This document shows positions 1 through 64,000 of a stretch of DNA of 64,000 bases, piece by piece. Position 1 is the stretch's first letter, and each line of letters begins with the position of its first letter. The DNA comes from Nitrospirales bacterium. Its GTDB lineage: Bacteria > Nitrospirota > Nitrospiria > Nitrospirales > UBA8639. Below the pieces are notes generated by a model. It was given only the letters and a program-made list of their open reading frames with translations, did no database searches and was not told where the DNA came from. The translations under genes were made by a program, and so were the position numbers. The stretch lies in contig JALDRJ010000002.1 of assembly GCA_031315865.1 (NCBI GenBank), forward strand, positions 3,012,001-3,076,000. The letters are read 5' to 3'.

Positions 1-1130
1 AGGACGACACATGCGAGGAGTTCTTCCATTCCTGGGACAAAAAAACGTTTGACAACTAGCAGTGCGAACAAGATTGAAGCCAATCCTCGCGGACCGAACC
101 AGCCGAGGAAGAGTTTTTCATACGCAGTCAGCTTCACTCCGCTCAGGGACAGAAAGACGGGCAGTATTCGGACCACTGACAAGAATCCGATTGCCAAAAC
201 AAGAGTCTTCCAGTTTGCATGGGCAAGACCGATCGGCACGATGACGGCGCCGAAGATGATGAACGTGAAAATCGTGAGGAGTTGCCCTTCGCTTTCCATG
301 AATTCGGTGATGAACGTGCTTGAATTTTTCAAGGTATTTCCGAACATCAGTCCGCCGACGAACGCCGCGATGAATCCATTCCCGTTGATCAGTTCTGCCA
401 GCGTAAACGTCAGGAAGGCGACGCTGAGGAAATACAATCCTTGAAACGTGGTGGTGATCAGCCTGGCTTCGATGACCACATCCATGATTCTGGCGAAGAC
501 ATACCCGCTCACGATACCTGCCAGTGGCCCAAGCGTCACTTGCATCAACGAGAACAAGAACAGATTATCCGGTACGTCCTCCACCTCGATGCCAAATTGT
601 TGAGTCGCTAACAGACCCGCGATAATGACGAACGGAAGAGCCAGGCCATCGTTGAGCCCGCTTTCCACGTTGATCCCCTGTCGCAAGGGTGACGGTACGG
701 ATTGATTCGTCACGACTGTCTGGCCCAGTGCCGCATCGGTTGGTGTGAGAATGGCCGCCACCAGGAACGCAAAGACCCAAGGCTCATCCGGAGATACCCA
801 GTGGGCGAGCAGTGTCCCGAGCAGAATCGTCAGCGGCATTCCCACGAGCAACATGCGCGTTGGGATCGCATAGCTTTTGGCGAGTTCTCGAAACCGAATG
901 CGGGAAGCATCTGAAAACAAAACCAGGATCAGGGTGATTTCCGCGATCGCATGGATCGTCTCGTGCTCTATCTTCATGGGCACATGTTCGGCTTCGTCGC
1001 GGACGAGCAGCCAGCCAAAGGCCGTGAAAAACATCGGCAAGGTAATGATCGAATCTTCGATCCAACGCGAAAAAATCGCGAAGCTCACGATTCCCAGGAG
1101 AATGATGGCGATCAGATAGAGCTCAGGCAT
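1..1130 (-). CDS. CPA1-family Na+/H+ antiporter, cut by the left window edge
   Basis: Integral membrane cation/proton exchanger of the NhaP/CPA1 type, expected to trade cytoplasmic Na+ or K+ for protons across the inner membrane. I translated the minus strand from the ATG at 1128-1130; the frame stays open to base 1, giving about 376 codons with the C-terminus outside the window. Seen in the translation: repeated hydrophobic segments, a TPTDAALGQTVV stretch matching the family's discontinuous-helix motif, ESGLNDGLALPF carrying the Asn-Asp pair of CPA1 exchangers, GNGFIAAFVGG, and GPRGLASILFAL near the cut end. No clear Shine-Dalgarno precedes the ATG, so the start could be a little off. It lies downstream of the czc-like operon on the same strand, after a 188-bp gap. 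Family assignment is firm; the transported ion is not. Confidence 0.88.
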   Translation of the reverse strand, partial: MPELYLIAIILLGIVSFAIFSRWIEDSIITLPMFFTAFGWLLVRDEAEHVPMKIEHETIHAIAEITLILVLFSDASRIRFRELAKSYAIPTRMLLVGMPLTILLGTLLAHWVSPDEPWVFAFLVAAILTPTDAALGQTVVTNQSVPSPLRQGINVESGLNDGLALPFVIIAGLLATQQFGIEVEDVPDNLFLFSLMQVTLGPLAGIVSGYVFARIMDVVIEARLITTTFQGLYFLSVAFLTFTLAELINGNGFIAAFVGGLMFGNTLKNSSTFITEFMESEGQLLTIFTFIIFGAVIVPIGLAHANWKTLVLAIGFLSVVRILPVFLSLSGVKLTAYEKLFLGWFGPRGLASILFALLVVKRFFVPGMEELLACVV

Positions 1131-1318
1131 GTCTCGCGGCGTGGTTGCCAGAAGGTTCCAGCGTAAAGGCTGGGCCGATCGTTTGAGTGGAGTGACTGCG
1201 GGCGACGCCCAAGCGATCGGTTGACTGTACCGCAAATCGTCCTTGAAATTCCAAAATGTGCGTGCCTGTCATCGCTACCCAAACGTGACATGATGGAAAT
1301 TAATAGCGAATGCCCCCT

Positions 1319-2584
1319 TTATTCATGGCCGGCATGGCCGATCAATCTTTCCAGATTAGTCAGCGCAATAGAAAGGTCATATTTCGCATGGGTATATTCC
1401 AATTCGGTCTCTCTCATGACCCGTTGTGCGTCCAGTACCTCGAGCAGACTTGTTTCTCCATACTGAAAACTCACTTGAGCGATTCGCAAGGCTTCGCGTG
1501 CTTGCGCGAGAAGGCCATGCTCATACGTCGAGATTTGCGCCGAAGCCATGTGGATCTCCTGCAGATGCTGTGACATGTCTTTGCGAAGCTGCGTTCGTGT
1601 TGCCAGCAGCGTGGCTTCCTCCTGTCGCATCACCCCTTTGGCCTGTGCGATCTCTCCCTGGCGCTGATGCCACAAGGGAAGCGGAATTGAAAGGCTTCCC
1701 ACAAAGGCTTCTCGTCCGATATCTCGTTGATAGCTTCCGTTCAGGGTCACGTTGGGTACTCTGGCCTGGAGTTCTTTTTGATGCCGTTCCTGGGCTTCTT
1801 CTACCCGTTTTTGACCCATGATGATCGCTGGGTGAGACGATAAAGTGTCCTCTGAAAAATGTGAGCTGTTCCAATCATCAGGCAATGATTTGAAGGTTCC
1901 ACGTATACTGAAATCAGTGCCCAACTTGCCAGCTGTCAGGCTATTCAGGGTTGCTTGAGCCGTGCGAGAGGCCCCTGTTGTGCGAATCCGTTCTTTTTGC
2001 AGTTTGAGCGTTTCCACTTTCATTTTAATCGCGTCAAAGGGAGGTGCCTCTCCTGACTTCACTTTGCTTTGAATGGCCTTGTAGAGCCGTTTGACTGTTT
2101 GGATGTTTTGCATAGCCAGGGAATGTTGGCGATTGAAGAACAGCAACGTGTAGAAGGCTTGCTTGACTTGCGCCGTGACATTCAGCCTGGCTTGTGCAAG
2201 CCCGGCTTCCGCACTTTGAACGCTCGCCCGGGCTGCCCGCTGTTCTGCGTGGCGTGTTCCCGGCCACTCTAACGGCTGGCTCAGTGTGACGTAGCGTTCC
2301 ATAATGGGCGAGCCCATCGAAGGATCGCGAAGTGATCCTCGGCCGGACTGAATGTCAAGAGTCGGGTTCGGGTACGCTGACGCGGCTAAGGCATGCCCCT
2401 CTTTCTGTTCGACGAGACTCTGTCTTTCAACAAGTAGTGGATTGTGCGCTAAGGCTATCGAGAGAATGTCCTGAAGCTCAAGGGCTCTCTTCTTATGAGC
2501 AACCGCATGGTCTTTGGCTTCTGTTCGTGCAGGAGTGAAGCCACTCATGACGATGAACATGAGGAAAATGGTCATTACATGCAT
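1319..2584 (-). CDS. czcC: Outer-membrane efflux protein, CzcC/CusC (TolC family)
   Basis: Outer-membrane channel of a tripartite heavy-metal efflux pump, forming the exit duct for the CzcA/CzcB proteins encoded just upstream. A longer reading from 2683 exists, but the ATG at 2584 is preferred: it follows an AAGGAGAG ribosome site, opens directly into a signal peptide (MHVMTIFLMFIVMSG), and leaves only 4 bp after czcA. The mature part holds two alpha-helical repeats typical of the outer membrane efflux protein family, with long Gln/Ala/Glu-rich helices and the SIPLPLWHQRQGE stretch often seen before the second repeat. About 421 residues is normal for CzcC. It is the last gene of the operon. 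Metal specificity cannot be read from this subunit. Confidence 0.88.
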   Translation of the reverse strand: MHVMTIFLMFIVMSGFTPARTEAKDHAVAHKKRALELQDILSIALAHNPLLVERQSLVEQKEGHALAASAYPNPTLDIQSGRGSLRDPSMGSPIMERYVTLSQPLEWPGTRHAEQRAARASVQSAEAGLAQARLNVTAQVKQAFYTLLFFNRQHSLAMQNIQTVKRLYKAIQSKVKSGEAPPFDAIKMKVETLKLQKERIRTTGASRTAQATLNSLTAGKLGTDFSIRGTFKSLPDDWNSSHFSEDTLSSHPAIIMGQKRVEEAQERHQKELQARVPNVTLNGSYQRDIGREAFVGSLSIPLPLWHQRQGEIAQAKGVMRQEEATLLATRTQLRKDMSQHLQEIHMASAQISTYEHGLLAQAREALRIAQVSFQYGETSLLEVLDAQRVMRETELEYTHAKYDLSIALTNLERLIGHAGHE

Positions 2585-2588
2585 ATCG

Positions 2589-5500
2589 CTAACTCTCCTT
2601 TTCGATCGAGTCAAACATCGAGGCTTCTGAGGGTGCCATTGACATCCCATGTGAAGCAACCATGGCCTGTCGCGATCGTCCAATGAATCGGTAGAGGGAT
2701 GGAATAACTAACAGGGTTAAGGCCGTCGAGGTGATCAGTCCTCCAATGACGACCGTAGCGAGTGGGCGTTGGACTTCTGCGCCCATACTCGTGGCGATGG
2801 CCATGGGCAAAAACCCGAGGCTTGCGACCAGGGCCGTCATCAGGACCGGGCGAAGGCGATCCATCGATCCCTGCGCCACGGCCTCAGACGTCGGGAGCCC
2901 CCGAGACTCCAATCTTCGAATGCGACTGACAAGAACAACACCATTTAAAACAGCGATTCCGAACAGTGCGATACAGCCAATCATCGCCGAAATACTTAAG
3001 GGAAGTTCACGAAGCCAGAGTGCAAGGAGACCTCCCGATAGTGCAAGCGGTACGTTCAAAAAAATCAGGAGGGCGGGTGGCAAAGTCCCGAAGATGACCG
3101 AGAGAATGGCGAGGATTAGCAAGAGGGTAATCGGAAGAATGATCGATAGCCGCTTGGTAGCCGCTTGGAGATGTGTATATTGGCCTCCCCATTCAAGGTA
3201 GTATCCAGTCGGCAGCGTGATAGAGTCTTGGATGGCTCGTTGAGCTTCCGTGACAAACGATCCTAAGTCTCGACCGCGGATGTTGGCTTCGACGACGAGG
3301 CGACGCTGGACATTCTCCCGGCTGATCTGCGCTAACCCTTCATCGACTTTGATGTGCGCAACCCGTGAGAGCGGAACCAGTTCACCATGGTTGGTTGGAA
3401 TGAGGATGTTGCCCAATGCGGAAGGGCTTGATGATGCCTCATCGGAAAGACGGACGATCAGAGCAAACCGGCGTTGCCCTTCGAAGATCGTACCGACGGT
3501 TCGTCCGACACGTGCGGCTTCTATGACTGTTAACACATCTTTGGCATTCAACCCGTATCGACCGAGTTGTTCACGGTCAACGATGGCTCGAATTCGTGGA
3601 ATTCCGGTCACTTGCTCCACTTGAATATCTTTCGCGCCTGCAACCTGTCCTAATGTTTGTGCAATACGTTCACCCTGTTGTCGCAGGACTTTCATGTCTT
3701 CGCCGAATATCTTTATGGCGAGATCCGATCGTGTTCCACCGATCAGTTCATTGAAACGCATTTCAATCGGTTGCGTGAACCCGAGTCCGATGCCTGGCAC
3801 GGCATCGAGGATGGCGGTTCTCATGATGGTAATCAGCTCGTCTTTCGTGGAGGCTGTTGTCCAGTCGTCAATAGGTTTGAGGACGACGAAGACATCAGAT
3901 AATTCGATGCCCATGACATCGGTGGCGACTTCAGGACTTCCTGTACGTGTGACGACCTGAGTGACTTCCGGAAACTGCCGGACCACGCGTTCCACTGCTA
4001 GAGCTGTCTCAACGGATTCACTCAGCGAAATGCTGGGAAGCCGCCAAATTTGAATAGCCATGTCCCCTTCTTCTAACTGAGGCATGAATTCGATCCCTAA
4101 CCGTGATCCGGCGAGCAGGCTGAGCAGAAACAATCCGATGGCAGGAATCACGATCCAGGCTGGCCGGGAAAGGGAAAATCGGAGGCAGGGTTGGTAGATC
4201 CGACGGGCTTGACGGATCAGCCAAGTTTCTTCGTGGTTGGATGTTCCCTGAGCGAACCAATAGGACAGAACGGGGACGACCGCTACAGCAAACAGTAATG
4301 ATCCGGCTAACGCAAAAATCACGGTTATCGCCATTGGCCGGAAGAGTTTTCCTTCGAGCCCAATCAGAGATAAGATCGGAACGTACACCACAATAATGAT
4401 GGTGACGGCATACACGATCGGACGTAAGACTTCCTGGGCCGCTTCCTGAATTACGGCCCGTTTTTGATCTTTCGAACCCTTCCCAGTCGCTCCGAGTTTT
4501 CGGAGGATGTTGTCAATCATCACGACGGACCCGTCAACCAAAAGACCAAAATCAATGGCTCCCAGACTCATGAGGTTGCCCGAGATACCGGCTTGATACA
4601 TGCCAGTGAACGCGATCAGCATTGACAAGGGGATTGCTGTCGCGACGATCATTCCTGCTCGAAGGTCACCGAGGAATAAGAAGAGAATCGCGATGACGAG
4701 CAGGCCGCCCTCGATGAGATTGTTCCGCACGGTTTGAATGACTTGATCGACGAAAAGCGTGCGGTCATAGTAGGGTTCGATGATGACTTCAGGAGGAAGC
4801 GTCGATTGGATTTCCTGCACCCGTTCTTTGACTTGCGATACGACCTGTTGCGCGTTAGCGCCCGCCAACATTTGGACCATGCCGATGACTGTTTCGCCTT
4901 CGCCCATACGTGAGGCAGCGCCGATACGGAGTGAAGAGTTTTCCCTGACTTCGCCGATATCTTTGATGAAGATCGGGACGCCTCCGGGTCCGTGGTCAAT
5001 AACGATGTGTTCGAGCTCAGCGATGCTTGAGGCCATCGCTTCGCCTTTAATGAGGTAATGTTCTCGTTCATGTTCAATGTATCCACCACCGACTAAGGCA
5101 TTATTCTGTTCCAGGGTTTCGAAGATTTGCTTGAGCGTCAGATTGAAAGAGAGTAGCTTGCCGGGGTTTACGACCACCTGAAATTGTTTCGTTTCACCGC
5201 CCCAGATATTCACCTCGACGACTCCCGGCACGGTTTGAAGACGACGGGCGATATCCCATTCCAGGAGCGTACGTAAGGCCATCGGGCTCTGTCGTTCGCT
5301 ACGGAGAGTGAACTGGTAGACCTCGCCAAGTCCCGTGGTTGGTGGTCCCATCATTGGACGTCCATAGACCGGAGGAATTTCTTGGGTGGCGAGAGCCAGC
5401 CGTTCGCTGACGAGCTGGCGGACAAAATACTGATCGAATGTTTCGTGAAAAATTGCCGTGACAGCCGACAGGCCATACCGTGAAACCGATCGAATTTCTT

Positions 5501-5735
5501 GCAGTCCGGGAAGACCGCTTAAGGAGGTTTCAATCGGGAAGGTGATGAATTGTTCGACTTCGACCGGTCCCAAGGCCGGTGACCGCGTGAGAATCTGAAC
5601 TTGGACAGGTGTCAGGTCGGGTACGGCGTCGATCGTCAGGGCATGCAATGACCATAGGCCGGAGATCGTCACCAGCACGAGTGTGACGAGAGTGAAGAAG
5701 CGATATTGAAGAGAGAGCGTCAGCAACCGTTCCAT
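2589..5735 (-). CDS. czcA: Heavy-metal efflux RND transporter, CzcA family (HME1-like)
   Basis: Inner-membrane proton-driven RND pump that exports divalent or monovalent metal ions through CzcB and CzcC. The 1048-residue length, the opening transmembrane helix after MERLLTLSLQYRF, the two large periplasmic loops and the 12-helix layout match the CzcA/CusA family. The transmembrane signature near residue 395 reads DFGLLVDGSVVMIDN. The Asp-Phe-Gly-x3-Asp-Gly form is what family work associates with zinc/cobalt/nickel-type pumps, not the copper/silver group, so I lean towards divalent cations. The gene starts 18 bp after czcB and ends 4 bp before czcC. The family is certain; the metal is inference. 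Confidence 0.95.
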   Translation of the reverse strand: MERLLTLSLQYRFFTLVTLVLVTISGLWSLHALTIDAVPDLTPVQVQILTRSPALGPVEVEQFITFPIETSLSGLPGLQEIRSVSRYGLSAVTAIFHETFDQYFVRQLVSERLALATQEIPPVYGRPMMGPPTTGLGEVYQFTLRSERQSPMALRTLLEWDIARRLQTVPGVVEVNIWGGETKQFQVVVNPGKLLSFNLTLKQIFETLEQNNALVGGGYIEHEREHYLIKGEAMASSIAELEHIVIDHGPGGVPIFIKDIGEVRENSSLRIGAASRMGEGETVIGMVQMLAGANAQQVVSQVKERVQEIQSTLPPEVIIEPYYDRTLFVDQVIQTVRNNLIEGGLLVIAILFLFLGDLRAGMIVATAIPLSMLIAFTGMYQAGISGNLMSLGAIDFGLLVDGSVVMIDNILRKLGATGKGSKDQKRAVIQEAAQEVLRPIVYAVTIIIVVYVPILSLIGLEGKLFRPMAITVIFALAGSLLFAVAVVPVLSYWFAQGTSNHEETWLIRQARRIYQPCLRFSLSRPAWIVIPAIGLFLLSLLAGSRLGIEFMPQLEEGDMAIQIWRLPSISLSESVETALAVERVVRQFPEVTQVVTRTGSPEVATDVMGIELSDVFVVLKPIDDWTTASTKDELITIMRTAILDAVPGIGLGFTQPIEMRFNELIGGTRSDLAIKIFGEDMKVLRQQGERIAQTLGQVAGAKDIQVEQVTGIPRIRAIVDREQLGRYGLNAKDVLTVIEAARVGRTVGTIFEGQRRFALIVRLSDEASSSPSALGNILIPTNHGELVPLSRVAHIKVDEGLAQISRENVQRRLVVEANIRGRDLGSFVTEAQRAIQDSITLPTGYYLEWGGQYTHLQAATKRLSIILPITLLLILAILSVIFGTLPPALLIFLNVPLALSGGLLALWLRELPLSISAMIGCIALFGIAVLNGVVLVSRIRRLESRGLPTSEAVAQGSMDRLRPVLMTALVASLGFLPMAIATSMGAEVQRPLATVVIGGLITSTALTLLVIPSLYRFIGRSRQAMVASHGMSMAPSEASMFDSIEKES

Positions 5736-5753
5736 GCGGTCCGTCCTGATACG

Positions 5754-6923
5754 TCAGTTCCCAAGTCCTTCAATTGCCCCTTCAAGCAAGGTATTTTTTA
5801 AATCGAACACTCCGTCCGTGACGAACGAGTCTCCGAGTTCGATCCCGTGTTTGACTTCTACCAGGCCTCCGCCTTCTTCACCCAGTTCGACTTCGGCAAA
5901 ATCATAACCGGTTTCGTGTTTTACGAAGACTCCACGGGCGCCATTGATCATGGTAACGGCGGTGGTCGGGATGGCAAGGACAGGAAGCTTGGTGTCGACA
6001 AGCTGCACTTCGACGTATTCATTCGGCTTTAACGCCCCGTCGCGATTTTCAACATCAAATCGGAATTGAATGGTACGCGTCGCTTCCTCTGCGACTGGGG
6101 CGGTGTAGGCCAGTATGGCGGCAATCGGTTTGCCTCCGCGTGGAATGACGTCGCCCTGGTCACCTTCTTTGAATCGGCGTGCTTGCTCGATCGGCAGGTT
6201 GGCAAAGATCCAGACGTGATCCGTATTCACGATTTCAAAAAGCTCTTCGCCAGCCTTGATTCCTTGCCCCAATACGGCATGTTGTTGAACAATCGTTCCA
6301 CTAAGTGGTGCGCGAAGACTGTAGGTATGGCCTTCTACATGACTCCCATGTTCCAGTTCTTGTAATTCTTGTGAGGTCAATCCCATGTTCAGCAGTTTTT
6401 CTCTTACGTGTTGATAGACGGCCTGTTCTTCGATGTATTTTCCCCGATCCTCCTGAAACCGTCGCCGTGACACGACGTTCTCATCCAACAAAAGTTTGGT
6501 TCGTTTGAAATTTGTCTTGGCGACATCACGCTTGGCCTTCGCCACTAAATATTCCTGGATTAATTCGTCCAACATCAGGCTTTCAATGGCGGCGAGCGGT
6601 TGTCCTTTTGTCACCCGATCGCCAAGCTTGCTCAGGATTCGATCAATTTGCCCGGGAATGCGTGAGGAGACTTTTGCGATATGCGAGAGGTCAACGGCCA
6701 CATTGCCTGGGGCCGAGATGACATGCGGCGTCAGGCGAGTGACGGCTTTTTCCGTTTGGATTCGATTGAGCACACTTTCGGGAAGGTCGGATGTCCGCAC
6801 GGTTTTCGTACGATGGGACGGGGAGGGTTCCGGGATTTTCGCTGATGGCCCAGAGCTATCCTGACTGGTGTTTTCCGTGCAGCTTGTTGTGAATAACAAG
6901 AAAAGAATGAGCAGTCGTGTCAT
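5754..6923 (-). CDS. czcB: Periplasmic adaptor (membrane fusion protein), CzcB family
   Basis: Periplasmic adaptor that joins the CzcA pump to the outer-membrane channel. The frame is open from 7130, but the ATG at 6923 (MTRLLILFLLFTTSCTEN) gives a short lipoprotein-like signal ending at a Cys; the lipobox (TTSC) is weak. The protein then shows a barrel-sandwich hybrid domain (VSSRIPGQIDRILSKLGDRV with the lipoyl-like half), a short coiled-coil hairpin (EYLVAKAKRDVAKTNFKRTK) and a beta-barrel plus membrane-proximal domain (YSLRAPLSGTIVQQ, NEYVEVQLV). About 390 residues fits the family. No His-rich N-terminal metal-binding tail is present, unlike some CzcB proteins, but the gene upstream encodes a separate His-rich protein. 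Confidence 0.92.
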   Translation of the reverse strand: MTRLLILFLLFTTSCTENTSQDSSGPSAKIPEPSPSHRTKTVRTSDLPESVLNRIQTEKAVTRLTPHVISAPGNVAVDLSHIAKVSSRIPGQIDRILSKLGDRVTKGQPLAAIESLMLDELIQEYLVAKAKRDVAKTNFKRTKLLLDENVVSRRRFQEDRGKYIEEQAVYQHVREKLLNMGLTSQELQELEHGSHVEGHTYSLRAPLSGTIVQQHAVLGQGIKAGEELFEIVNTDHVWIFANLPIEQARRFKEGDQGDVIPRGGKPIAAILAYTAPVAEEATRTIQFRFDVENRDGALKPNEYVEVQLVDTKLPVLAIPTTAVTMINGARGVFVKHETGYDFAEVELGEEGGGLVEVKHGIELGDSFVTDGVFDLKNTLLEGAIEGLGN

Positions 6924-7032
6924 GGGCAATGTTCTCACGTTCGACTCCAAGGCCAATGATTGTGCCTTATAAGGTTTATCAACGGAAGGCTGAGTTTTTA
7001 TCCTGACTTCCCAAAAAGACAGAATGATTCTG

Positions 7033-7509
7033 TTAGAACTCTGAGAAGGCGTCGGGAGGAGCGCGAGTGGAGCGGAGAGTGATGGGGATAGGAAGCGTAG
7101 GGGAGTGATCAGGTTTGCGCCACAGCTCACGGGAATTCGCGACGACTGTCATAGAGTGAGCGGTTGGTATGAGCGCAACATGTGGTTCGTCTATTGGAGA
7201 CATGTCTTCTGGGGAGGGAACCAGAAGAGAGAAATCAATTTCTTCATGAGTGAGCTGATGCGTTGCGGTATGCTCACAGGTCCAATCATCAGGGGAAGGC
7301 TCAAGCATCGCCGAATGTTCAGATGGTGAATGCTGATGAAACTCACATGTGAGGTCTTGAGAGAGGACAGAATGGACGAGTCCACCATGCCGATGATGTT
7401 GGGCTCCATGGGCGTGGTCAGCTTCGGGATGGACATGGACCAGAGGCAAGGCCACGAGCCAGAGCATGAGCCAGATATGCGAGAGGTGTTTCAAGGCACG
7501 AGAATACAT
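7033..7509 (-). CDS. Histidine-rich exported protein heading the czc operon
   Basis: Small exported protein of about 158 residues, probably a periplasmic metal-binding accessory of the efflux pump (CzcI/CzcE-like role inferred from position and composition). I chose the ATG at 7509 over the one at 7530 because it follows CGGAG and starts right before the signal segment (HLSHIWLMLWLVALPLVHVH). The mature region holds many His residues, including HVHPEADHAHG and QHHRHGG, plus later CEFHQHS and CEHTATHQ pairs that could bind metal. It lies 109 bp before czcB on the same strand. No named domain is recognised. Confidence 0.72.
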   Translation of the reverse strand: MYSRALKHLSHIWLMLWLVALPLVHVHPEADHAHGAQHHRHGGLVHSVLSQDLTCEFHQHSPSEHSAMLEPSPDDWTCEHTATHQLTHEEIDFSLLVPSPEDMSPIDEPHVALIPTAHSMTVVANSRELWRKPDHSPTLPIPITLRSTRAPPDAFSEF

Positions 7510-7868
7510 GAGCTCCGTTGCTTTGGGCATAACCGTAAGCCGTTGTCACTAGGCTCATCTTAGCATGGGGGAGTATCTATGGCTACTGAGAGAAAAGCCG
7601 CTGAATTCTCATTTCCGCGGTTCTGTCATCTCCGTACAGTCAAGGCTCAATGAAGAATCGGAGAAGCCTCCGTCTTCGTTCTTCGCCGTCTATGGTTCTC
7701 TCTTTCTTTCCTCCCTTGACGCACCGATGGGGCTCATCGCGTGGCTAGGAATTTCTTCCCTTTGTTATTTTCTTTTTGCAATTTCATTTTACGATTCTAT
7801 CGAGTATGATGAACAAACGGACCCTCCGTTCTGATCTTTTTTCCCCTTCATATACAAAGGAATATATC
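7510..7868. other. Divergent intergenic region between czc operon and radical SAM gene
   Basis: This 359-bp stretch separates two divergently read genes and must hold both promoters. An 89-codon frame (7565-7834, plus) with one hydrophobic segment lies here, but it has no convincing ribosome site or family resemblance and ends just before the radical SAM start, so I do not call it a gene. No sigma-54 type pattern with correct spacing was found. The radical SAM ribosome site AAAGGA is at 7856-7861. Confidence 0.5.
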
Positions 7869-9437
7869 ATGTCCATGCGTCGTCTAAGAGTTACTATCCT
7901 TGATCTTGTCACCAAAGGGCCATCGAAAAACACGTTTGCGAGAGTCATGCATCCCAATATGGCGAGCATCATGCCTCAAGTCGTCGGGGTGTGGTGTGAA
8001 GAACTGGGGCATACCGTGCGGTATATCTGTTATACCGGCTTTGAAGATCTCTCTCACGAAATCATGGGCGAGACGGATTTGTTATTTGTCGGGGCCTTTT
8101 CACGGGCTGCGCAGACCGCGTATGCCGTGAGTAACCTCTTTCGAAGTCGTGGAGCGATTACGGTTTTAGGAGGACCACATGCCCGCTGCTACCCGCAGGA
8201 TGCCGCCCGGTATTTTGATTATGTGCTTGGCTTGACTGACAAGACCTTGATTGACGACGTGATTCGTGAGTGCGCACCGCATCGACCCATGGGGCTTCAG
8301 CTTCATGCCGCTCGGCAACCTCATATGCTGCCCGGAGTTAAAGAACGATGGAAATTTATCGAGCCAACCCTCGCGAAAGCCCCTTTTCTGAAAATTGTTC
8401 CAATGATCGGGAGCATGGGATGTCCCTATACATGTAGTTTCTGTATTGATTCTGTGGTGGCTTATCAACCACTCGCCTTTGAGCAAATTCGAGAAGATCT
8501 CGTATTCCTACAACGGAAACTGCCCAATCCCTGGGTTGGATGGCATGATCCCATCTTTGGCGTGCGTTTTGATGAGTATATGAATGTCATTGATGAAGTG
8601 GTGCCGAAAGGGAACGTCAGTTTTATTGCAGAAAGTAGTCTCTCTCTTCTGTCAGAACCGCATCTGAAAGCCCTGCGACGAAACGGGTTTAAAGCCATTT
8701 TGCCGGGTATTGAATCCTGGTTTTCAAACGGCGATAAGTCCAAGACCGGCCCCAAAACAGGCGACGAAAAAGTCCGGCAAGTTTCCGATCATATCAACAC
8801 CATTCTTCGGTACATTCCTTATGTGCAAACAAACTTTATTCTCGGCCTCGACACTGATCAGGGGGAAGAACCCTTTGCTCTAACGAAAAAGTTTTTAGAT
8901 CTCTCTCCCGGCGCGTATCCGACGTTTTCCCTGTTTACCGCTTTTGGGCAGGCGGCGCCTCTCAATAAAGAGTTGCAAGAGACCAACCGCGTGCTGCCTA
9001 TCCCTTTTTATTTTTTGGACAATAAGCGCGCGATGAATGTTCGTCCCAAGCACTATACGTGGCCCGAGTTTTATGATCATGTCTTAGACTTAACGGGATA
9101 CGCGTTATCCTGGCCACGCATTCTTCGGCGCGCTCAGGCTAATCGGGGGATGGGGACAAAAATTCTCAATGTTGTACGTGCTGTGCCAGCGAGCCGTCTG
9201 AGATGGGATCTCAAGGTACGGTCGTGGCTGGATTCCGATACCACGGTACGGAATTTTTTGGAAGGAGAAAGCACAATTCTTCCCCGTGTGTATGAACGCA
9301 GGATTCAAAAAAGTCTCGGATCACTCTGGTCGGCCCTGCCTCTTGGGGCTCTCATGCATGATCAGAACGCCTACCTGAATGCTTCCCGCACCATGCCGCT
9401 TATGGATCTTCCGGTCCGTTCGGCGGTTCAATCGTGA
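7869..9437 (+). CDS. B12-binding-type radical SAM protein, function unknown
   Basis: Radical S-adenosylmethionine enzyme with an N-terminal cobalamin-binding-like Rossmann region, about 522 residues. The ATG at 7869 follows AAAGGA by 7 bases; an in-frame ATG at 7776 has no ribosome site. Residues about 5-150 resemble B12-binding domains (NMASIMPQVVGVWCEELGHTV, LLFVGAFSR, VLGGPHARCYP), but the DxHxxG motif of His-on cobalamin binders is absent. The cluster-binding motif is GCPYTCSFC with Cys185, Cys189 and Cys192. The last 150 residues match no domain known to me. The gene stands alone, with the neighbours on either side on the opposite strand, so context gives no substrate. Relatives modify lipids, hopanoids, pigments or peptides. 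Confidence 0.85.
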   Translation: MSMRRLRVTILDLVTKGPSKNTFARVMHPNMASIMPQVVGVWCEELGHTVRYICYTGFEDLSHEIMGETDLLFVGAFSRAAQTAYAVSNLFRSRGAITVLGGPHARCYPQDAARYFDYVLGLTDKTLIDDVIRECAPHRPMGLQLHAARQPHMLPGVKERWKFIEPTLAKAPFLKIVPMIGSMGCPYTCSFCIDSVVAYQPLAFEQIREDLVFLQRKLPNPWVGWHDPIFGVRFDEYMNVIDEVVPKGNVSFIAESSLSLLSEPHLKALRRNGFKAILPGIESWFSNGDKSKTGPKTGDEKVRQVSDHINTILRYIPYVQTNFILGLDTDQGEEPFALTKKFLDLSPGAYPTFSLFTAFGQAAPLNKELQETNRVLPIPFYFLDNKRAMNVRPKHYTWPEFYDHVLDLTGYALSWPRILRRAQANRGMGTKILNVVRAVPASRLRWDLKVRSWLDSDTTVRNFLEGESTILPRVYERRIQKSLGSLWSALPLGALMHDQNAYLNASRTMPLMDLPVRSAVQS

Positions 9438-9640
9438 TCAATGACCTGCTGATAACTGCCGAGCGCATTCGATGATGGTTAGACTGGGGGCTTAATAAGA
9501 GCCATACGGAAAGCCTGGCAGGAGAAAAATATGAATGAAGCCTTTTTCGCTTTGCATTTTTTCATGATCCTGGCGATTTGAATTGACGATGTTCTTTTTT
9601 TAAATGTCATGTATTGATTTGAACTTTCCGGGAACGGAAC

Positions 9641-12004
9641 TTACTTGCCCGGCCAAGTCCATCCTCGTATTTCTGGCATGTCTTCGCCGTATTGACTGAT
9701 GTAGGCCTTGTGTTCGATCAGTTTATCCCGAATGGCCTGCTTGGCATAGGCTGCCAGAGGGCCGAGCGTCGGGACGCGATCGATGACATCTGAGACGAGA
9801 TGGAAGCGATCGAGGTCGTTTCTCACCGTCATATCAAAAGGCGTGGTGGTTGTCCCTTCTTCTTTGTATCCCCGCACATGGAGATTATGGTGATTGGTTC
9901 GTCGATACGTCAGGCGGTGAATCAACCATGGGTATCCATGAAACGCAAAAATAATAGGTGTATCGGTCGTGAACAATGTATCGAACTCCTTGTCGGAGAG
10001 GCCATGAGGATGTTCATGTGGAGGTTGAAGTTTCATGAGGTTGACGATATTGATGACCCGGATTTTCAAGTCAGGAACATAGTGATGGAGCAGGTCGACG
10101 GCCGCCAGAGTTTCAAGAGTGGGCACATCACCGCAACATGCCATCACGACATCAGGCTTATGCCCCTTGTCGTTACTCGCCCATTCCCAAATGCCGATCC
10201 CCGCGGTGCAGTGTTTAATGGCCGCATTCATGTCCATGTATTGTAAGCTAGGCTGTTTCCCCGCCACGATCACGTTGATTAAGTTTCGACTTCGGAGGCA
10301 CTGATCCGTGACGAACAGGAGGCTATTGGCATCTGGTGGAAGATACACGCGGATGACTTCGGCTTTTTTGTTGACGACGTGGTCGATAAAACCTGGATCT
10401 TGATGGCTGAAGCCGTTGTGGTCCTGCCGCCATACGTGTGAGGAAAGGAGATAATTCAGTGAAGCGATCGGTCTCCGCCAGGGGATATGGTTGCAGACCT
10501 TGAGCCATTTTGCATGCTGATTGAACATGGAATCGATAATGTGGATGAAGGCCTCATAGCAGGAGAAAAATCCATGGCGCCCCGTCAACAAATATCCTTC
10601 CAGCCAGCCCTGACATTGATGTTCGCTGAGCATTTCCATCACCCGGCCGTCTGGAGCTAGATGATCGTCGTAGGGATGGGTCTTCGCGACCCAAGTCCGG
10701 TTCGTAACCTCCAGCACATCCTGCCATCGGTTTGAGTTGTTTTCGTCTGGGCTGAAGAGACGAAAGTTCTGTTCCTCCATATTCTCCTTCATCACATCGC
10801 GGAGGAACTTGCCCATGACGCGAGTGGATTCAGCAAAGACCGCTCCCAGGGACGAGACTTGGACTGCATACTCCCGAAAAGGGGGGAGCCGGAGATCTTT
10901 GAGGAGCAGACCGCCATTGGCGTGCGGGTTGGCACTCATCCGCCGTTCGCCTTGAGGCGGAAGTTCGGCCAGCTCGGGAATCAATCGACCCTGGCTATCG
11001 AATAACTCTGCCGGTTTATAACCGTTCAACCATTTCTCTAGGAGGCGTACATGATCTGAATTTTCATGCATGGCCCCCATCGGGACCTGATGGGATCGCC
11101 AATAATCTTCAGTTCGTTTCCCATCGACCTCGCGAGGGCAGGTCCATCCCTTGGGAGTCCGGAGAATGATCATAGGCCAGAGCGGCCGTTGCGAGAATCC
11201 GTTTCTGGCGGCATCGGTCTTGATCATGTGAATTTCTTGAATGACACGATCAAGCGTTTCAGCCATACGCTGATGCATGGTGGCCGGCTCCTGCCCCTCG
11301 ACGACATACGGGATATATCCGTACCCGCGGAAGAGGTGATCCAGCTCTTCATCGCTGATCCGCGCCAGGATGCATGGATTCGCGATCTTGTACCCATTCA
11401 AATGCAGAATTGGCAGGACCGTTCCATCGGTCACGGGATTGAGAAATTTATTCGAATGCCAGCTGGTGGCCATGGGCCCCGTTTCTGCTTCGCCATCTCC
11501 GATGACGCAGGCGACGATTAAGTCGGGATTGTCGAACGCGGCTCCATACGCATGGGACAGGGCATACCCGAGCTCACCGCCTTCATGAATGGATCCAGGA
11601 GTTTCCGGCGCGACATGACTGGGAATGCCCCCAGGAAAAGAAAACTGCGTGAAAAGGCGCTTCAATCCTTCTTCGTCTCGTGAAATGTTGGGGTACATTT
11701 CGCTATAGGTTCCTTCCAGGTACGCATTCGCCACGAGCCCAGGCCCGCCATGCCCCGGGCCGGTGATATAAATCATATTGAGACTATGGGCCTTGATGAC
11801 GCGGTTCAGGTGGACATACAGAAAATTCAAGCCCGGAGTGGTGCCCCAATGGCCGAGCAGTCTCGGCTTGATATGATCTTTGGTCAATGGCTTTTTCAAC
11901 AATGGATTGTCGTACAGATAAATTTGTCCGACTGACAGATAGTTGGCCGCACGCCAATAGGCATCGATCAGACGTAGCTCTTTCTTCGGTAAAGGAGTCG
12001 ACAT
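9641..12004 (-). CDS. xfp: Xylulose-5-phosphate/fructose-6-phosphate phosphoketolase
   Basis: Thiamine-diphosphate enzyme that splits xylulose 5-phosphate or fructose 6-phosphate with inorganic phosphate into acetyl phosphate plus glyceraldehyde 3-phosphate or erythrose 4-phosphate. The 787-residue protein carries the family stretches [37 protein letters not shown], the ThDP-binding [18 protein letters not shown], and [10 protein letters not shown]. The frame begins at 12061, but the ATG at 12004 ([11 protein letters not shown]) follows GGAGGT by 7 bases and is the better start. Acetate kinase is read towards it on the same strand from 13558, 285 bp upstream, so the pair can turn sugar phosphates into acetate and ATP. 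Specificity between the two sugar phosphates cannot be told here. Confidence 0.96.
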
Positions 12005-12289
12005 GGAACGGACCTCCGTCGCTTTCACGATTATTTCAGAACAGGATGTGGACCCTGACATGTGTCATGGTTGCCGTTGAACGCGTTTCCAACATCTTGC
12101 AGGCAAGGCTGTCGCGTTTGTGAGGGGGCCATCCAGATCGAGCGGCACGGAATCATGTACATCTCCATCGAGATTGCGTGGTGTTGGCTGGTCGGGGGTG
12201 TGTGCTGATCTATGAATCGGTGATTTGACTGTGCTGGGGAAGATTCTCTTTTGTGTCTTGAGGTCACGCGAGCCTCGTCTCATGGTGAT

Positions 12290-13558
12290 TTACACCAGCT
12301 TTTTATGTTTGTGAGCCTGTAGGCATCGAACTGTCTCAGATGCAATCCAATCTTCTTCATCTGTTCCGATCACATACACGGCGACTGGACTTGCGTCTTC
12401 ACTAATTTTCGTCACCTCGCCTGGCGTGATTCCCACGGCTTGCTTATTGCGTTCTTGATTCAGATGAACCCCGGCCCATTTCAATCCGTCGCAGATTTTC
12501 GAGCGAATTTCCGAGGCGTTTTCACCGATGCCGCCACCAAAGATGATCGCATTGACGCCTCCTAAGACGGCAAAATAAGCGCCCAGATATTTTTGGACCC
12601 GATAGCAAAACATATCAATCGCCAGTCTTGCGCGCGGGTCCTGTTTCTGCCTAGCGGCTTGGAGTAGCTGGCGCATGTCATGTGTGTCGCCTGATATTCC
12701 GAGTAGCCCCGACCGCTCGTTGAGCCAGCTTTGGATGCCCATGACCGACACCTGTTCTTTCTTCGCGAGATAACCGATGATGGAGGGGTCCAGATCTCCC
12801 GAGCGCGTGCCCATCATGAGTCCTTCCGAGGGACTAAACCCCATGGTCGTATCGATGGATTTTCCGCCGGCAATGGCTGTCATGGAACAGCCATTGCCCA
12901 GTTGCAGCGTGATGATCCGTTGATCTTTTAATGATTGTTCTGTGTGGTTGGCATAATGAGAGGCCAACGAGGCGTGGGCAATTCCATGGAATCCATATCG
13001 TTTGATGCGATGACGTTTGGAGAGTTCGTAGGGAATGGCATAGGTGGCGGCATGAGCCGGGAGCGTACGATGATACGCCGTATCGAACACTGCAACCATG
13101 GGCATGTCATGACCAAAAAAAGTTCGAGCGTCAACGATGCCTGCCAGACACGTGGGGTTGTGTAATGGAGCGAGGTCGTTGAACTGTTCGATTTCCTGCA
13201 ACACCGAAGCATCGATGATCGTAGATTGTGAAAACCGATTGCCACCATGTACTACCCGGTGTCCAACCGCTTCGATTGTGGTGATAAAAGACGTCCAATT
13301 CTCAAATTTTTCTATGTCCTTGAGGGAGTCGAAGATCCATGTGAATGAGTCCTCAAGACGTTCATGGGTGCATTCCGACAGGAACACCGTCGACTCTCTG
13401 CCGGATATCTCGAGAGTACTTTGTTCCCCATTTTGTTTTAGCAGACCGTGGATGATCGATTGAGACGACTCCCGTTTCATCATGCCGGGATCGACGCAGG
13501 TGTCTGTGACTCGAAATTTTATCGAGGAACTTCCGCTGTTGATCACGAGGACTCGCAT
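12290..13558 (-). CDS. ackA: Acetate kinase
   Basis: Cytoplasmic kinase of the ASKHA superfamily that converts acetyl phosphate and ADP to acetate and ATP, and the reverse. The 422-residue protein opens with VLVINSGSSSIKF, contains GHRVVHGG, the VAVFDTAYH catalytic stretch, YGFHGIAH, the phosphate loop LGNGCSMTAI and the adenosine motif IIFGGGIGENA. It lies upstream of phosphoketolase on the same strand, suggesting shared expression, though the 285-bp gap allows a second promoter. The upstream region is shared with the divergent ftsH unit. Besides fermentation-like ATP formation, acetyl phosphate handled here can phosphorylate response regulators, of which this window encodes several; that link is only inference. 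Confidence 0.96.
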   Translation of the reverse strand: MRVLVINSGSSSIKFRVTDTCVDPGMMKRESSQSIIHGLLKQNGEQSTLEISGRESTVFLSECTHERLEDSFTWIFDSLKDIEKFENWTSFITTIEAVGHRVVHGGNRFSQSTIIDASVLQEIEQFNDLAPLHNPTCLAGIVDARTFFGHDMPMVAVFDTAYHRTLPAHAATYAIPYELSKRHRIKRYGFHGIAHASLASHYANHTEQSLKDQRIITLQLGNGCSMTAIAGGKSIDTTMGFSPSEGLMMGTRSGDLDPSIIGYLAKKEQVSVMGIQSWLNERSGLLGISGDTHDMRQLLQAARQKQDPRARLAIDMFCYRVQKYLGAYFAVLGGVNAIIFGGGIGENASEIRSKICDGLKWAGVHLNQERNKQAVGITPGEVTKISEDASPVAVYVIGTDEEDWIASETVRCLQAHKHKKLV

Positions 13559-13718
13559 GATAGCCGTGATTCCTATTGAAGAGAGCGGAGAAGGCGTTTA
13601 GGACATTTCTTGTCGTCCGGTCGTAGTGCTACGGATTTCAAACCCAGGATCAAATGTGGCTTTTGCCATGCCGATTACTCGAAGAAGACATGATCCCACT
13701 CGCCCCTAATATATCGTA

Positions 13719-13735
13719 ATTCATTAATTATGAAT
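13719..13735. promoter_or_regulatory. AT-rich inverted repeat between divergent ackA and ftsH
   Basis: ATTCAT and ATGAAT form 6-bp arms around a 5-base AT-only centre. The dyad lies about 160 bp before ackA (minus) and 200 bp before the ftsH leader (plus). This position suits an operator for a divergent pair, but AT-rich dyads arise by chance and no regulator is known for it. The rest of 13559-13936 holds no gene I can support; a 79-codon plus frame here only serves to enclose the leader peptide described separately. Confidence 0.3.
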
Positions 13736-13911
13736 ATAGGCTTGACTTCCCCGAGCTTTAGTATGGCTGCTTGGGGTTCAGCAAAGCAGATAAATGTCTG
13801 CGACTGGGAGTTGACAGCCTCACCTCATATATGGCTGTTCTTCCATCCTTGCCAGCGATCAGAGGAAGTGTTCGGCATGGCAGGGAGTCGGGGGGATGAG
13901 AGCCGAACGTT

Positions 13912-13933
13912 GACTGGCTTTAGGAGGCCAGTC
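13912..13933 (+). promoter_or_regulatory. Hairpin holding a Shine-Dalgarno in its loop, ahead of ftsH
   Basis: GACTGGC (13912-13918) and GCCAGTC (13927-13933) form a perfect 7-bp stem. The 8-base loop plus first stem base contains AGGAGG, so the ribosome site sits in the loop edge of the hairpin. It precedes a 10-codon open frame and then ftsH, an arrangement that could make translation depend on the folded state. No sequencing of the RNA is implied; this is a reading of base pairing only. Confidence 0.45.
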
Positions 13934-13936
13934 GCC

Positions 13937-13969
13937 ATGGAAGCCTATAAAAAGGTAAGATACCGCTGA
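13937..13969 (+). CDS. Possible 10-residue leader peptide upstream of ftsH
   Basis: ATG at 13937 lies 9 bases after a strong AGGAGG and encodes MEAYKKVRYR followed by TGA, 15 bases before the ftsH ATG. The ftsH start itself has no good ribosome site (CAGAGCACAACACCG precedes it), so translation of ftsH may be coupled to this short frame. Basic residues (two Lys, two Arg in the last six) could slow ribosomes. Whether it is translated is unknown. Confidence 0.35.
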   Translation: MEAYKKVRYR

Positions 13970-13984
13970 CAGAGCACAACACCG

Positions 13985-15838
13985 ATGGCTGAGGGTATGG
14001 ACAAAAAATTTCGATTTTCCATCTGGTATTTCATTTTTGCGTTTTGGATCCTGATTTTGCTGCAGGAATTGTACCTGGCCTCACAGCATTTGGATGAGGT
14101 GCCTTACAGCCAGTTTAAAGTTTGGCTTCTGGAAGATAAGGTCGCGGAAGTGGCGATTACCGACACAATGATCAATGGCAAACTGAAACCACATGTCAAA
14201 GAAGGAAATGAAGGAAATGAGAAGTGGTTTCAAACGATTCGTGTCGATGATCCGGATCTTGTGAATCTGTTAGAGGAAAAGAATGTCGAGTTTTCTGGAG
14301 TCATCGTGAGCACGTTGTGGAAAGATGTCGCTTCTTGGGTGATTCCTATTTTGATCTTTGCTGCCATTTGGATCTTTATCTTTCGCAAAGTTAGTCAAGG
14401 CGCGGGTGGAAGTTTTATGCGAATCGGACAATCCAAGGCCAAAATCTACATGGAAAAAGATATTCCTGTAAGAATGAAGGATGTAGCGGGGGTTGATGAG
14501 GCGAAACACGAACTCATGGAGGTCGTTGAATTTTTGAAAACTCCAGAGAAATTCACTCGAATTGGCGGACGCATTCCCAAAGGGGTGCTGTTAGTGGGGC
14601 CTCCTGGTACAGGGAAAACGTTACTCGCGCGAGCGATTGCGGGAGAAGCGGCTGTACCATTTTTTTCGATCAGTGGGTCAGAGTTCGTTGAGATGTTTGT
14701 CGGAGTCGGTGCCGCCAGAGTGCGTGACTTATTTGAGAATGCCAAGAGTAAAGCTCCTTGCATCATCTTTATCGATGAACTTGATGCGCTGGGCAAGGCG
14801 CGAGGTTCAGGGCCGATGGCCCACGAAGAACGTGAGCAAACGCTCAACCAATTGCTGGTCGAGATGGATGGATTCGATCCGCGGGTGGGGGTCATCATCC
14901 TGGCGGCGACGAATCGCCCGGAAATCCTCGATCAAGCGTTGTTGCGGGCTGGACGATTCGATCGACAAGTGCTCGTCGATCGCCCTGACCGGTCGGGACG
15001 TGAGGCGATTCTTCAGGTTCATGCCAAGTCAATTAAACTGGCGGCCGATGTGGCACTCGGGAAAATTGCCGCCATGACGCCAGGCATGGTCGGTGCTGAT
15101 TTAGCCAACGTGATCAATGAAGCTGCGTTATTGGCCGTACGCAACAATCGTGAGACTGTCCAGCAAGCGGATTTGGAAGAAGCCGTGGAACGCGTAGTCG
15201 CGGGGCTGGAGAAAAAAAGCCGGGTGCTGAGCCAGGAAGAGCGAACGCGGGTCGCACATCATGAAGTCGGGCATGCATTGGTAGCCATGATGATCCCAGG
15301 GTCTGATCCCGTTCAAAAAATCTCCATTATTCCTCGAGGTATTGCCGCACTGGGATATACGATGCAACTGCCGATGGAAGACCGGTATTTGCTGACCCGT
15401 TCGGAATTGGAGAATAAGATCGCGATTTTACTGGGAGGGCGTGTCGCGGAAGAACTGATTTTTGGCGAAGCGTCGACGGGCGCAGCGGATGATCTCCAGA
15501 AGGCGACGAATATCGCGAAACGGATGGTCAAAGATTATGGCATGAGCAAAGTTTTAGGCACTGTGGCGTTGGAGTTAACCAATCGGCCAGCGTTTCTCTC
15601 GCCTACTGAGCCAGTGTCACGATCAGATTATTCAGAAAAAACGGCTAGAGAGATTGATCAAGAAGTGCGGAGTATGATTGATCAGCAACAGGAACGTGTT
15701 CGTACGATTCTCTCCCAGCTTCGGCCGGTCTTACTCCATGGGGCAGAAAAACTCTTGACCGACGAAGTGATGTCCGGGGAAAGCCTTCAGGAATTGCTTC
15801 GTACGCATGAAAAGGCCATGGCAGGGTCGGACTCGTAG
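13985..15838 (+). CDS. ftsH: ATP-dependent zinc metalloprotease FtsH
   Basis: Membrane-anchored AAA+ protease that extracts and degrades misassembled membrane proteins and short-lived regulators. The 617-residue protein has an N-terminal transmembrane helix (about 10-30), a periplasmic region to about 110, a second helix ([17 protein letters not shown]), the AAA module with Walker A GPPGTGKT near residue 204, Walker [12 protein letters not shown] and the SRH stretch [19 protein letters not shown], and the zinc motif HEVGH near 425-429. The C-terminal acidic/glutamine-rich helix ends the protein. It is followed after 340 bp by a Usp gene. Many genomes carry more than one ftsH; this copy, beside stress genes, may be the accessory one. 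Start choice (13985 or the ATG at 13997) is uncertain because neither has a good ribosome site. Confidence 0.96.
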
Positions 15839-16178
15839 GATATTCATGTAGGCCATTCAGGCAGACTATTGCAGAATACATCACTATTGGCGATTTCGAC
15901 AGCCGTCTCCTGTCATGTGCAGGTTTGCATTGAGGTATTTTGCGACAGTCAGGCATATTTATCTCGTCCCATTTCGCCCCATCTTTTCCTCCTCTCCATT
16001 CGTGAAAAAGTCCTTTCCTGAACATTGTCTTTCTATCATTTGACCCTGCTTCCTTATGCTTGTACGCTTGCGTGACAAGGTATAATTTTTGCTTTTTTAA
16101 AGGAACGGTCAAATAGCATCAGCGGCGAAATTTGTACCAATGATTTTGTCGCTTAAAACTATGTGAGGTGTACCGATC
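15839..16178. other. Intergenic region after ftsH with candidate promoter for the first Usp gene
   Basis: No gene is supported in these 340 bp. A TATAAT hexamer at 16081-16086 is preceded by TTGTAC at 16060-16065, a 15-base spacer that is short for a housekeeping promoter. The same segment also reads AGG (ending 16080) and TTTGC (ending 16092) with the GG-to-GC distance of a sigma-54 promoter, but the -24 block is poor. GAGGT before 16179 is the ribosome site. I see no terminator hairpin after ftsH. Confidence 0.4.
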
Positions 16179-17042
16179 ATGAAAATCATTCTTGCCGTGG
16201 ATGGCTCTGAACAATCGTACGAAGCCACACGTGGGCTGACGGGATTGGCTCCTGCTGAAGAATTGACAGTCTTGAGTGTGATCAGTGTCCCTGGATTGTC
16301 TTATCCCACTATGGGCGGAGGCTTGCCTAAAGACTTATCCATGCAAGTGGAAAAGGCCATGAGAGATGAAGGGGAGAACGTTCTTCAACACGTGGTATCG
16401 TTGCTTCCCCCGAATCCTGGGCCAGTTAAAAATGTCTTACAAGTCGGAGACCCCGCGGAGGGTATCATCAGTTTTGCCGGTGAACAGCATGCAGATCTGA
16501 TTGTGATGGGGGCAAGAGGACAAGGACAGATTCAAGAACAGATGTTCGGAAGTGTGTCCCATCGGGTCATGACGCATGCGCCCTGTTCGACGTTGATCGT
16601 GAAAGATTCACTCCGAAAAATCGAGACACTTCTGGTGCCGCTCGCTAACCGGGAAGATAGTGAGAAGATGTTGAAATTTTTCGAGCGACGACCATTTCGT
16701 AATCCAGTGCAAGCTACCATCCTACATGTTGTGCCATTTTCGCAACCCATCTGGCCCGTCGGGGCCATGATTCCTGAAGAATTTCGGAAAGAAATCATCT
16801 CCCATGGAGAACAATTTACCGAAGATCTTGCAGGCGAACTACGAAACTTGGGTCATGAGGCTAAAGGCATAGCGGTGATGGGAGCTCCATCGAAAAGCAT
16901 TGCCGATGCGGTCGAGAGTAGCAAGCCTGATCTTATTTTGATGCAAACACATAGCCGGTCTGGACTCAGTCGTTTTCTGCTGGGAAGTGTGTCGCATTCG
17001 GTCATCCATCATACACATTGTTCAATCCTTCTCGTGAAGTAA
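16179..17042 (+). CDS. Tandem universal stress protein (Usp copy 1)
   Basis: Cytoplasmic protein of two fused UspA domains, 287 residues, of the kind induced by energy, oxygen or nutrient stress. Domain 1 (1-145) opens MKIILAVDGSEQS and has the ATP-binding pattern G-x2-G-x9-G-S in GARGQGQIQEQMFGS. Domain 2 (about 150-287) has THSRSGLSRFLLGS, where the first Gly of the loop is replaced, so it may not bind nucleotide. GAGGT lies before the ATG. It is most like Usp copy 3 (28719-29582): both share the PW/PI insert and the SVSHR/SVSHS helices. A small membrane protein gene follows after 3 bp and is probably cotranscribed. Confidence 0.9.
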   Translation: MKIILAVDGSEQSYEATRGLTGLAPAEELTVLSVISVPGLSYPTMGGGLPKDLSMQVEKAMRDEGENVLQHVVSLLPPNPGPVKNVLQVGDPAEGIISFAGEQHADLIVMGARGQGQIQEQMFGSVSHRVMTHAPCSTLIVKDSLRKIETLLVPLANREDSEKMLKFFERRPFRNPVQATILHVVPFSQPIWPVGAMIPEEFRKEIISHGEQFTEDLAGELRNLGHEAKGIAVMGAPSKSIADAVESSKPDLILMQTHSRSGLSRFLLGSVSHSVIHHTHCSILLVK

Positions 17043-17045
17043 ACA

Positions 17046-17177
17046 ATGAGCCTGGAAGATAAAATGCAAGACAAAAAAGAATTTAGTCTCATCACCAATT
17101 GGGTATGGTGGGGAGCCATTATTCTTGGGTTGGGGATTGTTCTGTACTTTGGATTTTTCGCTGAATTGGTGGAATGA
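17046..17177 (+). CDS. 43-residue single-span membrane protein downstream of Usp copy 1
   Basis: Small open frame starting 3 bp after the Usp stop. The product has a charged, soluble head (MSLEDKMQDKKEFSLITN), one hydrophobic helix (WVWWGAIILGLGIVLYFGFF) and a short acidic tail. Such layout is typical of small inner-membrane proteins that modulate larger complexes. The spacing argues for translational coupling to the Usp gene; the ribosome site (GAAG) is weak. It converges with the channel gene with only 9 bp between them. No family is recognised. Confidence 0.55.
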   Translation: MSLEDKMQDKKEFSLITNWVWWGAIILGLGIVLYFGFFAELVE

Positions 17178-17186
17178 ACGTATCCT

Positions 17187-17627
17187 TCAATCATCACCGG
17201 AATCGGCGTCCCAGAAACGCTGCATCTGAAGATACATGAATGAAGCTGTCCATGTAATGAGCAGGAGCCCTGTTAACCCTTCCATGCCGGTGAGGAAACG
17301 AATCGGACCGTGAGGGATGAGATCTCCGAAGCCCAATGTCGTGTAGACGACAAATGAGAAATATCCGCAATCTTGGAATGTCGGCTCGGTCATGAGGCCT
17401 TCAAACCTTCCATACTCGCTGTATTTGGTCAAGAAATAGTACCCGATCCCAAAAACCCAGACTTCGATCACATGCGCAATCAGTACGGCGAACGTGCAGA
17501 TCATGAGATTAATCCGTGAACGATGGGGGTGCGATTTCATGAAGTCGGAGAGTCGAAACAAGGCTTGAAAATGAATGTGAGCGACGATAGTGACGAGTAG
17601 CAAGGTGACAAAGAAGGTGGTAACCAT
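17187..17627 (-). CDS. Two-helix potassium-channel-like membrane protein
   Basis: Inner-membrane protein of 146 residues with four hydrophobic segments. The last two flank a pore loop reading TTLGFGDLIPHGP, equivalent to the TVGYGD selectivity filter of K+ channels, placing it in the Ion_trans_2 group. Tyr to Phe and Val to Leu changes in the filter are seen in some bacterial channels. No cytoplasmic regulatory domain such as RCK is attached. It is on the minus strand between the small membrane protein and the SorB-like cytochrome, 178 bp downstream of the latter, so cotranscription is uncertain. The ion it conducts is inferred only from the filter. Confidence 0.8.
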   Translation of the reverse strand: MVTTFFVTLLLVTIVAHIHFQALFRLSDFMKSHPHRSRINLMICTFAVLIAHVIEVWVFGIGYYFLTKYSEYGRFEGLMTEPTFQDCGYFSFVVYTTLGFGDLIPHGPIRFLTGMEGLTGLLLITWTASFMYLQMQRFWDADSGDD

Positions 17628-17805
17628 GAATTATACGTCGCGGTGCGCAAGATCTCCCTTAGAGTGTAAGGGGATAATGAGGGCATTCAAAAAGCAGGTA
17701 CGACCGGAGAAAATCATCGAGCTGGTCCACCATGCAGTATGGATCGAGTAGGGATTGAACACATTATTGCGGTCTTTGCGATAATGGTCGTGTCTTGCAA
17801 CAGAA

Positions 17806-18453
17806 TTAATGGCCCAATGTTCGGAGATACGCGAGAATATCATGGATCTCCTTGTCCGATAGATCATTTTTCCATGAGGGCATCGCGGTTCCAGGACGGC
17901 CTTTTCGAATGGTTTCGAGTATTTCGTCGTCGGACTTTTTCCCGATGATTGTCAAGTTGGCTGCAGGGGGGACGAGAGCTTGACCAATAGGGCCATCACC
18001 TTTTCCCTGTGGTCCATGGCAGTTGGTGCAATAGCGGTCGTACACAGCCTGGCCTTTCGCCGCACTGCCAATGCCGGTTAGGTGTGAGGGTGATCGTTCA
18101 CTTCCGTTGTTCTTTTGCGAAGTGGGTCGAGTCGTGTTTTGACCGACGAGATAGTCTACCAAGGTTGAAACCTGTTCATCTGGAACCGGACAGCCAAACT
18201 GGTGTTTCATCTTTTCGACAGTCTCGTGCCATTGAGTACGAGAGAGTAGGGGTTGCGTGTAGACGTATTCTGCCGAATGACAAATAAGGCAATAAGATGT
18301 CGCAATTTCACTTCCCTGGCCGGCCTGAAATGTGATGGGAGGGGAGGGAATCAAGATTGTTTCCTGGGCATGAACTGATAACCAGACCGGCCACAAAGAC
18401 AAACTCAACAGCGACAAGAAAAAGATACGACACAGACGAGTCTGGATATTCAT
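17806..18453 (-). CDS. sorB: Diheme cytochrome c, probable sulfite dehydrogenase subunit B
   Basis: Periplasmic electron acceptor of the adjacent molybdenum enzyme. The 215-residue protein has a signal peptide (FFLSLLSLSLWPVWLSVHAQ), a first heme motif CLICH at Cys55 and a second CTNCH near residue 144, followed by GPQGKGDGPIGQALVPP and a likely Met ligand in GTAMPSW. The classical SorB is monoheme; here a short SorB-like domain is fused to a second cytochrome c domain. It starts 14 bp after the sulfite oxidase gene, so the two form one transcription unit. Electrons would pass onward to a terminal oxidase or soluble cytochrome. Role inferred from the neighbour. Confidence 0.85.
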   Translation of the reverse strand: MNIQTRLCRIFFLSLLSLSLWPVWLSVHAQETILIPSPPITFQAGQGSEIATSYCLICHSAEYVYTQPLLSRTQWHETVEKMKHQFGCPVPDEQVSTLVDYLVGQNTTRPTSQKNNGSERSPSHLTGIGSAAKGQAVYDRYCTNCHGPQGKGDGPIGQALVPPAANLTIIGKKSDDEILETIRKGRPGTAMPSWKNDLSDKEIHDILAYLRTLGH

Positions 18454-18467
18454 GGTGCTCTCTCCGT

Positions 18468-19727
18468 TTACCTCCCTCGAACCGTGATCGTTTCAACGGC
18501 ATTTCTCAAGTATCCACTGGGATTCCATCTTGCGCTGAATCGCTGAGATTCTCCAATCCTGTTTATGGCGAGACTTTGGAGTTGATAAGACTGTCCGGCC
18601 ACGGGAGTAAAGTGGGTTTCCCAGGGGCGGAAGCTATAGTCTCCATAATCCTGTCCTAATTTTGCCCGTTTCCACTGTTGGCCGCCATCTATCGAGACGA
18701 GGACCTGATCAATGCCATATCCTTGGTCAAACGCGATACCTTTCACGCGAGTTGGTCGTCCTCCTTCGAGAGTGGCACCATTCTGAATACTGGTGATGAA
18801 TGACCGGACGGTCATGGTGCTGATCGGAACCGTGTGCAGCGGTTTTTGTCCGGGCTCGACGCAGGCGCAGGGATCCGCGGGAAGACGGTAGGCATGTTTC
18901 ATCCAAAATTCCTCATCCACAGCGTTGAGAACTTCGATATCGTTCAACGCTTTGATCCAATAGGAGGCGTACCATCCCGGGACCACCAGTCGAAGAGGAT
19001 ATCCGTTTAAATAGGGCAAAGGTTCATCGTTCATCGCATAGGCAACGATGACGTCTTTTCGCGCAGCATCATCGAGATTCAATGATTTTCGGAAGTCAGG
19101 CGTGACATCGGCGACGGCTGCATCCAACCCATCGAATCTGACTTGAACGGCTTTATCCCGAACTCCTGCCTTCTCGAGCAGATCCGTAAGACGTACTCCG
19201 GTCCATTTGGCATTACCCATGGCACCGTTCCCCCATTGTCCGCCGGGAACTCGCGGGCTGAAAAACCCCCGGCTATTGCCCCCACATTGGCAGACGGCCG
19301 TGATGCTCACCTGTTCGAAGTCTTCTTTGAGGCTCTGTAGACTCAACGAGAATGGATGATCGACATGGCCGTGGATCGTTAAGTGAAATTTTTGAGGGTC
19401 AACATGTGTGGGGATGTTGGCTAAATGCCAACGAACAAAGAAGGCATCATTAGGAGTCAAGATGTGATCATCGAAAATATGGAAAGGTGTTTCAAGTTGA
19501 GGGGGACGGGTTGTCAGCACCATCAACGGTCGTTTCTGGGGAAAGGAGACGAGAGGACGACGTCCTCGATCAAACGGAAGAGTGACGGATGTCGGCGCCT
19601 CATCAGCGCGAATTGGCCGGACACCGAATAGCAACGATCCCCCCAAAAGCACTCCAGCCTGGAGCAGCCGTCTTCGGCTCAACGAATGTTCGTACGTTGA
19701 TTGTATTTTGATGGGTTGTGCGTGCAT
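18468..19727 (-). CDS. sorA: Periplasmic molybdopterin sulfite dehydrogenase, SorA/SoxC family
   Basis: Tat-exported molybdenum enzyme of the sulfite oxidase family, expected to oxidise sulfite to sulfate in the periplasm and pass electrons to the diheme cytochrome encoded next. The 419-residue protein starts with a twin-arginine signal (SRRRLLQAGVLLGGSLLFG). The oxidoreductase molybdopterin domain (about 75-290) contains QCGGNSRG, where Cys148 is the likely Mo ligand, and PWYASYW-like VPGWYASYWIK. A Mo-co dimerisation domain follows (about 310-410). MoeA, MobB and TatC genes in the same window would supply cofactor and export. Nitrite-oxidising Nitrospira are known to carry sulfite:cytochrome c oxidoreductases. 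SoxC or YedY-like activity on another substrate cannot be excluded. Confidence 0.9.
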   Translation of the reverse strand: MHAQPIKIQSTYEHSLSRRRLLQAGVLLGGSLLFGVRPIRADEAPTSVTLPFDRGRRPLVSFPQKRPLMVLTTRPPQLETPFHIFDDHILTPNDAFFVRWHLANIPTHVDPQKFHLTIHGHVDHPFSLSLQSLKEDFEQVSITAVCQCGGNSRGFFSPRVPGGQWGNGAMGNAKWTGVRLTDLLEKAGVRDKAVQVRFDGLDAAVADVTPDFRKSLNLDDAARKDVIVAYAMNDEPLPYLNGYPLRLVVPGWYASYWIKALNDIEVLNAVDEEFWMKHAYRLPADPCACVEPGQKPLHTVPISTMTVRSFITSIQNGATLEGGRPTRVKGIAFDQGYGIDQVLVSIDGGQQWKRAKLGQDYGDYSFRPWETHFTPVAGQSYQLQSLAINRIGESQRFSARWNPSGYLRNAVETITVRGR

Positions 19728-19916
19728 GTCGTCTCAACTAGGCTCTTAGTGCGTATCATTTCGACGAGACGAACGGCCGCGTTTCTTTTCTCCTCATCCA
19801 TTCGGGTAAGAAACGCAGCCGTCTTCGTTTCGCGCTATCATTATCTGCTGACGACTTTCTTCGGCTATCTGGTCTTGTGGACGATGGCAACAAGGGCCAA
19901 TGTATCGAAAATTATC

Positions 19917-21344
19917 TTATTTGGCTAGTGTTCGAATGTAATGAATGAGTTGCCAAATTTGATCATCAGGCATTCCGGCAAACGCCATCATACCTGTCCC
20001 GGGCGATCCATTCTTGATAATCCAGAACATTTGTCCATCAGAAATGTCTTTCATGGTTTCTCCACACGTAAAGTTTCGTGGATGTGGGTTTAAGGCTGCG
20101 CCCATCGGGCCATTCCCATCGCCCGCTTCCCCATGGCATTGTTTACAGGCTAATGGAGTCGCTGTTTCCTGGAACAGAGTTTTTCCCGCTTTCACGTTCG
20201 CCGGAGAGGGCTTCAGTGGATTCGTCATTTTGCGGAATTTTCCAGGAGCTTGTTTCGTCTGACGCGGTTGTGGGCACACGCCTGACACGCTTGCGTTGCC
20301 TCCTGTCGCCGCAACTTGCTGCCCGCCCTTAAACGTCGCCTTCAAATAGGCAATCACGTCCGCCACTCCCTGTTGGCCAATCGTCAGTCCCCAATACGGC
20401 ATGCTGGGTGACTTCCCGACACTACGGCCTCCATGATAAATCACGTTGTAGAGGTACTCCATCGGAAGTTTATCGAATGGTATATTGGCATGGACGGCTG
20501 GCTTCGGACTTAAGCCTGAGGCTGCCGGGCCATCACCTTTTCCAGTGGCTCCGTGACATTGCGAGCAATATTCTTTGTACAGAACTTTTCCACGGTCTAC
20601 GCTTGCATTCGTGAATTCCTGGCTTTTCCATGGTTCATAATATGTGAAATCTTTCACGCCTAACGTCATCAGATATCCGATGACGCTTCGCAATTGCGGT
20701 TCCGTCGCGTCGGCCAAAAACTCTCCACTGTGTGGGGTAAAGTCTTGCGGGTTAATCCCAAAACGGAACAACCAGTCTTTATCGTATCGATTGCCGGAAT
20801 CGGCAAGATCGACACTTTGCGGTCCTCCGACCAGTTGCCCATTTTCTTCGATCGTGTGGCATCCGATGCAGGCATGTTCTTTGTAGATAAATGCTCCGTC
20901 TTTTACGTCCTTCTTCGTGACTTTCGTGACATCGAACGTGCCGACCGTCACGCGGGAATCTTTCAGATTTTTTTCGAAATAGTCGGCGATGGCTTCGGCT
21001 TCCTCGTGCGAGACGGCGATATGTGTGTCCGGCTTTTCTGACAGGTCCCATCGATACCCCTTCGCGTATAACATGGGTTCTTTGCCGGTCAGCCAGCGAA
21101 TGAGCCAATCACGCTGATATTTACTCCCTCCCCACATCAAGTCGGGGGCTTTGAGATCAAAACGGCTTTCGGGTTCACCTTGAAACTTGTGACAAGTGGA
21201 ACAGAGGTTGTTGACGAGTGTTTTCCCATCGTGTTCTGTACTTCCCAAACTGAGAGTGGGGCTGAAAAGGATGGCGGAAATAACCATCAATCCGATAGGC
21301 CAAGCCGAAAATGAATGACGAACCTTTCGCATCGTATGAAACAT
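19917..21344 (-). CDS. Tetraheme periplasmic cytochrome c, four-domain
   Basis: Exported electron carrier of 475 residues with four separate CxxCH heme sites: CSTCH, CIGCH, CSQCH and CKQCH. The ATG at 21344 follows AAAGGAGG by 8 bases. A signal peptide (PIGLMVISAILFSPTLSLG) comes first. The N-terminal half, with two hemes, is clearly paralogous to the diheme cytochrome at 23387-24040: both share the pattern APDLxWxGxKY, WLxRWL, and NPxDFxPxSG. The C-terminal half adds two classical cytochrome c domains with GDGP-type loops. It lies downstream of the CoA-disulfide reductase gene, but a 295-bp gap with a Crp-like site suggests its own promoter. Partner unknown. Confidence 0.9.
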   Translation of the reverse strand: MFHTMRKVRHSFSAWPIGLMVISAILFSPTLSLGSTEHDGKTLVNNLCSTCHKFQGEPESRFDLKAPDLMWGGSKYQRDWLIRWLTGKEPMLYAKGYRWDLSEKPDTHIAVSHEEAEAIADYFEKNLKDSRVTVGTFDVTKVTKKDVKDGAFIYKEHACIGCHTIEENGQLVGGPQSVDLADSGNRYDKDWLFRFGINPQDFTPHSGEFLADATEPQLRSVIGYLMTLGVKDFTYYEPWKSQEFTNASVDRGKVLYKEYCSQCHGATGKGDGPAASGLSPKPAVHANIPFDKLPMEYLYNVIYHGGRSVGKSPSMPYWGLTIGQQGVADVIAYLKATFKGGQQVAATGGNASVSGVCPQPRQTKQAPGKFRKMTNPLKPSPANVKAGKTLFQETATPLACKQCHGEAGDGNGPMGAALNPHPRNFTCGETMKDISDGQMFWIIKNGSPGTGMMAFAGMPDDQIWQLIHYIRTLAK

Positions 21345-21438
21345 CGTACCAGCCTCCTTTAAAGCAAAATGTTCATGGAATGATTGTTTTTACTGAGCAA
21401 AGTCATACAGTATTTTGGGGTCGTCGTAGCCTGGGCCA

Positions 21439-21454
21439 TGTGAGATGTCTCACA
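21439..21454. promoter_or_regulatory. Perfect Crp-type binding site upstream of the tetraheme cytochrome
   Basis: TGTGAGATGTCTCACA matches the Crp consensus TGTGA-N6-TCACA in every fixed position and its inverted arms run to 7 bp. Its centre lies about 102 bp before the cytochrome ATG at 21344 (minus). A weak -10 (AATACT on the minus strand, 21409-21414) would put the start about 44 bp from the site centre, near the usual class II distance. A Crp/Fnr-family regulator is encoded at 50110-50808, but its HTH need not read this site. Confidence 0.6.
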
Positions 21455-21639
21455 ATTCTTCGCTTAGTCGACGTACCCAAGAATTACCAAATTCGGCGCC
21501 TAAAAGTATATGACGCGTCCTGAACCGGAAAAGATCGTACGATATGTGGTGACTCTCCCCTAAAACGAGACCGGGAATGATTGCTGTGAAACGCATCTTC
21601 ATGGAATTGTCCTCTGTAACGTTTGCGTTCATTTCTCAC

Positions 21640-23334
21640 TCATTTAAGGGACAGATTTTTCTTGTTCTTCTCATCGTTCGGTTGTTGAGTCAGAGGGTAA
21701 CTCAATAGACCTCCTGTAAGGTTATAGACATGTTCGAACCCATGTTGCAGGAGAATGCGGCATGCCAGGTATCCGCGCAGCCCGACGCGGCAGTAGACGA
21801 TCGTTTCCTTGCTCTGGTCTAAGTCGTCAAGATGCTCGCGGAGATTATCAACGGGTATCAGTTGTGCGTGAGGAAGATGTTCTTCGTCAAATTCATGAGG
21901 ACTGCGTACATCGAGAAGCTGGATGTCCTGATTGGCTTCAAGTTTGCGTTGCAGGGCCTGAGTCGTGATGGTCTGCACTTCACCCCGTAACGTATTGGAG
22001 GCCACGAATCCCGCCATAATGACAGGACCTTTGGCGGAATTAAATTGCGGGGCATAGGCCAAATCTAAATTTTCCAAATCTTTAACCGTCATGTTCGCCG
22101 TCAGCGCGGTCGCCAGCACATCTATCCGTTTATCCACCCCCTGCTCGCCAATCGCTTGAGCCCCCAGGAGTCTTCCAGTTTTGTGTTCAACAACCAGTTT
22201 GATATGAAGTTGTTCTGCGCCGGGGTAATACCCTGCATGATCGAGGGGATGGGTAACAGAGGCAAAATACTCAAATCCGTGAGCCTTTGCGTCCTTCTCC
22301 GCTAATCCTGTTTTCGCGGCGATGATTCCCATGGTCTCAACAATCGCTGTACCCAAAGCTCCTGGAAAGCGCAAATCACCACCCGCGGCATTGGCTCCCG
22401 CCACGCGGCCTTGTTTATTAGCCGGACCTGCCAGCGGAATGCGAGTGGGGATGCCAGTGACGAGATGTCGAACTTCAACGGCGTCGCCTGCCGCGTAGAT
22501 ATCGGCGTCTGAAGTTTGCTGACGATCGTCGACGACGATTCCTCCCGCATCACCGATCTTCAACCCCGCTGTGCGTGCGAGCGTGAGTTCTGGGCGCACT
22601 CCAATCGACAAAATGGCGAGATCCATCGAAAGTCGACGTCCACTCTGCAGTTCTGCTTCGAAGGCTATGCCATTCTGACACCGAAAGGCTTTGATCCCAT
22701 CGCCCTCGATGAGACGCAGGCCTCTTTCGCACAGATGTGAAGACACCAGCATGGCCATATCGGGGTCAAATGGAAGCAGAATTTGATCGGCCATCTCGAC
22801 GACCGTGACGTCCATGTTGAGGTTTTTTAATGCTTCAGCCGTCTCCAGGCCGATGAACCCCCCTCCAACAACGATCACCTGTTTGGATGCAGATTTTTCC
22901 AAATATCGTTTGATCGCGTCTGAGTCAGGAACCGTCTTCACGGTAAAGATGTTCTTCGCGTCAATGCCTGGCAGGGGAGGGACGATCGCGCCTGCGCCAG
23001 GAGACAAGATGAGCTTGTCGTAGGACTCGGAAAAGAGCGTTCCCGTTGTGATGTCTTTGACGTTCACCAGCTTTTGATCGCGGTCGATACTCAACACCTC
23101 ATGTCGAACACGGACGGCGACACGAAAGCGTTTCCAAAAACTCTCTGGCGTTTGAAGCAAGAGGTCATCACGATCGGAAATAGTTCCTCCGACGTAGTAA
23201 GGTAAGCCACAGTTTGCGAAGGAAATAAACGGACCACGCTCAAACAGGACGATTGTCGCGGCTTCATTGGTGCGACGGGCTTTTGCTGAAGCGCTCGCGC
23301 CACCCGCAACGCCACCGATAATGACGATTTTCAT
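21640..23334 (-). CDS. CoA-disulfide reductase fused to a rhodanese domain (CoADR-RHD)
   Basis: Flavoprotein of 564 residues expected to reduce CoA disulfide, CoA persulfide or polysulfide with NAD(P)H. It opens with the FAD-binding GGVAGGASASAKARR; the single active Cys is Cys42 in FANCGLPYYVGG; a second nucleotide fold starts at VIVVGGGFIGLETAEAL; and the dimerisation domain follows. From about 455 to the end lies a rhodanese module with its loop Cys515 in YCRVGLRGY. This fusion is known from Npsr/CoADR-RHD enzymes of sulfur-using microbes. It starts 52 bp after the diheme cytochrome stop, in the kinase-cytochrome run, so a role in sulfane-sulfur handling or redox detoxification is likely. 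Exact substrate is not settled. Confidence 0.9.
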   Translation of the reverse strand: MKIVIIGGVAGGASASAKARRTNEAATIVLFERGPFISFANCGLPYYVGGTISDRDDLLLQTPESFWKRFRVAVRVRHEVLSIDRDQKLVNVKDITTGTLFSESYDKLILSPGAGAIVPPLPGIDAKNIFTVKTVPDSDAIKRYLEKSASKQVIVVGGGFIGLETAEALKNLNMDVTVVEMADQILLPFDPDMAMLVSSHLCERGLRLIEGDGIKAFRCQNGIAFEAELQSGRRLSMDLAILSIGVRPELTLARTAGLKIGDAGGIVVDDRQQTSDADIYAAGDAVEVRHLVTGIPTRIPLAGPANKQGRVAGANAAGGDLRFPGALGTAIVETMGIIAAKTGLAEKDAKAHGFEYFASVTHPLDHAGYYPGAEQLHIKLVVEHKTGRLLGAQAIGEQGVDKRIDVLATALTANMTVKDLENLDLAYAPQFNSAKGPVIMAGFVASNTLRGEVQTITTQALQRKLEANQDIQLLDVRSPHEFDEEHLPHAQLIPVDNLREHLDDLDQSKETIVYCRVGLRGYLACRILLQHGFEHVYNLTGGLLSYPLTQQPNDEKNKKNLSLK

Positions 23335-23386
23335 AATGCGTCTGCGTCCTGAAATAGCATGGCGTTGTTAATAGGCGATTTCGTGG

Positions 23387-24040
23387 TTATTGAAAGGTCA
23401 TCATATAGGCCGTGATGGCGTAAATATCTTCTTCCGGAAGAGGCGGCTTGGGAATATAGGCTCCGCTATCAGGAACGAAATCATCCGGATTGAGATTGAA
23501 TCGGTAAACCCAATCGCCCTTGAGGCGACTCCCCATGGCCAAGAGCGACGTACTGGATTTGCCACCCGTATACCCTCGGCGGTTTTTGGCCGGAGTCCAG
23601 TGACAGTTGGCGCAGGCATGTTCCTGGTATAACTGCTTTCCTCTCGAAATTTGCTCAGCGGTGCCGGGTTTGACTTTTCCCTGTGCAATCCGTGGATCTG
23701 TGAGTTTTGACAAATATTGAGCGACGGCTTGAGCCTTGTCGGCTGAAAGAGCGAGGTGGGGATTTTTCCGCTTCGGATTAGAATCGTACCCAAGCGGATA
23801 GAGCTTTTGTTTGGGATTTTGCAACCATCGTACGAGCCATGCCTGGTTGTATTTATTCCCGGCCCAGGTAAGATCAGGAGCGAGTTTGTTCCTTCTCGCC
23901 GTCGGGGTTCCCTCGATTCGATGACAGGCGGTGCAGGTGGACTGGACAAGACGTTCGCCAGAATCCTCGGCGAATGCCGTTCCGCCTAATCCGTTGAAGA
24001 AGCCAATGGCAATGATGATTCCACGAATGATGTTGGTCAT
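23387..24040 (-). CDS. Diheme periplasmic cytochrome c
   Basis: Exported protein of 217 residues with a signal peptide (IIRGIIIAIGFFNGLGGTAFA) and two heme sites, CTACH and CANCH. It is collinear with the N-terminal half of the tetraheme cytochrome at 19917-21344: shared stretches include APDLTWAGNKYNQAWLVRWL against APDLMWGGSKYQRDWLIRWL, and NPDDFVPDSG against NPQDFTPHSG. The ATG overlaps the histidine kinase stop by 4 bases (ATGA), so translation is coupled to the sensor gene, an unusual pairing that suggests the cytochrome is part of the response output or the sensed pathway. Function unknown. Confidence 0.88.
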   Translation of the reverse strand: MTNIIRGIIIAIGFFNGLGGTAFAEDSGERLVQSTCTACHRIEGTPTARRNKLAPDLTWAGNKYNQAWLVRWLQNPKQKLYPLGYDSNPKRKNPHLALSADKAQAVAQYLSKLTDPRIAQGKVKPGTAEQISRGKQLYQEHACANCHWTPAKNRRGYTGGKSSTSLLAMGSRLKGDWVYRFNLNPDDFVPDSGAYIPKPPLPEEDIYAITAYMMTFQ

Positions 24041-25638
24041 GGAGCTGGTGTCCCTGTTGTTTCTTGTTCACCTTGTCCTGCTTCTGATGTACTGACGTGT
24101 GTTACCGGTTTGGGTCTCTTCATGGGAATCGTCATATGAAATGAGGTGCCGACATTTTCCTCACTTTCAACCCGGATGGTTCCCTGATGGACATCGATGA
24201 CATCCTTGACGATCTTGGTTCCTAATCCTGTTCCGCCAACTTTTGTACTGATGGCGTTTTTGGTGAATAGCCGGTCTCGAACCTCTGGAGGCATGCCTTT
24301 GCCTGTATCGGCGACCGTGAGTTCCAGTGTCTCGCCGTTCGGGCTCACTGAGCCTTTGATCGTGACGGAGCCGCCGGAAGGGACTTCGGGAATGGCATTC
24401 CCGATCAAATTGTAGAGAGCGGCAAAGAGCCGTCGCTCGTCAGCTTCGATGACCGGTAACTGTTCGATACCGTTGGTGAGAAGACGGACATCCCGTTCTT
24501 TCGCGGAAATCTGGAGAGATTTGAGGACCCCTTTGATCACTTCATTGACATGGCAAGGTGCGAAATGGGGTTCGCTGGTCACACCCTTGACGGCATCGGC
24601 AATTTCACGCACACGGTCTTGGATTCGTCGGGCATTCGAAGTAATCATTTCCGTCAGCTCTTTACAGGTCTTCTCACTCGTATGCTTTTTTGCCGCCATC
24701 GTGCTCGCGTCCATCGCGAAGATTTCCGTGAGTTCATCTTGCAGAAGACTGGTCCCTGTGATGACGGGCATGAGCATGTTTTTAATGTCATGTCCGACAT
24801 TCCCGAGCACGCGGGTCACCTCGGCCAGCTTGGCAGCTTCCAGGAGTTTTGCGGCCAGACGTTTTTGCTCGGTAATATCCTGAAATGTGACGACTGCTCC
24901 GATTAATTGACCCGCCTCATTCCGAAGAGGAGTGCTGCAATACTGGGCAGAAAAACTGCTTCCATCCCTGCGCCAAAACCTCTCATCGGTTCCCCTGTGG
25001 ACTCTGCCGTCTTTATAGGCTCCATAAATGGGACATTCCTCGTGCGGGTATGGGCTGCCGTCCTCTCGAGTATGGTGCCACAAGGAGTGGCTGGCCTGTC
25101 CCAATAGTTCGTCGGCTGAGTATCCGAGCATAACTGCCGCGGCTGGATTGACGAAGGTATGCCGTCCCTCGAGATCCAGACCGAAAATACCCTCTCCTGC
25201 AGAATTGAGGATATATTCATTTTGTCGTCGAAGGTCTGTGATCGTTTGTTCGGCTACTCGACGGCTCGTGATGTCTCGAAATGTCACGACCGCTCCAGTA
25301 CTGTTTCCGGAGTCATCGAGAATGGGCGTGCTGGTATATTCCACGGGAAACGATGTGCCGTCCTTTCGCCAGAACACCTCCGTATCGCCATGGTGAACGC
25401 GTCCAACTTTGTAGGCCCCATAAACAGGGCATTCTGTATCAGGGTAAGGAGAGCCGTCTGCATGGGTATGGTGCCACAAGTCATGACTGGCGTGTCCGAT
25501 CAGCTCATCTTCGGTGAACCCAAGCATTCTTGTTGCCGCCGGATTCACGAAGGTATGTCGTCCTTCCAGGTCAAGCCCCAAAATGCCTTCTCCGGCAGCA
25601 TTCAATATTAAGCCATTAAGATTCTTCGTATCGCTCAA
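24037..25638 (-). CDS. Soluble PAS-PAS sensor histidine kinase
   Basis: Cytoplasmic sensor kinase of 533 residues with no membrane span. Two adjacent PAS domains (about 5-130 and 135-260) are so alike that they must be a recent internal duplication: both contain GLDLEGRHTFVNPAA, LWHHT, DGSPYP, ECP and YGAYK followed by GRVH. The kinase core has the phosphoacceptor in LGNVGHDIKNML, the N box in NLIGNAIPEV, and ATP-lid motifs VADTGKGMP and GGTGLGTKIV. The response regulator gene lies 118 bp upstream on the same strand; the diheme cytochrome overlaps the stop. PAS ligands (heme, flavin or none) cannot be told from sequence. Confidence 0.92.
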   Translation of the reverse strand: MSDTKNLNGLILNAAGEGILGLDLEGRHTFVNPAATRMLGFTEDELIGHASHDLWHHTHADGSPYPDTECPVYGAYKVGRVHHGDTEVFWRKDGTSFPVEYTSTPILDDSGNSTGAVVTFRDITSRRVAEQTITDLRRQNEYILNSAGEGIFGLDLEGRHTFVNPAAAVMLGYSADELLGQASHSLWHHTREDGSPYPHEECPIYGAYKDGRVHRGTDERFWRRDGSSFSAQYCSTPLRNEAGQLIGAVVTFQDITEQKRLAAKLLEAAKLAEVTRVLGNVGHDIKNMLMPVITGTSLLQDELTEIFAMDASTMAAKKHTSEKTCKELTEMITSNARRIQDRVREIADAVKGVTSEPHFAPCHVNEVIKGVLKSLQISAKERDVRLLTNGIEQLPVIEADERRLFAALYNLIGNAIPEVPSGGSVTIKGSVSPNGETLELTVADTGKGMPPEVRDRLFTKNAISTKVGGTGLGTKIVKDVIDVHQGTIRVESEENVGTSFHMTIPMKRPKPVTHVSTSEAGQGEQETTGTPAP

Positions 25639-25756
25639 GTTCCAACTCCCTTCGTGAAAATATGGCCTGGGACATTACAATCGTGTCCTCCAGATAAATG
25701 ATTCAACTAGGCGCTGCGTAAACTGTTCAGTTAACGCAGGGCCATAGCTCCATGGG

Positions 25757-26203
25757 TTAAGGACGTTTGGCTTCTCGCTGCGCCATGGCCTTCGCTACTG
25801 ATGCTAAGAGCTTCTCCTTGTCGACCGGTTTGACCAGATAGTCGACGAGTCCTTGCTTGATCAGTTCAGTCGCAGATTCCAGGTTTGGATATCCAGTCAT
25901 GACAATCAGGGAGACACTTGGAAACTCTTTTTGAAAAAACTGAATGGCTTCCAGTCCATTGACTTTCGGCATATTGATGTCTGTGACAATGACGCTAAGC
26001 AGCAATGGGTTTTCACCGCTCCTCGTCCGTTCAATCGCTTCCTCTCCGTTGGCGGCTTCGATCACGGTATATCCAACTTTTTCAAGGGCCATCCTGGCGA
26101 CTTTTCGCACATCCGCTTCATCATCAACCACAAGCACTAATCCTTCAGACGCTTGCCCTCCAAACATTCCTGCTGTCATGGTGTGCCCCTGTTCAACTGA
26201 CAT
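25757..26203 (-). CDS. Single-domain response regulator (CheY-like receiver)
   Basis: Receiver protein of about 148 residues without output domain, probably taking phosphate from the PAS-PAS kinase encoded next. The frame runs from 26311, but the ATG at 26203 follows GGAGGT by 5 bases and opens MSVEQGHT. Acidic pocket LVVDDEADVR, phosphoacceptor Asp75 in VTDINMP, Thr in MTGYP, and Lys in LVKPVDKE are all present. A sigma-54 promoter pattern lies 73-89 bp upstream. Lacking an output domain, it must act by protein contact or as part of a phosphorelay. Confidence 0.9.
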   Translation of the reverse strand: MSVEQGHTMTAGMFGGQASEGLVLVVDDEADVRKVARMALEKVGYTVIEAANGEEAIERTRSGENPLLLSVIVTDINMPKVNGLEAIQFFQKEFPSVSLIVMTGYPNLESATELIKQGLVDYLVKPVDKEKLLASVAKAMAQREAKRP

Positions 26204-26275
26204 GAACGACCTCCTCGCTGAAAATGTTGTTTGTGAATGAAACTTACCGTTTTTTCTTCTCTGTGGTCTTGAACT

Positions 26276-26292
26276 AGCAATGAAAGTGCCAA
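26276..26292 (-). promoter_or_regulatory. Sigma-54 (-24/-12) promoter for the response regulator/kinase/cytochrome run
   Basis: On the minus strand the site reads TTGGCAC-TTTCA-TTGCT, an exact match to the core consensus with the GG-to-GC distance of 12. The predicted start is near 26265, giving a 62-base leader before the ATG at 26203. A GTTAA array lies at about -121 to -159, an enhancer-like distance. The same 12 fixed bases recur at 29658 (minus) and 43829 (plus). Confidence 0.75.
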
Positions 26293-26385
26293 CTGTCGTT
26301 ATGACTGGCAAGATGAAGTAAGGGGCATTTTTTCAAGGCATTTTCTCATCTTCGGGTACAAGCTTCTTAATGACTGCTGCGTCGA

Positions 26386-26424
26386 GTTAATTCAATACGT
26401 TAAATGTTACGTTAACGCGTTAAC
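26386..26424. promoter_or_regulatory. GTTAA repeat array with a 14-bp palindrome, probable enhancer site
   Basis: GTTAA occurs at 26386, 26399, 26411 and 26419, with a near copy GTTAC at 26406. The last two are the arms' core of the perfect palindrome GTTAACGCGTTAAC (26411-26424). The array lies about 120-160 bases upstream of the predicted sigma-54 start, as expected for activator binding. The remaining part of 26204-26515 holds no gene. Confidence 0.5.
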
Positions 26425-26515
26425 CATAAGAGAGGCAGGAGGCGTGAAAGGGGATTAGGGTATGTGATAGCGCATGCTGTTGGGTTCTTCTAGGATGAAC
26501 GGATGTTCGTTTTTA

Positions 26516-27466
26516 TTATCCTGGACTATGAGCTGTTTGAGCTTCGTGCGAGAATTTTGGACTTTTGACCGTCATCACCGGTATGGATGAGTGACGCAAA
26601 ACCGCAGTCGTGACACTACCCATGATTAAACGTCGTAAGCCTTGCCGTCCATGCGTACCCATGACAATGAGGTCAGCCCCTACGTCCTTTGCCGATTGAA
26701 CAATGGCTTCAGGTATCGGTTTGGTTTTGATCAGATAGTTGGCCGTGAGTCCCTGTCGAGTCATCGCCTCCGTGAGCTGGGTGATGCGCTGTGTGACATG
26801 TTCCCGGTGTTGACGATCTTCAACGGGATGACTCAAGGTGAAATCTAAACTATATGAAAGCGGTTCCAACACATGCATTAAGGTGATGGATGCATCCACG
26901 TGTTTTTCCAGATTGTCAACATATTCGTATGCATCGAGAGAACAATCTGAAAAGTCGACGGGAAGAAGGATGTGGCGCGGGGTGACGTCAGCGGCAGTCA
27001 TGTGTTGTGTTTCCATATTGCTGATATCCCGAACGCTCAAGACAGGACAAGGGGCCTGGTGGATAACGCGTTCCGCAACGCTTCCCATCATGACGCGATC
27101 AAATCCCGTCCATCCATGTGTACCGGTGACAATCAGATCGGCTTGCGATGAGAGTGCGAATTGTGTGATTTGATCCGCCTGGCTGCCTGCCAAGAGATGA
27201 GACTGTACGTCAGAAAGAGTTTTTTTGGCTTCGAGGACGAGAGAGGCCAGTTTGGCTTGTGCTGCTTTTTTCTGCTCCTGAATATAGAGATTTGCGACCG
27301 TTGAATCTAAGTCGACTTCATGTAGGACGGACAGCACATGCACGATGTCGATAGCCGCATCGCACATATTCGCCCACGTCAGGGCGATGTGCAAGGTGCG
27401 AGAAGACGAGGCGGAAAAATCTGTCGCGAACACTATACGGCGAATGTGGTGTTTCATGGCATGCAC
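26516..27466 (-). CDS. Tandem universal stress protein (Usp copy 2)
   Basis: Two fused UspA domains in 316 residues. Both nucleotide loops are complete: GTHGWTGFDRVMMGS in the first half and GTHGRQGLRRLIMGS in the second, so both halves may bind ATP, unlike copies 1 and 3. Domain starts are RRIVFATDFSASS and RHILLPVDFSDCS. The start is either 27466 or the Met three codons on; neither has a strong ribosome site. It follows the cupredoxin gene by 30 bp on the same strand and is probably expressed with it. The C-terminal tail (after VMTVKSP) is short and polar. Confidence 0.9.
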   Translation of the reverse strand: MHAMKHHIRRIVFATDFSASSSRTLHIALTWANMCDAAIDIVHVLSVLHEVDLDSTVANLYIQEQKKAAQAKLASLVLEAKKTLSDVQSHLLAGSQADQITQFALSSQADLIVTGTHGWTGFDRVMMGSVAERVIHQAPCPVLSVRDISNMETQHMTAADVTPRHILLPVDFSDCSLDAYEYVDNLEKHVDASITLMHVLEPLSYSLDFTLSHPVEDRQHREHVTQRITQLTEAMTRQGLTANYLIKTKPIPEAIVQSAKDVGADLIVMGTHGRQGLRRLIMGSVTTAVLRHSSIPVMTVKSPKFSHEAQTAHSPG

Positions 27467-27496
27467 GTCTTCAGTCGTCTGCCCCCTGCCAGGCGT

Positions 27497-27925
27497 TTAC
27501 ACAGTTCCCGCGCTTAATAAAAGGATTTCGCCTTTCATGTCAGGGTGAATGGAACACTGAAATTCATATCGTCCCGACTCTCGGATCACAAAACGAAAGG
27601 TCACCTCATGGTCAGGCTCGATGAATGCGCCGCCGACATCATTGCCGTAAGCCAGAACCCCGGCGCTTTCGACTTGTGTGTTGGTATGCTTGAAAATTGA
27701 TGAACCAAAATCATGTCGGACCGTGTCTTCGTTCGTCACATGAATAACGGTGTGGGCATGTAGTTGAAGCGGCGTTTGTGTGGCTCTGAATTCGAAGTCC
27801 GTAATCTTCACATCGACACGTTGTTCGGGTTGCGCGCCGGTGGGAGAGAAGACGCCCATGCTTAATACGACGGCCGTGAGCATTCCGCCGACAATCATTC
27901 TCGTTGAGGTGTGTAGTCCGATCAT
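27497..27925 (-). CDS. Periplasmic cupredoxin (type 1 copper protein)
   Basis: Small exported blue-copper protein of 142 residues, a likely electron carrier. The frame is open from 28030, but the GAGGAGG site just before the paired ATGs at 27928 and 27925 sets the start; 27925 has the better spacing. The signal peptide is MIVGGMLTAVVLSMGVFS. Copper ligands are visible: His71 (VRHDFG) and the C-terminal loop Cys124-x2-His127-x2-Met130 in QCSIHPDM. The short Cys-His-Met loop resembles plastocyanin/amicyanin-type proteins. It heads a two-gene unit with Usp copy 2, an unusual pairing. Redox partner unknown; cytochromes and the multicopper oxidase in the window are possible ones. Confidence 0.85.
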   Translation of the reverse strand: MIGLHTSTRMIVGGMLTAVVLSMGVFSPTGAQPEQRVDVKITDFEFRATQTPLQLHAHTVIHVTNEDTVRHDFGSSIFKHTNTQVESAGVLAYGNDVGGAFIEPDHEVTFRFVIRESGRYEFQCSIHPDMKGEILLLSAGTV

Positions 27926-28718
27926 CATGGTCCTCCTCAGGGCTATGAATAGGCACGTTATCCTGGAACTGTTTGTGGGAGTAGAAGATGTTCCTCCAGC
28001 TTCGATGGATGATGGAGGTCTCGTTGGCAATGCATTTATCTCTCAGCCGTAGTCAAAGACTTTACCTGACTGTCGGATGAGAAGCCAGTCTCTCCGTTAA
28101 TGACACCATGCAAGAATTTTACTTGTCTGTGGCCTGATCAACAATATGCACGATTACTTATCCGCGAGCCAATGACAGGTCTGTTCGTGATAGCCGTTTG
28201 CAATAGCTTCCGTCTGGCTCAACGTTGTCCCGCGCGGAGTTTGTCGTCTATATCGATTGGCACGTATTGGGATTCGCTCTAACCCATATGACCTCAGCCA
28301 GGTTCCAGCAGACACGATCATCACGAACATGATCAACTCACTGACACTGAAGAGGGCCGCTGTCGATCAACAGACATAGATCGTCGAATGCGTGGCTGAT
28401 CTAAGGTCGAGCTGTCTTCTCATGGCTCAGCGGATTAGTAGCGGCATATCACGATCATGAAGAGCTTCATTGGTACAGCCCTCAGAGACAATTGGATTCT
28501 TGGTGCCTTGGCCATTCTCAGGAACTGGATCTGTGGAAGGTTGCCACAGCATGCTAGTCGGTCGGTGGGGTAGAAAGCCACAGTGAGTCTGTATACACGA
28601 TACTTTCAAGGGAACGCTCACATGGTTTCAATGTAGCGCAAAAAAATGCAGGAAATGTGTCGAGAGGATGTTCAGGCCCGCGCTGATTATGTGGAGAACT
28701 TATGACGATTTGAAGACA
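27926..28718. other. Long gene-poor stretch between the cupredoxin and Usp copy 3
   Basis: About 790 bp with no gene I can support, unusually long for this otherwise tightly packed window. Three frames of 60-64 codons occur (for example 28154-28336, minus), none with a ribosome site or family likeness. A small dyad GATCAT-N7-ATGATC is at 28316-28334. TTGGCACG at 28257-28264 looks like half of a sigma-54 promoter but has no -12 element at the right distance. A decayed gene or an untranslated RNA is possible; I see no proof of either. Confidence 0.4.
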
Positions 28719-29582
28719 TTATCGCACGATCAAGACTGGACAATGAGCCTGATGAAGGACGCTATGGGAAACACTGCCGAGGAAAAAACGAGACAGGCCT
28801 TTCCGCCCATGTGAGCTCATCATAATCATATCGGCCTTGTTGGATTTTTGTTGTTCCAGGATGGCAAAGGAAGGGTTGCCGAGTCCAATATGACTTGAGG
28901 CAGGATAGCCGAGCGTTTCAAGCATCGTTGTGAGTGCGTCGAGTGTTTTTTGGACATTCGTAATGGCATGTTCTTCTAACAGGGTGTTTTGCTTCAATGT
29001 GATTGGCCAAGGAGCCTGTGGCAGTGGCCAGACGATCATGAGTTGGATGTTGACCATTTGACGAAACGGCTTCATCGCCAAAAAATTGAAGGCTATCCGG
29101 GCATCCTCTTCTCCTTCAATCGGAAGAAGAATGTTGACTAAAGAAGAGAGAGGAGACTTGAAGACACACGTCGAGCGTGAGGCGTGAAGGACGGTACGAT
29201 GAGAAACACTTCCCAACAGTAATTCTTCCACGTGTCCTAGGCCACGTGCCCCGAGCATGACCAAGTCGGATTCTGTCGTTAGAGCGGTATCGAGGATGAC
29301 CTGAGCCGGGGAACCAATTTGATGAATTTGTAACGCTGGGACGAAATCCTGGGGTACTTCCTTCGCTGTTTGAGAGAGTAGGGCATTCCCTTCTTGACGC
29401 AGACCTTCTTCGATATCCTCCTTTACCCGATCCCGCATTTTTGAAGTAATCATCGGATGATCTAACTCTGGCAAGGTTAAGGCATGCACCAACGTGAATT
29501 CTTCAGGCGGCCTGAAATGTGCAAGAGCCTGAATGGCATACGTTGATTGAGTTGAGCCATCGACCGCCACGAGTATTTTCAT
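28719..29582 (-). CDS. Tandem universal stress protein (Usp copy 3)
   Basis: Two fused UspA domains, 287 residues when started at the ATG at 29582 (MKILVAVDGS), which has TTAGGA upstream; a longer frame to 29627 adds a basic stretch unlike other Usp starts. Domain 1 has GARGLGHVEELLLGS; domain 2 has SSHGRKGLSRFFLGS, where Gly of the first loop position is Ser. It is the closest relative in the window of Usp copy 1, sharing length, insert and loop pattern. A perfect sigma-54 promoter is 60 bp upstream, and an NtrC-family activator gene is divergently read from the same intergenic region. Confidence 0.9.
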   Translation of the reverse strand: MKILVAVDGSTQSTYAIQALAHFRPPEEFTLVHALTLPELDHPMITSKMRDRVKEDIEEGLRQEGNALLSQTAKEVPQDFVPALQIHQIGSPAQVILDTALTTESDLVMLGARGLGHVEELLLGSVSHRTVLHASRSTCVFKSPLSSLVNILLPIEGEEDARIAFNFLAMKPFRQMVNIQLMIVWPLPQAPWPITLKQNTLLEEHAITNVQKTLDALTTMLETLGYPASSHIGLGNPSFAILEQQKSNKADMIMMSSHGRKGLSRFFLGSVSHSVLHQAHCPVLIVR

Positions 29583-29641
29583 CAGATGTTTCCTAAGGCG
29601 CTTCCTAAATCCAAGATTGATGGTCAATGACTAGATAAATC

Positions 29642-29658
29642 AGCAAAAGCAGTGCCAA
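29642..29658 (-). promoter_or_regulatory. Sigma-54 promoter for Usp copy 3
   Basis: On the minus strand TTGGCAC-TGCTT-TTGCT matches the -24/-12 consensus in all fixed bases. The predicted start is near 29631, 49 bases before the Usp ATG. It lies in the 262-bp region shared with the divergent NtrC-family activator, whose product is the natural candidate to switch it on. No clear inverted repeat for activator binding was found upstream. Confidence 0.75.
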
Positions 29659-29844
29659 CGATTAAAGGGGAAATTGTTGTTGTATTTTGCTACAGTCATG
29701 TGATGCTCGGAGTAATGAGCTCTGTCTCCTTACCTTCCTAAAATCATCCCCGGGCCATGATCACGCTGCCTATTGTGGGCACATATGTCGAGAGGACGGT
29801 CGGAAGACGGATTGATCGTGAACTTTTACGCTTTTAGGTGTTGT

Positions 29845-31218
29845 ATGACTCAGGATGAAAATAGAATTCTTATCGTTGATGATGATCCAGACATGCGTAA
29901 TTTGCTGCAAGATATCTTGATCGATCAGTCCTATCATGTGGGTAGCGCCCGGGATGGTCAGGAGGCTTTGCAAAAACTTGAATGTGAGCCGTACACGTTG
30001 ATTCTTACGGACTTGCGTATGAAGGGGATGGATGGATTATCGCTCCTTCAAGAGGTCACCAAAACCCACCCTCAATGCAATCTGATCATGATGACGGCCT
30101 TTGGGACGGTTGAAACGGCCGTTGAAGCGATGCGGCAAGGCGCGTTCGATTATCTCACGAAACCGATTAAGACCGAGGAGCTCCTCGTCACGGTTGATAA
30201 GGCCATGCGGGAGGCGCTTTTACGCCGTGAGGTCGAACAGCTGAGAAAGCAGGTGCGTCGTGAATTTTCATTCGATCAGATTTTAGGTAAAAGCAAGCCG
30301 ATGCGGGACGTGTTTGATCTCGTTCGCAGAGTGGCTGATTCCCAAACGAATATTCTGATCACGGGAGAAAGTGGAACAGGAAAAGAACTGGTCGCGAAAG
30401 CCATTCATTTTAATAGCCAGCGAAAATCCGAATCGTTCGTTCCTGTCAATTGTGCGGCGATTCCTGAACAGCTGCTGGAAAGCGAACTCTTTGGCCATGT
30501 CAAAGGCGCGTTTACCGACGCGAAATCCGATAAACGCGGTCTGTTCGAGGAAGCCCAAGGCGGAACGCTTTTTTTGGATGAAATTAGTGAACTCCCGTTA
30601 ATGCTGCAGGCCAAATTGCTTCGGGCCGTACAGGAGCGTGAGATACGGCGTGTCGGAGCCACTCGTTCGAGCCCGATTGATGTTCGGATCATCGCGGCAA
30701 CGAACGTGAGGTTAGCGGAAGCCGTCAAGGGTAAAAGCTTTCGTGAAGACCTCTATTATCGTTTAAATGTGATTGAAATTCGTCTGCCGCCTCTTCGGGA
30801 GCGAAGAGAAGATATTCCGATTCTCGTACATGGATTGTTGGAAAGAAGCCGGGCGGCTCAACAGAAGAATATCCACGACATTATGGAATCGGCGCTTGTT
30901 CGGCTCCTCGACTACCCATGGCCAGGTAATGTTCGTGAGCTTGAAAATGTCATCGAGCGAGCGGCGACTCTGGCGCAGCAAGATCGCATTACATTAGACG
31001 ACCTCCCTCCAGTCATTCGTGAAGTGCGTGGAGAAGGACAACTGATTGAAGATGCGGTTGATCGCTTGCTTCCTTTGGATGAGCTGGAACAGCTCTACAT
31101 TCGTCGGATTCTCGACAAAATGGGTGGAAACAAGTATCAAGCAGCCCAGACTCTCGGAATCGATCGAAAAACTCTCTACCGAAAATTGGGTGAAATGGTC
31201 GCGAAGGAACACGTGTAA
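29845..31218 (+). CDS. NtrC-family sigma-54-dependent response regulator
   Basis: Activator of sigma-54 RNA polymerase, 457 residues from the ATG at 29845 (AGGTG precedes it; the longer frame from 29773 has no ribosome site). Receiver domain 1-120 with LIVDDDPDMR and phosphoacceptor Asp56 in LTDLRM. AAA+ domain about 145-385 with Walker A GESGTGKE, the sigma-54 contact loop GAFTDA (Asp in place of the usual Gly) and GGTLFLDE. Fis-type HTH at the end (NKYQAAQTLGIDRKTLYRKL). A PAS histidine kinase gene starts 16 bp downstream and is its probable partner. The divergent Usp gene has a sigma-54 promoter, making it a likely target. Confidence 0.95.
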   Translation: MTQDENRILIVDDDPDMRNLLQDILIDQSYHVGSARDGQEALQKLECEPYTLILTDLRMKGMDGLSLLQEVTKTHPQCNLIMMTAFGTVETAVEAMRQGAFDYLTKPIKTEELLVTVDKAMREALLRREVEQLRKQVRREFSFDQILGKSKPMRDVFDLVRRVADSQTNILITGESGTGKELVAKAIHFNSQRKSESFVPVNCAAIPEQLLESELFGHVKGAFTDAKSDKRGLFEEAQGGTLFLDEISELPLMLQAKLLRAVQEREIRRVGATRSSPIDVRIIAATNVRLAEAVKGKSFREDLYYRLNVIEIRLPPLRERREDIPILVHGLLERSRAAQQKNIHDIMESALVRLLDYPWPGNVRELENVIERAATLAQQDRITLDDLPPVIREVRGEGQLIEDAVDRLLPLDELEQLYIRRILDKMGGNKYQAAQTLGIDRKTLYRKLGEMVAKEHV

Positions 31219-31234
31219 CATTTCCATTCGTCAG

Positions 31235-32812
31235 ATGTCACCTCCATCCCATGACGAACGGCTCAGACAGGAACTAGAAACTCTTCGAACAGAGTTGGCT
31301 GAACTTCGAGCCGTTCAACGCAGACACGAACAGACAGAAGCCGGCTTACAGGCTCTTGAGCTTCAATTGGCTGGCATTATTCACTCCGCCATGGATGCGA
31401 TTATCACGGTCGATGCCGAGCAGCGTGTGGTGCTCTTTAACGTGGCCGCCGAAAAGATGTTTGGGTACCAAGCTGCCGACATGCTTGGTGCCCCTCTGGA
31501 TCGGTTGATCCCCGTACGGTCGCGGCCAGCTCATCAACACTATATTCACCAGTTTAGTCAGAATCACAAAACCGGCCGCCGCGTGGGTAATTTAGGAGCG
31601 ATCTCAGGACTTCGGGCCAATGGTGAGGAATTTCCGATTGAGGCTTCGATTTCGCACGCCGAAGTCGGTGGGGACGCACTTTTCACGGTCATTCTTCGCG
31701 ATATCTCCGAACGCGTGAAGTCCAAAACGATGTTGCAGGAGACGCAACGCACGCTGACGACCTTAATTAAGCATTTATCTGGAATGGTGTACCGTTGCCG
31801 AAATGATCGAGATTGGTCGATGTTATTCGTCAGTGAGGGGTGCCAACAGCTCACGGGGTATTTGCCGGAAGAGTTTTTGGAGCAAGGGACCGTCTCGTAT
31901 GGTCGCGATGTAATCCTGAAAGATGACCGAGAGCGAATTTGGCAAGAGGTACAAGCGGCGAACGCGAAAGGTTCTTCCTATCAATTGTCGTACCGGATCA
32001 AAACGGTGGATGGCTCGATCAAGTGGGTATGGGAGCAAGGAAGCGGAGTAGCAGGCCATGATCAGACCGTCCATGCCTTAGAAGGCTATGTGTTTGACAT
32101 TACGCAGGAAAAAATTCTTGAAGACCGTCTTCGTAAAACAGAGCGGTTGGCGGAGCTGGGAACGCTTGCATCGGGAATGGCTCATGAGATTGGTACGCCC
32201 ATGAATGTGATTTTAGGACGTGCGGAATATTTGATGAGAAAAACGACTGACGGCAAGGCAAAAGAGGGGCTGACCACGATCATTACGCAAGTCGAACGCA
32301 TTACGAAAATCATGAATCAATTACTGAGTTTTGCGAGGAAGCGACCGATCGAACGTTCAGCCATCCATCTGAAAGCAGTCCTTGACAATGTGTTTGACAT
32401 TATGCATGAGCGGTTCATCAAGCACGGGATCGGTATTGAATTGATCGCCAAAGACCATGTTCCCTCCGTGTTTGCCGACGCCGATCAACTGAGTCAGGTC
32501 TTTTTAAATATCTCCATCAATGCCTGTCATGCGATGGCCAATGGCGGGATGTTAACAACTGTCATCCAGAAGTCAGGCCACCATGTCTGCGTATCGATAT
32601 CTGACACGGGCGAGGGGATTCCAGCTGAGAATCTTTCCCGGCTTTTTGATCCGTTTTTCACGACCAAGCCGGTGGGGGAAGGCACCGGTTTGGGGCTCAC
32701 CGTGGTCCACGGCATTATTCAAGAGCATGACGGCAGGATAACCGTGGAAAGTGAGCTTGGGCAGGGGACGACTTTTCATATCTTTTTGCCGATATATCCA
32801 CTTTCGAAATGA
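31235..32812 (+). CDS. PAS-containing sensor histidine kinase (NtrB/ZraS-like, soluble)
   Basis: Partner kinase of the NtrC-type regulator, about 525 residues. The frame is open upstream within the regulator gene, but the ATG at 31235 ([12 protein letters not shown]), 16 bases after the regulator's stop, is the sensible start, though no strong ribosome site is seen. An N-terminal coiled coil (about 5-45) is followed by a PAS domain (about 50-170, [22 protein letters not shown]), a second PAS/PAC (about 180-310, [14 protein letters not shown]) and the kinase core: His in [13 protein letters not shown] box SINACHAM, then SDTGEGIP and [12 protein letters not shown]. No membrane span, so it senses a cytoplasmic cue. 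Confidence 0.93.
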
Positions 32813-32927
32813 TATCAGGACTGAATGAGCAGCATCAGCGCTGTTCCCTGAAGCGATAGACTCCTTCGGACATGCCCGGGGGAATCCTCATCATCTTTCA
32901 CAAGAGGGTGACAGTTAAGGAGGAAGC

Positions 32928-33842
32928 ATGAAGGTTGTATGCGCGGTTGATGGATCGACACATTCATATTGGGCGGTAGAGGCATTGGCTATGCTCTTTC
33001 ATCAGTCTCTGAAAGAAGTCGTGCTCCTGCACGTGGTGGATGATGTACAGTTAAGGCAGGGGATGAAAAAAGAACGGGCGAGTCCATCCCACATGAAAGA
33101 GGTGATAACCGCCATGAATCACGATGGGGAAACATTGCTCAAACACGCGGAGGATCATGCGATTTTCGCGATTAACCAAGCGCATACCAAACCCTTTGTT
33201 TCCATTCGGACTGTCTTGGCCAACGGTCATGTGACGAATGTGATTACCAAGCAGGCAGAAAAACGAAAAGCTGATTTGATCGTCATGGGATCACGAGGAT
33301 TGAGTAACGTTGCCGGTTATTTGATGGGGAGTGTCTCGCGAAAGGTCTTAATGCATGCACCCTGTGCTGTCTTGACAGTCAAAGAGAAAATTCCGGAGAA
33401 TCCCGATGTCCTCTTGGCCGTAGATGGTTCCAACGCGTCAAAACGGGCGGTGCGCACCTTCCATTCATGGATCTACCCAGAGGGAGTTTCACTTCATGTT
33501 CTGTCTGTCGTGCCGCAGTTTCTTGCCGGTATCGGTCCGAACCTCATCGCAAAATCTCACGCCAAGACTTTACTGAGACCATTCCAGCTGCGGGCCAGGG
33601 AAATCATCGCGCACTATCGCCAGTTTTTCTTGAAAGACGGATACCGGGTCACGGTCTCTGTCAAGGAAGGCGAGCCAAGAAAAGTGATCCTTGAGCAACT
33701 TGAAAGTCAAAAAGCGAACCTAGCCGTCCTGGGATCAAAGGGCTTAACGGGACCTGAGCGGTTTCAAATGGGTAGCGTGTCCGAATGGGTATCCGATTAT
33801 ACATCCTGTTCGACGTTAGTTATACGTCCTAGCGTGAGATGA
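32928..33842 (+). CDS. Tandem universal stress protein (Usp copy 4)
   Basis: Two fused UspA domains in 304 residues, start fixed by TTAAGGAGG before the ATG. Both loops are complete: GSRGLSNVAGYLMGS and GSKGLTGPERFQMGS. The N-terminal half opens MKVVCAVDGSTHSYWAVEAL; the second half begins near PDVLLAVDGSNASKRAV. The second domain carries a longer helical insert (HAKTLLRPFQLRAREIIAHYR). It lies 115 bp after the histidine kinase gene on the same strand, so it may be part of that transcript or have its own promoter; no sigma-54 pattern was seen in the gap. Confidence 0.9.
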   Translation: MKVVCAVDGSTHSYWAVEALAMLFHQSLKEVVLLHVVDDVQLRQGMKKERASPSHMKEVITAMNHDGETLLKHAEDHAIFAINQAHTKPFVSIRTVLANGHVTNVITKQAEKRKADLIVMGSRGLSNVAGYLMGSVSRKVLMHAPCAVLTVKEKIPENPDVLLAVDGSNASKRAVRTFHSWIYPEGVSLHVLSVVPQFLAGIGPNLIAKSHAKTLLRPFQLRAREIIAHYRQFFLKDGYRVTVSVKEGEPRKVILEQLESQKANLAVLGSKGLTGPERFQMGSVSEWVSDYTSCSTLVIRPSVR

Positions 33843-34056
33843 TAAGAGGTAATGCCGTAATCCGGTGCAGTGAGCATCGACCCCATCACGTGGCATCTTG
33901 GGATTGCACGAAGAATAAATGCTCGAGGACCTGAATGCCCAGAATCGGTCAGGGGGAGGCTAGTCCGGCATGTCAAGTATGTCAGGAGTTTTGACTTAGA
34001 GATAATTATCGACTAAGTAATGAAGGATCCAACGATATCCCAAGGAGGCAAATCGA

Positions 34057-35331
34057 GTGTGTCTTAAAAAACAAGGCCGGCGTTTTGAAGGTCGTGTATT
34101 CATCATCAGTGTGGTCTTCGCATTGGGGCAGTCATATTCATTAAATGCGGAATCTGTCCCGAGTGATCTAGCCTCTAAGTGTTCCGGCCCATTTCAACAT
34201 CAATCCATTCCTCCCAACATTCTTCAGCAAACCCTCAAGGCCCACACCGTTTGGTTAAAAGATTCAGAGCACCCGAAAGGTCAGCGGGCGAATTTATGTC
34301 AAGCTGATTTGACGAGAGCTGACTTACGGGAAGTGGATTTGAGTGGGGCGAACTTGCGCGGGGCCAATTTACAGCAAGCCAATTTGAACGGTGCCTTGCT
34401 CGTCAAGTCTGACCTTCGAGAAGTCAACGCACAAGATACGTCCTTCTATGCGGTGAGCATGCAAGGGGCCAATCTTCAGGATGGGTTTTTTCAGGGGGCT
34501 GATTTTCGTAAGTCGAATCTTCATCATGTCAATTTCGGTGGCGCCGATTTACGGTTGGCCAATCTTGCCGAGACCGATATGCGCCTCGCCAATGTTCGAA
34601 ACGTAGAAATGGAAGAAGCCTATCTCGTTGATGCCAACCTGCAGGAGGCGAATATGACTGGGGCGAACCTTTTTCGTGCAGACCTTCGTGGGGCAGTGAT
34701 GGAGCGTGCACTGCTGGTCGACATCGAACTTCGTGAAGCGGATTTGTATCGAGCCAATCTGTCGGAGGCGGATATGCGGAATGCCGATTTGAGAGCCGCC
34801 AACGTGAGTCTGGCCAATCTCAGCGAAGCCAACCTTTCGAACGCGAATCTTCGGGAAGCCACATTTGAACGATCGGTCTTGTATAAGACAAATCTTCAAC
34901 GAGCCAACTGTACAGAAGCCAGTTTTCAAATCGCCAATTTCTTGCAGGCCGATTTGTCCTATGCTGATTTGCGCGGAGCATCATTTGATGAAGCCTATAT
35001 GGCGAAAGCCAATCTGCACGAGGCCAACCTTGCTGGAGCCGACTTGGCATGGAGTAATATGGTCGATGCTGATCTACGCCAGGCCAACCTTGAACAAAGT
35101 ACGCTCTATAAAGCCAACCTTCAAGATGCCAAAGTTGATAAGTCCCGTTTTTACGGGGCTGATGTACGCGGGACTGATGTTCGGGGCGCTTCGTTTCGAG
35201 AGACGGATTTTCGTGGAATGACCTTGGAAGATGTGAAGGGCTTGACGCAAGACCAGCTGGATGAAGCATGCCTCGATGAACGAACGGTCCTGCCAAAGGG
35301 GCTCTCCAGACCTTCTCTGTGTTCAAAGTGA
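34057..35331 (+). CDS. Exported pentapeptide-repeat protein
   Basis: Protein of 424 residues that starts at a GTG set by AAGGAGG 8 bases before it. An N-terminal signal-like segment (VFIISVVFALGQSYSLNA) suggests export. From about residue 85 to 395 nearly the whole chain is made of A(D/N)Lxx pentapeptides (for example ADLRE, ANLRG, ANLQQ, ADMRN), forming by family knowledge a right-handed beta-helix. A Cys pair at the ends (near 41 and 91, and in the last residues) could be disulfide bonded in the periplasm. Function of exported repeat proteins is unknown; cytosolic ones can mimic DNA. It lies between Usp copy 4 and a CBS-domain gene. Confidence 0.85.
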   Translation: MCLKKQGRRFEGRVFIISVVFALGQSYSLNAESVPSDLASKCSGPFQHQSIPPNILQQTLKAHTVWLKDSEHPKGQRANLCQADLTRADLREVDLSGANLRGANLQQANLNGALLVKSDLREVNAQDTSFYAVSMQGANLQDGFFQGADFRKSNLHHVNFGGADLRLANLAETDMRLANVRNVEMEEAYLVDANLQEANMTGANLFRADLRGAVMERALLVDIELREADLYRANLSEADMRNADLRAANVSLANLSEANLSNANLREATFERSVLYKTNLQRANCTEASFQIANFLQADLSYADLRGASFDEAYMAKANLHEANLAGADLAWSNMVDADLRQANLEQSTLYKANLQDAKVDKSRFYGADVRGTDVRGASFRETDFRGMTLEDVKGLTQDQLDEACLDERTVLPKGLSRPSLCSK

Positions 35332-35391
35332 TTGATGCGGACCTGAGCGAGACGGTCATTCATCTGATTCGACAAGGCACGTGACGAAGCC

Positions 35392-36033
35392 ATGTTTGTC
35401 GTGTGGAATGAGGGGGGAATTAAAGCTCCGTATGTGTCAGGGGCCATTCGGAATCGAAAGGTCCGGAAAGTTGCCAAATCTCATCCTGTTCAACGTCCTG
35501 AGCCACATCATGTGGACCTCGCCATACAGGGACGTGAGTTCACGTCTGGACATATCGCAGATACGTACCGGCAGGGTAGCGAAAAATCTCCTGTAGATCG
35601 AAAGCCCGCTATTCTCGCCAGACAGATTATGACGTCCCCCGTCGTGACGCTGCCGATGACGGCCTCGTTTTCCCATGCCTGGGACCTGGTCAAGAATAAA
35701 CGGTTCCGGCATGTTCCGGTGGTCTCTCCCGAAGGCAAGCTCGTCGGTATTCTGTCCGATCGAGACCTGTTTCGTGCCACGATTGAATTCCTATCCGAGT
35801 CGCAGGAAGCCATGACCGAAGCTCAACATGCGTCGATCGATCATATTATGGTAGTCCAGGTACTTTCCGCGACGCCTGAGACGGAGATTCGGGCCATTGC
35901 CCGGGTCTTTTTTTACGAACGAATCGGCGCAATGCCATTGGTCAATGATCGCGAAGAACTCGTTGGTATTCTCACTCGCAGTGATATTCTTCGGACGGTC
36001 GTCAATGAAGCGCCCTTTGAATTGTGGGTGTGA
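35392..36033 (+). CDS. CBS-domain pair protein with basic N-terminal extension
   Basis: Cytoplasmic protein of 213 residues. Residues about 78-210 form two CBS motifs (ARQIMTSPVVTLPMTAS with RHVPVVSPEGKLVGILSDRDLF; then IDHIMVVQVLSATPETEI with GAMPLVNDREELVGILTRSDIL), a Bateman module that by family knowledge senses adenine nucleotides or similar ligands. The first 75 residues are basic and match nothing known. It starts 60 bp after the pentapeptide-repeat gene on the same strand, within the Usp cluster; CBS and Usp genes also occur together in low-oxygen stress regulons of other bacteria. No strong ribosome site before the ATG. Confidence 0.82.
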   Translation: MFVVWNEGGIKAPYVSGAIRNRKVRKVAKSHPVQRPEPHHVDLAIQGREFTSGHIADTYRQGSEKSPVDRKPAILARQIMTSPVVTLPMTASFSHAWDLVKNKRFRHVPVVSPEGKLVGILSDRDLFRATIEFLSESQEAMTEAQHASIDHIMVVQVLSATPETEIRAIARVFFYERIGAMPLVNDREELVGILTRSDILRTVVNEAPFELWV

Positions 36034-36157
36034 GGACGAAAATGCGGTCGTTCACGGCCGGTTCCGTGCCGAGCATCACACTCGGTTTTATGTTGAGGGA
36101 TGGCTTAAGGTCGAGAGTGGAGCCGCAATGGTAACGGGGGTCGATATTCGTTAAGAG

Positions 36158-37102
36158 TTATTGTGATCTTCGGACAACGAGCACGGAACACGCCGCATGT
36201 CGAGCGACCTTATTCGATACGCTACCGATCAAGAGCTTGCGCATGCCTGTCAAGCCTCGTGAGCCCAGGACGATTAATTCCGCCCTAACCCGTTTCGCGC
36301 ATTTCAGGATTTCATCGGCACTGGCCCCATACGCCAAATGTTCAGTAACCGTGCATGCCTTGTCAGAAAACTTCGAACTGGTGTCATGAAGCAATTCGGC
36401 GCCTTTTCTCCCGCGTTCTTGTAATAAACCTTCGGCTGCCTGGGTCAACTCTGCCGGAGATAGCTGAGTTGTCGTGAGCAATTGTTCCGTCTGATAAAAA
36501 TGCTTTTTGACAGTATGCAAGATCGTCAATCGTGACGAGGGAGAGAAATCGATGCGACGGAGCAGGGCAACCGCGGCCTCGGCATCCGGAGAGCCATCAG
36601 TGGCGAGAAGGATGCGCAGGCCTTTGGTTTTCGACTTCATAGCGCGTGTCTGCGGTCTGACGATCAGGGTCGAACAGGGGGCTTCCGCCAGCACCCATTC
36701 GCTCACGCTTCCAAGAAGAAATCGGTTGACTCCTCTTCGGCCATGCGTGCCCATGACGACGAGATTGATTCGACGCTTGTCGATCGCCTTGAGAATTTCT
36801 CCGCCGGGAGTTCCCACGGAAACAAGCGGCGTGACTGAACGGTCAGACGTTTGGAGATGCTCACTTTGTCGTCGCAGGTCCTCCCAGGCCTTGTCTATAT
36901 CTTGCTTTTCAATGGCCTTGATGGCTGCGGTATCGCTTCCTCGTCGTAGTTTTTCAGGACTATCGATGACCCTGAGAAGATACAGGGAGGTTCTCGGCGG
37001 CAATACGGCATTCCGGATGAATCGAATGGCAGCTTTGCTATGGGGCGAGCCATCAACGGTCAATAAAATTTTAAACGAGTCAACGCGTTTCTTGTGATTC
37101 AT
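36158..37102 (-). CDS. Tandem universal stress protein (Usp copy 5)
   Basis: Two fused UspA domains, 314 residues from the ATG at 37102 (MNHKKRVDSFKILL), set by AAGGAAG; the longer frame from 37165 has no ribosome site. Both loops are complete: GTHGRRGVNRFLLGS and GSRGLTGMRKLLIGS. It pairs most closely with Usp copy 6: both have SVSEWVL helices in domain 1, TKGLRILLATDGS/GWRVLVATDGS at the domain junction and end in VARHA-x-CSVLVVRR. It is read away from the chaperone genes' downstream end, 204 bp from the small membrane protein gene. Confidence 0.9.
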   Translation of the reverse strand: MNHKKRVDSFKILLTVDGSPHSKAAIRFIRNAVLPPRTSLYLLRVIDSPEKLRRGSDTAAIKAIEKQDIDKAWEDLRRQSEHLQTSDRSVTPLVSVGTPGGEILKAIDKRRINLVVMGTHGRRGVNRFLLGSVSEWVLAEAPCSTLIVRPQTRAMKSKTKGLRILLATDGSPDAEAAVALLRRIDFSPSSRLTILHTVKKHFYQTEQLLTTTQLSPAELTQAAEGLLQERGRKGAELLHDTSSKFSDKACTVTEHLAYGASADEILKCAKRVRAELIVLGSRGLTGMRKLLIGSVSNKVARHAACSVLVVRRSQ

Positions 37103-37306
37103 AGAGACTTCCTTTTGATATCTCGTGAACAAGCAAGCGTGCATCTCCGGCGTGAGAGACCACAAAGTGGAAGATACTGCCGATGGGCATCCTCATGGAT
37201 GGCTCCAAGTCCGCGTGATTTGAACGTTTCAATGGCGCCAGGTTCATCGTCAGCGGCAGAAAAGATGTATATCAACCGGAGAACGGATTTTCAGACCTCT
37301 TCCCCG

Positions 37307-37393
37307 CTACCCTTTTCTGCCCTTTAATAAGACGACGATACCAATCACCCCGACAACGACAACCAGGACTCCAAATAAAAATACGTCATTCAT
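37307..37393 (-). CDS. 28-residue single-span membrane protein after cbpM
   Basis: Tiny frame found by eye: ATG at 37393, stop TAG at 37307, with AGAAGG eight bases upstream. The product is MNDVFLFG followed by one unbroken hydrophobic helix rich in Val/Ile and a basic tail LLKGRKG, the charge pattern of a bitopic inner-membrane peptide with its tail in the cytoplasm. It starts 21 bp after the cbpM stop, so it is likely the third gene of the cbpA-cbpM unit. No family recognised. Confidence 0.5.
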   Translation of the reverse strand: MNDVFLFGVLVVVVGVIGIVVLLKGRKG

Positions 37394-37414
37394 GAAAAAG
37401 CCTTCTTGTAGGAT

Positions 37415-37744
37415 TTATGAATCTTTCGTCTGAGTATGAACGGTATGTTCCAATTCACTGATTCGGTCTAACAATTCGAGGGCCACGGCGACTCCAGCCC
37501 AATTGATGCCCAAATCCCTATGCAAGCGTAGCGCGGACGACAGGCGTTCGGCGGCATCGGTCGAGAAAAACTCTTCGCCTTGCATGTTCGTATGCGTGAC
37601 CTGGATGAGTTCCCAGCTTAAACAGACGTCTAGGAGCTCATGTCCAATGCCTAGACAGGTACATAATTCTTCTCGACGGTAGGATTCAGGCTGAAAGAGT
37701 TCGGCGATAACCTGATCAATATCCGGATTCAGTTCATCAGGCAT
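37415..37744 (-). CDS. cbpM: Chaperone modulatory protein, CbpM-like
   Basis: Small helical protein of 109 residues resembling CbpM, the MerR_2-like partner that binds the J domain of CbpA and restrains it. Seen: an N-terminal winged-helix-like segment (YRREELCTCLGIGHELLDVCLSWELI) and a C-terminal coiled coil (VALELLDRISELEHTV). Its ATG overlaps the end of the cbpA gene by 8 bases, giving coupled translation as is usual for this pair. Assignment rests on both sequence pattern and position. Confidence 0.82.
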   Translation of the reverse strand: MPDELNPDIDQVIAELFQPESYRREELCTCLGIGHELLDVCLSWELIQVTHTNMQGEEFFSTDAAERLSSALRLHRDLGINWAGVAVALELLDRISELEHTVHTQTKDS

Positions 37745-38702
37745 GGCTAGCCTCCTTGATGAGATGGGCTCTGGGATTCGGGTGATCGATGGCTTTCAAT
37801 TGTTCGTACAGCTGTTGTTCTTGTGTGCTTATCTCAGAAGGCATGATGATCTGAAGAGTCACGATCTGATCGCCATGCTTTCCGTCACGTGAGGGTAAAC
37901 CCTTCCCGCGTACTCGCATTTTGCTATTGGCTTGACTATTTGGCGGAATTTTTAAACGAACGGAACCTGTGAGCGTGGGGACTTCCACTTCAGTTCCAAG
38001 CGCGGCTTCCCATGGCCATAATGGGAGCGTGACGACAAGATTGCTGCCTTGTCGTTGAAAAACCGGATGCGGCGAGGCATGAATGCGTAAATACAAATCC
38101 CCCGAGGGGCCGCCTCCTCGACCAGGTGCTCCCTTCCCTTTGACGCGAAGTCGCTCCCCGTCTTTCACGCCTTTTGGAATCCGAACATCAATGGTATGGG
38201 GCTTACCTTCCGAATCTGATAATTCCAGCCGGCGTGTCGTTCCCGTAAAAAAATCTCGCAGCGGAAGTTCAACCGTTGCTTCAAGATCTGCTCCAGGCAT
38301 TGCAAAGCCCCGAAAAGAGGCCCCCTCTTTTTTGGCTTGTTTTCCGAAAAGCTCTGAAAAGAAATCGCTATAATCGCCTTCTTTCCCCTGAGAATAGAAG
38401 GTTTCCCATCCTCCCTGAGGTCCGCGTGCGTCGGCTTCTTGCTGGGCACGCTGATAGGCTTCGGCTTCTTTCCACTGAAAACCAAATTGATCGTATTTTT
38501 TCCTGCTGTCCTCATCGCGTAAGACCTCGTAGGCCTCATTGAGTTCTTTAAACTTCTTCTCCATTTCCACTTTTTGAGGTCCGGGATGAAGATCAGGGTG
38601 ATATTTTCTCGCTAAACGACGGAAGGCTTTTTTGAGCTCTTCAGCCGTGGCGGTTTTAGAGACGCCGAGCACATCGTAATAATCGCGTGGAGTGGAGGTC
38701 AT
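37737..38702 (-). CDS. cbpA: DnaJ-like co-chaperone CbpA (curved DNA-binding protein)
   Basis: J-domain co-chaperone of 321 residues that stimulates DnaK and, in E. coli, also binds curved DNA in stationary phase. The start at 38702 (MTSTPRDYYDVLGVS) has GAGGAA upstream; the frame continues to 38765 without a ribosome site. J domain 1-70 with His-Pro-Asp at 35-37, a short Gly/Gln-poor linker with aromatic residues (about 75-120), then two C-terminal peptide-binding domains. The zinc-finger CxxCxGxG repeats of DnaJ are absent, which separates it from DnaJ proper. Followed by cbpM with overlapping ends. Confidence 0.93.
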   Translation of the reverse strand: MTSTPRDYYDVLGVSKTATAEELKKAFRRLARKYHPDLHPGPQKVEMEKKFKELNEAYEVLRDEDSRKKYDQFGFQWKEAEAYQRAQQEADARGPQGGWETFYSQGKEGDYSDFFSELFGKQAKKEGASFRGFAMPGADLEATVELPLRDFFTGTTRRLELSDSEGKPHTIDVRIPKGVKDGERLRVKGKGAPGRGGGPSGDLYLRIHASPHPVFQRQGSNLVVTLPLWPWEAALGTEVEVPTLTGSVRLKIPPNSQANSKMRVRGKGLPSRDGKHGDQIVTLQIIMPSEISTQEQQLYEQLKAIDHPNPRAHLIKEASHA

Positions 38703-38930
38703 TGTGTTGGTTATTCCTCTAGTGTTTGCATATCTACGATCCAGATAACCTCGATATGCTGTCACGGTACATGAATAATGTGAAATCTATCAAACCTGTC
38801 TGAGCAAAGAAACCCACCATGCCTCCTGTGTGGCGCGATCCCTTCTCAGGCTCGAACGAAACGTGAAGCCGTCGCTGGGGTATTCCGGTATCGTTGTTGG
38901 CTCATCACCACTTTTATGGTAGGAACAATT

Positions 38931-39635
38931 ATGTCGTTGTGGCATGCACAGACTTCGATGAGCCGTCCGCCGGAACGGCAAGTGGAGCGAGACCGGATGG
39001 TCGATGAGCAGATTGTGGCTCGCGGCATCAAGAGCGAAACGGTCACCTCTGCGATGCGGCAGGTTCCTCGACATCGTTTTGTGCTGTCGAGCCATCAGTT
39101 AGAAGCGTATGAAGATTACCCGTTATCGATTGATTACCATCAGACGATTTCGCAACCCTACATTGTGGCGTTGATGACCGAAGCCCTAGCCTTGGAATCC
39201 AAGAGCAAAGTCTTGGAAATCGGCACGGGGTGTGGCTATCAAACGGCGGTTCTAGCGCATATTGTTGACCGGGTGTTCACGATCGAAATCGTTGCGCCAT
39301 TGGCTCGACGTGCAGACAGCATTCTTCATGAATTGCAGTTTGACAATATCTCTGTCCGGGTAGGTGATGGATATCAAGGTTGGCCCGAAGAAGGACCTTT
39401 TGACGCGATTATCCTCACGGCGGCTCCCGAATCTGTTCCCGATCCATTGTTGGAGCAACTCCAAATAGGTGGGCGATTCATTCTTCCATTGGGAGGGACG
39501 TCCCAAACCCTGGTTCTCTTTCATCGCACAGAAAGAGGGCTTGTTCAACGTCAGATTTTGGCCGTCTCATTCGTGCCAATGACTGGGCAGGCTCAAACAG
39601 GCTCGTCGTCAAACCGGAACAACGATCCTCCCTAA
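38931..39635 (+). CDS. pcm: Protein-L-isoaspartate O-methyltransferase
   Basis: SAM-dependent repair enzyme that methylates isoaspartyl residues in aged proteins, 234 residues. Of two possible Met starts, the ATG at 38931 has TAGGA six bases before it. Family motifs: MVDEQIVARGI, AYEDYPLSIDYHQTISQPYIVALM (substrate loop with the conserved QTISQP), the SAM-binding VLEIGTGCGYQTAVLA, and GGRFILPLG. The last 20 residues are polar and may be disordered. It is divergent from cbpA, and converges with a cytochrome gene. Protein repair fits the surrounding stress functions. Confidence 0.94.
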   Translation: MSLWHAQTSMSRPPERQVERDRMVDEQIVARGIKSETVTSAMRQVPRHRFVLSSHQLEAYEDYPLSIDYHQTISQPYIVALMTEALALESKSKVLEIGTGCGYQTAVLAHIVDRVFTIEIVAPLARRADSILHELQFDNISVRVGDGYQGWPEEGPFDAIILTAAPESVPDPLLEQLQIGGRFILPLGGTSQTLVLFHRTERGLVQRQILAVSFVPMTGQAQTGSSSNRNNDPP

Positions 39636-39757
39636 TTTGATTCAACAGATGCGTATAAGGGGGTGAGTCAACTGTCGAAAATCTGTCAAGACCTTCCGAC
39701 TCTCTTAATGGACCTGTCAAACGGACTTCCTCGCGATAGTTGCACAATGAGAATTTT

Positions 39758-40228
39758 CTACTTCTTTTCTTTGGGGCTTTGTGTTTCTTGAATCGATTCG
39801 AGATAGGTCAATAATTGCCAGATACGACCTCGAACCTGATCGGCCCATTCCGTTTCTGTCGATACGTCATCACCGGGACTCTGAAACCAGAGCCCCCAAA
39901 CCGGCATATCCCGAGGACCATGCGTGTTGACTTCTTCCCTGCCATCAATGATGCGATACGTCCGCCAGAATGGGAACTCTCCTCCATGTCTCTGGCTCAA
40001 GATGGTTAAGTTTGCTGGCCGGACTTTCAGTGAGTCAGCGCGAGGACCATTGCCTTGCGCTCGTGGGCCATGACAGAGCGCGCAATACTTTTTGTACAGA
40101 TAACGTCCGCCCTCGATGATCTCATGTTTTTGTGCAAAGCTCGTGACGGCTATCGAATGAATCACGATCATAATCCCGAGCTGAGCGATAATGATTTTCA
40201 TATTTTTATTGCGTGGTGTCTGAGTCAT
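39758..40228 (-). CDS. Monoheme cytochrome c
   Basis: Exported class I cytochrome of 156 residues (147 if started at the second Met, 40201). Signal peptide MKIIIAQLGIMIVIHSIAVTSFA, heme motif CALCHGPRAQGNGP at about residue 49, and a likely Met ligand in DMPVWG. The region between (RTYRIIDGREEVNTHGPRDMP) is longer than in short cytochromes and resembles domains found in nitrite-reductase- or oxidase-linked cytochromes. It stands alone on the minus strand between pcm and Usp copy 6. No ribosome site is strong enough to choose the start. Confidence 0.82.
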   Translation of the reverse strand: MTQTPRNKNMKIIIAQLGIMIVIHSIAVTSFAQKHEIIEGGRYLYKKYCALCHGPRAQGNGPRADSLKVRPANLTILSQRHGGEFPFWRTYRIIDGREEVNTHGPRDMPVWGLWFQSPGDDVSTETEWADQVRGRIWQLLTYLESIQETQSPKEKK

Positions 40229-40571
40229 GATTCACCGCTTTCGATCGGTTGCCGTCTGATTGTCTATGGTACCGAAATTCCTCACAGAAACAACCCATAG
40301 GTCAACAAAAAATACATTCAGTTGAGGTCTCTTTGAAAAAATCGTATGGCTGGAAATCCCTTGGATGTTGACGGTTTTTCCGTGAAGTCTCGCGGACTGG
40401 TCATTCCTGGAAATTTTGGGTGAAACCTTGTTCTGCACTTGTTATTGTTAAGCAGTATGCACCATTCCCTTCACCTCAAGGATGTGTGTCCAGGGTTATC
40501 TATTCGGTCCTTATCCGAGTGGTCGGTCGTTGAGGCCAAGGGTTGCTGAAGAAATCAATGAGGAGACGTGC
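40229..40571. other. Divergent intergenic region between cytochrome c and Usp copy 6
   Basis: The 343 bp hold no supported gene. No sigma-54 pattern with correct spacing is visible, although two of the other stress promoters in the window have one. The GAGGAG ribosome site of Usp copy 6 ends at 40565. A longer Usp frame begins at 40482 but the intervening codons look non-coding. Confidence 0.4.
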
Positions 40572-41531
40572 ATGACGATGAAGATTTTATTAGGAGTTGA
40601 TTTCTCTCGCGACTCGAAAGCCGCGATTCGATTCCTTTCTACGTTGCGGTTTCCCGCCAAGTCAGAATTGTTTTTCGTTCATGTCATTCGCGCCTATCAT
40701 GAATTCGCGATGCTCCATGCTCATGAATTGGAAGATGGAATTTCTGTTCTGCAACAAAAGCATTATGTACGAGCTCAACGACATCTCACCAAACTTGCAG
40801 AACAGTTTGTCGATCCGGCCTTACAAGTACAGACTGTCGTTCAAGAAGGAAATCCTGGAAGAGAAATTCTTGCGTTGCTTGAACAGGAGCAATGCCATCT
40901 TGCGGTCCTGGGGACACGCGGTCTTTCGAGTATTGAACGCTTCCTGCTGGGGAGCGTGAGTGAATGGGTCCTTCAAGAAGCCCCCTGCTCGATCCTGGTG
41001 GTGCGTGGTTCTGGCCGAAGAGGGAAGCGGGGTTGGCGAGTCTTGGTCGCGACGGACGGTTCTTCCGAAGCACAAGCGGCGCTCGAGATGCTGAACACGT
41101 TACAATTTCCGCCTGCGTCCGAAGTTTTCGTCTTTCATGTCGTCGAGGGCACGGATTACCGAGTGGTGCAGGATGACTTTCGACGCCTAGCAGTGGATGC
41201 GTCTGGTCAGGTGGACCTTGCTGATATTATGGAAACCATTCAAATGCGTAAGGAGGTCGAAGGCCTTGCTTTGGTCAAGGAAGCCAAAAAAGGGCTGTTT
41301 AACAGACATGGAAAGCAGGGCCATATTTCTTCAGGCCATGCTGCGGAAGAAATTCTCAGAGCTGCTCGCCGGTTCAGAGCAGACTTGATTGTGATGGGGT
41401 CCCGTGGGCTTACTGGGCTTAAACGGCAATTCTTAGGAAGTGTTTCCACTCGAGTAGCACGACACGCCGAATGTTCGGTCCTAGTCGTTCGACGGCCCAA
41501 AAAAGACAGTAAAGCCTTGAATAGTGACTGA
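40572..41531 (+). CDS. Tandem universal stress protein (Usp copy 6)
   Basis: Two fused UspA domains, 319 residues from the ATG at 40572, fixed by GAGGAG six bases before it. Complete loops GTRGLSSIERFLLGS and GSRGLTGLKRQFLGS in the two halves. Closest relative in the window is Usp copy 5, read from the opposite strand 3.5 kb away. It is the last of six tandem Usp genes in about 25 kb. The next gene on the strand is a receiver protein 178 bp on, with its own sigma-54-like promoter between. Confidence 0.9.
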   Translation: MTMKILLGVDFSRDSKAAIRFLSTLRFPAKSELFFVHVIRAYHEFAMLHAHELEDGISVLQQKHYVRAQRHLTKLAEQFVDPALQVQTVVQEGNPGREILALLEQEQCHLAVLGTRGLSSIERFLLGSVSEWVLQEAPCSILVVRGSGRRGKRGWRVLVATDGSSEAQAALEMLNTLQFPPASEVFVFHVVEGTDYRVVQDDFRRLAVDASGQVDLADIMETIQMRKEVEGLALVKEAKKGLFNRHGKQGHISSGHAAEEILRAARRFRADLIVMGSRGLTGLKRQFLGSVSTRVARHAECSVLVVRRPKKDSKALNSD

Positions 41532-41630
41532 GGTCTACCTTGTTCGAAAACTCATCGTACGCTGAGGAAATTTGCCCCGGTTTTTCCCATGAAAGTATTT
41601 AGTCACATGTTTTTTGGCTTGAATTCGTTA

Positions 41631-41646
41631 TGGCATTAACTTTGCT
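41631..41646 (+). promoter_or_regulatory. Sigma-54-like promoter before the receiver/activator pair
   Basis: TGGCAT-TAACT-TTGCT keeps GG and GC exactly 12 apart and differs from the consensus at the last base of the -24 block (T for C) and at the base before it (A for T). The predicted start is near 41657, 52 bases before the GTG at 41709. It would make the activator gene itself sigma-54 dependent, allowing autoregulation. Confidence 0.5.
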
Positions 41647-41708
41647 CTCTTTAGCGGCCACGAGCGAATACATGATAAGCCCAGGGCGTTCGATCGGAGG
41701 GCCGTTGT

Positions 41709-42140
41709 GTGAGTTTGGAATGTGGACGTTCTCAGACCTGCATGTGTCAGATACTCGTGGTGGATAATGACCCGGCAATGAGAAGTCTGCTTGTTGATGA
41801 ACTGAGCGATAATGGCTGTCAGGTTGTCGAATCCCCTGACGGGTGCGATGCTCTGGCCAAAGTGAAACTACAGGCATTTAATCTTGTCATTACTGATCTC
41901 AAGATGCCTGGAGGGGGGTATGCGTATTTGAAAAAGATGCTCGCTTCCGTTCAGGACTGTCCTGTAATCCTTATTACGGCATTCGGAAACGCTCAAACGA
42001 GAAAGGATGTGCTGGCTTTTGGCATCTCAGCGTATTTTGACAAACCTGTCCGTGTTAATGAGCTTCGGGCGGCTCTGCAGCGAGTGTGTCCGATCGATAA
42101 ACTTCGAACATGTCAGAATCAAATGATTAAAGATGGATAA
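41709..42140 (+). CDS. Single-domain response regulator
   Basis: Receiver-only protein of 143 residues. It starts at GTG 41709, which follows GGAGGG by 7 bases. Acidic pocket ILVVDNDPAMR, phosphoacceptor Asp63 in ITDLKMP, Thr in LITAFG and Lys in YFDKPV are all present. The first 13 residues contain Cys5, Cys11 and Cys13 ahead of the receiver fold, an odd feature. It lies 45 bp before the sigma-54 activator gene, which itself lacks a receiver domain, so the two may act together as a split NtrC-type regulator. No kinase gene is adjacent. Confidence 0.88.
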   Translation: MSLECGRSQTCMCQILVVDNDPAMRSLLVDELSDNGCQVVESPDGCDALAKVKLQAFNLVITDLKMPGGGYAYLKKMLASVQDCPVILITAFGNAQTRKDVLAFGISAYFDKPVRVNELRAALQRVCPIDKLRTCQNQMIKDG

Positions 42141-42185
42141 AACAATGGTAATCTTGAATGCGTTGTGTGAAAGGAGTCCCGAACG

Positions 42186-43601
42186 ATGGCCGGATCGTTT
42201 TTTAACCCGGAATTAACGGATGATTCGACGGTATCTTCTCGGTTACAGGCTTTAATACTTCTCGCGGATCAGCTTTCTGAGCCGATTGCTATTTTAGATC
42301 CTGATTTAAAGCTCATCTATTCCAATTCATCTACCTCAGGCATGGAGATGCCCTGTCCTCTCTTGCCAGATCAGGTAGGGGAGTCTTTACAGGACGACGA
42401 AGTCAAAGAACCTCGTTGCGCAGTCTGTCCAGCGGAACAGCATTTGGGCCAAGACGACTCTCTCCTCGTCAACGCAGATTCTTCAAGCACTTCTCAAGAT
42501 CACCGGTGTCCATTTCCGACATCATTTCCGGTGCCTGGAGGAGATGGAAGGGTCGGCTTTGTGGTGATGATGGGAAAACATCCACACGAGACGAAAATTT
42601 GGAGGGGAATGTCTCAGGGGCAGCCATATCTCCGTGACCAATCTACGGATGAGGTTGCCCTGTCGCAACCGACACTCATCGGCCAAAGCGACCCTATGCA
42701 ACAATTGATGGAAATGATTCGCTTGGTCGCCCAATCCGAGTCAACGGTCTTGATTGAAGGTGAAAGTGGAACCGGAAAAGAGCTGGTGGCGCGGACAATC
42801 CATAATTTGAGCCCTCGTCGCAATCATCCGTTTGTCGTCGTCGAATGCAGTTCTCTCCCCGAGACTTTATTGGAGAGCGAACTGTTCGGTCATGTCCGCG
42901 GTGCGTTCACCGGGGCTGTTGTCGACCGAAAAGGATTGTTTGAAGAAGCGAAAGGCGGAACGATTTTTTTAGATGAGATTGCCGACACGATTCCCACTTT
43001 TCAAGCAAAACTGTTGCGAGTGTTGCAGGAAGGTGAAATTAAACCCGTTGGTGGAAATCGTCCGATCAAGGTGAACGTCCGCGTGATTTCCGCGTGTAAT
43101 CGATCACTGACCGCACTGGTGGAGAAGCAAGCGTTTCGTTCCGATTTATACTATCGCTTGGCTATCTTGCCATTGGGCGTTCCAGCGCTTCGCGCTCGAC
43201 AGGGAGACATTCCCTTGCTGGCCCAATATTTCTTGGAACAATCGTGTGACAAGAATAACAAGCGAGGATTATCGATTCCGCAAACTACCATGCAAGCGCT
43301 TCTGGCGCATGATTGGCCTGGAAATGTGCGTGAATTAGAGAATGTGATTGAACGGGCTGTCGTCATTGCACAATCTTCAACGCTGAGTATTCGCGATGTG
43401 TTTGGAGACGTGCGCATAGATATTGAGAATGAGCAGCCGGGGCTGGGTTCTCTCAGCAAGGCTGCCCGTCAAGCTATCGAAAAGCAAGAAATACTCAAAG
43501 TTCTTCAAGAAACGAACGGTGATAAAACGCACACCGCACGACGGCTGAAAATCAGCCGAGCCAACCTCTACAATAAGTTAAAAGCCTATAACATTCGTTA
43601 A
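42186..43601 (+). CDS. Sigma-54-dependent activator with Cys-bearing PAS-like sensor
   Basis: Enhancer-binding protein of 471 residues without receiver domain. The ATG follows AAAGGAGTCCC. Residues about 20-165 form a PAS-like sensor (EPIAILDPDLKLIYSN) holding four Cys: 57, 78, 81 and 108, with 78/81 as a CxxC, which could bind metal or react to redox change. The AAA+ domain (about 172-400) has GESGTGKE, the intact sigma-54 contact loop GAFTGA, GGTIFLDE, and WPGNVRELENV. Fis-type HTH at the end (THTARRLKISRANLYNKL). The next gene, 498 bp on, is the giant multicopper oxidase with a perfect sigma-54 promoter, the obvious target. Confidence 0.94.
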   Translation: MAGSFFNPELTDDSTVSSRLQALILLADQLSEPIAILDPDLKLIYSNSSTSGMEMPCPLLPDQVGESLQDDEVKEPRCAVCPAEQHLGQDDSLLVNADSSSTSQDHRCPFPTSFPVPGGDGRVGFVVMMGKHPHETKIWRGMSQGQPYLRDQSTDEVALSQPTLIGQSDPMQQLMEMIRLVAQSESTVLIEGESGTGKELVARTIHNLSPRRNHPFVVVECSSLPETLLESELFGHVRGAFTGAVVDRKGLFEEAKGGTIFLDEIADTIPTFQAKLLRVLQEGEIKPVGGNRPIKVNVRVISACNRSLTALVEKQAFRSDLYYRLAILPLGVPALRARQGDIPLLAQYFLEQSCDKNNKRGLSIPQTTMQALLAHDWPGNVRELENVIERAVVIAQSSTLSIRDVFGDVRIDIENEQPGLGSLSKAARQAIEKQEILKVLQETNGDKTHTARRLKISRANLYNKLKAYNIR

Positions 43602-43644
43602 AGATTGTACGGGTTGCCCCATTTTCCCCCAAATTACACTCCTG

Positions 43645-43668
43645 TGTGTCCAAAAAAATAGACATTGT
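43645..43668 (+). repeat. First copy of a 24-bp direct repeat, probable activator site
   Basis: The 24 bases starting TGTGTCCAAA and ending ACATTGT match the copy at 43712-43735 in 19 of 24 positions (shared TGTGT, CAAA, AATAGA, TTGT). Copies are 67 bp apart, about six helical turns. The centre lies about 199 bases before the predicted start of the oxidase promoter. Confidence 0.55.
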
Positions 43669-43711
43669 AAATGATTGAGATTGTTGAAGATTGCTTCTCG
43701 ATTTTCAGAAG

Positions 43712-43735
43712 TGTGTACAAATTAATAGAGTTTGT
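43712..43735 (+). repeat. Second copy of the 24-bp direct repeat
   Basis: Second copy, with ACAAA (43717) and TTTGT (43731) forming a 5-bp dyad around 9 bases, as a dimeric HTH would bind. The centre lies about 132 bases upstream of the predicted transcription start, typical for a sigma-54 enhancer. The rest of 43602-44099 holds no gene; an 81-codon minus frame (43722-43967) crosses these sites and is not supported. Confidence 0.55.
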
Positions 43736-43828
43736 CGCGACTGGTGTTCGTTACTTTGTTGCATGCCTTGGCAAGTAAATAGCTCTGCCCCATTGCCAGG
43801 AAAACGTCACATTTATCGTTAGAGATCG

Positions 43829-43846
43829 TTGGCACCAAGGTTGCTT
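43829..43846 (+). promoter_or_regulatory. Sigma-54 promoter of the multicopper oxidase
   Basis: TTGGCAC-CAAGG-TTGCTT matches the -24/-12 consensus exactly, with GG and GC 12 apart. The predicted start is near 43856, leaving a leader of about 244 bases before the ATG at 44100. The gene just upstream encodes a sigma-54 activator and two direct repeats lie at about -199 and -132, so every part of a sigma-54 switch is present in order. Confidence 0.8.
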
Positions 43847-44099
43847 TACTAGGAGTTTGTCGGTGAAGAGCCTGGGTGTGATGGACCGGCCTCCGGAGTG
43901 CCCAATTCTCCTGAACAAGGATACTCTTCACCGACACTTTGTCGAGTGTTTCCTGAACCTGGATCATGCGTTGTCCGATGCTCAGACATCTTAAAGCTTT
44001 GAACTCTTCGTGCAGAAGAAATTCTCAGTCAGTAGTTCGATGTATGGCGACATATTCTATCGTCTTGATGTATCCACTAAATTGTAAGGAGGCCGTGTA

Positions 44100-47000
44100 A
44101 TGTTTACTCGTAGAAGTACAACGTTTCGTGCGAGATGGTTGCTCGGAGCCCTGGGAGGAGCCTTGCTTCTGGGATCTCCCTCTCTGATTCTTGCCGAAGA
44201 CTCAATAGCCGACGTCCATTCCGTGTCGATGAATCATGAAAACAGTACGGGGTGGGCGGAGCGCTTGAAGGGGCAAACGATCGTTGAAAATTCAGTCGAA
44301 GGTCGAGCTGAGCGCGCCGCAATGGTTGAGCTTCAGCATCAGCGTTTAATGGAGCAGATGCAAAAAGAGATGGGGCATTCTCGGCACCAAGAGCATAACA
44401 CGGGAGCCTATAATTCCATGTCGATGATGCATCAATATGGTGCTGGACCAGCCAATGGCTTATTGGCTACCACGACTGGTGCAGAGCCGGTCTCTGACCG
44501 AGGGGGGCGGTGTCCGGCGACTGCACCGGTGAAAGAATATGATATTTCGGCCATCAACGTGGAAATTTCTTTAAATCAATGGCTGGATTACTATCCAGGG
44601 TATATGTACTCCCTGACCGAAAACATTGAGAAGGTTCGTGAAGAAGAAGCCAGGAATGCGGAGGCTCGTGAGTCTGAGGGCCATAGTAACCCCGGAGCAG
44701 TGAAAAACGGGATCCAGGATCAATGGATTCAACCGCTCGTGATTCGCGGGAATCAAGGCGATTGCGTAAAGATTACTCTTCGCAACAAGTTAGAGTTCGG
44801 AGAAGATGTGAGTCTCCATATCAATGGTTCGGACATGGTGATGAGCAAAAGCGGTCTCCCTGCCACCACGACGAATCCTGAAGCGATCGCGTATGGGCCC
44901 CGTGAAGATGCTGAAGAGGGGGATAAACCCGAACCGATCAAGATGGAATGGTACATTTCCCCTGATGCTCAGGAGGGCGGCCGGCAATTCCACACCTATA
45001 GCAATGATCGGGAATTGACGGTGATGGGGCTTTTCGGTGTGTTCGTCATCGAGCCACGCGGCTCGAAATACTGGGAGCCATTGGGAACCGGCCCGGCGAC
45101 CGAAGCCCGGAGCGGCTGGCAGGTCATGATTGAAAATGGAACGGGTCCGGACTTCCGGGAGTTTGTGTTGATTTATCATGAGGTCGGTGATGAAGCGTTT
45201 CGGCCTGTGAACAAGCATGGGGACTTCCTTCCGCAACGCGATCCGCTTTCAGATGCCTATCGGCCAGGCGCCCGTGCCTTGAATTATCGAAGCGAGCCGT
45301 TCGGCATTAACAACATGCATGTGCAGCATGAATACTTTGGTTTTGAGGATGAATCGATGGCGTATAGCTCCTATACGTTTGGCGATGCGGCTCCGACGAT
45401 TCCACGGAGTTATTTGGGTGATCCAGCCAAGTTCCGTGTCGTTCACGGCGGATCTGAAGTCTTTCATTCCCACCATCCTCATGGTGGGTCCATCCGGTGG
45501 CAACGGAGTCCTCGAGCGACGCAAATGCCGGTATGGAACACTGGTCAGAATGGTCCTGTGAAATATCCGATCGTCCGAACCAAGTCGGACCGGGTTGATG
45601 TCGAAGTCATCGGGCCAGCCGAGGCTTTAGATTTGGAAACGGAATGTGGGTCCGGCCTGTGCCAATGGCTTGCCGGAGATTTCTTGTTCCACTGCCATGT
45701 AGCTCATCACTATGTGGCCGGAATGTGGGGGTATTGGAGAGTCTATAACACGTTGCAAACTCCTGGCGTGCAGAATGATGTGATGCCGCCATTGCGAGAA
45801 TTGCCGGATCGGCTTGACCGAATCCAGAAACCAGTGACCTCGGATCAACTGGTCGGGAAAACGGTGAACTGGTTTGGTCGAAAATTCAAAATCGTGGAAT
45901 CGGGCAAGAACGATTGGAAGTCGAATCCTGCAGTCGTGACTCTCAAAGACTGGGTGGAAATGCAGCTTGCCAACCAGGGAGTCCCGGGAAACACGAAGGA
46001 TGAGTTGGGGCAACTTAAATCCTATGATGCGACGGTGCTGGACTGGGTATGGGATGGTAAAAAAGCCATGAGTGAAAAAGAACCCACGCTCGGCCAGAAT
46101 CCGAAATACCAACCTGAATGGCAGGGATATCAGCCAGGAGAACGTCGAGCGATTTGGTTTGAGCCGACGACAGGGAAAGTGGCCTGGCCATGGTTGACCC
46201 CACACTTTGGGAAGCGGGCTCCATTTTCAAACGATCATAACCCGGCTCCATGGTTGGAAATGATTCGCTTGAATGATGATGGCACGCGATCGGTCGGACC
46301 GGCCAAGCCCGGTGAAAACGGCAATTGGAGCCTATGTCCAAATCGTGCGGGTTCGCAAGATTACAATGTGCATTTTATTAAACTGCCGATTGAGTTGTCG
46401 GCGGCTGAGGGTGATCAAGAGGCGATCGTCGATCCCAACGGACTCTTGTATGTCGTCCATGAAGAAGAGGCTGAAGTTCGAGCCAATAATGACAAGAAAT
46501 TCCCGTTGGTGGTTCGGGCGAATGTGTATGACTGTATTGATTGGACCCTGACGAGCGAATGGTTGGATGACGATATTACGAACTTCCAATCATCCAAGAT
46601 TAACACGCATTTTCATTTCTTTCAGTTTGATAACCAGGCCTCAGATGGGGTGATTTCCGGATTCTCGTACGAGCAGTCGATGCGACCCTTTACCCAGTTC
46701 AAGAAAGACAAGAAAAAAGGGTTGCCTGTACCGATGAACGCGAAAGTGACGAAGGCCGTGAAAAAAGGGCAAAAGTCAATCGAGATTACCAATGCCAAGC
46801 AGTACCATGTCGGCATTCCAATCCTGATCGGTGCCGATAATGTGAAGGGTCAGGAAGTGCGTCGGATTGCCAAAATCGGTGATAACAGCCTGACGTTTAC
46901 TGAAGCGTTGAAACATGATCATCCTGTTGGAGAGATCGTGACGGTTGAATATGTCAGACAACGGTTCTGGGTCGATGCCGACGTGGGAAGCGTGTTCTGG

Positions 47001-49013
47001 CATGACCATGCGTTTGGTGGAACCACGTGGCCACACGGTGCCGTGGGAACCATGATTGCCGAACCATTCGGTTCAACCTGGCATGACCCCAAGACGGGGA
47101 AACCGATTCGGACAGGGCCAGTCGCCGATATTTATGCGACTGAGCGTGTTGGACATGATGTGGCGGGCAGTTTCCGTGAATTGATGGTCCATATCATGGA
47201 TACGGTGCCTCACACGGTGAATATCGTGACGGCGGGGAATCCTCCCGGTCAACCGGTTGATGTCGCGCTCGAAGCCGGTCGTACCGTCTCATTTATCATG
47301 CCGCCGAACGATAAGATTAAGATGACGCCGATGCCATTCTTGAACGGAGGGACTCACACCACCGGTGGGGCATTAAACTTCCGGGCGGAGCCCTTCGCGC
47401 AACGATTGGCGAACAATTCGGATCCATCGAAACTCTTTAGCAGTGTGGTACATGGTGACCCCAGTACGGCCATGATTCGTGCCTACCTGGGTGATGCCGT
47501 GGTATTTCGTCTGCTCGATGTGACGATGAATGAAAGTAATGTCTTTACGGTGTCAGGTCACACATTCTGGTCAGAGCGGTATGCGGAAGAAGCGAACCGG
47601 AAGAATTCTCTGCATATCGGCATCGCGGAACGGTATGACCTTGTCTTGCCTGAAGCGGGTGGCCCGCGTCATCAAGCAGGGGACTACATGTTCTTCAATG
47701 GACGGAGTTCGAAATTCTCGGAAGGTGCCTGGGGAATCATGCGGGTACTCGATAAACCGATCAGCGACCTTCAACCGTTGCCGAATAAGGCCTACGGAAA
47801 AGAGGGAATGCCCGAGCAGCTTCCAGTCTGCCCGAAAGACGCGATGGTGAAGACTTTTAACGTCGTGGCCATCGATCATCCGGGGATGAGCTTCAATCCG
47901 AATGCCGGAGAGGCGATTGAAGTGGATTTTGAACGGAAGATCGAATTGCGGAATCCAGAAGCCAAGATTTATGTTCTTGAAGACGAAGTACAGAAGGTTT
48001 CTGGTGATGCGCAACCCATGCCGTTGACCCTGCGTGCGAACGTCGGCGACTGCCTGAAGATCAATCTGACGAATAAGATGAAGGAGAGCCGGGCCTCATT
48101 CTCGGCGTTCGGCCTTGCCTTTGATCCGAAAGATTCGCAAGGGGTTAATCTTGGCAACAATCCAGGTGATCAAACCGTGGCTCCTGGTGAATCTCGAACC
48201 TACACCTACTATGCTGATCCGTTCAACGGAGAAGGACAAACGTTGGTGTGGGACTGGGGCAATGTTGCCATGAACCCGCGCAATGGACTGTTTGGCGGGA
48301 TTATCATCGGGCCGAAAGGATCAACCTACCGAGATCCTCAGACCGGTGAAGATATTTCGATGAAGAACAGTTGGAAAGCGGATGTGATCGTGGACCACAC
48401 CATTCAAGGAAACGAAGGTCGAGCGAACTATCGGGATGTGGCCTTGTATTTCCAGGATGAGGACAACATTATCGGAACCAGTTTCATGCCATATGTCCAA
48501 AATGTTGCGGGGTTGACGGGTGTGAACTACCGGGCTGAACCCTATCTCTACAGAGAAGAAACCGGTTGTACGTTGGGTAAGATGTTCCAACCATGCGAAG
48601 TCGACAATCCGCAAGATCCAGTGACTCCACTGATTTTGGCACACGCTGGTGACAAGGTTCGTATCCACGTGTTTGGCGCGAGCAGCGAACAAAATGGAAT
48701 GTTCACCATCGAAAAGCACGAATGGCCGATTGAACCCTTCCTGGATGGGGCTGACATAATTAGCACGGTTGAGTTTGCTGGCTCTGAGGGCTTGGATGTA
48801 TTCCTGCCATCGGCCGGTGGAACCTATGCTCTCCCAGGTGATTATGTCTGGAGCAACGGGCGGTTGCCGTATTCGCAATCAGGTCAATGGGGATACTTTC
48901 GGGTACTTCCTATGAACGATCAGCGAGTGCTCCCGCTCAGTGGTGCCGTTTCGGGAAAGAATATGGCGCAGTCGGAGCCCATACAACCGACTCCGGCGTC
49001 ATTTAAGCCATAA
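44100..49013 (+). CDS. Giant multidomain multicopper oxidase, MnxG-like motif order
   Basis: Exported 1637-residue multicopper oxidase built of several cupredoxin domains. ATG set by GGAGG 7 bases before; signal peptide to about residue 33 (ending LILAED). Residues 75-112 are rich in Met and His, as in copper-handling proteins. The trinuclear/type 1 motifs are all present but in inverted order: His456-x-His458-His459-Pro-His461 and the full HCHxxxHxxxxM loop at 531-542 (His531, Cys532, His533, His537, Met542) come first, whereas the two HxH motifs (837-839 in THFHFF; 968-970 in WHDHAFGG, plus His979) come later. Classical oxidases have the HxH pair at the N-terminus. The Mn(II) oxidase MnxG is known for the same inversion. 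Further cupredoxin-like domains fill 1080-1600. Substrate (Mn, Fe, Cu or organic) is open. A terminator follows. Confidence 0.9.
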   Translation: MFTRRSTTFRARWLLGALGGALLLGSPSLILAEDSIADVHSVSMNHENSTGWAERLKGQTIVENSVEGRAERAAMVELQHQRLMEQMQKEMGHSRHQEHNTGAYNSMSMMHQYGAGPANGLLATTTGAEPVSDRGGRCPATAPVKEYDISAINVEISLNQWLDYYPGYMYSLTENIEKVREEEARNAEARESEGHSNPGAVKNGIQDQWIQPLVIRGNQGDCVKITLRNKLEFGEDVSLHINGSDMVMSKSGLPATTTNPEAIAYGPREDAEEGDKPEPIKMEWYISPDAQEGGRQFHTYSNDRELTVMGLFGVFVIEPRGSKYWEPLGTGPATEARSGWQVMIENGTGPDFREFVLIYHEVGDEAFRPVNKHGDFLPQRDPLSDAYRPGARALNYRSEPFGINNMHVQHEYFGFEDESMAYSSYTFGDAAPTIPRSYLGDPAKFRVVHGGSEVFHSHHPHGGSIRWQRSPRATQMPVWNTGQNGPVKYPIVRTKSDRVDVEVIGPAEALDLETECGSGLCQWLAGDFLFHCHVAHHYVAGMWGYWRVYNTLQTPGVQNDVMPPLRELPDRLDRIQKPVTSDQLVGKTVNWFGRKFKIVESGKNDWKSNPAVVTLKDWVEMQLANQGVPGNTKDELGQLKSYDATVLDWVWDGKKAMSEKEPTLGQNPKYQPEWQGYQPGERRAIWFEPTTGKVAWPWLTPHFGKRAPFSNDHNPAPWLEMIRLNDDGTRSVGPAKPGENGNWSLCPNRAGSQDYNVHFIKLPIELSAAEGDQEAIVDPNGLLYVVHEEEAEVRANNDKKFPLVVRANVYDCIDWTLTSEWLDDDITNFQSSKINTHFHFFQFDNQASDGVISGFSYEQSMRPFTQFKKDKKKGLPVPMNAKVTKAVKKGQKSIEITNAKQYHVGIPILIGADNVKGQEVRRIAKIGDNSLTFTEALKHDHPVGEIVTVEYVRQRFWVDADVGSVFWHDHAFGGTTWPHGAVGTMIAEPFGSTWHDPKTGKPIRTGPVADIYATERVGHDVAGSFRELMVHIMDTVPHTVNIVTAGNPPGQPVDVALEAGRTVSFIMPPNDKIKMTPMPFLNGGTHTTGGALNFRAEPFAQRLANNSDPSKLFSSVVHGDPSTAMIRAYLGDAVVFRLLDVTMNESNVFTVSGHTFWSERYAEEANRKNSLHIGIAERYDLVLPEAGGPRHQAGDYMFFNGRSSKFSEGAWGIMRVLDKPISDLQPLPNKAYGKEGMPEQLPVCPKDAMVKTFNVVAIDHPGMSFNPNAGEAIEVDFERKIELRNPEAKIYVLEDEVQKVSGDAQPMPLTLRANVGDCLKINLTNKMKESRASFSAFGLAFDPKDSQGVNLGNNPGDQTVAPGESRTYTYYADPFNGEGQTLVWDWGNVAMNPRNGLFGGIIIGPKGSTYRDPQTGEDISMKNSWKADVIVDHTIQGNEGRANYRDVALYFQDEDNIIGTSFMPYVQNVAGLTGVNYRAEPYLYREETGCTLGKMFQPCEVDNPQDPVTPLILAHAGDKVRIHVFGASSEQNGMFTIEKHEWPIEPFLDGADIISTVEFAGSEGLDVFLPSAGGTYALPGDYVWSNGRLPYSQSGQWGYFRVLPMNDQRVLPLSGAVSGKNMAQSEPIQPTPASFKP

Positions 49014-49046
49014 GTCGCTCTGAGCTGCATGAGAGGGGCGAAAGAG

Positions 49047-49077
49047 AAGGGGGAGCCGACGGGCTCCCCCTTTTTTT
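49047..49077 (+). terminator. Rho-independent terminator after the multicopper oxidase
   Basis: An 11-bp perfect stem (AAGGGGGAGCC with GGCTCCCCCTT) closes a 4-base loop and runs into seven T. It sits 34 bp after the oxidase stop, so the oxidase is transcribed on its own and the cupredoxin gene beyond must have a promoter within 49078-49160 or rely on readthrough. Confidence 0.95.
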
Positions 49078-49160
49078 GGTCTCACGTGAGTCATCTGATA
49101 GTATGAGAATAGGTGATCATGTGAGAGGCTTGAGGAATTCTATTTCGTAAGGAGGCTGGG

Positions 49161-50072
49161 ATGAGACGGGGAGTCATGAGTGCTATTTTAATCGCATGTC
49201 TAGGTATGGGAAGCCAAGGGGCTTTCGCAGCGTACGAAGAAATCGAAGTCGCAGACGGAGGAACACTGTCCGGGACCATCACGTTAAAAGGTGAGCAACC
49301 TCGTCCCAAGGGCTATAACCTCGTCAGTTTTCCAGATCCAGCGTTTTGTGGTCGGATTTCCAACGGAAAGGGGTGGCGGTTGCTTCAGCCTTTCCAAGTC
49401 GGAGCGAATGGGGAGTTTGAAAATGTGGTGGTCTACCTCGAAGGGATCAAGAAGGGGAAAAAATTCGACTATACCCCGTCGCAAATCGAAGCCATAGACT
49501 GTAAGTTCGCCCCGTACATCACGATCGTCCGTGATCGGCATGAAGTCAAAGTAGTGAACATGGATCCTGTCATGCACGATATTCAGGCCTATGAAACGTC
49601 AAAATTAGGGGCGCGTGTCCTGTTTAATTTGCCATTACCCGTGAGCGCGAAGCTCAAGAAGACTGATTTGATGAACGGAAAGAAGGTTAAGAATCGTGCA
49701 GGTCGAATCGTCAGCCCTACGATTAAAATGAAAAAAGGTCGTCATATCTTCGCCATGCAATGTGGGTTTCATCCCTACATGGAAAGCTGGGGGCTTGCCA
49801 TGGATTCTCCGTATTTTGCGTTGACTGATCAACAGGGAACCTTCACGATTGATGGGATTCCGCCTGGTACCTACAAGGCGGTGATTTGGCATCCGATGAT
49901 TCAAAAGGAAATGATGGTCACGATCGAGCCGAATAGTACAACCGATTTGTCCGTGGAGTTCGATTCGCCCAAGGGACGTTTATACGCCAATGAGGCGCAT
50001 GACAATACGCGATTTGGGATGGAGCTACTCGGCGATTCTCAAATCGTGCCAATGGTTGAACTTCAGCAATAA
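49161..50072 (+). CDS. Periplasmic cupredoxin-like protein with carboxypeptidase-regulatory-like domain
   Basis: Exported protein of 303 residues with TAAGGAGG before its ATG and a signal peptide (VMSAILIACLGMGSQGAFA). Residues 30-210 look like a cupredoxin: ligand candidates are His139 in VMHDIQ and the loop Cys201-x2-His204-x2-Met207 in MQCGFHPYM. Residues about 215-275 (GTFTIDGIPPGTYKAVIWHP) match carboxypeptidase regulatory-like beta domains. Cys63-area Cys residues (AFCGR, AIDCKF) may pair. Its place right after the oxidase, though past a terminator, suggests an electron shuttle or copper donor for it. Function is inference. Confidence 0.82.
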   Translation: MRRGVMSAILIACLGMGSQGAFAAYEEIEVADGGTLSGTITLKGEQPRPKGYNLVSFPDPAFCGRISNGKGWRLLQPFQVGANGEFENVVVYLEGIKKGKKFDYTPSQIEAIDCKFAPYITIVRDRHEVKVVNMDPVMHDIQAYETSKLGARVLFNLPLPVSAKLKKTDLMNGKKVKNRAGRIVSPTIKMKKGRHIFAMQCGFHPYMESWGLAMDSPYFALTDQQGTFTIDGIPPGTYKAVIWHPMIQKEMMVTIEPNSTTDLSVEFDSPKGRLYANEAHDNTRFGMELLGDSQIVPMVELQQ

Positions 50073-50109
50073 TACCTGGGTTGGGACATGTGTGTGAGGG
50101 GGGAAACTT

Positions 50110-50808
50110 GTGAAGACGTCACTTGAGAAACGTGCTCCGCTTGACTGTGCAACGTGTTCCTGTCGAGAGACGGCGGATGTCTGTAGTCTCGCTGCGGATA
50201 TTCTCAGGAACCTGCAGCAAACCAAGCAAACGATGGTTTGTCGGGGAGGGCAATATGTATTCTACGAAGGGCATCCGGTTCTGGGCGTTTATGTCCTGTG
50301 CCATGGACGGGTAAAGCTGACGCGATCGACGAAGAAGGGGCAGCAGCGTGTCGTGAAAATCGTAGAACCTGGACAGGTGCTCGAATGGAATCTGTATCAA
50401 CAGTCCGCCATACATCATGCGACGGCGGAGACGCTCATGTCCTCGCGCATCTGCGTGATTGATCGTGTGAGTTTCTTGAATCTGGTCGAACAGGATAGCC
50501 GCGTCGCCTTTCGACTCCTAACGTTGATGAGCCGGGAACGGCTTGCGTTGCTCGATTATGAAGATCAACTAGCCTTCAGTAGTGCTCGCGAACGCATCCG
50601 TAACGTGTTGTACGACCTGGCTGAAAACTATGGTGAGCGAGTCGAAGATGGCGTGTCTATTTCACTCTCGCTCAAACGGGAGGAATTGGCTCAAATGGCC
50701 GCCCTGACCCCAGAAACGACAGTCCGGGTCTTGAAAACTCTCGAGGCGAATCGCTGTGTTCGCTTATCGGGACGAACGATCACGATTCTTGGAAGCGGAC
50801 TCGATTGA
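50110..50808 (+). CDS. Crp/Fnr-family transcription regulator with N-terminal Cys cluster
   Basis: Cyclic-nucleotide-fold regulator of 232 residues starting at GTG 50110, after a G-rich ribosome site. Cys13, Cys16, Cys18 and Cys25 near the N-terminus, plus Cys44 and Cys64 in the sensor barrel, recall Fnr proteins that bind a [4Fe-4S] cluster, although spacing differs from E. coli Fnr. Sensor domain about 30-145, dimer helix 150-180, winged HTH at 190-228 (KREELAQMAALTPETTVRVL). It starts 37 bp after the cupredoxin stop and is probably cotranscribed. An Fnr-like box precedes the porin gene next door and a Crp-like box lies at 21439. Oxygen sensing is likely but not shown. Confidence 0.9.
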   Translation: MKTSLEKRAPLDCATCSCRETADVCSLAADILRNLQQTKQTMVCRGGQYVFYEGHPVLGVYVLCHGRVKLTRSTKKGQQRVVKIVEPGQVLEWNLYQQSAIHHATAETLMSSRICVIDRVSFLNLVEQDSRVAFRLLTLMSRERLALLDYEDQLAFSSARERIRNVLYDLAENYGERVEDGVSISLSLKREELAQMAALTPETTVRVLKTLEANRCVRLSGRTITILGSGLD

Positions 50809-50823
50809 TGTCCGCTTCCAAGA
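50787..50823 (+). terminator. 14-bp hairpin spanning the stop codon of the Crp/Fnr gene
   Basis: TCTTGGAAGCGGAC and its exact reverse complement enclose a 9-base loop that contains the TGA stop (50806-50808). No T run follows, so it is not a standard terminator; it may protect the mRNA 3' end or act as a weak, factor-aided stop before the porin promoter. Confidence 0.55.
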
Positions 50824-50920
50824 CCCCATCTCCAGCTTTCCGTTTCATGCTTTGCATTCCCTGAGAATCGCCAGTCGGATTTTTCCGCCCCGCTCTAGTC
50901 CTTTTGCCCTAGCTTTTTGA

Positions 50921-50934
50921 CTGATCACAATCAA
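50921..50934. promoter_or_regulatory. Fnr-like box upstream of the porin gene
   Basis: CTGATCACAATCAA matches TTGAT-N4-ATCAA with one change (first base). It lies 97-110 bp before the porin ATG and about 110 bp after the Crp/Fnr gene, in the porin promoter region. TATATT at 50945-50950 could be a -10 element but then the box centre is nearer than the usual -41.5. Confidence 0.45.
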
Positions 50935-51030
50935 TGGGAGTGTTTATATTGGATAGTGCGAACGCGCTTCGTATCGCCTACCGTAGTTTGGCTATTTTTT
51001 TATTTTATCGCCAACTACAGGAGGGAGATT

Positions 51031-51744
51031 ATGAAGACTGCGACACGAGTTTTCATGGGCGTACTGGTGTTTGGGACGCTGTCCATGTTTTCAGGAAATA
51101 CAGGAGCAGCAACATTGGAAGAGCGTGTAGAGCGGCTAGAACAACAACAGTCCGTGACTGGAGGCGGAGAGGCCGGTCATATGGTGTTCTTTCGCGGCGG
51201 TGGGGCGTGGGCTACGAGTGATCGCAGTCGGGAAGTGCTCACTGATGTCGGAGGGGCGACTGGCGTGAATAACGGAGATTCTGGCTACTATGTCGGTGCG
51301 GGACTCGATTTGCTTCTCTCGAAAAATGTGTGGGGTCTGTTCTCCAAAACTTGGATCCTTGGAGAGATCGGTGTCGAATACAAACGCTGGCATTCCAAAA
51401 AAGTATCAAGCGCGACGAATGCGCTCACAGGACTTGGGGAGGCCAGGACCAAGGTACAGCTCACGCAGTTGACGGTATCGGTCTCTCCCAAAATCATGTT
51501 CATGGAAGGCAGTCGATTCCGTCCGTGGATTATTCCCGGGGGATTAGATTTTCATGTCATCAGCCCGCCATCCGGAGATGTTACAGTGCTGGATATTGGG
51601 GCGCAATTTGCCGTTGGGGCGCAGTATCGAGTCTGGAAAGCGATGCATGTGGGAGTCGATGGTCGTTTCCACGTCGCGGCTGGTCAAACGGATACGACGA
51701 ATAATTTTGGAACTGTGGGAGCCTACCTTGGCATCGCATTCTGA
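51031..51744 (+). CDS. Outer-membrane beta-barrel protein
   Basis: Exported protein of 237 residues. The frame is open from 50917, but the ATG at 51031 follows GGAGGGAG and starts a signal peptide (VFMGVLVFGTLSMFSGNTGAA). After a short coiled coil (LEERVERLEQQQ) come alternating amphipathic strands (GYYVGAGLDLLLS, WILGEIGVEYKRW, VSPKIMFM, DIGAQFAVGAQYRV), ending with a C-terminal Phe (YLGIAF), the signal for outer-membrane assembly. Strand number looks like eight to ten, a small barrel. With the upstream oxidase, cupredoxin and Fnr-like regulator it may form one functional unit; a role in ion or metal passage is inference. Confidence 0.82.
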   Translation: MKTATRVFMGVLVFGTLSMFSGNTGAATLEERVERLEQQQSVTGGGEAGHMVFFRGGGAWATSDRSREVLTDVGGATGVNNGDSGYYVGAGLDLLLSKNVWGLFSKTWILGEIGVEYKRWHSKKVSSATNALTGLGEARTKVQLTQLTVSVSPKIMFMEGSRFRPWIIPGGLDFHVISPPSGDVTVLDIGAQFAVGAQYRVWKAMHVGVDGRFHVAAGQTDTTNNFGTVGAYLGIAF

Positions 51745-51846
51745 CGTGTGCGCCAAACAGGGCTACTAATTCGATGCGCCATGAGATGACCACCATACCT
51801 TGGATCTGCCTCGCATTCGACGATCCGTATCTGTTGGTTGGCGGAT

Positions 51847-52806
51847 TTAGTAGTCCATGCGCAATATCACTTTCAACACGCCGGGCGTAGCAGCATGTTC
51901 AAAGGCAGCAAGTCCATTGTGCAATGGATAATGAGCGTGAATCATCGGTTCGACTTGAATGAGTCCCTGCTCAAGCAGGCGAATAGCCGGGCCAAAGGGG
52001 CCGCAACGCGAACCGACGAGTGAGATTTCATCTATCACGATTTTGGCCATGTTCAAGGTGAGCGTGCCCTGATAGGTGGATTTCAGTACGATTATGCCTC
52101 GCGGGCGAACGCAGTCGCTCGCGAGAGCAAATCCTTCATGGGTACCGGTCGCCTCCACGACAATGTCAGCTCCACATGGAATGTCCCTGGGATGAGATGT
52201 AATCGCTATGCCAAGTTTTCTTAGCCATGTGTTTCGTTCAGTGTGATGGCCAAGGAGGGAAACTGAGCAGCCAGTGAGCCGTAACACTTGTGCGCACAGC
52301 AGGCCGAGCTTTCCGTCCCCGATGACAACGATGCGGTCTGCAGGGTGAATGTCGACTTGTTGTGGAATCTCGCATGCGGCAGCGAGTGGCTCGATGAAGA
52401 CCGCTTGATCATCGGACAACGTTCGTGAAAGAGGATAAAGATTGCGTGCAGGCAAACGAACAAATTCTGCAAACGTCCCATCACGTCCTTGAATCCCTAA
52501 CACCGTTCGATGATGACAATGGGTCGGGCGACCTGCTCGGCAGGTCTCGCACTGATGACAAGCGGCATTGATCTCTCCGACGACTCGACATCCTTCCAAG
52601 CCCGTGCCACCGTCGGTCTGTTCGACGATACCGACGAACTCGTGCCCTAAAATACCGGAATACTCCATGTACCCCTTGCAGAGCTCGAGATCCGTACTAC
52701 AGATTCCTGCTCGAAGCACACGAATGATGGCTTCATCCGCGCAGGGTTCCGGACGGGGAGCGTCATGATCAAGTTGGAGTTGCGTATCAAATCGTACTGC
52801 GAACAT
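51847..52806 (-). CDS. Zinc-dependent medium-chain alcohol dehydrogenase (MDR family)
   Basis: Cytoplasmic NAD(P)-linked dehydrogenase of 319 residues. GroES-like catalytic domain with the zinc ligands Cys36 (GICSTDLEL) and GHEFVG, structural zinc motif CHQCETCRAGRPTHC, then a Rossmann domain (VVIGDGKLGLLCAQVL) and a late VEATGTHEG stretch. The GDGKLG loop in place of GxGxxG resembles threonine/alcohol dehydrogenase relatives, and the overall length is on the short side. It stands alone on the minus strand. The substrate alcohol or sugar alcohol cannot be predicted. Confidence 0.9.
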   Translation of the reverse strand: MFAVRFDTQLQLDHDAPRPEPCADEAIIRVLRAGICSTDLELCKGYMEYSGILGHEFVGIVEQTDGGTGLEGCRVVGEINAACHQCETCRAGRPTHCHHRTVLGIQGRDGTFAEFVRLPARNLYPLSRTLSDDQAVFIEPLAAACEIPQQVDIHPADRIVVIGDGKLGLLCAQVLRLTGCSVSLLGHHTERNTWLRKLGIAITSHPRDIPCGADIVVEATGTHEGFALASDCVRPRGIIVLKSTYQGTLTLNMAKIVIDEISLVGSRCGPFGPAIRLLEQGLIQVEPMIHAHYPLHNGLAAFEHAATPGVLKVILRMDY

Positions 52807-53031
52807 CAGAATCTCGTAACTTACACAAATGTCTCAGGACCCGCAGTAACATGGTTTAAAGCAGAAGAGTCATAAGCATGATGAACTGGCACAACGGATG
52901 TTCAAGGATTTTTTGTACATGCTTTTCGAGCATATCGTAAGAAATTTCTCAAGTTTTTGTCGAATGAGACGATGGATAATTGGTCTTGTCGAAACTCGGA
53001 AGTCAATAAATTTTATGCAGAGGGCATGAGC

Positions 53032-53385
53032 ATGTTTGCCGGCATTCACCATTCACTTTCCGGCTTAGCCGCGGCGCAGAACAGGATCAATACCGCGGCT
53101 CACAATATCGCCAATGCCCATACGCCGGAATTCAAGAAGTCTCGAGCCATCTTCGAAGAGTCAACGGGGGGAGGCGTGCAAGTTTCTCTGGGATCAGAGA
53201 ACACCCCAGGCCCTGTTGTCCTACAGGAGACTGAAGAAGAATTGATTGCGCAAGAGTTCTCAAATGTAAACCTTGAAGAGGAATTGGTCAACCTGCTCCT
53301 GGGACAGCGTTCATTCGAAGTCAATGTGCGTGCCATTGAAGTGCAAGATGATGCGCTTGGCAGTCTCCTTGATATCCATGAATGA
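53032..53385 (+). CDS. Flagellar rod-like protein (FlgB/FlgC N-terminal type), orphan
   Basis: Protein of about 117 residues with the flagellar basal-body rod signature near its start: FAGIHHSLSGLAAAQNRINTAAHNIANAHTPEF, the conserved S-G-L-x-A...N-I-A-N helix. The end (LLGQRSFEVNVRAIEVQDD) matches the C-terminal rod helix, so it looks like a shortened FlgC or FlgG-like chain. ATG at 53032 has GAGGG 9 bases upstream; an earlier ATG at 53026 is too close. No other flagellar gene is near, so it may be a relic or belong to a distant operon. On the plus strand, 459 bp before htrA. Confidence 0.72.
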   Translation: MFAGIHHSLSGLAAAQNRINTAAHNIANAHTPEFKKSRAIFEESTGGGVQVSLGSENTPGPVVLQETEEELIAQEFSNVNLEEELVNLLLGQRSFEVNVRAIEVQDDALGSLLDIHE

Positions 53386-53684
53386 TTCGGGGATGTATTG
53401 CACTTAATAACGACCGGGTTTTCTTATGCTTCTCTTTCTTTTTTACCGCTTAATGAAAACCGTCTATGAAGGACGGGCCAAATCCATGTAAGTTTTCTCC
53501 CTTTCAGCCAGGGTTTTTTCTTTCTCCTTTGTTCTCATCGCTTAGCGTCATCAATCAATAGGTCGTTGTCCGGGCAGATCCTTTGGAAGAGGATCGGGTC
53601 TGTCAAGAGGAAGACTGTTTTTACGTATATATATCTAGCATTTTTCTGCCGCCTATCGCCTGCGAAGTTTTCTCTCTCCTCACT

Positions 53685-53714
53685 TTGAACGTCATGAAAG
53701 AATTAGTGTAGAAT
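53685..53714 (+). promoter_or_regulatory. Candidate sigma-70 promoter for htrA-tatC
   Basis: TTGAAC (53685-53690) and TAGAAT (53709-53714) stand 18 bases apart, a good housekeeping arrangement. The leader would run about 120 bases to the htrA ATG. The remaining part of 53386-53843 has pyrimidine-rich tracts and no supported gene. Confidence 0.5.
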
Positions 53715-53843
53715 CAAGGGTTTCGTGTAGCGATTACTTTATTCGGGCATTTACGGAGCTTTGGGCCTTACGTAAAGATTCAGGGAACATTTCCTGGCAA
53801 GACAATCAGTCTAACTCACTTCTTATTGATAGGGAGATCACTT

Positions 53844-55355
53844 ATGAAGAGACTCGCGAGGTGCCGCCCTCTACATGCATTCACGGGATTTTTATTCAGC
53901 GAGAACCCCGCTTTGGCCGGCAAGCAGGGCCTGATCACCTTGTGCTTAGTTCTGTGTTTCCTTACGCCTTCTTCTGCCTATGCCGTCGTCCCTCCTGCGT
54001 TTGCTGAGGGGTTTGCCGAGATTGTACAAAAAGTTGGCCCGACCGTGGTAAATGTGGCGGTGACAAGCTCTGCCTCAGCGGGTTCAGGTAATCCCCTGCC
54101 GCCAGGACCATTTGGCGGACCTCCTGGTGGAAGACCACAGCCGGGCCCCCCTGGCGGACCTCCAGGTCCTCCCGGGATGAGTGCAGGGTCAGGTGTGATC
54201 ATCGATCCTTCGGGGTTTATTATTACCAACAATCATGTCGTCGAGGATGCCTCAAAGATTACCGTGACCTTGCAAGATGGACGCGAGTTTCCCGCCACGA
54301 CTGTCGGGACTGATCCGAAGACCGACCTCGCGGTGATAAAGATTAAAGGCGAAGACGCCAACCTCACGGCGATGCCTTGGGGAAATTATGAAAATCTACG
54401 AGTCGGCGATGTCGTGTTGGCCCTGGGAAGTCCGTTTGGCCTGAAGTCCTCTGTTTCCTTAGGGATCATTAGTGCTCTAGGTAGAGGGAGTGTTGGGATT
54501 ACGGAGTATGAAGATTTCATTCAGACTGATGCGGCGATCAATCCGGGAAATTCTGGAGGCGCATTAGTCAACATGAAAGGAGAATTGATCGGCATTAATA
54601 CGGCGATTTTCTCACGAACGGGTGGTTCCGAAGGTGTGGGGTTCGCCATTGCCGTGAGTATCGCCCAAGATATCGCGGAGAGCCTTATCCAAACGGGAAA
54701 AGTGGTTCGCGGGTGGATGGGAGTAGCCATTCAAGAGATGAATCCATCCCTAGCACAATCCTTTCAGCTTCCGGAAGACCATAATGGGGGAGTCCTTATC
54801 AGCGAAGTTCATGAAAACGGCCCCTCGGCGAAAGCCGGACTGAAACGTGGCGATGTGATTCTCATGTATGGGGGAGAGGCCATTCGTGACGTCAATCATC
54901 TTCGAAATGTGGTAGCGCGTACAAAGGTTGGGAAAACCAAAGACATCATCGTCCTGCGTGATGGCAAGGAAAAGACCTTGCACATTGAGTTGGGAGAACG
55001 ACCTTCGGATCAAGTGCTGGCAAAAGGTGGAGCTCCGGGATCATCACCTTCCGTGGCGCCACCGGATAATGTGCTGTCGGGCATCAGCGTGGAAGCCCTC
55101 ACGACGGCAAAGCGTAATGATTTAAAAATTCCAGAAGAAGTGAAAGGCGTTTTGGTCAATAAAGTTGAAGCGGGCAGTGAGGCGGAAGTTGCCGGTGTTC
55201 AGGCGGGTGACCTTATTCAGGAGGTGAGCCGCGAACCGATCACCAGTCTCGAAGATTATCAACGAATTGTCTCAAAGATCGCGAAAGAAGAGCTCGTCGT
55301 CTTGTTATTGAACCGACGTGGGAATAATCTCTTCGTCGCGGTCAATCCGAAATGA
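53844..55355 (+). CDS. degQ: Periplasmic serine protease HtrA/DegQ with two PDZ domains
   Basis: Exported quality-control protease of 503 residues from the ATG at 53844 (GGGAG before it; a TTG six codons earlier is less likely). Signal segment LITLCLVLCFLTPSSAYA. The catalytic triad is visible: His131 (NNHVVED), Asp161 (KTDLAV), Ser237 (NPGNSGGAL). A Pro/Gly-rich linker near residues 80-112 (GPPGG repeats) replaces the usual LA-loop region and is unusual. Two PDZ domains follow (about 310-395 and 420-500). TatC starts 12 bp downstream, so the two are cotranscribed; the pair may help assemble Tat-exported enzymes. Confidence 0.94.
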   Translation: MKRLARCRPLHAFTGFLFSENPALAGKQGLITLCLVLCFLTPSSAYAVVPPAFAEGFAEIVQKVGPTVVNVAVTSSASAGSGNPLPPGPFGGPPGGRPQPGPPGGPPGPPGMSAGSGVIIDPSGFIITNNHVVEDASKITVTLQDGREFPATTVGTDPKTDLAVIKIKGEDANLTAMPWGNYENLRVGDVVLALGSPFGLKSSVSLGIISALGRGSVGITEYEDFIQTDAAINPGNSGGALVNMKGELIGINTAIFSRTGGSEGVGFAIAVSIAQDIAESLIQTGKVVRGWMGVAIQEMNPSLAQSFQLPEDHNGGVLISEVHENGPSAKAGLKRGDVILMYGGEAIRDVNHLRNVVARTKVGKTKDIIVLRDGKEKTLHIELGERPSDQVLAKGGAPGSSPSVAPPDNVLSGISVEALTTAKRNDLKIPEEVKGVLVNKVEAGSEAEVAGVQAGDLIQEVSREPITSLEDYQRIVSKIAKEELVVLLLNRRGNNLFVAVNPK

Positions 55356-55367
55356 TGTACTGACAGG

Positions 55368-56339
55368 ATGTCAAAGAAACGATCAAAGACGTTCGAGTGG
55401 CTTGAAGAGAAAGTCTTCAAGCCACTCGAAGATAAAAAAATGCCGATCATGGAGCATCTCCATGAGCTCCAGTGGCGTTTGACGCGCACCGTCATCGTAA
55501 TGGCCGGAATTTTTATCGTTACGTTTTTCTATGCGGATGCGTTGGTGAACTGGATCCGCGTGCCGCTTCAAAACTACTTCATCCCCGGGTCACTCGAGTG
55601 GGTTCCCTCAGATCTTCCGAAAATCCCTTTCGTGTTTTTAGCGCCCGCCGAAGCGCTTTTTCAGAACATCAAGGTGGCGGCGTTATTTGCATTGGTGCTT
55701 GCCACCCCGCAGATTCTTTGGGAAACCTGGCAGTTTGTCGTGCCTGGCTTACATGTCCAGGAACGCCGGTTTACCGGTCCCTTTGTGGTGGTCAGCTGGC
55801 TGGCGTTCTATCTGGGGCTAGCCTTTGCGTTTTTTATCGTCCTGCCGTTCGCGTTACACTTTTTGATTTCATACGGGTTGGCGGCTGGGTTTATCGCCCA
55901 GATTTCGATCGCCAACTATGTGGGGTTTACGCTGTGGTTTATGGTCGTGTTCGGCATGATTTTCGAAGTACCGCTGGTGCTGACGTTGATGGCGAAACTT
56001 GGATGGGTGGATGCGCCGACGTTAAAAGCCTACCGGAAATGGGCGTTTTTAGGGTCATTTCTCTTCGCTGCGATTTTGACTCCGACGCCGGATCCGTTTA
56101 ATCAATGTATCATGGCTTTACCAATGTATTTTTTCTATGAAGTGGGTATCATTAGCGCAGGTGTGTTCGGAAAAAGGAAACCCCAAACTGACCCATCTGA
56201 TGATGAAGATGAGCCGCCTCCGAGCATGCCGTCGTCAACTGCTGCTTCTTCCAAAATAGAGAGAAGGTTACAGCCAGTTGGGGCTAGTACGAGTGGAGAT
56301 GATGATTATGTCAGTGTTCCCGATTCAGGACCCCGGTAA
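55368..56339 (+). CDS. tatC: Twin-arginine translocase subunit TatC
   Basis: Polytopic inner-membrane receptor of the Tat pathway, which exports folded cofactor-bearing proteins. 323 residues with HLHELQWRL at the start, the six-helix core, and family motifs LAPAEALFQNIKVAALFAL, PFAL and TPTPDPFNQC. The C-terminal 60 residues (after VFGKRKPQ) are an acidic/polar tail beyond the normal TatC end. The first 21 codons contain a near-perfect hairpin (see 55392-55430). Molybdenum-cofactor genes follow, a sensible neighbourhood since sulfite dehydrogenase (18468) and, in such organisms, nitrite oxidoreductase need Tat or cofactor loading. TatA/TatB are not in the window. Confidence 0.95.
   Translation: MSKKRSKTFEWLEEKVFKPLEDKKMPIMEHLHELQWRLTRTVIVMAGIFIVTFFYADALVNWIRVPLQNYFIPGSLEWVPSDLPKIPFVFLAPAEALFQNIKVAALFALVLATPQILWETWQFVVPGLHVQERRFTGPFVVVSWLAFYLGLAFAFFIVLPFALHFLISYGLAAGFIAQISIANYVGFTLWFMVVFGMIFEVPLVLTLMAKLGWVDAPTLKAYRKWAFLGSFLFAAILTPTPDPFNQCIMALPMYFFYEVGIISAGVFGKRKPQTDPSDDEDEPPPSMPSSTAASSKIERRLQPVGASTSGDDDYVSVPDSGPR
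55392..55430 (+). promoter_or_regulatory. 17-bp perfect inverted repeat inside the tatC start region
   Basis: Two 17-base arms (55392-55408 and 55414-55430) are exact reverse complements around a 5-base loop GAAAG. They lie in codons 9-21 of tatC, encoding FEWLEEK and VFKPLEDK. Such a stable stem just after a start codon can slow translation or mark a transcript end; no T run follows, so a terminator is unlikely. Confidence 0.9.
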
Positions 56340-56420
56340 GGTATACGGGGGCAAAGCCTGAAATGGCACGTCCAAGGATATTGATAGCCTCTCATCACAT
56401 GACAAAGTGAGCGTGGGCTC

Positions 56421-56924
56421 TTGATCAGTGCGGCTATTCTGGTTATCAGCAGCAAAGTTCTTGATAATGGGCAGCGTGATGAGATTCGTGAAGTCTTAGA
56501 GCCCATGTTTCAGGAAGAGCACATGCGACTTAGCTCATACCACGTCGTCGCGGACAATCGAGACGACATTAAGTCGAACTTGATTGAATTGTGTGACGAA
56601 AAAGGCGCGCAGATAGTGTTGACAGTTGGAGGGACAGGCGTGCGTCCGACAGATTGGGCGCCTGAAGCCACGAAGGATGTCATCGACAAAGAAGTTCCGG
56701 GAATCGGAGAAGCTATGCGCGCTGAAAGTCTAAAAAAAGTGAGGACGGCGATGTTGTCACGAGGCATTGCCGGAATCCGGGGATCTACCCTGATCGTGAA
56801 CCTTCCTGGAAGTTCACGAGGGGCTCGTGAAAACTTGTCAGTCCTTATGCCGATTCTCAATCACACGATCGGCAAAATATCCGGAAAAGGCAAACTGTCT
56901 AGAAAAGGCAAACTGTCTAAATGA
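56421..56924 (+). CDS. moaB: Molybdenum cofactor adenylation-type protein, MoaB/MogA family
   Basis: Cytoplasmic protein of about 167 residues in molybdenum cofactor synthesis (molybdopterin adenylyltransferase-like). The start is a TTG at 56421, the only one that suits the fold (ISAAILVISSKV); no ATG is available upstream. Motifs: TVGGTGVRPTDWAPEATK (the GGTG/TD site), GIGEAM and NLPGSSRGARENL. The last codons repeat a 17-base unit, giving GKLSRKGKLSK, an odd basic tail. It lies 81 bp after tatC and 36 bp before mrp. Confidence 0.88.
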   Translation: MISAAILVISSKVLDNGQRDEIREVLEPMFQEEHMRLSSYHVVADNRDDIKSNLIELCDEKGAQIVLTVGGTGVRPTDWAPEATKDVIDKEVPGIGEAMRAESLKKVRTAMLSRGIAGIRGSTLIVNLPGSSRGARENLSVLMPILNHTIGKISGKGKLSRKGKLSK

Positions 56925-56960
56925 GAGCTAATCATTCGGTTCAGAGAGCGGAGGCATTTC

Positions 56961-57929
56961 ATGGCAACTGAGTTAAAGATGATTCAACCGTCGACGCCCA
57001 ATAGCGGGGATGTCTGTACCTACATGTGGGCATGTGCGATTTGCGATGAAACAGAAACGTGTCAAAAAGATAAAGAAGGGCACAGTCGGTGGCTCGTCGC
57101 CAAACGTATGGAACGGATCGATTACAAGATCTTGGTGATGAGTAACAAGGGTGGCGTTGGGAAGAGTACCATGACGACTAATTTGGCTATCAGTCTGGCA
57201 TTAAAAGGCTATGAGGTTGGCATCTGTGATATGGATATTCATGGTCCCAACATTCCCAAAATGGTCGGGGCAGAGGGACAAAAACTCAAGATCAGCACGG
57301 GCGGCGGCATCATTCCCCATCAAGTGTACAACCTGAAAATCGCCTCCATGTCCTTTTTGTTGCAGAATTCTGACGATCCCATTATCTGGCGCGATGCCTA
57401 TAAATACGAATTCATCAATCAATTGTTGGGCGGGGTCGAATGGCAGGATTTGAATTTTTTGCTCATCGATTTGCCTCCAGGCACCGGGAATGAATCCGTG
57501 ACGACCATTGATCTCATCGGCGATGTCAGTGGTTGCGTGATCGTCTCGACTCCCCAGGAGGTCGCGCTGCTCGATGCCAGAAAATCGGTGACGTTCGCGA
57601 GAGACAGTGAAATCCCAATCGTGGGTATCGTGGAAAATATGAGCGGGATGGATTGTCCGCATTGTCATCAGCATATCGAAGTCTTTCGGAAGGGTGGGGG
57701 AGAAGCCTCTGCCCATGATATGGGGGTTCCCTTCTTGGGACGGGTTCCTTTGGACCCTGAGTTGGTGAGGCAAAGTGATCGTGGCGAGCCCTACGCGTTG
57801 TTCCATTCCGATTTGCCGACGGCTGACGCGATCCATCATATCGCGAATCAAGTGGATGATTTTTGTAAACGCAAAGGGTCTTTGGTTCAGCCGTCCGCGC
57901 GCCCCGCGCCGTTTATGAAAAAGAAATAA
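56961..57929 (+). CDS. mrp: Mrp/NBP35-family iron-sulfur cluster carrier ATPase
   Basis: P-loop ATPase of 322 residues that carries [4Fe-4S] clusters to target enzymes. GGAGG precedes the ATG. The deviant Walker A is SNKGGVGKST; later DLPPGTGNE and the C-terminal cluster motif CPHC (DCPHCHQ). The N-terminal extension has Cys19, Cys25, Cys28 and Cys34, resembling the extra N-terminal cluster of NBP35-type proteins, not the plain ApbC form. It sits between MoaB and MoeA genes, suggesting help with cluster insertion into molybdenum enzymes exported by Tat. Confidence 0.92.
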   Translation: MATELKMIQPSTPNSGDVCTYMWACAICDETETCQKDKEGHSRWLVAKRMERIDYKILVMSNKGGVGKSTMTTNLAISLALKGYEVGICDMDIHGPNIPKMVGAEGQKLKISTGGGIIPHQVYNLKIASMSFLLQNSDDPIIWRDAYKYEFINQLLGGVEWQDLNFLLIDLPPGTGNESVTTIDLIGDVSGCVIVSTPQEVALLDARKSVTFARDSEIPIVGIVENMSGMDCPHCHQHIEVFRKGGGEASAHDMGVPFLGRVPLDPELVRQSDRGEPYALFHSDLPTADAIHHIANQVDDFCKRKGSLVQPSARPAPFMKKK

Positions 57930-57981
57930 ACCGTCTCACATCGATATTCAAAACATCGAAGAAAGGTACAGTACTATTCCG

Positions 57982-59214
57982 ATGAATGGCTTGACACCGT
58001 TGGAAAAGGCTCAGCAAACGGTCCTCGATGCCGCCGTTCCCCTTGGATGCGAGAAGATAGGATTGCTCGAGTCGACCGGGCGCGTCCTGGGCGAAGACAT
58101 TATCGCGCCGCGTGACAATCCTCCTTGGAACAACTCCGCGATGGACGGGTTTGCCGTTCGCTGGGACGATATTCGACAGGATTATGCGATTTCCACGATT
58201 CCCGAACTCAGGATTATCGAAGACGTCCCGGCCGGGAAAATGGCCGAAAAAACAGTCGGACCTGGCGAAGCGATCCGGATTATGACCGGCGCGCCCATGC
58301 CAGCCGGTGCCGATACCGTCGTTCGCGTGGAATTCACCGAGCCACTTGGCCAGGATCACGTGCGGATTATGAAGCCTGAAAGCGGCAAAGGCGTTCATAT
58401 CCGTCCACAGGGCGAGGACGTGAAAGAGGGAGAGTGCATTATCGCGAAAGGCACGCTGCTGCGGCCGGGAGAGATTGGCATGTTAGCCATTCTCGCCAAG
58501 TCGTTCGTGTCCGTGTATCACCGGCCCCGAGTGGCCATTGTATCGACCGGAGATGAACTGGCCGACCTCGACGAACGATTCGATGAAAATAAGATCATCA
58601 ATTCTAATAGCTATGGGATTGCAGCAGGCGTCCAGGAAGCCGGAGGGATTCCGATTCTTTTGGGCATCGCCAAGGATCATCCCGATTCATTAAAGGAAAA
58701 AATTTATCAAGGTTTGACCTGTGACATCATCGTCTTGTCCGGCGGCGTCTCGATGGGCGACTACGATTTTACGAAGCCTGTGTTCGCGGAACTTGGCGCG
58801 GAAATGAATTTTTGGAAATTGGCGATACGCCCAGGCCAGCCCGTTGCGTTCGGGAAAATTCAACAGAGCCTGGCATTTGGCCTGCCCGGGAATCCTGTGT
58901 CATCCATGGTCACGTTCGATCAACTTGTCCGGTTGGCTGTATTGAAAATGGGCGGGCACCGTCAATTGTATCGCCCTGTGGTTCAGGCGGTGTTTCAAGA
59001 GACCTTTTCGAAGCACACCGATCGACGCCATTTTTTGCGTGGCGTCCTTCGGCAGGAAGATGGCGTGTTGACGGTCCGAACGACTGGTGGGCAAGGGTCG
59101 GGTATCCTCACGTCGATGGTCAAAGCCAATGGGTTAATCGATGTTCCAGAAGATGTCGAGCATCTCAAGCCCGGCGATACGGTCTCGGTACAGTTGTTGA
59201 GTCGAAACTTTTAG
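57982..59214 (+). CDS. moeA: Molybdopterin molybdenumtransferase MoeA
   Basis: Enzyme of 410 residues that inserts molybdenum into adenylylated molybdopterin. Family motifs: PPWNNSAMDGFAVR, IMTGAPMPAGADTVV, VSTGDEL, LSGGVSMGDYDF and the C-terminal LPGNPVSSMVTF. All four MoeA domains appear complete. It follows mrp by 52 bp and precedes mobB by 51 bp on the same strand. No strong ribosome site but the start fits the family. Confidence 0.95.
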   Translation: MNGLTPLEKAQQTVLDAAVPLGCEKIGLLESTGRVLGEDIIAPRDNPPWNNSAMDGFAVRWDDIRQDYAISTIPELRIIEDVPAGKMAEKTVGPGEAIRIMTGAPMPAGADTVVRVEFTEPLGQDHVRIMKPESGKGVHIRPQGEDVKEGECIIAKGTLLRPGEIGMLAILAKSFVSVYHRPRVAIVSTGDELADLDERFDENKIINSNSYGIAAGVQEAGGIPILLGIAKDHPDSLKEKIYQGLTCDIIVLSGGVSMGDYDFTKPVFAELGAEMNFWKLAIRPGQPVAFGKIQQSLAFGLPGNPVSSMVTFDQLVRLAVLKMGGHRQLYRPVVQAVFQETFSKHTDRRHFLRGVLRQEDGVLTVRTTGGQGSGILTSMVKANGLIDVPEDVEHLKPGDTVSVQLLSRNF

Positions 59215-59265
59215 TTCATTCATGCCATTACTTATTTTGATTTTTTCATGAAAGTGTCGTGACAC

Positions 59266-59772
59266 ATGGCTCCTCCCATTCTGTGCTTTGTTGGACGATC
59301 CAACAGTGGAAAAACCACGTTAATTGAACGATTGATTCCCGAACTCACTCACGCCGGCTATCGAGTCTCGACCATTAAACATGCCGGTCATGGCTTCGAG
59401 CTTGATACCGAGGGAAAGGATAGCTGGCGTCATAAACGTGCCGGCGCGAGTACGGTGATTGTCCTGTCCAAGGGAAGTATGGCTATGTTTGCCGATGTGC
59501 CAGAAGAGATGAAAGTCGAAGAAGTTCGGGACCGTTTCGTGAATGCTGAAATTGACCTGATCATTGCGGAAGGGTGGAAGAGCGAAGGCTACCCCAAAAT
59601 TGTCGTGGTTCGTGAATCCCTTGATGAAGTTCCTGTTTCACCAGACGGATTACTGGCGATTGTTTCGATGAAACCGATTGCTCAGGTTCCGGTGCCGTGT
59701 TTGGATCGAGATGATATTAAAGGACTTGCAGAGATCGTAATTAAGAATTTCCCTCTTTCCTCGTACACGTGA
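59266..59772 (+). CDS. mobB: Molybdopterin-guanine dinucleotide biosynthesis protein MobB
   Basis: GTP-binding P-loop protein of 168 residues. Walker A GRSNSGKTTLIERL, then TIKHAGHGFE and DSWRHKRAGAS, and the acidic site LIIAEGWKSEGYPKIVV, all typical of MobB. It assists formation of the guanine-dinucleotide cofactor used by DMSO-reductase-family enzymes such as nitrite oxidoreductase or nitrate reductase. Its stop overlaps the start of the hexaheme cytochrome gene (TGATG), so the two are translationally coupled. Confidence 0.93.
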   Translation: MAPPILCFVGRSNSGKTTLIERLIPELTHAGYRVSTIKHAGHGFELDTEGKDSWRHKRAGASTVIVLSKGSMAMFADVPEEMKVEEVRDRFVNAEIDLIIAEGWKSEGYPKIVVVRESLDEVPVSPDGLLAIVSMKPIAQVPVPCLDRDDIKGLAEIVIKNFPLSSYT

Positions 59773-60476
59773 TGGCTTCAGGCAAAGCCCTCGGTCTGAT
59801 CGCAGCCCTGGTGGGTGTGGTTCTCCTCGGGGGTGCCGTAGCCATTCCCCTCACGAACGATCCGGCGTTTTGTGCCAGTTGTCATACCATCAAACCAGCC
59901 TATGATACATGGAAGGCGTCGACGCATAAGGAAGTCACGTGTGTGGCTTGTCATGTTCGGCCGGGAATCCAAGGGTTTCTTGAGGATAAAGTTCTGGCTG
60001 GCTTAGAGGATGTCGCCATAACCTTTTTCGGCACTCCGACGGAATATCATAATTTGCAGTCTCATGTTGCTTCGGATGTCTGTCTGAGCTGTCATCGCGC
60101 GGTCCTGCGGATTTCTGAAGTTTCAAGCCGAGACCTGCCCAGACGCGTTAAGGATGTTGGGCTCATCATGAGTCATCGAATGCATATGGAAGCGTTTGAG
60201 GCTAGAAACCAGGGTGAGGGTTGCACGACCTGTCATGCGAGAGTGGTTCACGGAACCCCGATAAAAGGCTATGATATCGTCATCCCGCGCGGGCATGCCG
60301 GTCTCGATGATCAACGCTATGAGCCGCAATACCCAAAGGACTCAAAACTTTGGGAGGCTTCGATGGCTGACTGTGTCCGCTGTCACGACAATCGGACGAC
60401 TCATGAAGGACGAGTCGTCAGTAAAAAATGTGAAACCTGCCATCTCCCCGATAAAATTGGGGATTTCTTGTTTTAG
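59772..60476 (+). CDS. Membrane-anchored hexaheme cytochrome c, NapC/NirT-like N-terminus
   Basis: Electron-transfer protein of 234 residues anchored by one N-terminal helix (ALGLIAALVGVVLLGGAVAI), with six CxxCH sites: CASCH, CVACH, CLSCH, CTTCH, CVRCH and CETCH. The first part (DPAFCASCHTIKPAYDTW..HKEVTCVACH) follows the NapC/NirT pattern of quinol-oxidising cytochromes; that family is usually tetraheme, so two hemes are extra. The start is ATG 59772, overlapping mobB's stop by one base. ABC transporter genes follow by 9 bp. A quinone-to-periplasm electron link is the likely role. Confidence 0.9.
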   Translation: MASGKALGLIAALVGVVLLGGAVAIPLTNDPAFCASCHTIKPAYDTWKASTHKEVTCVACHVRPGIQGFLEDKVLAGLEDVAITFFGTPTEYHNLQSHVASDVCLSCHRAVLRISEVSSRDLPRRVKDVGLIMSHRMHMEAFEARNQGEGCTTCHARVVHGTPIKGYDIVIPRGHAGLDDQRYEPQYPKDSKLWEASMADCVRCHDNRTTHEGRVVSKKCETCHLPDKIGDFLF

Positions 60477-60485
60477 TCTTATCCC

Positions 60486-61235
60486 ATGGGAATGATGTCC
60501 CAACCGCTAGTGCAAGTCCGCAATCTGACGAAGCGGTTCGGCGACTTTTGTGCGGTCGACGATATTTCGTTTGATATCCAACCTGGTGAAATTCTGGGTG
60601 TGCTCGGCCCCAACGGGGCGGGAAAGACCACAACCATTCACATGTTGCTCGGGCTTATCACGCCGACATCCGGATCGATCCGGATTTTTGGATTGGATCT
60701 GGCCACGCATCGAGAAACCATCCTCCGCGACGTCAACTTTTCCTCCACCTATATTTCGATGCCCTTCTCGTTAACGGTTGAAGAAAACCTCAAAGTCATT
60801 GCCCGGTTGTATGGGCTCCGCGATATCCAGCAGAAGATTGATGCCATGATTAAGCATTTGGACATGCAAGACATTCAACATAAACTCACTCGAAAATTAT
60901 CATCGGGGCAAATGTCTCGATTGACGTTGGCGAAAGCCATTTTGACTGAGCCGAAAGTTTTGTTGTTGGACGAGCCCACCGCCAGCCTTGATCCTGACAT
61001 TACCCACAAAATCAAAGCGTTTTTACAAGAATATCGCCGTTCGGAAAATCTCAGTATTCTCTACACATCGCACAATATGCGTGAGATGGAAGAGATGTCG
61101 GATCGCATCATTTTCCTGCAACACGGAAGAATCGTTGCCGAAGGCACTGCCGCAGAAATTGTGCAGCGGTTCGGTCAAAACGACCTTGAAGAAGTCTTTT
61201 TAAAGTTGGCAAGAGAGGGACGAGACACACCGTGA
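60486..61235 (+). CDS. ABC transporter ATP-binding subunit
   Basis: Nucleotide-binding subunit of 249 residues for an ABC-2-type exporter. Walker A GPNGAGKTT, signature LSSGQMSRL (altered from LSGGQ), Walker B VLLLDEPTASLD and the switch His in YTSHNMREM. The gene starts 9 bp after the hexaheme cytochrome and overlaps the permease gene by 4 bases. Such pairs resemble NodI/NodJ or drug/polysaccharide/heme-linked exporters; substrate unknown. Its position in a cytochrome and cofactor operon hints at a role in cytochrome assembly, but this is inference. Confidence 0.92.
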   Translation: MGMMSQPLVQVRNLTKRFGDFCAVDDISFDIQPGEILGVLGPNGAGKTTTIHMLLGLITPTSGSIRIFGLDLATHRETILRDVNFSSTYISMPFSLTVEENLKVIARLYGLRDIQQKIDAMIKHLDMQDIQHKLTRKLSSGQMSRLTLAKAILTEPKVLLLDEPTASLDPDITHKIKAFLQEYRRSENLSILYTSHNMREMEEMSDRIIFLQHGRIVAEGTAAEIVQRFGQNDLEEVFLKLAREGRDTP

Positions 61236-62023
61236 ACGTCAGGCGAATCGGAGGGCTCTTATCCCGTCACTTGTACTTATACCAGCGCAGCGTTGCACGT
61301 CTCCTTGAAATCTTCTACTGGCCATTTTTGGATTTGGTGGTTTGGGGGTTCATCACGATCTATCTGGCCAGGCAAGGCAATGAACTGCATGGTGCGGTCA
61401 CGTTTTTTCTAGGAGCATTGATTCTATGGGATGTACTCTTTCGGGCTCAACAGGGGATTGCCCTCTCTTTCCTGGAAGAAATGTGGGCACGAAATCTGAT
61501 GAACCTGTTCGCCAGTCCTCTCACGGTCGGCGAATATTTGGCCGCGACGATGGTGATGAGCATCTTAAAGGTGACGGCTGTTGGATCGTTGATGATGCTG
61601 TTCGCCCTGCTCGTGTACTCGTATGATATTTTCGCCATTGGAGTGGCCTTGATTCCCTTTATCTTCAATCTGCTGCTCTCTGGATGGATCATCGGCGTGT
61701 TGACGACCTCCATTATCATGCGATTTGGTCAGCAAGCGGAAGTGCTGGCATGGGGGATGGTCTTTCTCTTTCAACCCATATCGTGCGTGTTCTATCCGCT
61801 CGAGGTCTTACCGGAAGCTCTCCAGTACGTTGCCTGGTTCGTTCCGCCTGCCCATGTCTTTGAAGGCATGCGTCAGGTTCTCCTCAGCCACCAATTTCCA
61901 AGTCTTCATCTGATATGGGCGGCGGGCCTCAATGCTGTGTATCTTACGGGGATGGTCTTTTGGTTTTACCGTACGTTCAATATCTGCAAGGAGCGTGGGA
62001 TGCTCGTGCGGGTTGGGGAGTGA
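61232..62023 (+). CDS. ABC-2-type transporter permease
   Basis: Six-helix membrane subunit of 263 residues pairing with the ATPase encoded just before; start GTG 61232 overlaps its TGA stop. Hydrophobic segments alternate with the ABC2_membrane signature region (GMVFLFQPISCVFYPLEVLPEALQYVAWFVPPAHVFEGMR). It is the last gene of the plus-strand run that begins at htrA, with 150 bp to the converging flavodoxin gene. Exported substrate unknown. Confidence 0.92.
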   Translation: MNVRRIGGLLSRHLYLYQRSVARLLEIFYWPFLDLVVWGFITIYLARQGNELHGAVTFFLGALILWDVLFRAQQGIALSFLEEMWARNLMNLFASPLTVGEYLAATMVMSILKVTAVGSLMMLFALLVYSYDIFAIGVALIPFIFNLLLSGWIIGVLTTSIIMRFGQQAEVLAWGMVFLFQPISCVFYPLEVLPEALQYVAWFVPPAHVFEGMRQVLLSHQFPSLHLIWAAGLNAVYLTGMVFWFYRTFNICKERGMLVRVGE

Positions 62024-62173
62024 TTGATCGTGATCATCCGCGTTGTGAATCGGTCAGGAGCGGATAAAGGGTACTGTGCGTATTGGTGTAAAAATGTATG
62101 CTTCTTTAATTGCATCGAAGTCAAGGGGGAAACGAGTTCCGTCGGCGCAACAGCCCTCTCACCGAAGAAAAAA

Positions 62174-62857
62174 TTATTGAGGTTGAATTAGGCTCGGATC
62201 AACCAGAGACTTCGTATCCTCGATGAACCATTCTGAATCGATAGCGCCGATCATTTCATCCGGGCTAATTTGTTGAGTCATGCGACCGCGTCGGACGAAC
62301 CGATGCTCGAATGACTGAGCACCGCGCTCCATCACCTGTGCCTTGAAGGCTTCAATGTACTCGGGCTTGAACTGACTATTAAACGTATTGAACAGGACGA
62401 CGTGCTTGCCATCGAAGCGGTTGTGCTCGGTAAAATCCCATATCGGTGGTGCTGGGCTGTACAGCCAGATGGGAGCCCCTAGGTAGACCGTCTCGAACTC
62501 GCCTAGATCGATAGTGCGCGGTGAGATATCGGCCTCATGCTTCCGCGCATCCTGCATTGCGCGTGCCCAACCCTGTAGCCCAAGACGATAGGCCGAAGCC
62601 TGAATCTCGAACAGTTGTGCGTCCAAACGTCTCGCAACATGTCGTGCTGCAAGGGCCGTGTTCCCAGAGCGAGAGAAATAGACGACAGCAATCCGACTCT
62701 TTTGCCCGTCACCAGGCGATCCGTATGGCACAAGCTTCTGAAGATCGCTGGCTTGACGACGTTCGATCCATGTGATGGTCACGGGGACGAGCGCCGCCAC
62801 TACCAGGAGTAGGGTAAGCAAGGATAACAGGCATTTGAGCAACGAAGGGGCGGTCAC
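62174..62857 (-). CDS. Membrane-anchored flavodoxin-like protein
   Basis: Protein of 227 residues with an N-terminal membrane helix (CLLSLLTLLLVVAALVPVTITWI) followed by a flavodoxin fold: FMN phosphate loop YFSRSGNTALAARH, and YLGAPIWLYSPAPPIWDF as the ring-binding region. An orientation with the flavin domain on the cytoplasmic or periplasmic side cannot be told. It lies 45 bp downstream of the hydrolase gene on the same strand and is likely cotranscribed. Electron donor and acceptor unknown. The start has no strong ribosome site. Confidence 0.85.
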   Translation of the reverse strand: MTAPSLLKCLLSLLTLLLVVAALVPVTITWIERRQASDLQKLVPYGSPGDGQKSRIAVVYFSRSGNTALAARHVARRLDAQLFEIQASAYRLGLQGWARAMQDARKHEADISPRTIDLGEFETVYLGAPIWLYSPAPPIWDFTEHNRFDGKHVVLFNTFNSQFKPEYIEAFKAQVMERGAQSFEHRFVRRGRMTQQISPDEMIGAIDSEWFIEDTKSLVDPSLIQPQ

Positions 62858-62902
62858 GTGCTCTCCAGCTTCGATTTGAAGAACGAGTGTCCGGGTCGAA
62901 TT

Positions 62903-63874
62903 CTAATTCATATACTTGTCGATAAAGGGCATGATTTTTTCGGGATAGCGCCCGAAATAATTATACCCATCCTTGAACCGCCGTGTGGTGTCCTCGATCC
63001 ACAGTAATTCCTTCTCCTTGCTGCCGAGTAGATCGAAGGTTTCCTGTGCGTCTTCGGGATTACGAGTCCAGCTATCTTTCAGAACTTGCACCATCAACAC
63101 TGGCATCTTTACGCTGGCGGCCCACAAATGCGGAGTCATTTCAGCAGCAACAAACGCACCCATCTTGAGCAGTTCCAGATCGATCAATTCCTGATACTGC
63201 CTCACGCCCTGCAACTCCGAGAACGCATCGTAGATCGCCGCCATGGAAACGACCATAGGGCTCACCATGCATTGCACGTTTTCAAACAGGTCAGGATGGC
63301 GGTGGATCGCGTGATATTGTGAATTTCCACCCATACACTGGCTGTAGAGGGCAACCTTCATTTTGGAGAGCGTCGGGTGGTGGTCTACAAATTTCTTGAC
63401 CCCGACACAGTCACGCCACTCCCATTGCCCGATGCCGCTCAGACCGTTATTGGCAGCACTGCTGTTGCCGTGATTGCGAATGTCATAGGTGAGCACGTTG
63501 TAGCCAGCATCGGTCAGATGCTTGTATTGGATCACGAAGTCGATCTCCACCGCGTCATACAGGCTCCACGGTTCACCCAAATGCCCAGGAAAGCCTGAAC
63601 GACACATCGGTAGCGCGTGGTTAAAGATGACCAGCTTGTTGCTCGCGCCACCCTTAGCCGGGATATACCAGGCCTCCAGCGGAGTGCCGTCGTCTGAGGG
63701 AATGACGAGATCCTTCCAGCCAGTCATCCCATAATCGTCCGGTGTTTTGTGGAGCACGCTGCGCAAGGGGCGAACGATGTTGGCCATCCCTTTGACCTTT
63801 TCATAATCCTCAGCGGAAATGGTTTTGAGTTGTTCCAAGGCCTTATCCATACGTTCTTTGGATATTCTGCTCAT
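62903..63874 (-). CDS. Alpha/beta hydrolase with Cys nucleophile-like elbow
   Basis: Soluble alpha/beta-fold protein of 323 residues, started at ATG 63874 (MSRISKERMDKAL) because AAGGAGA stands 8 bases before it. The nucleophile elbow reads LYSQCMGGNS, where Cys takes the place of the usual Ser, as in dienelactone hydrolases. A lid with a polar pre-elbow stretch (YDIRNHGNSS) and the later acid/His region (LWIEDTTRRFKDGYNYFGR) match hydrolase layout. It heads a two-gene unit with the flavodoxin. The upstream 126 bp to the window edge hold no gene I can support. Substrate unknown. Confidence 0.82.
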   Translation of the reverse strand: MSRISKERMDKALEQLKTISAEDYEKVKGMANIVRPLRSVLHKTPDDYGMTGWKDLVIPSDDGTPLEAWYIPAKGGASNKLVIFNHALPMCRSGFPGHLGEPWSLYDAVEIDFVIQYKHLTDAGYNVLTYDIRNHGNSSAANNGLSGIGQWEWRDCVGVKKFVDHHPTLSKMKVALYSQCMGGNSQYHAIHRHPDLFENVQCMVSPMVVSMAAIYDAFSELQGVRQYQELIDLELLKMGAFVAAEMTPHLWAASVKMPVLMVQVLKDSWTRNPEDAQETFDLLGSKEKELLWIEDTTRRFKDGYNYFGRYPEKIMPFIDKYMN

Positions 63875-64000
63875 GATATTTTTCTCCTTGTCAGGTTGCG
63901 GGCGAAGTGGCACGGCTTCGACGGGATGATTATTTTCGATAATCCCTCTTGTTCACTGGAGGCTTCCTGTATGTTCACTTTGAGTCAACAGCGGTCTTAA

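Follow-up and report, generated by a model that had tools for sequence, protein, structure and literature searches.

A predicted six-domain multicopper oxidase found across the class Nitrospiria, and its cupredoxin-like neighbour

A 64,000-nucleotide stretch of a Nitrospirales genome (the window) encodes a very large exported protein in which the HxxHxH and HCHxxxHxxxxM copper motifs precede two HxH motifs. The first-pass annotation of this stretch took the inverted order of the motifs as a pointer to the manganese oxidase MnxG and proposed a metal oxidase with its own regulator in a chemolithotroph-like genome. This raises the question to which kind of oxidase the protein belongs, and which substrate, partner and regulation it is likely to have. 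The reading frame of 1637 residues given in that annotation was borne out, and the positions of the four copper motifs matched exactly (Table 1). In the following, the oxidase is referred to as MCO and the cupredoxin-like protein encoded downstream of it as CUP.

Table 1. Features of the oxidase locus, in positions of the window
Feature	Position	Strand	Remarks
Response regulator receiver protein	41709..42140	+	Pfam Response_reg 7.6e-22
Sigma-54 activator	42186..43601	+	AAA+ and Fis-type HTH, Cys-containing N-terminal sensor region
Sigma-54 promoter element	43830..43845	+	Exact TGGCAC-N5-TTGCT, between the activator gene and MCO; 270 nt before the MCO start
Six-domain multicopper oxidase (MCO) gene	44100..49013	+	1637 aa; single stop, at the end
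Probable Sec signal peptide	44100..44195	+	aa 1-32, cleavage near LILA/EDS; by eye
Met/His-rich N-terminal segment	44217..44444	+	aa 40-115; by composition
HxxHxH copper motif	45465..45482	+	HSHHPH, aa 456-461 (H456 H459 H461, D2); aligns with the HxxHxH of MnxG
HCHxxxHxxxxM motif	45690..45725	+	HCHVAHHYVAGM, aa 531-542 (H531 C532 H533 H537 M542; type 1 copper and Cys-His bridge)
Long D2-D3 linker	45816..46334	+	aa 573-745; without Pfam match
HxH motif	46608..46616	+	HFH, aa 837-839 (H837 H839, D3)
Beta-rich insert of D3, between its two HxH motifs	46710..46964	+	About aa 871-955 (about 85 residues); without own Pfam match
HxH motif	47001..47009	+	HDH, aa 968-970 (H968 H970, D3)
Cupredoxin domains of MCO			D1 139-325, D2 345-555, D3 755-1000, D4 1020-1225, D5 1245-1420, D6 1430-1610; limits approximate, based on the MnxG alignment and on the model of D3-D6
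CUP, exported cupredoxin-like protein	49161..50072	+	303 aa; C-terminal CarboxypepD_reg/fn3-like domain
CUP type 1 loop	49761..49781	+	C201-x2-H204-x2-M207; plus H139 at 49575-49577
Crp/Fnr-family regulator	50110..50808	+	In few related loci; link to MCO uncertain

The 12 copper ligands of MCO listed in Table 1 are all invariant in 19 homologues of 41-89% identity, and they align with those of a Priestia plasmid MnxG-like protein, of a Streptomyces plasmid homologue and of the third oxidase of the same genome. Since the ligands are invariant among the homologues and aligned in such distant proteins, a chance occurrence of the motifs can be excluded. The best solved relative of MCO is MnxG (9bxa; E 7e-75), in which an Ala lies opposite H537; as the title of that entry is that of the H340A mutant, H537 should occupy the position of the type 1 histidine. 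Domains D1 and D2 are supported by the sequence alignment to 9bxa, and a model of D3-D6 (mean pLDDT 68.6) could be superposed on residues 433-1217 of the same structure with a Z-score of 21.1 over 668 aligned residues. The model of D1-D4 (aa 128-1228) has a mean pLDDT of 62.6, with residues ~375-553 in D2 mostly below 50. The low confidence for D2 is due to an input alignment that comprised only rows of 63-88% identity, and because D2 was poorly modelled the convergence of the ligands is not visible in it. The Pfam search returned only fragments of multicopper-oxidase domains for the chain; the module inserted in D3, the linker between D2 and D3 and the N-terminal segment matched no family. 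Taken at the level of sequence, MCO is predicted to be a six-domain multicopper oxidase with its copper site at D2/D3. The earlier proposal of an exported multicopper oxidase with the copper sites placed as in MnxG is thus supported, the Sec-type signal peptide having been assigned by eye.

Does the order of the motifs make MCO an MnxG? Three interfaces of a six-domain cupredoxin ring are equivalent to one another: D6/D1, D2/D3 and D4/D5. The order found in three-domain laccases and CueO, with HxH N-terminal to HxxHxH and HCH, is reversed in MCO. All the six-domain prokaryotic oxidases surveyed by Vasin et al. have the trinuclear site at D2/D3 and a type 1 site only in D2; the D2/D3 interface is used in algal Fox1 too, and D6/D1 in ceruloplasmin (PMC3600357). 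Because the surveyed bacterial six-domain oxidases all use D2/D3, the inverted order is the normal prokaryotic arrangement, and as a pointer to MnxG it is unspecific. The remark that the chain is larger than MnxG holds for comparison with the Bacillus proteins (1217-1227 aa), but not with the MnxG-type proteins of Pseudomonas, which measure about 1945 aa (PMC3600357).

That MCO could be a true MnxG orthologue appears very improbable to us. Architecture and ligand order are the same, and the NCBIfam MnxG profile NF041487 does match MCO (E 5e-39), but the score of 133.1 bits compares with an equivalog cut-off of 3100, on which a proteobacterial MnxG identity was rejected, and the profile is fitted better by another ORF of the same genome. 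In the tree, MnxG and this better-matching ORF are placed outside the Nitrospira clade, the deep joins being unsure owing to long branches. By the profile cut-off, MCO is therefore not an MnxG. The third six-domain oxidase of the genome (L136:4828-10590, minus strand; G000:C2 about 3510830-3516590; 1920 aa) matches NF041487 over most of its own length, with a score still far under the cut-off.

Within the family, D3 varies in the module between its two HxH motifs, which in MCO contains an additional HDH (aa 939-941). A similar module is found in the Streptomyces homologue. In one paralogue clade a LysM domain is nested in the module (Pfam E 1.2e-14); this clade includes the second copy of the window genome (L026:4588-9732, minus strand; G000:C2:350588-355732; 1715 aa), whereas the window copy is without LysM. 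LysM domains usually bind peptidoglycan, so the LysM paralogue may be anchored at the cell wall. Enlarged D3 inserts were observed at L026, L035, L036, L044, L056 and L060; a loose LysM-like pattern also flagged L027, L039 and L104, which were not counted as their inserts are not enlarged. The L026 copy has a Cys pair (VFCHDH...AVC) at the positions of Trp and Gly in the window copy. Two CUP genes come next in its locus, and after them genes for a protein of 225 aa and a HEAT-repeat protein. A divergent homologue (L040:4041-8723, minus strand; 37-41% identity) has retained HxH-type residues in D1, perhaps as the remnant of a second trinuclear half-site.

The regulator postulated in the first-pass annotation is supported by a sigma-54 activator gene upstream of MCO and an exact sigma-54 promoter element between the two. 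The association extends beyond the window: the element was found, with at most one mismatch, for 14 of the 30 MCO genes that have an upstream sigma-54 activator gene (5 exact; 0.4 of 30 expected from shuffling), compared with 5 of 64 MCO genes that lack such a gene (0 exact). The window holds three exact matches in total, the other two at 26276-26291 and 29642-29657, both on the minus strand. Predicted sigma-70 promoters and terminators near MCO did not exceed the shuffle expectation and were dropped. In some of the related loci, too, a response regulator gene precedes the MCO gene. The N-terminal region of the activator contains Cys 57, 78, 81 and 108 (CxxCP and two others), which are common to about half of the aligned homologues, namely those of the same type; this four-Cys region is possibly a metal or redox sensor.

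Downstream of MCO, the ligand set of CUP (H139, C201, H204 and M207) is kept in 106 of 106 aligned homologues, and on this set of His, Cys, His and Met, CUP is predicted to be a type 1 (blue) copper protein. Its short C-x2-H-x2-M loop presumably resembles that of amicyanin; a sequence search for a solved relative of CUP found none. At least 67 of 86 MCO genes have CUP encoded in the same orientation no more than 3 kb downstream (54 within 300 bp, median gap 128 bp), a lower bound that depends on ORF calling, since tblastn finds more. In the phylum sample, strong CUP matches are present in all 77 MCO-bearing genomes of the class, and matches outside the class are weak (E 1e-16 to 1e-28). Such a constant neighbour would fit an enzyme whose electron donor is not a metal but a periplasmic carrier, be it reduced CUP or another one, and which serves as a soluble O2-consuming sink or as oxygen protection. 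The full type 1 ligand set of CUP and the co-occurrence of two class-wide genes throughout the class sample point in this direction. The co-occurrence is, however, confounded by shared ancestry within one class and does not count as independent evidence, and CUP copies outnumber the MCO genes (often 2-13 per genome), with some located elsewhere, so that CUP may have other partners. We regard an electron sink of this kind as unlikely, if worth keeping in mind.

The evidence can also be read in terms of copper. The Met/His-rich stretch reported near the N-terminus is real: Met and His make up 15 of 76 residues at aa 40-115, against 96 of 1637 in the whole chain (binomial P 3e-5, for what is about the richest 76-residue stretch of the chain). 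MCO might then oxidise Cu(I) in the periplasm and thereby confer copper tolerance, copper being bound by CUP and by the Met/His-rich N-terminus. CueO and PcoA are parallels in function, with a different architecture. Besides the N-terminus and the small copper protein as a constant neighbour, the four-Cys region of the activator could speculatively be counted in favour, as a metal sensor. On the other hand, the Met/His segment is weakly conserved, H111 being the invariant residue there among 19 homologues, and genes for a copper efflux ATPase, CopC/CopD or CopZ-like proteins were not recognised among the neighbours examined. What is found in many related loci is a sigma-54 activator gene upstream, or genes for HEAT-repeat, FGE-sulfatase-like (e.g. 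L045:3223-4182, minus strand, one of several such genes near oxidase genes) and uncharacterised 220-aa proteins downstream. A role as a cuprous oxidase in copper tolerance seems unlikely to us.

The distribution of MCO is that of a class-wide gene. The family was found in 185 of 186 class genomes that are at least 90% complete, in 44 of 45 genera, and often in at least two copies. Named relatives belong to Nitrospira and other Nitrospirota, including N. moscoviensis and Ca. N. defluvii. Outside the class, four genomes of the phylum sample had matches, all weak (E 1e-6 to 1e-19). The window MCO belongs to a distinct clade, which has practically no members elsewhere in the phylum. Two records titled Opitutales and Nitrospinota (L050 and L060) contain oxidases very close to those of Nitrospira; these are probably mis-binned contigs, and gene transfer may be considered as well.

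The window genome carries three NxrA-like nitrite oxidoreductase genes, two of them identical over the 1145-aa query (G000:C2:747856-751290 and 984319-987753) and the third with 86% identity, which indicates a nitrite oxidiser and agrees with the chemolithotroph-like genome that had been proposed. A general link between MCO and nitrite oxidoreductase was nevertheless not supported. NxrA (E 1e-200 or better) is present in 125 of the 186 class genomes but in none of the 24 that fall outside the order, and as all 24 keep MCO, the oxidase does not track nitrite oxidation. This bears on the role that Luecker et al. (2013) proposed for a putative MnxG-like multicopper oxidase of Nitrospina gracilis and Ca. 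Nitrospira defluvii, namely the formation of Mn(III) against reactive oxygen (PMC3578206). In the available passages of that paper, Ca. N. defluvii is described as lacking superoxide dismutase and catalase, and the oxidase gene of N. gracilis as lying within the NXR gene cluster (PMC3578206), both of which favour a defence against superoxide by Mn(III). The 24 genomes with MCO and without NxrA argue against it, as the link with nitrite oxidation is not general, and we consider such a defence rather improbable as the function of MCO; in its chemistry it is a special case of the explanation that we prefer.

That preferred explanation, to which we assign a probability of about 0.5, is an exported, O2-reducing six-domain oxidase with one copper site at D2/D3, a metal ion as substrate, CUP as partner and control by sigma-54. 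The sequence shows the reading frame with its ligands and homologues, the pairing of the two genes, the match to the promoter consensus and the distribution across the class; how copper is loaded, how electrons flow, what is oxidised, where the protein resides and how it is regulated we infer as follows. MCO would form a ring of six cupredoxin domains with a single working copper site, consisting of a type 1 copper in D2 and a trinuclear cluster between D2 and D3, the equivalent copper positions in the other domains being apparently degenerate. The reducing substrate would deliver single electrons to the D2 type 1 copper, from which they would travel along the HCH bridge into the D2/D3 cluster and there reduce O2 to water; both the site of electron entry and that of O2 reduction are supported by the ligand set and the homology. 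CUP probably swaps electrons or copper with MCO, and the upstream activator probably turns on transcription of the window copy via sigma-54. Among substrates, a metal ion seems the most likely to us, Mn(II) in the first place and then Fe(II) or Cu(I); this ranking was made because MnxG, the only studied protein of closely similar architecture, oxidises Mn(II). The poor modelling of D2 and the large shortfall from the MnxG cut-off weigh against this explanation. So does the near-universal presence of MCO in a class of which most members are nitrite oxidisers not known for manganese oxidation, as it would allow a general role in copper or redox housekeeping.

A more far-reaching variant would be that MCO works with CUP as an electron-transfer module throughout the class: electrons taken from a metal would leave the type 1 site by way of CUP for the respiratory chain, and not go to O2 alone. 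In that case all these bacteria, including the nitrite oxidisers, could gain energy from metal oxidation; we hold this to be a long shot.

MCO is an enzyme of a known kind and represents a variant clade, not a new system. Members of the family were already noted in Nitrospira defluvii and Nitrospina in 2013 and have hardly been described. What we add is the class-wide distribution independent of nitrite oxidoreductase, the blue-copper protein CUP predicted downstream with its invariant type 1 ligand set, the beta-rich insert of D3, which in one paralogue clade harbours a LysM domain, and the exact sigma-54 promoter between the activator gene and MCO. A copper enzyme of about 1600 residues that is kept, in at least one copy each, by 185 of 186 class genomes is costly and must serve something basic. 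The interest of MCO therefore lies in this retention and in the question of its substrate in globally important nitrifiers and their relatives. Oxidation of Mn(II) or Fe(II) by Nitrospira with MCO is directly testable, with CUP and the sigma-54 promoter as handles.

Among the named systems, Bacillus MnxG (9bxa) has six cupredoxin domains, a type 1 site in D2 and a trinuclear site at D2/D3, and its 12 ligands can be aligned with those of MCO. MCO differs in being only about 28% identical, in its longer D2-D3 linker and extra D3 module, and in falling below the equivalog cut-off. In place of MnxE and MnxF, the neighbours of the Bacillus protein, MCO has CUP; the intervals between regulator gene and MCO and between MCO and CUP contain no ORF of at least 100 aa. 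Ceruloplasmin also is a ring of six cupredoxin domains and was the second structural match of the D3-D6 model (4enz, Z 18.3), but has its trinuclear site at D1/D6 instead of D2/D3. MofA of Leptothrix and OmpB of Geobacter, proposed for redox reactions of Mn and Fe (PMC5566968), resemble MCO by description, as very large exported multicopper oxidases. Neither mofB (prolyl isomerase) nor mofC (cytochrome c) of that type of cluster adjoins MCO, the adjoining genes being those for the sigma-54 activator and CUP; the nearest cytochrome c gene lies 3.9 kb away on the opposite strand. The homologue on an actinomycete plasmid of Streptomyces sp. NBC_00335 (WP_266914373.1; L133:5308-10626, annotated as hypothetical) shares 30% identity over its full length, the same ligands and a module at the same place in D3. 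It is uncharacterised, and the gene after it is annotated as CopC, where MCO has CUP.

The protein of Luecker et al. very probably belongs to the MCO family, as Ca. N. defluvii (FP929003) has several homologues with 62-71% identity to MCO. The available passages of their paper deal with one or a few members and the proposed role, and leave the pairing with CUP, the D3 insert and its LysM, the sigma-54 control and the class-wide distribution unmentioned (PMC3578206). Finally, two "novel" multicopper oxidases per genome have been described in the Ca. Manganitrophaceae (PMC9040806), which by published taxonomy belong to the same class. The class genomes outside the order mostly contain two MCO copies, with 57-60% identity, so that the oxidases of the Manganitrophaceae may be members of the MCO family, and the family may bear on the origin of manganese lithotrophy in this class.
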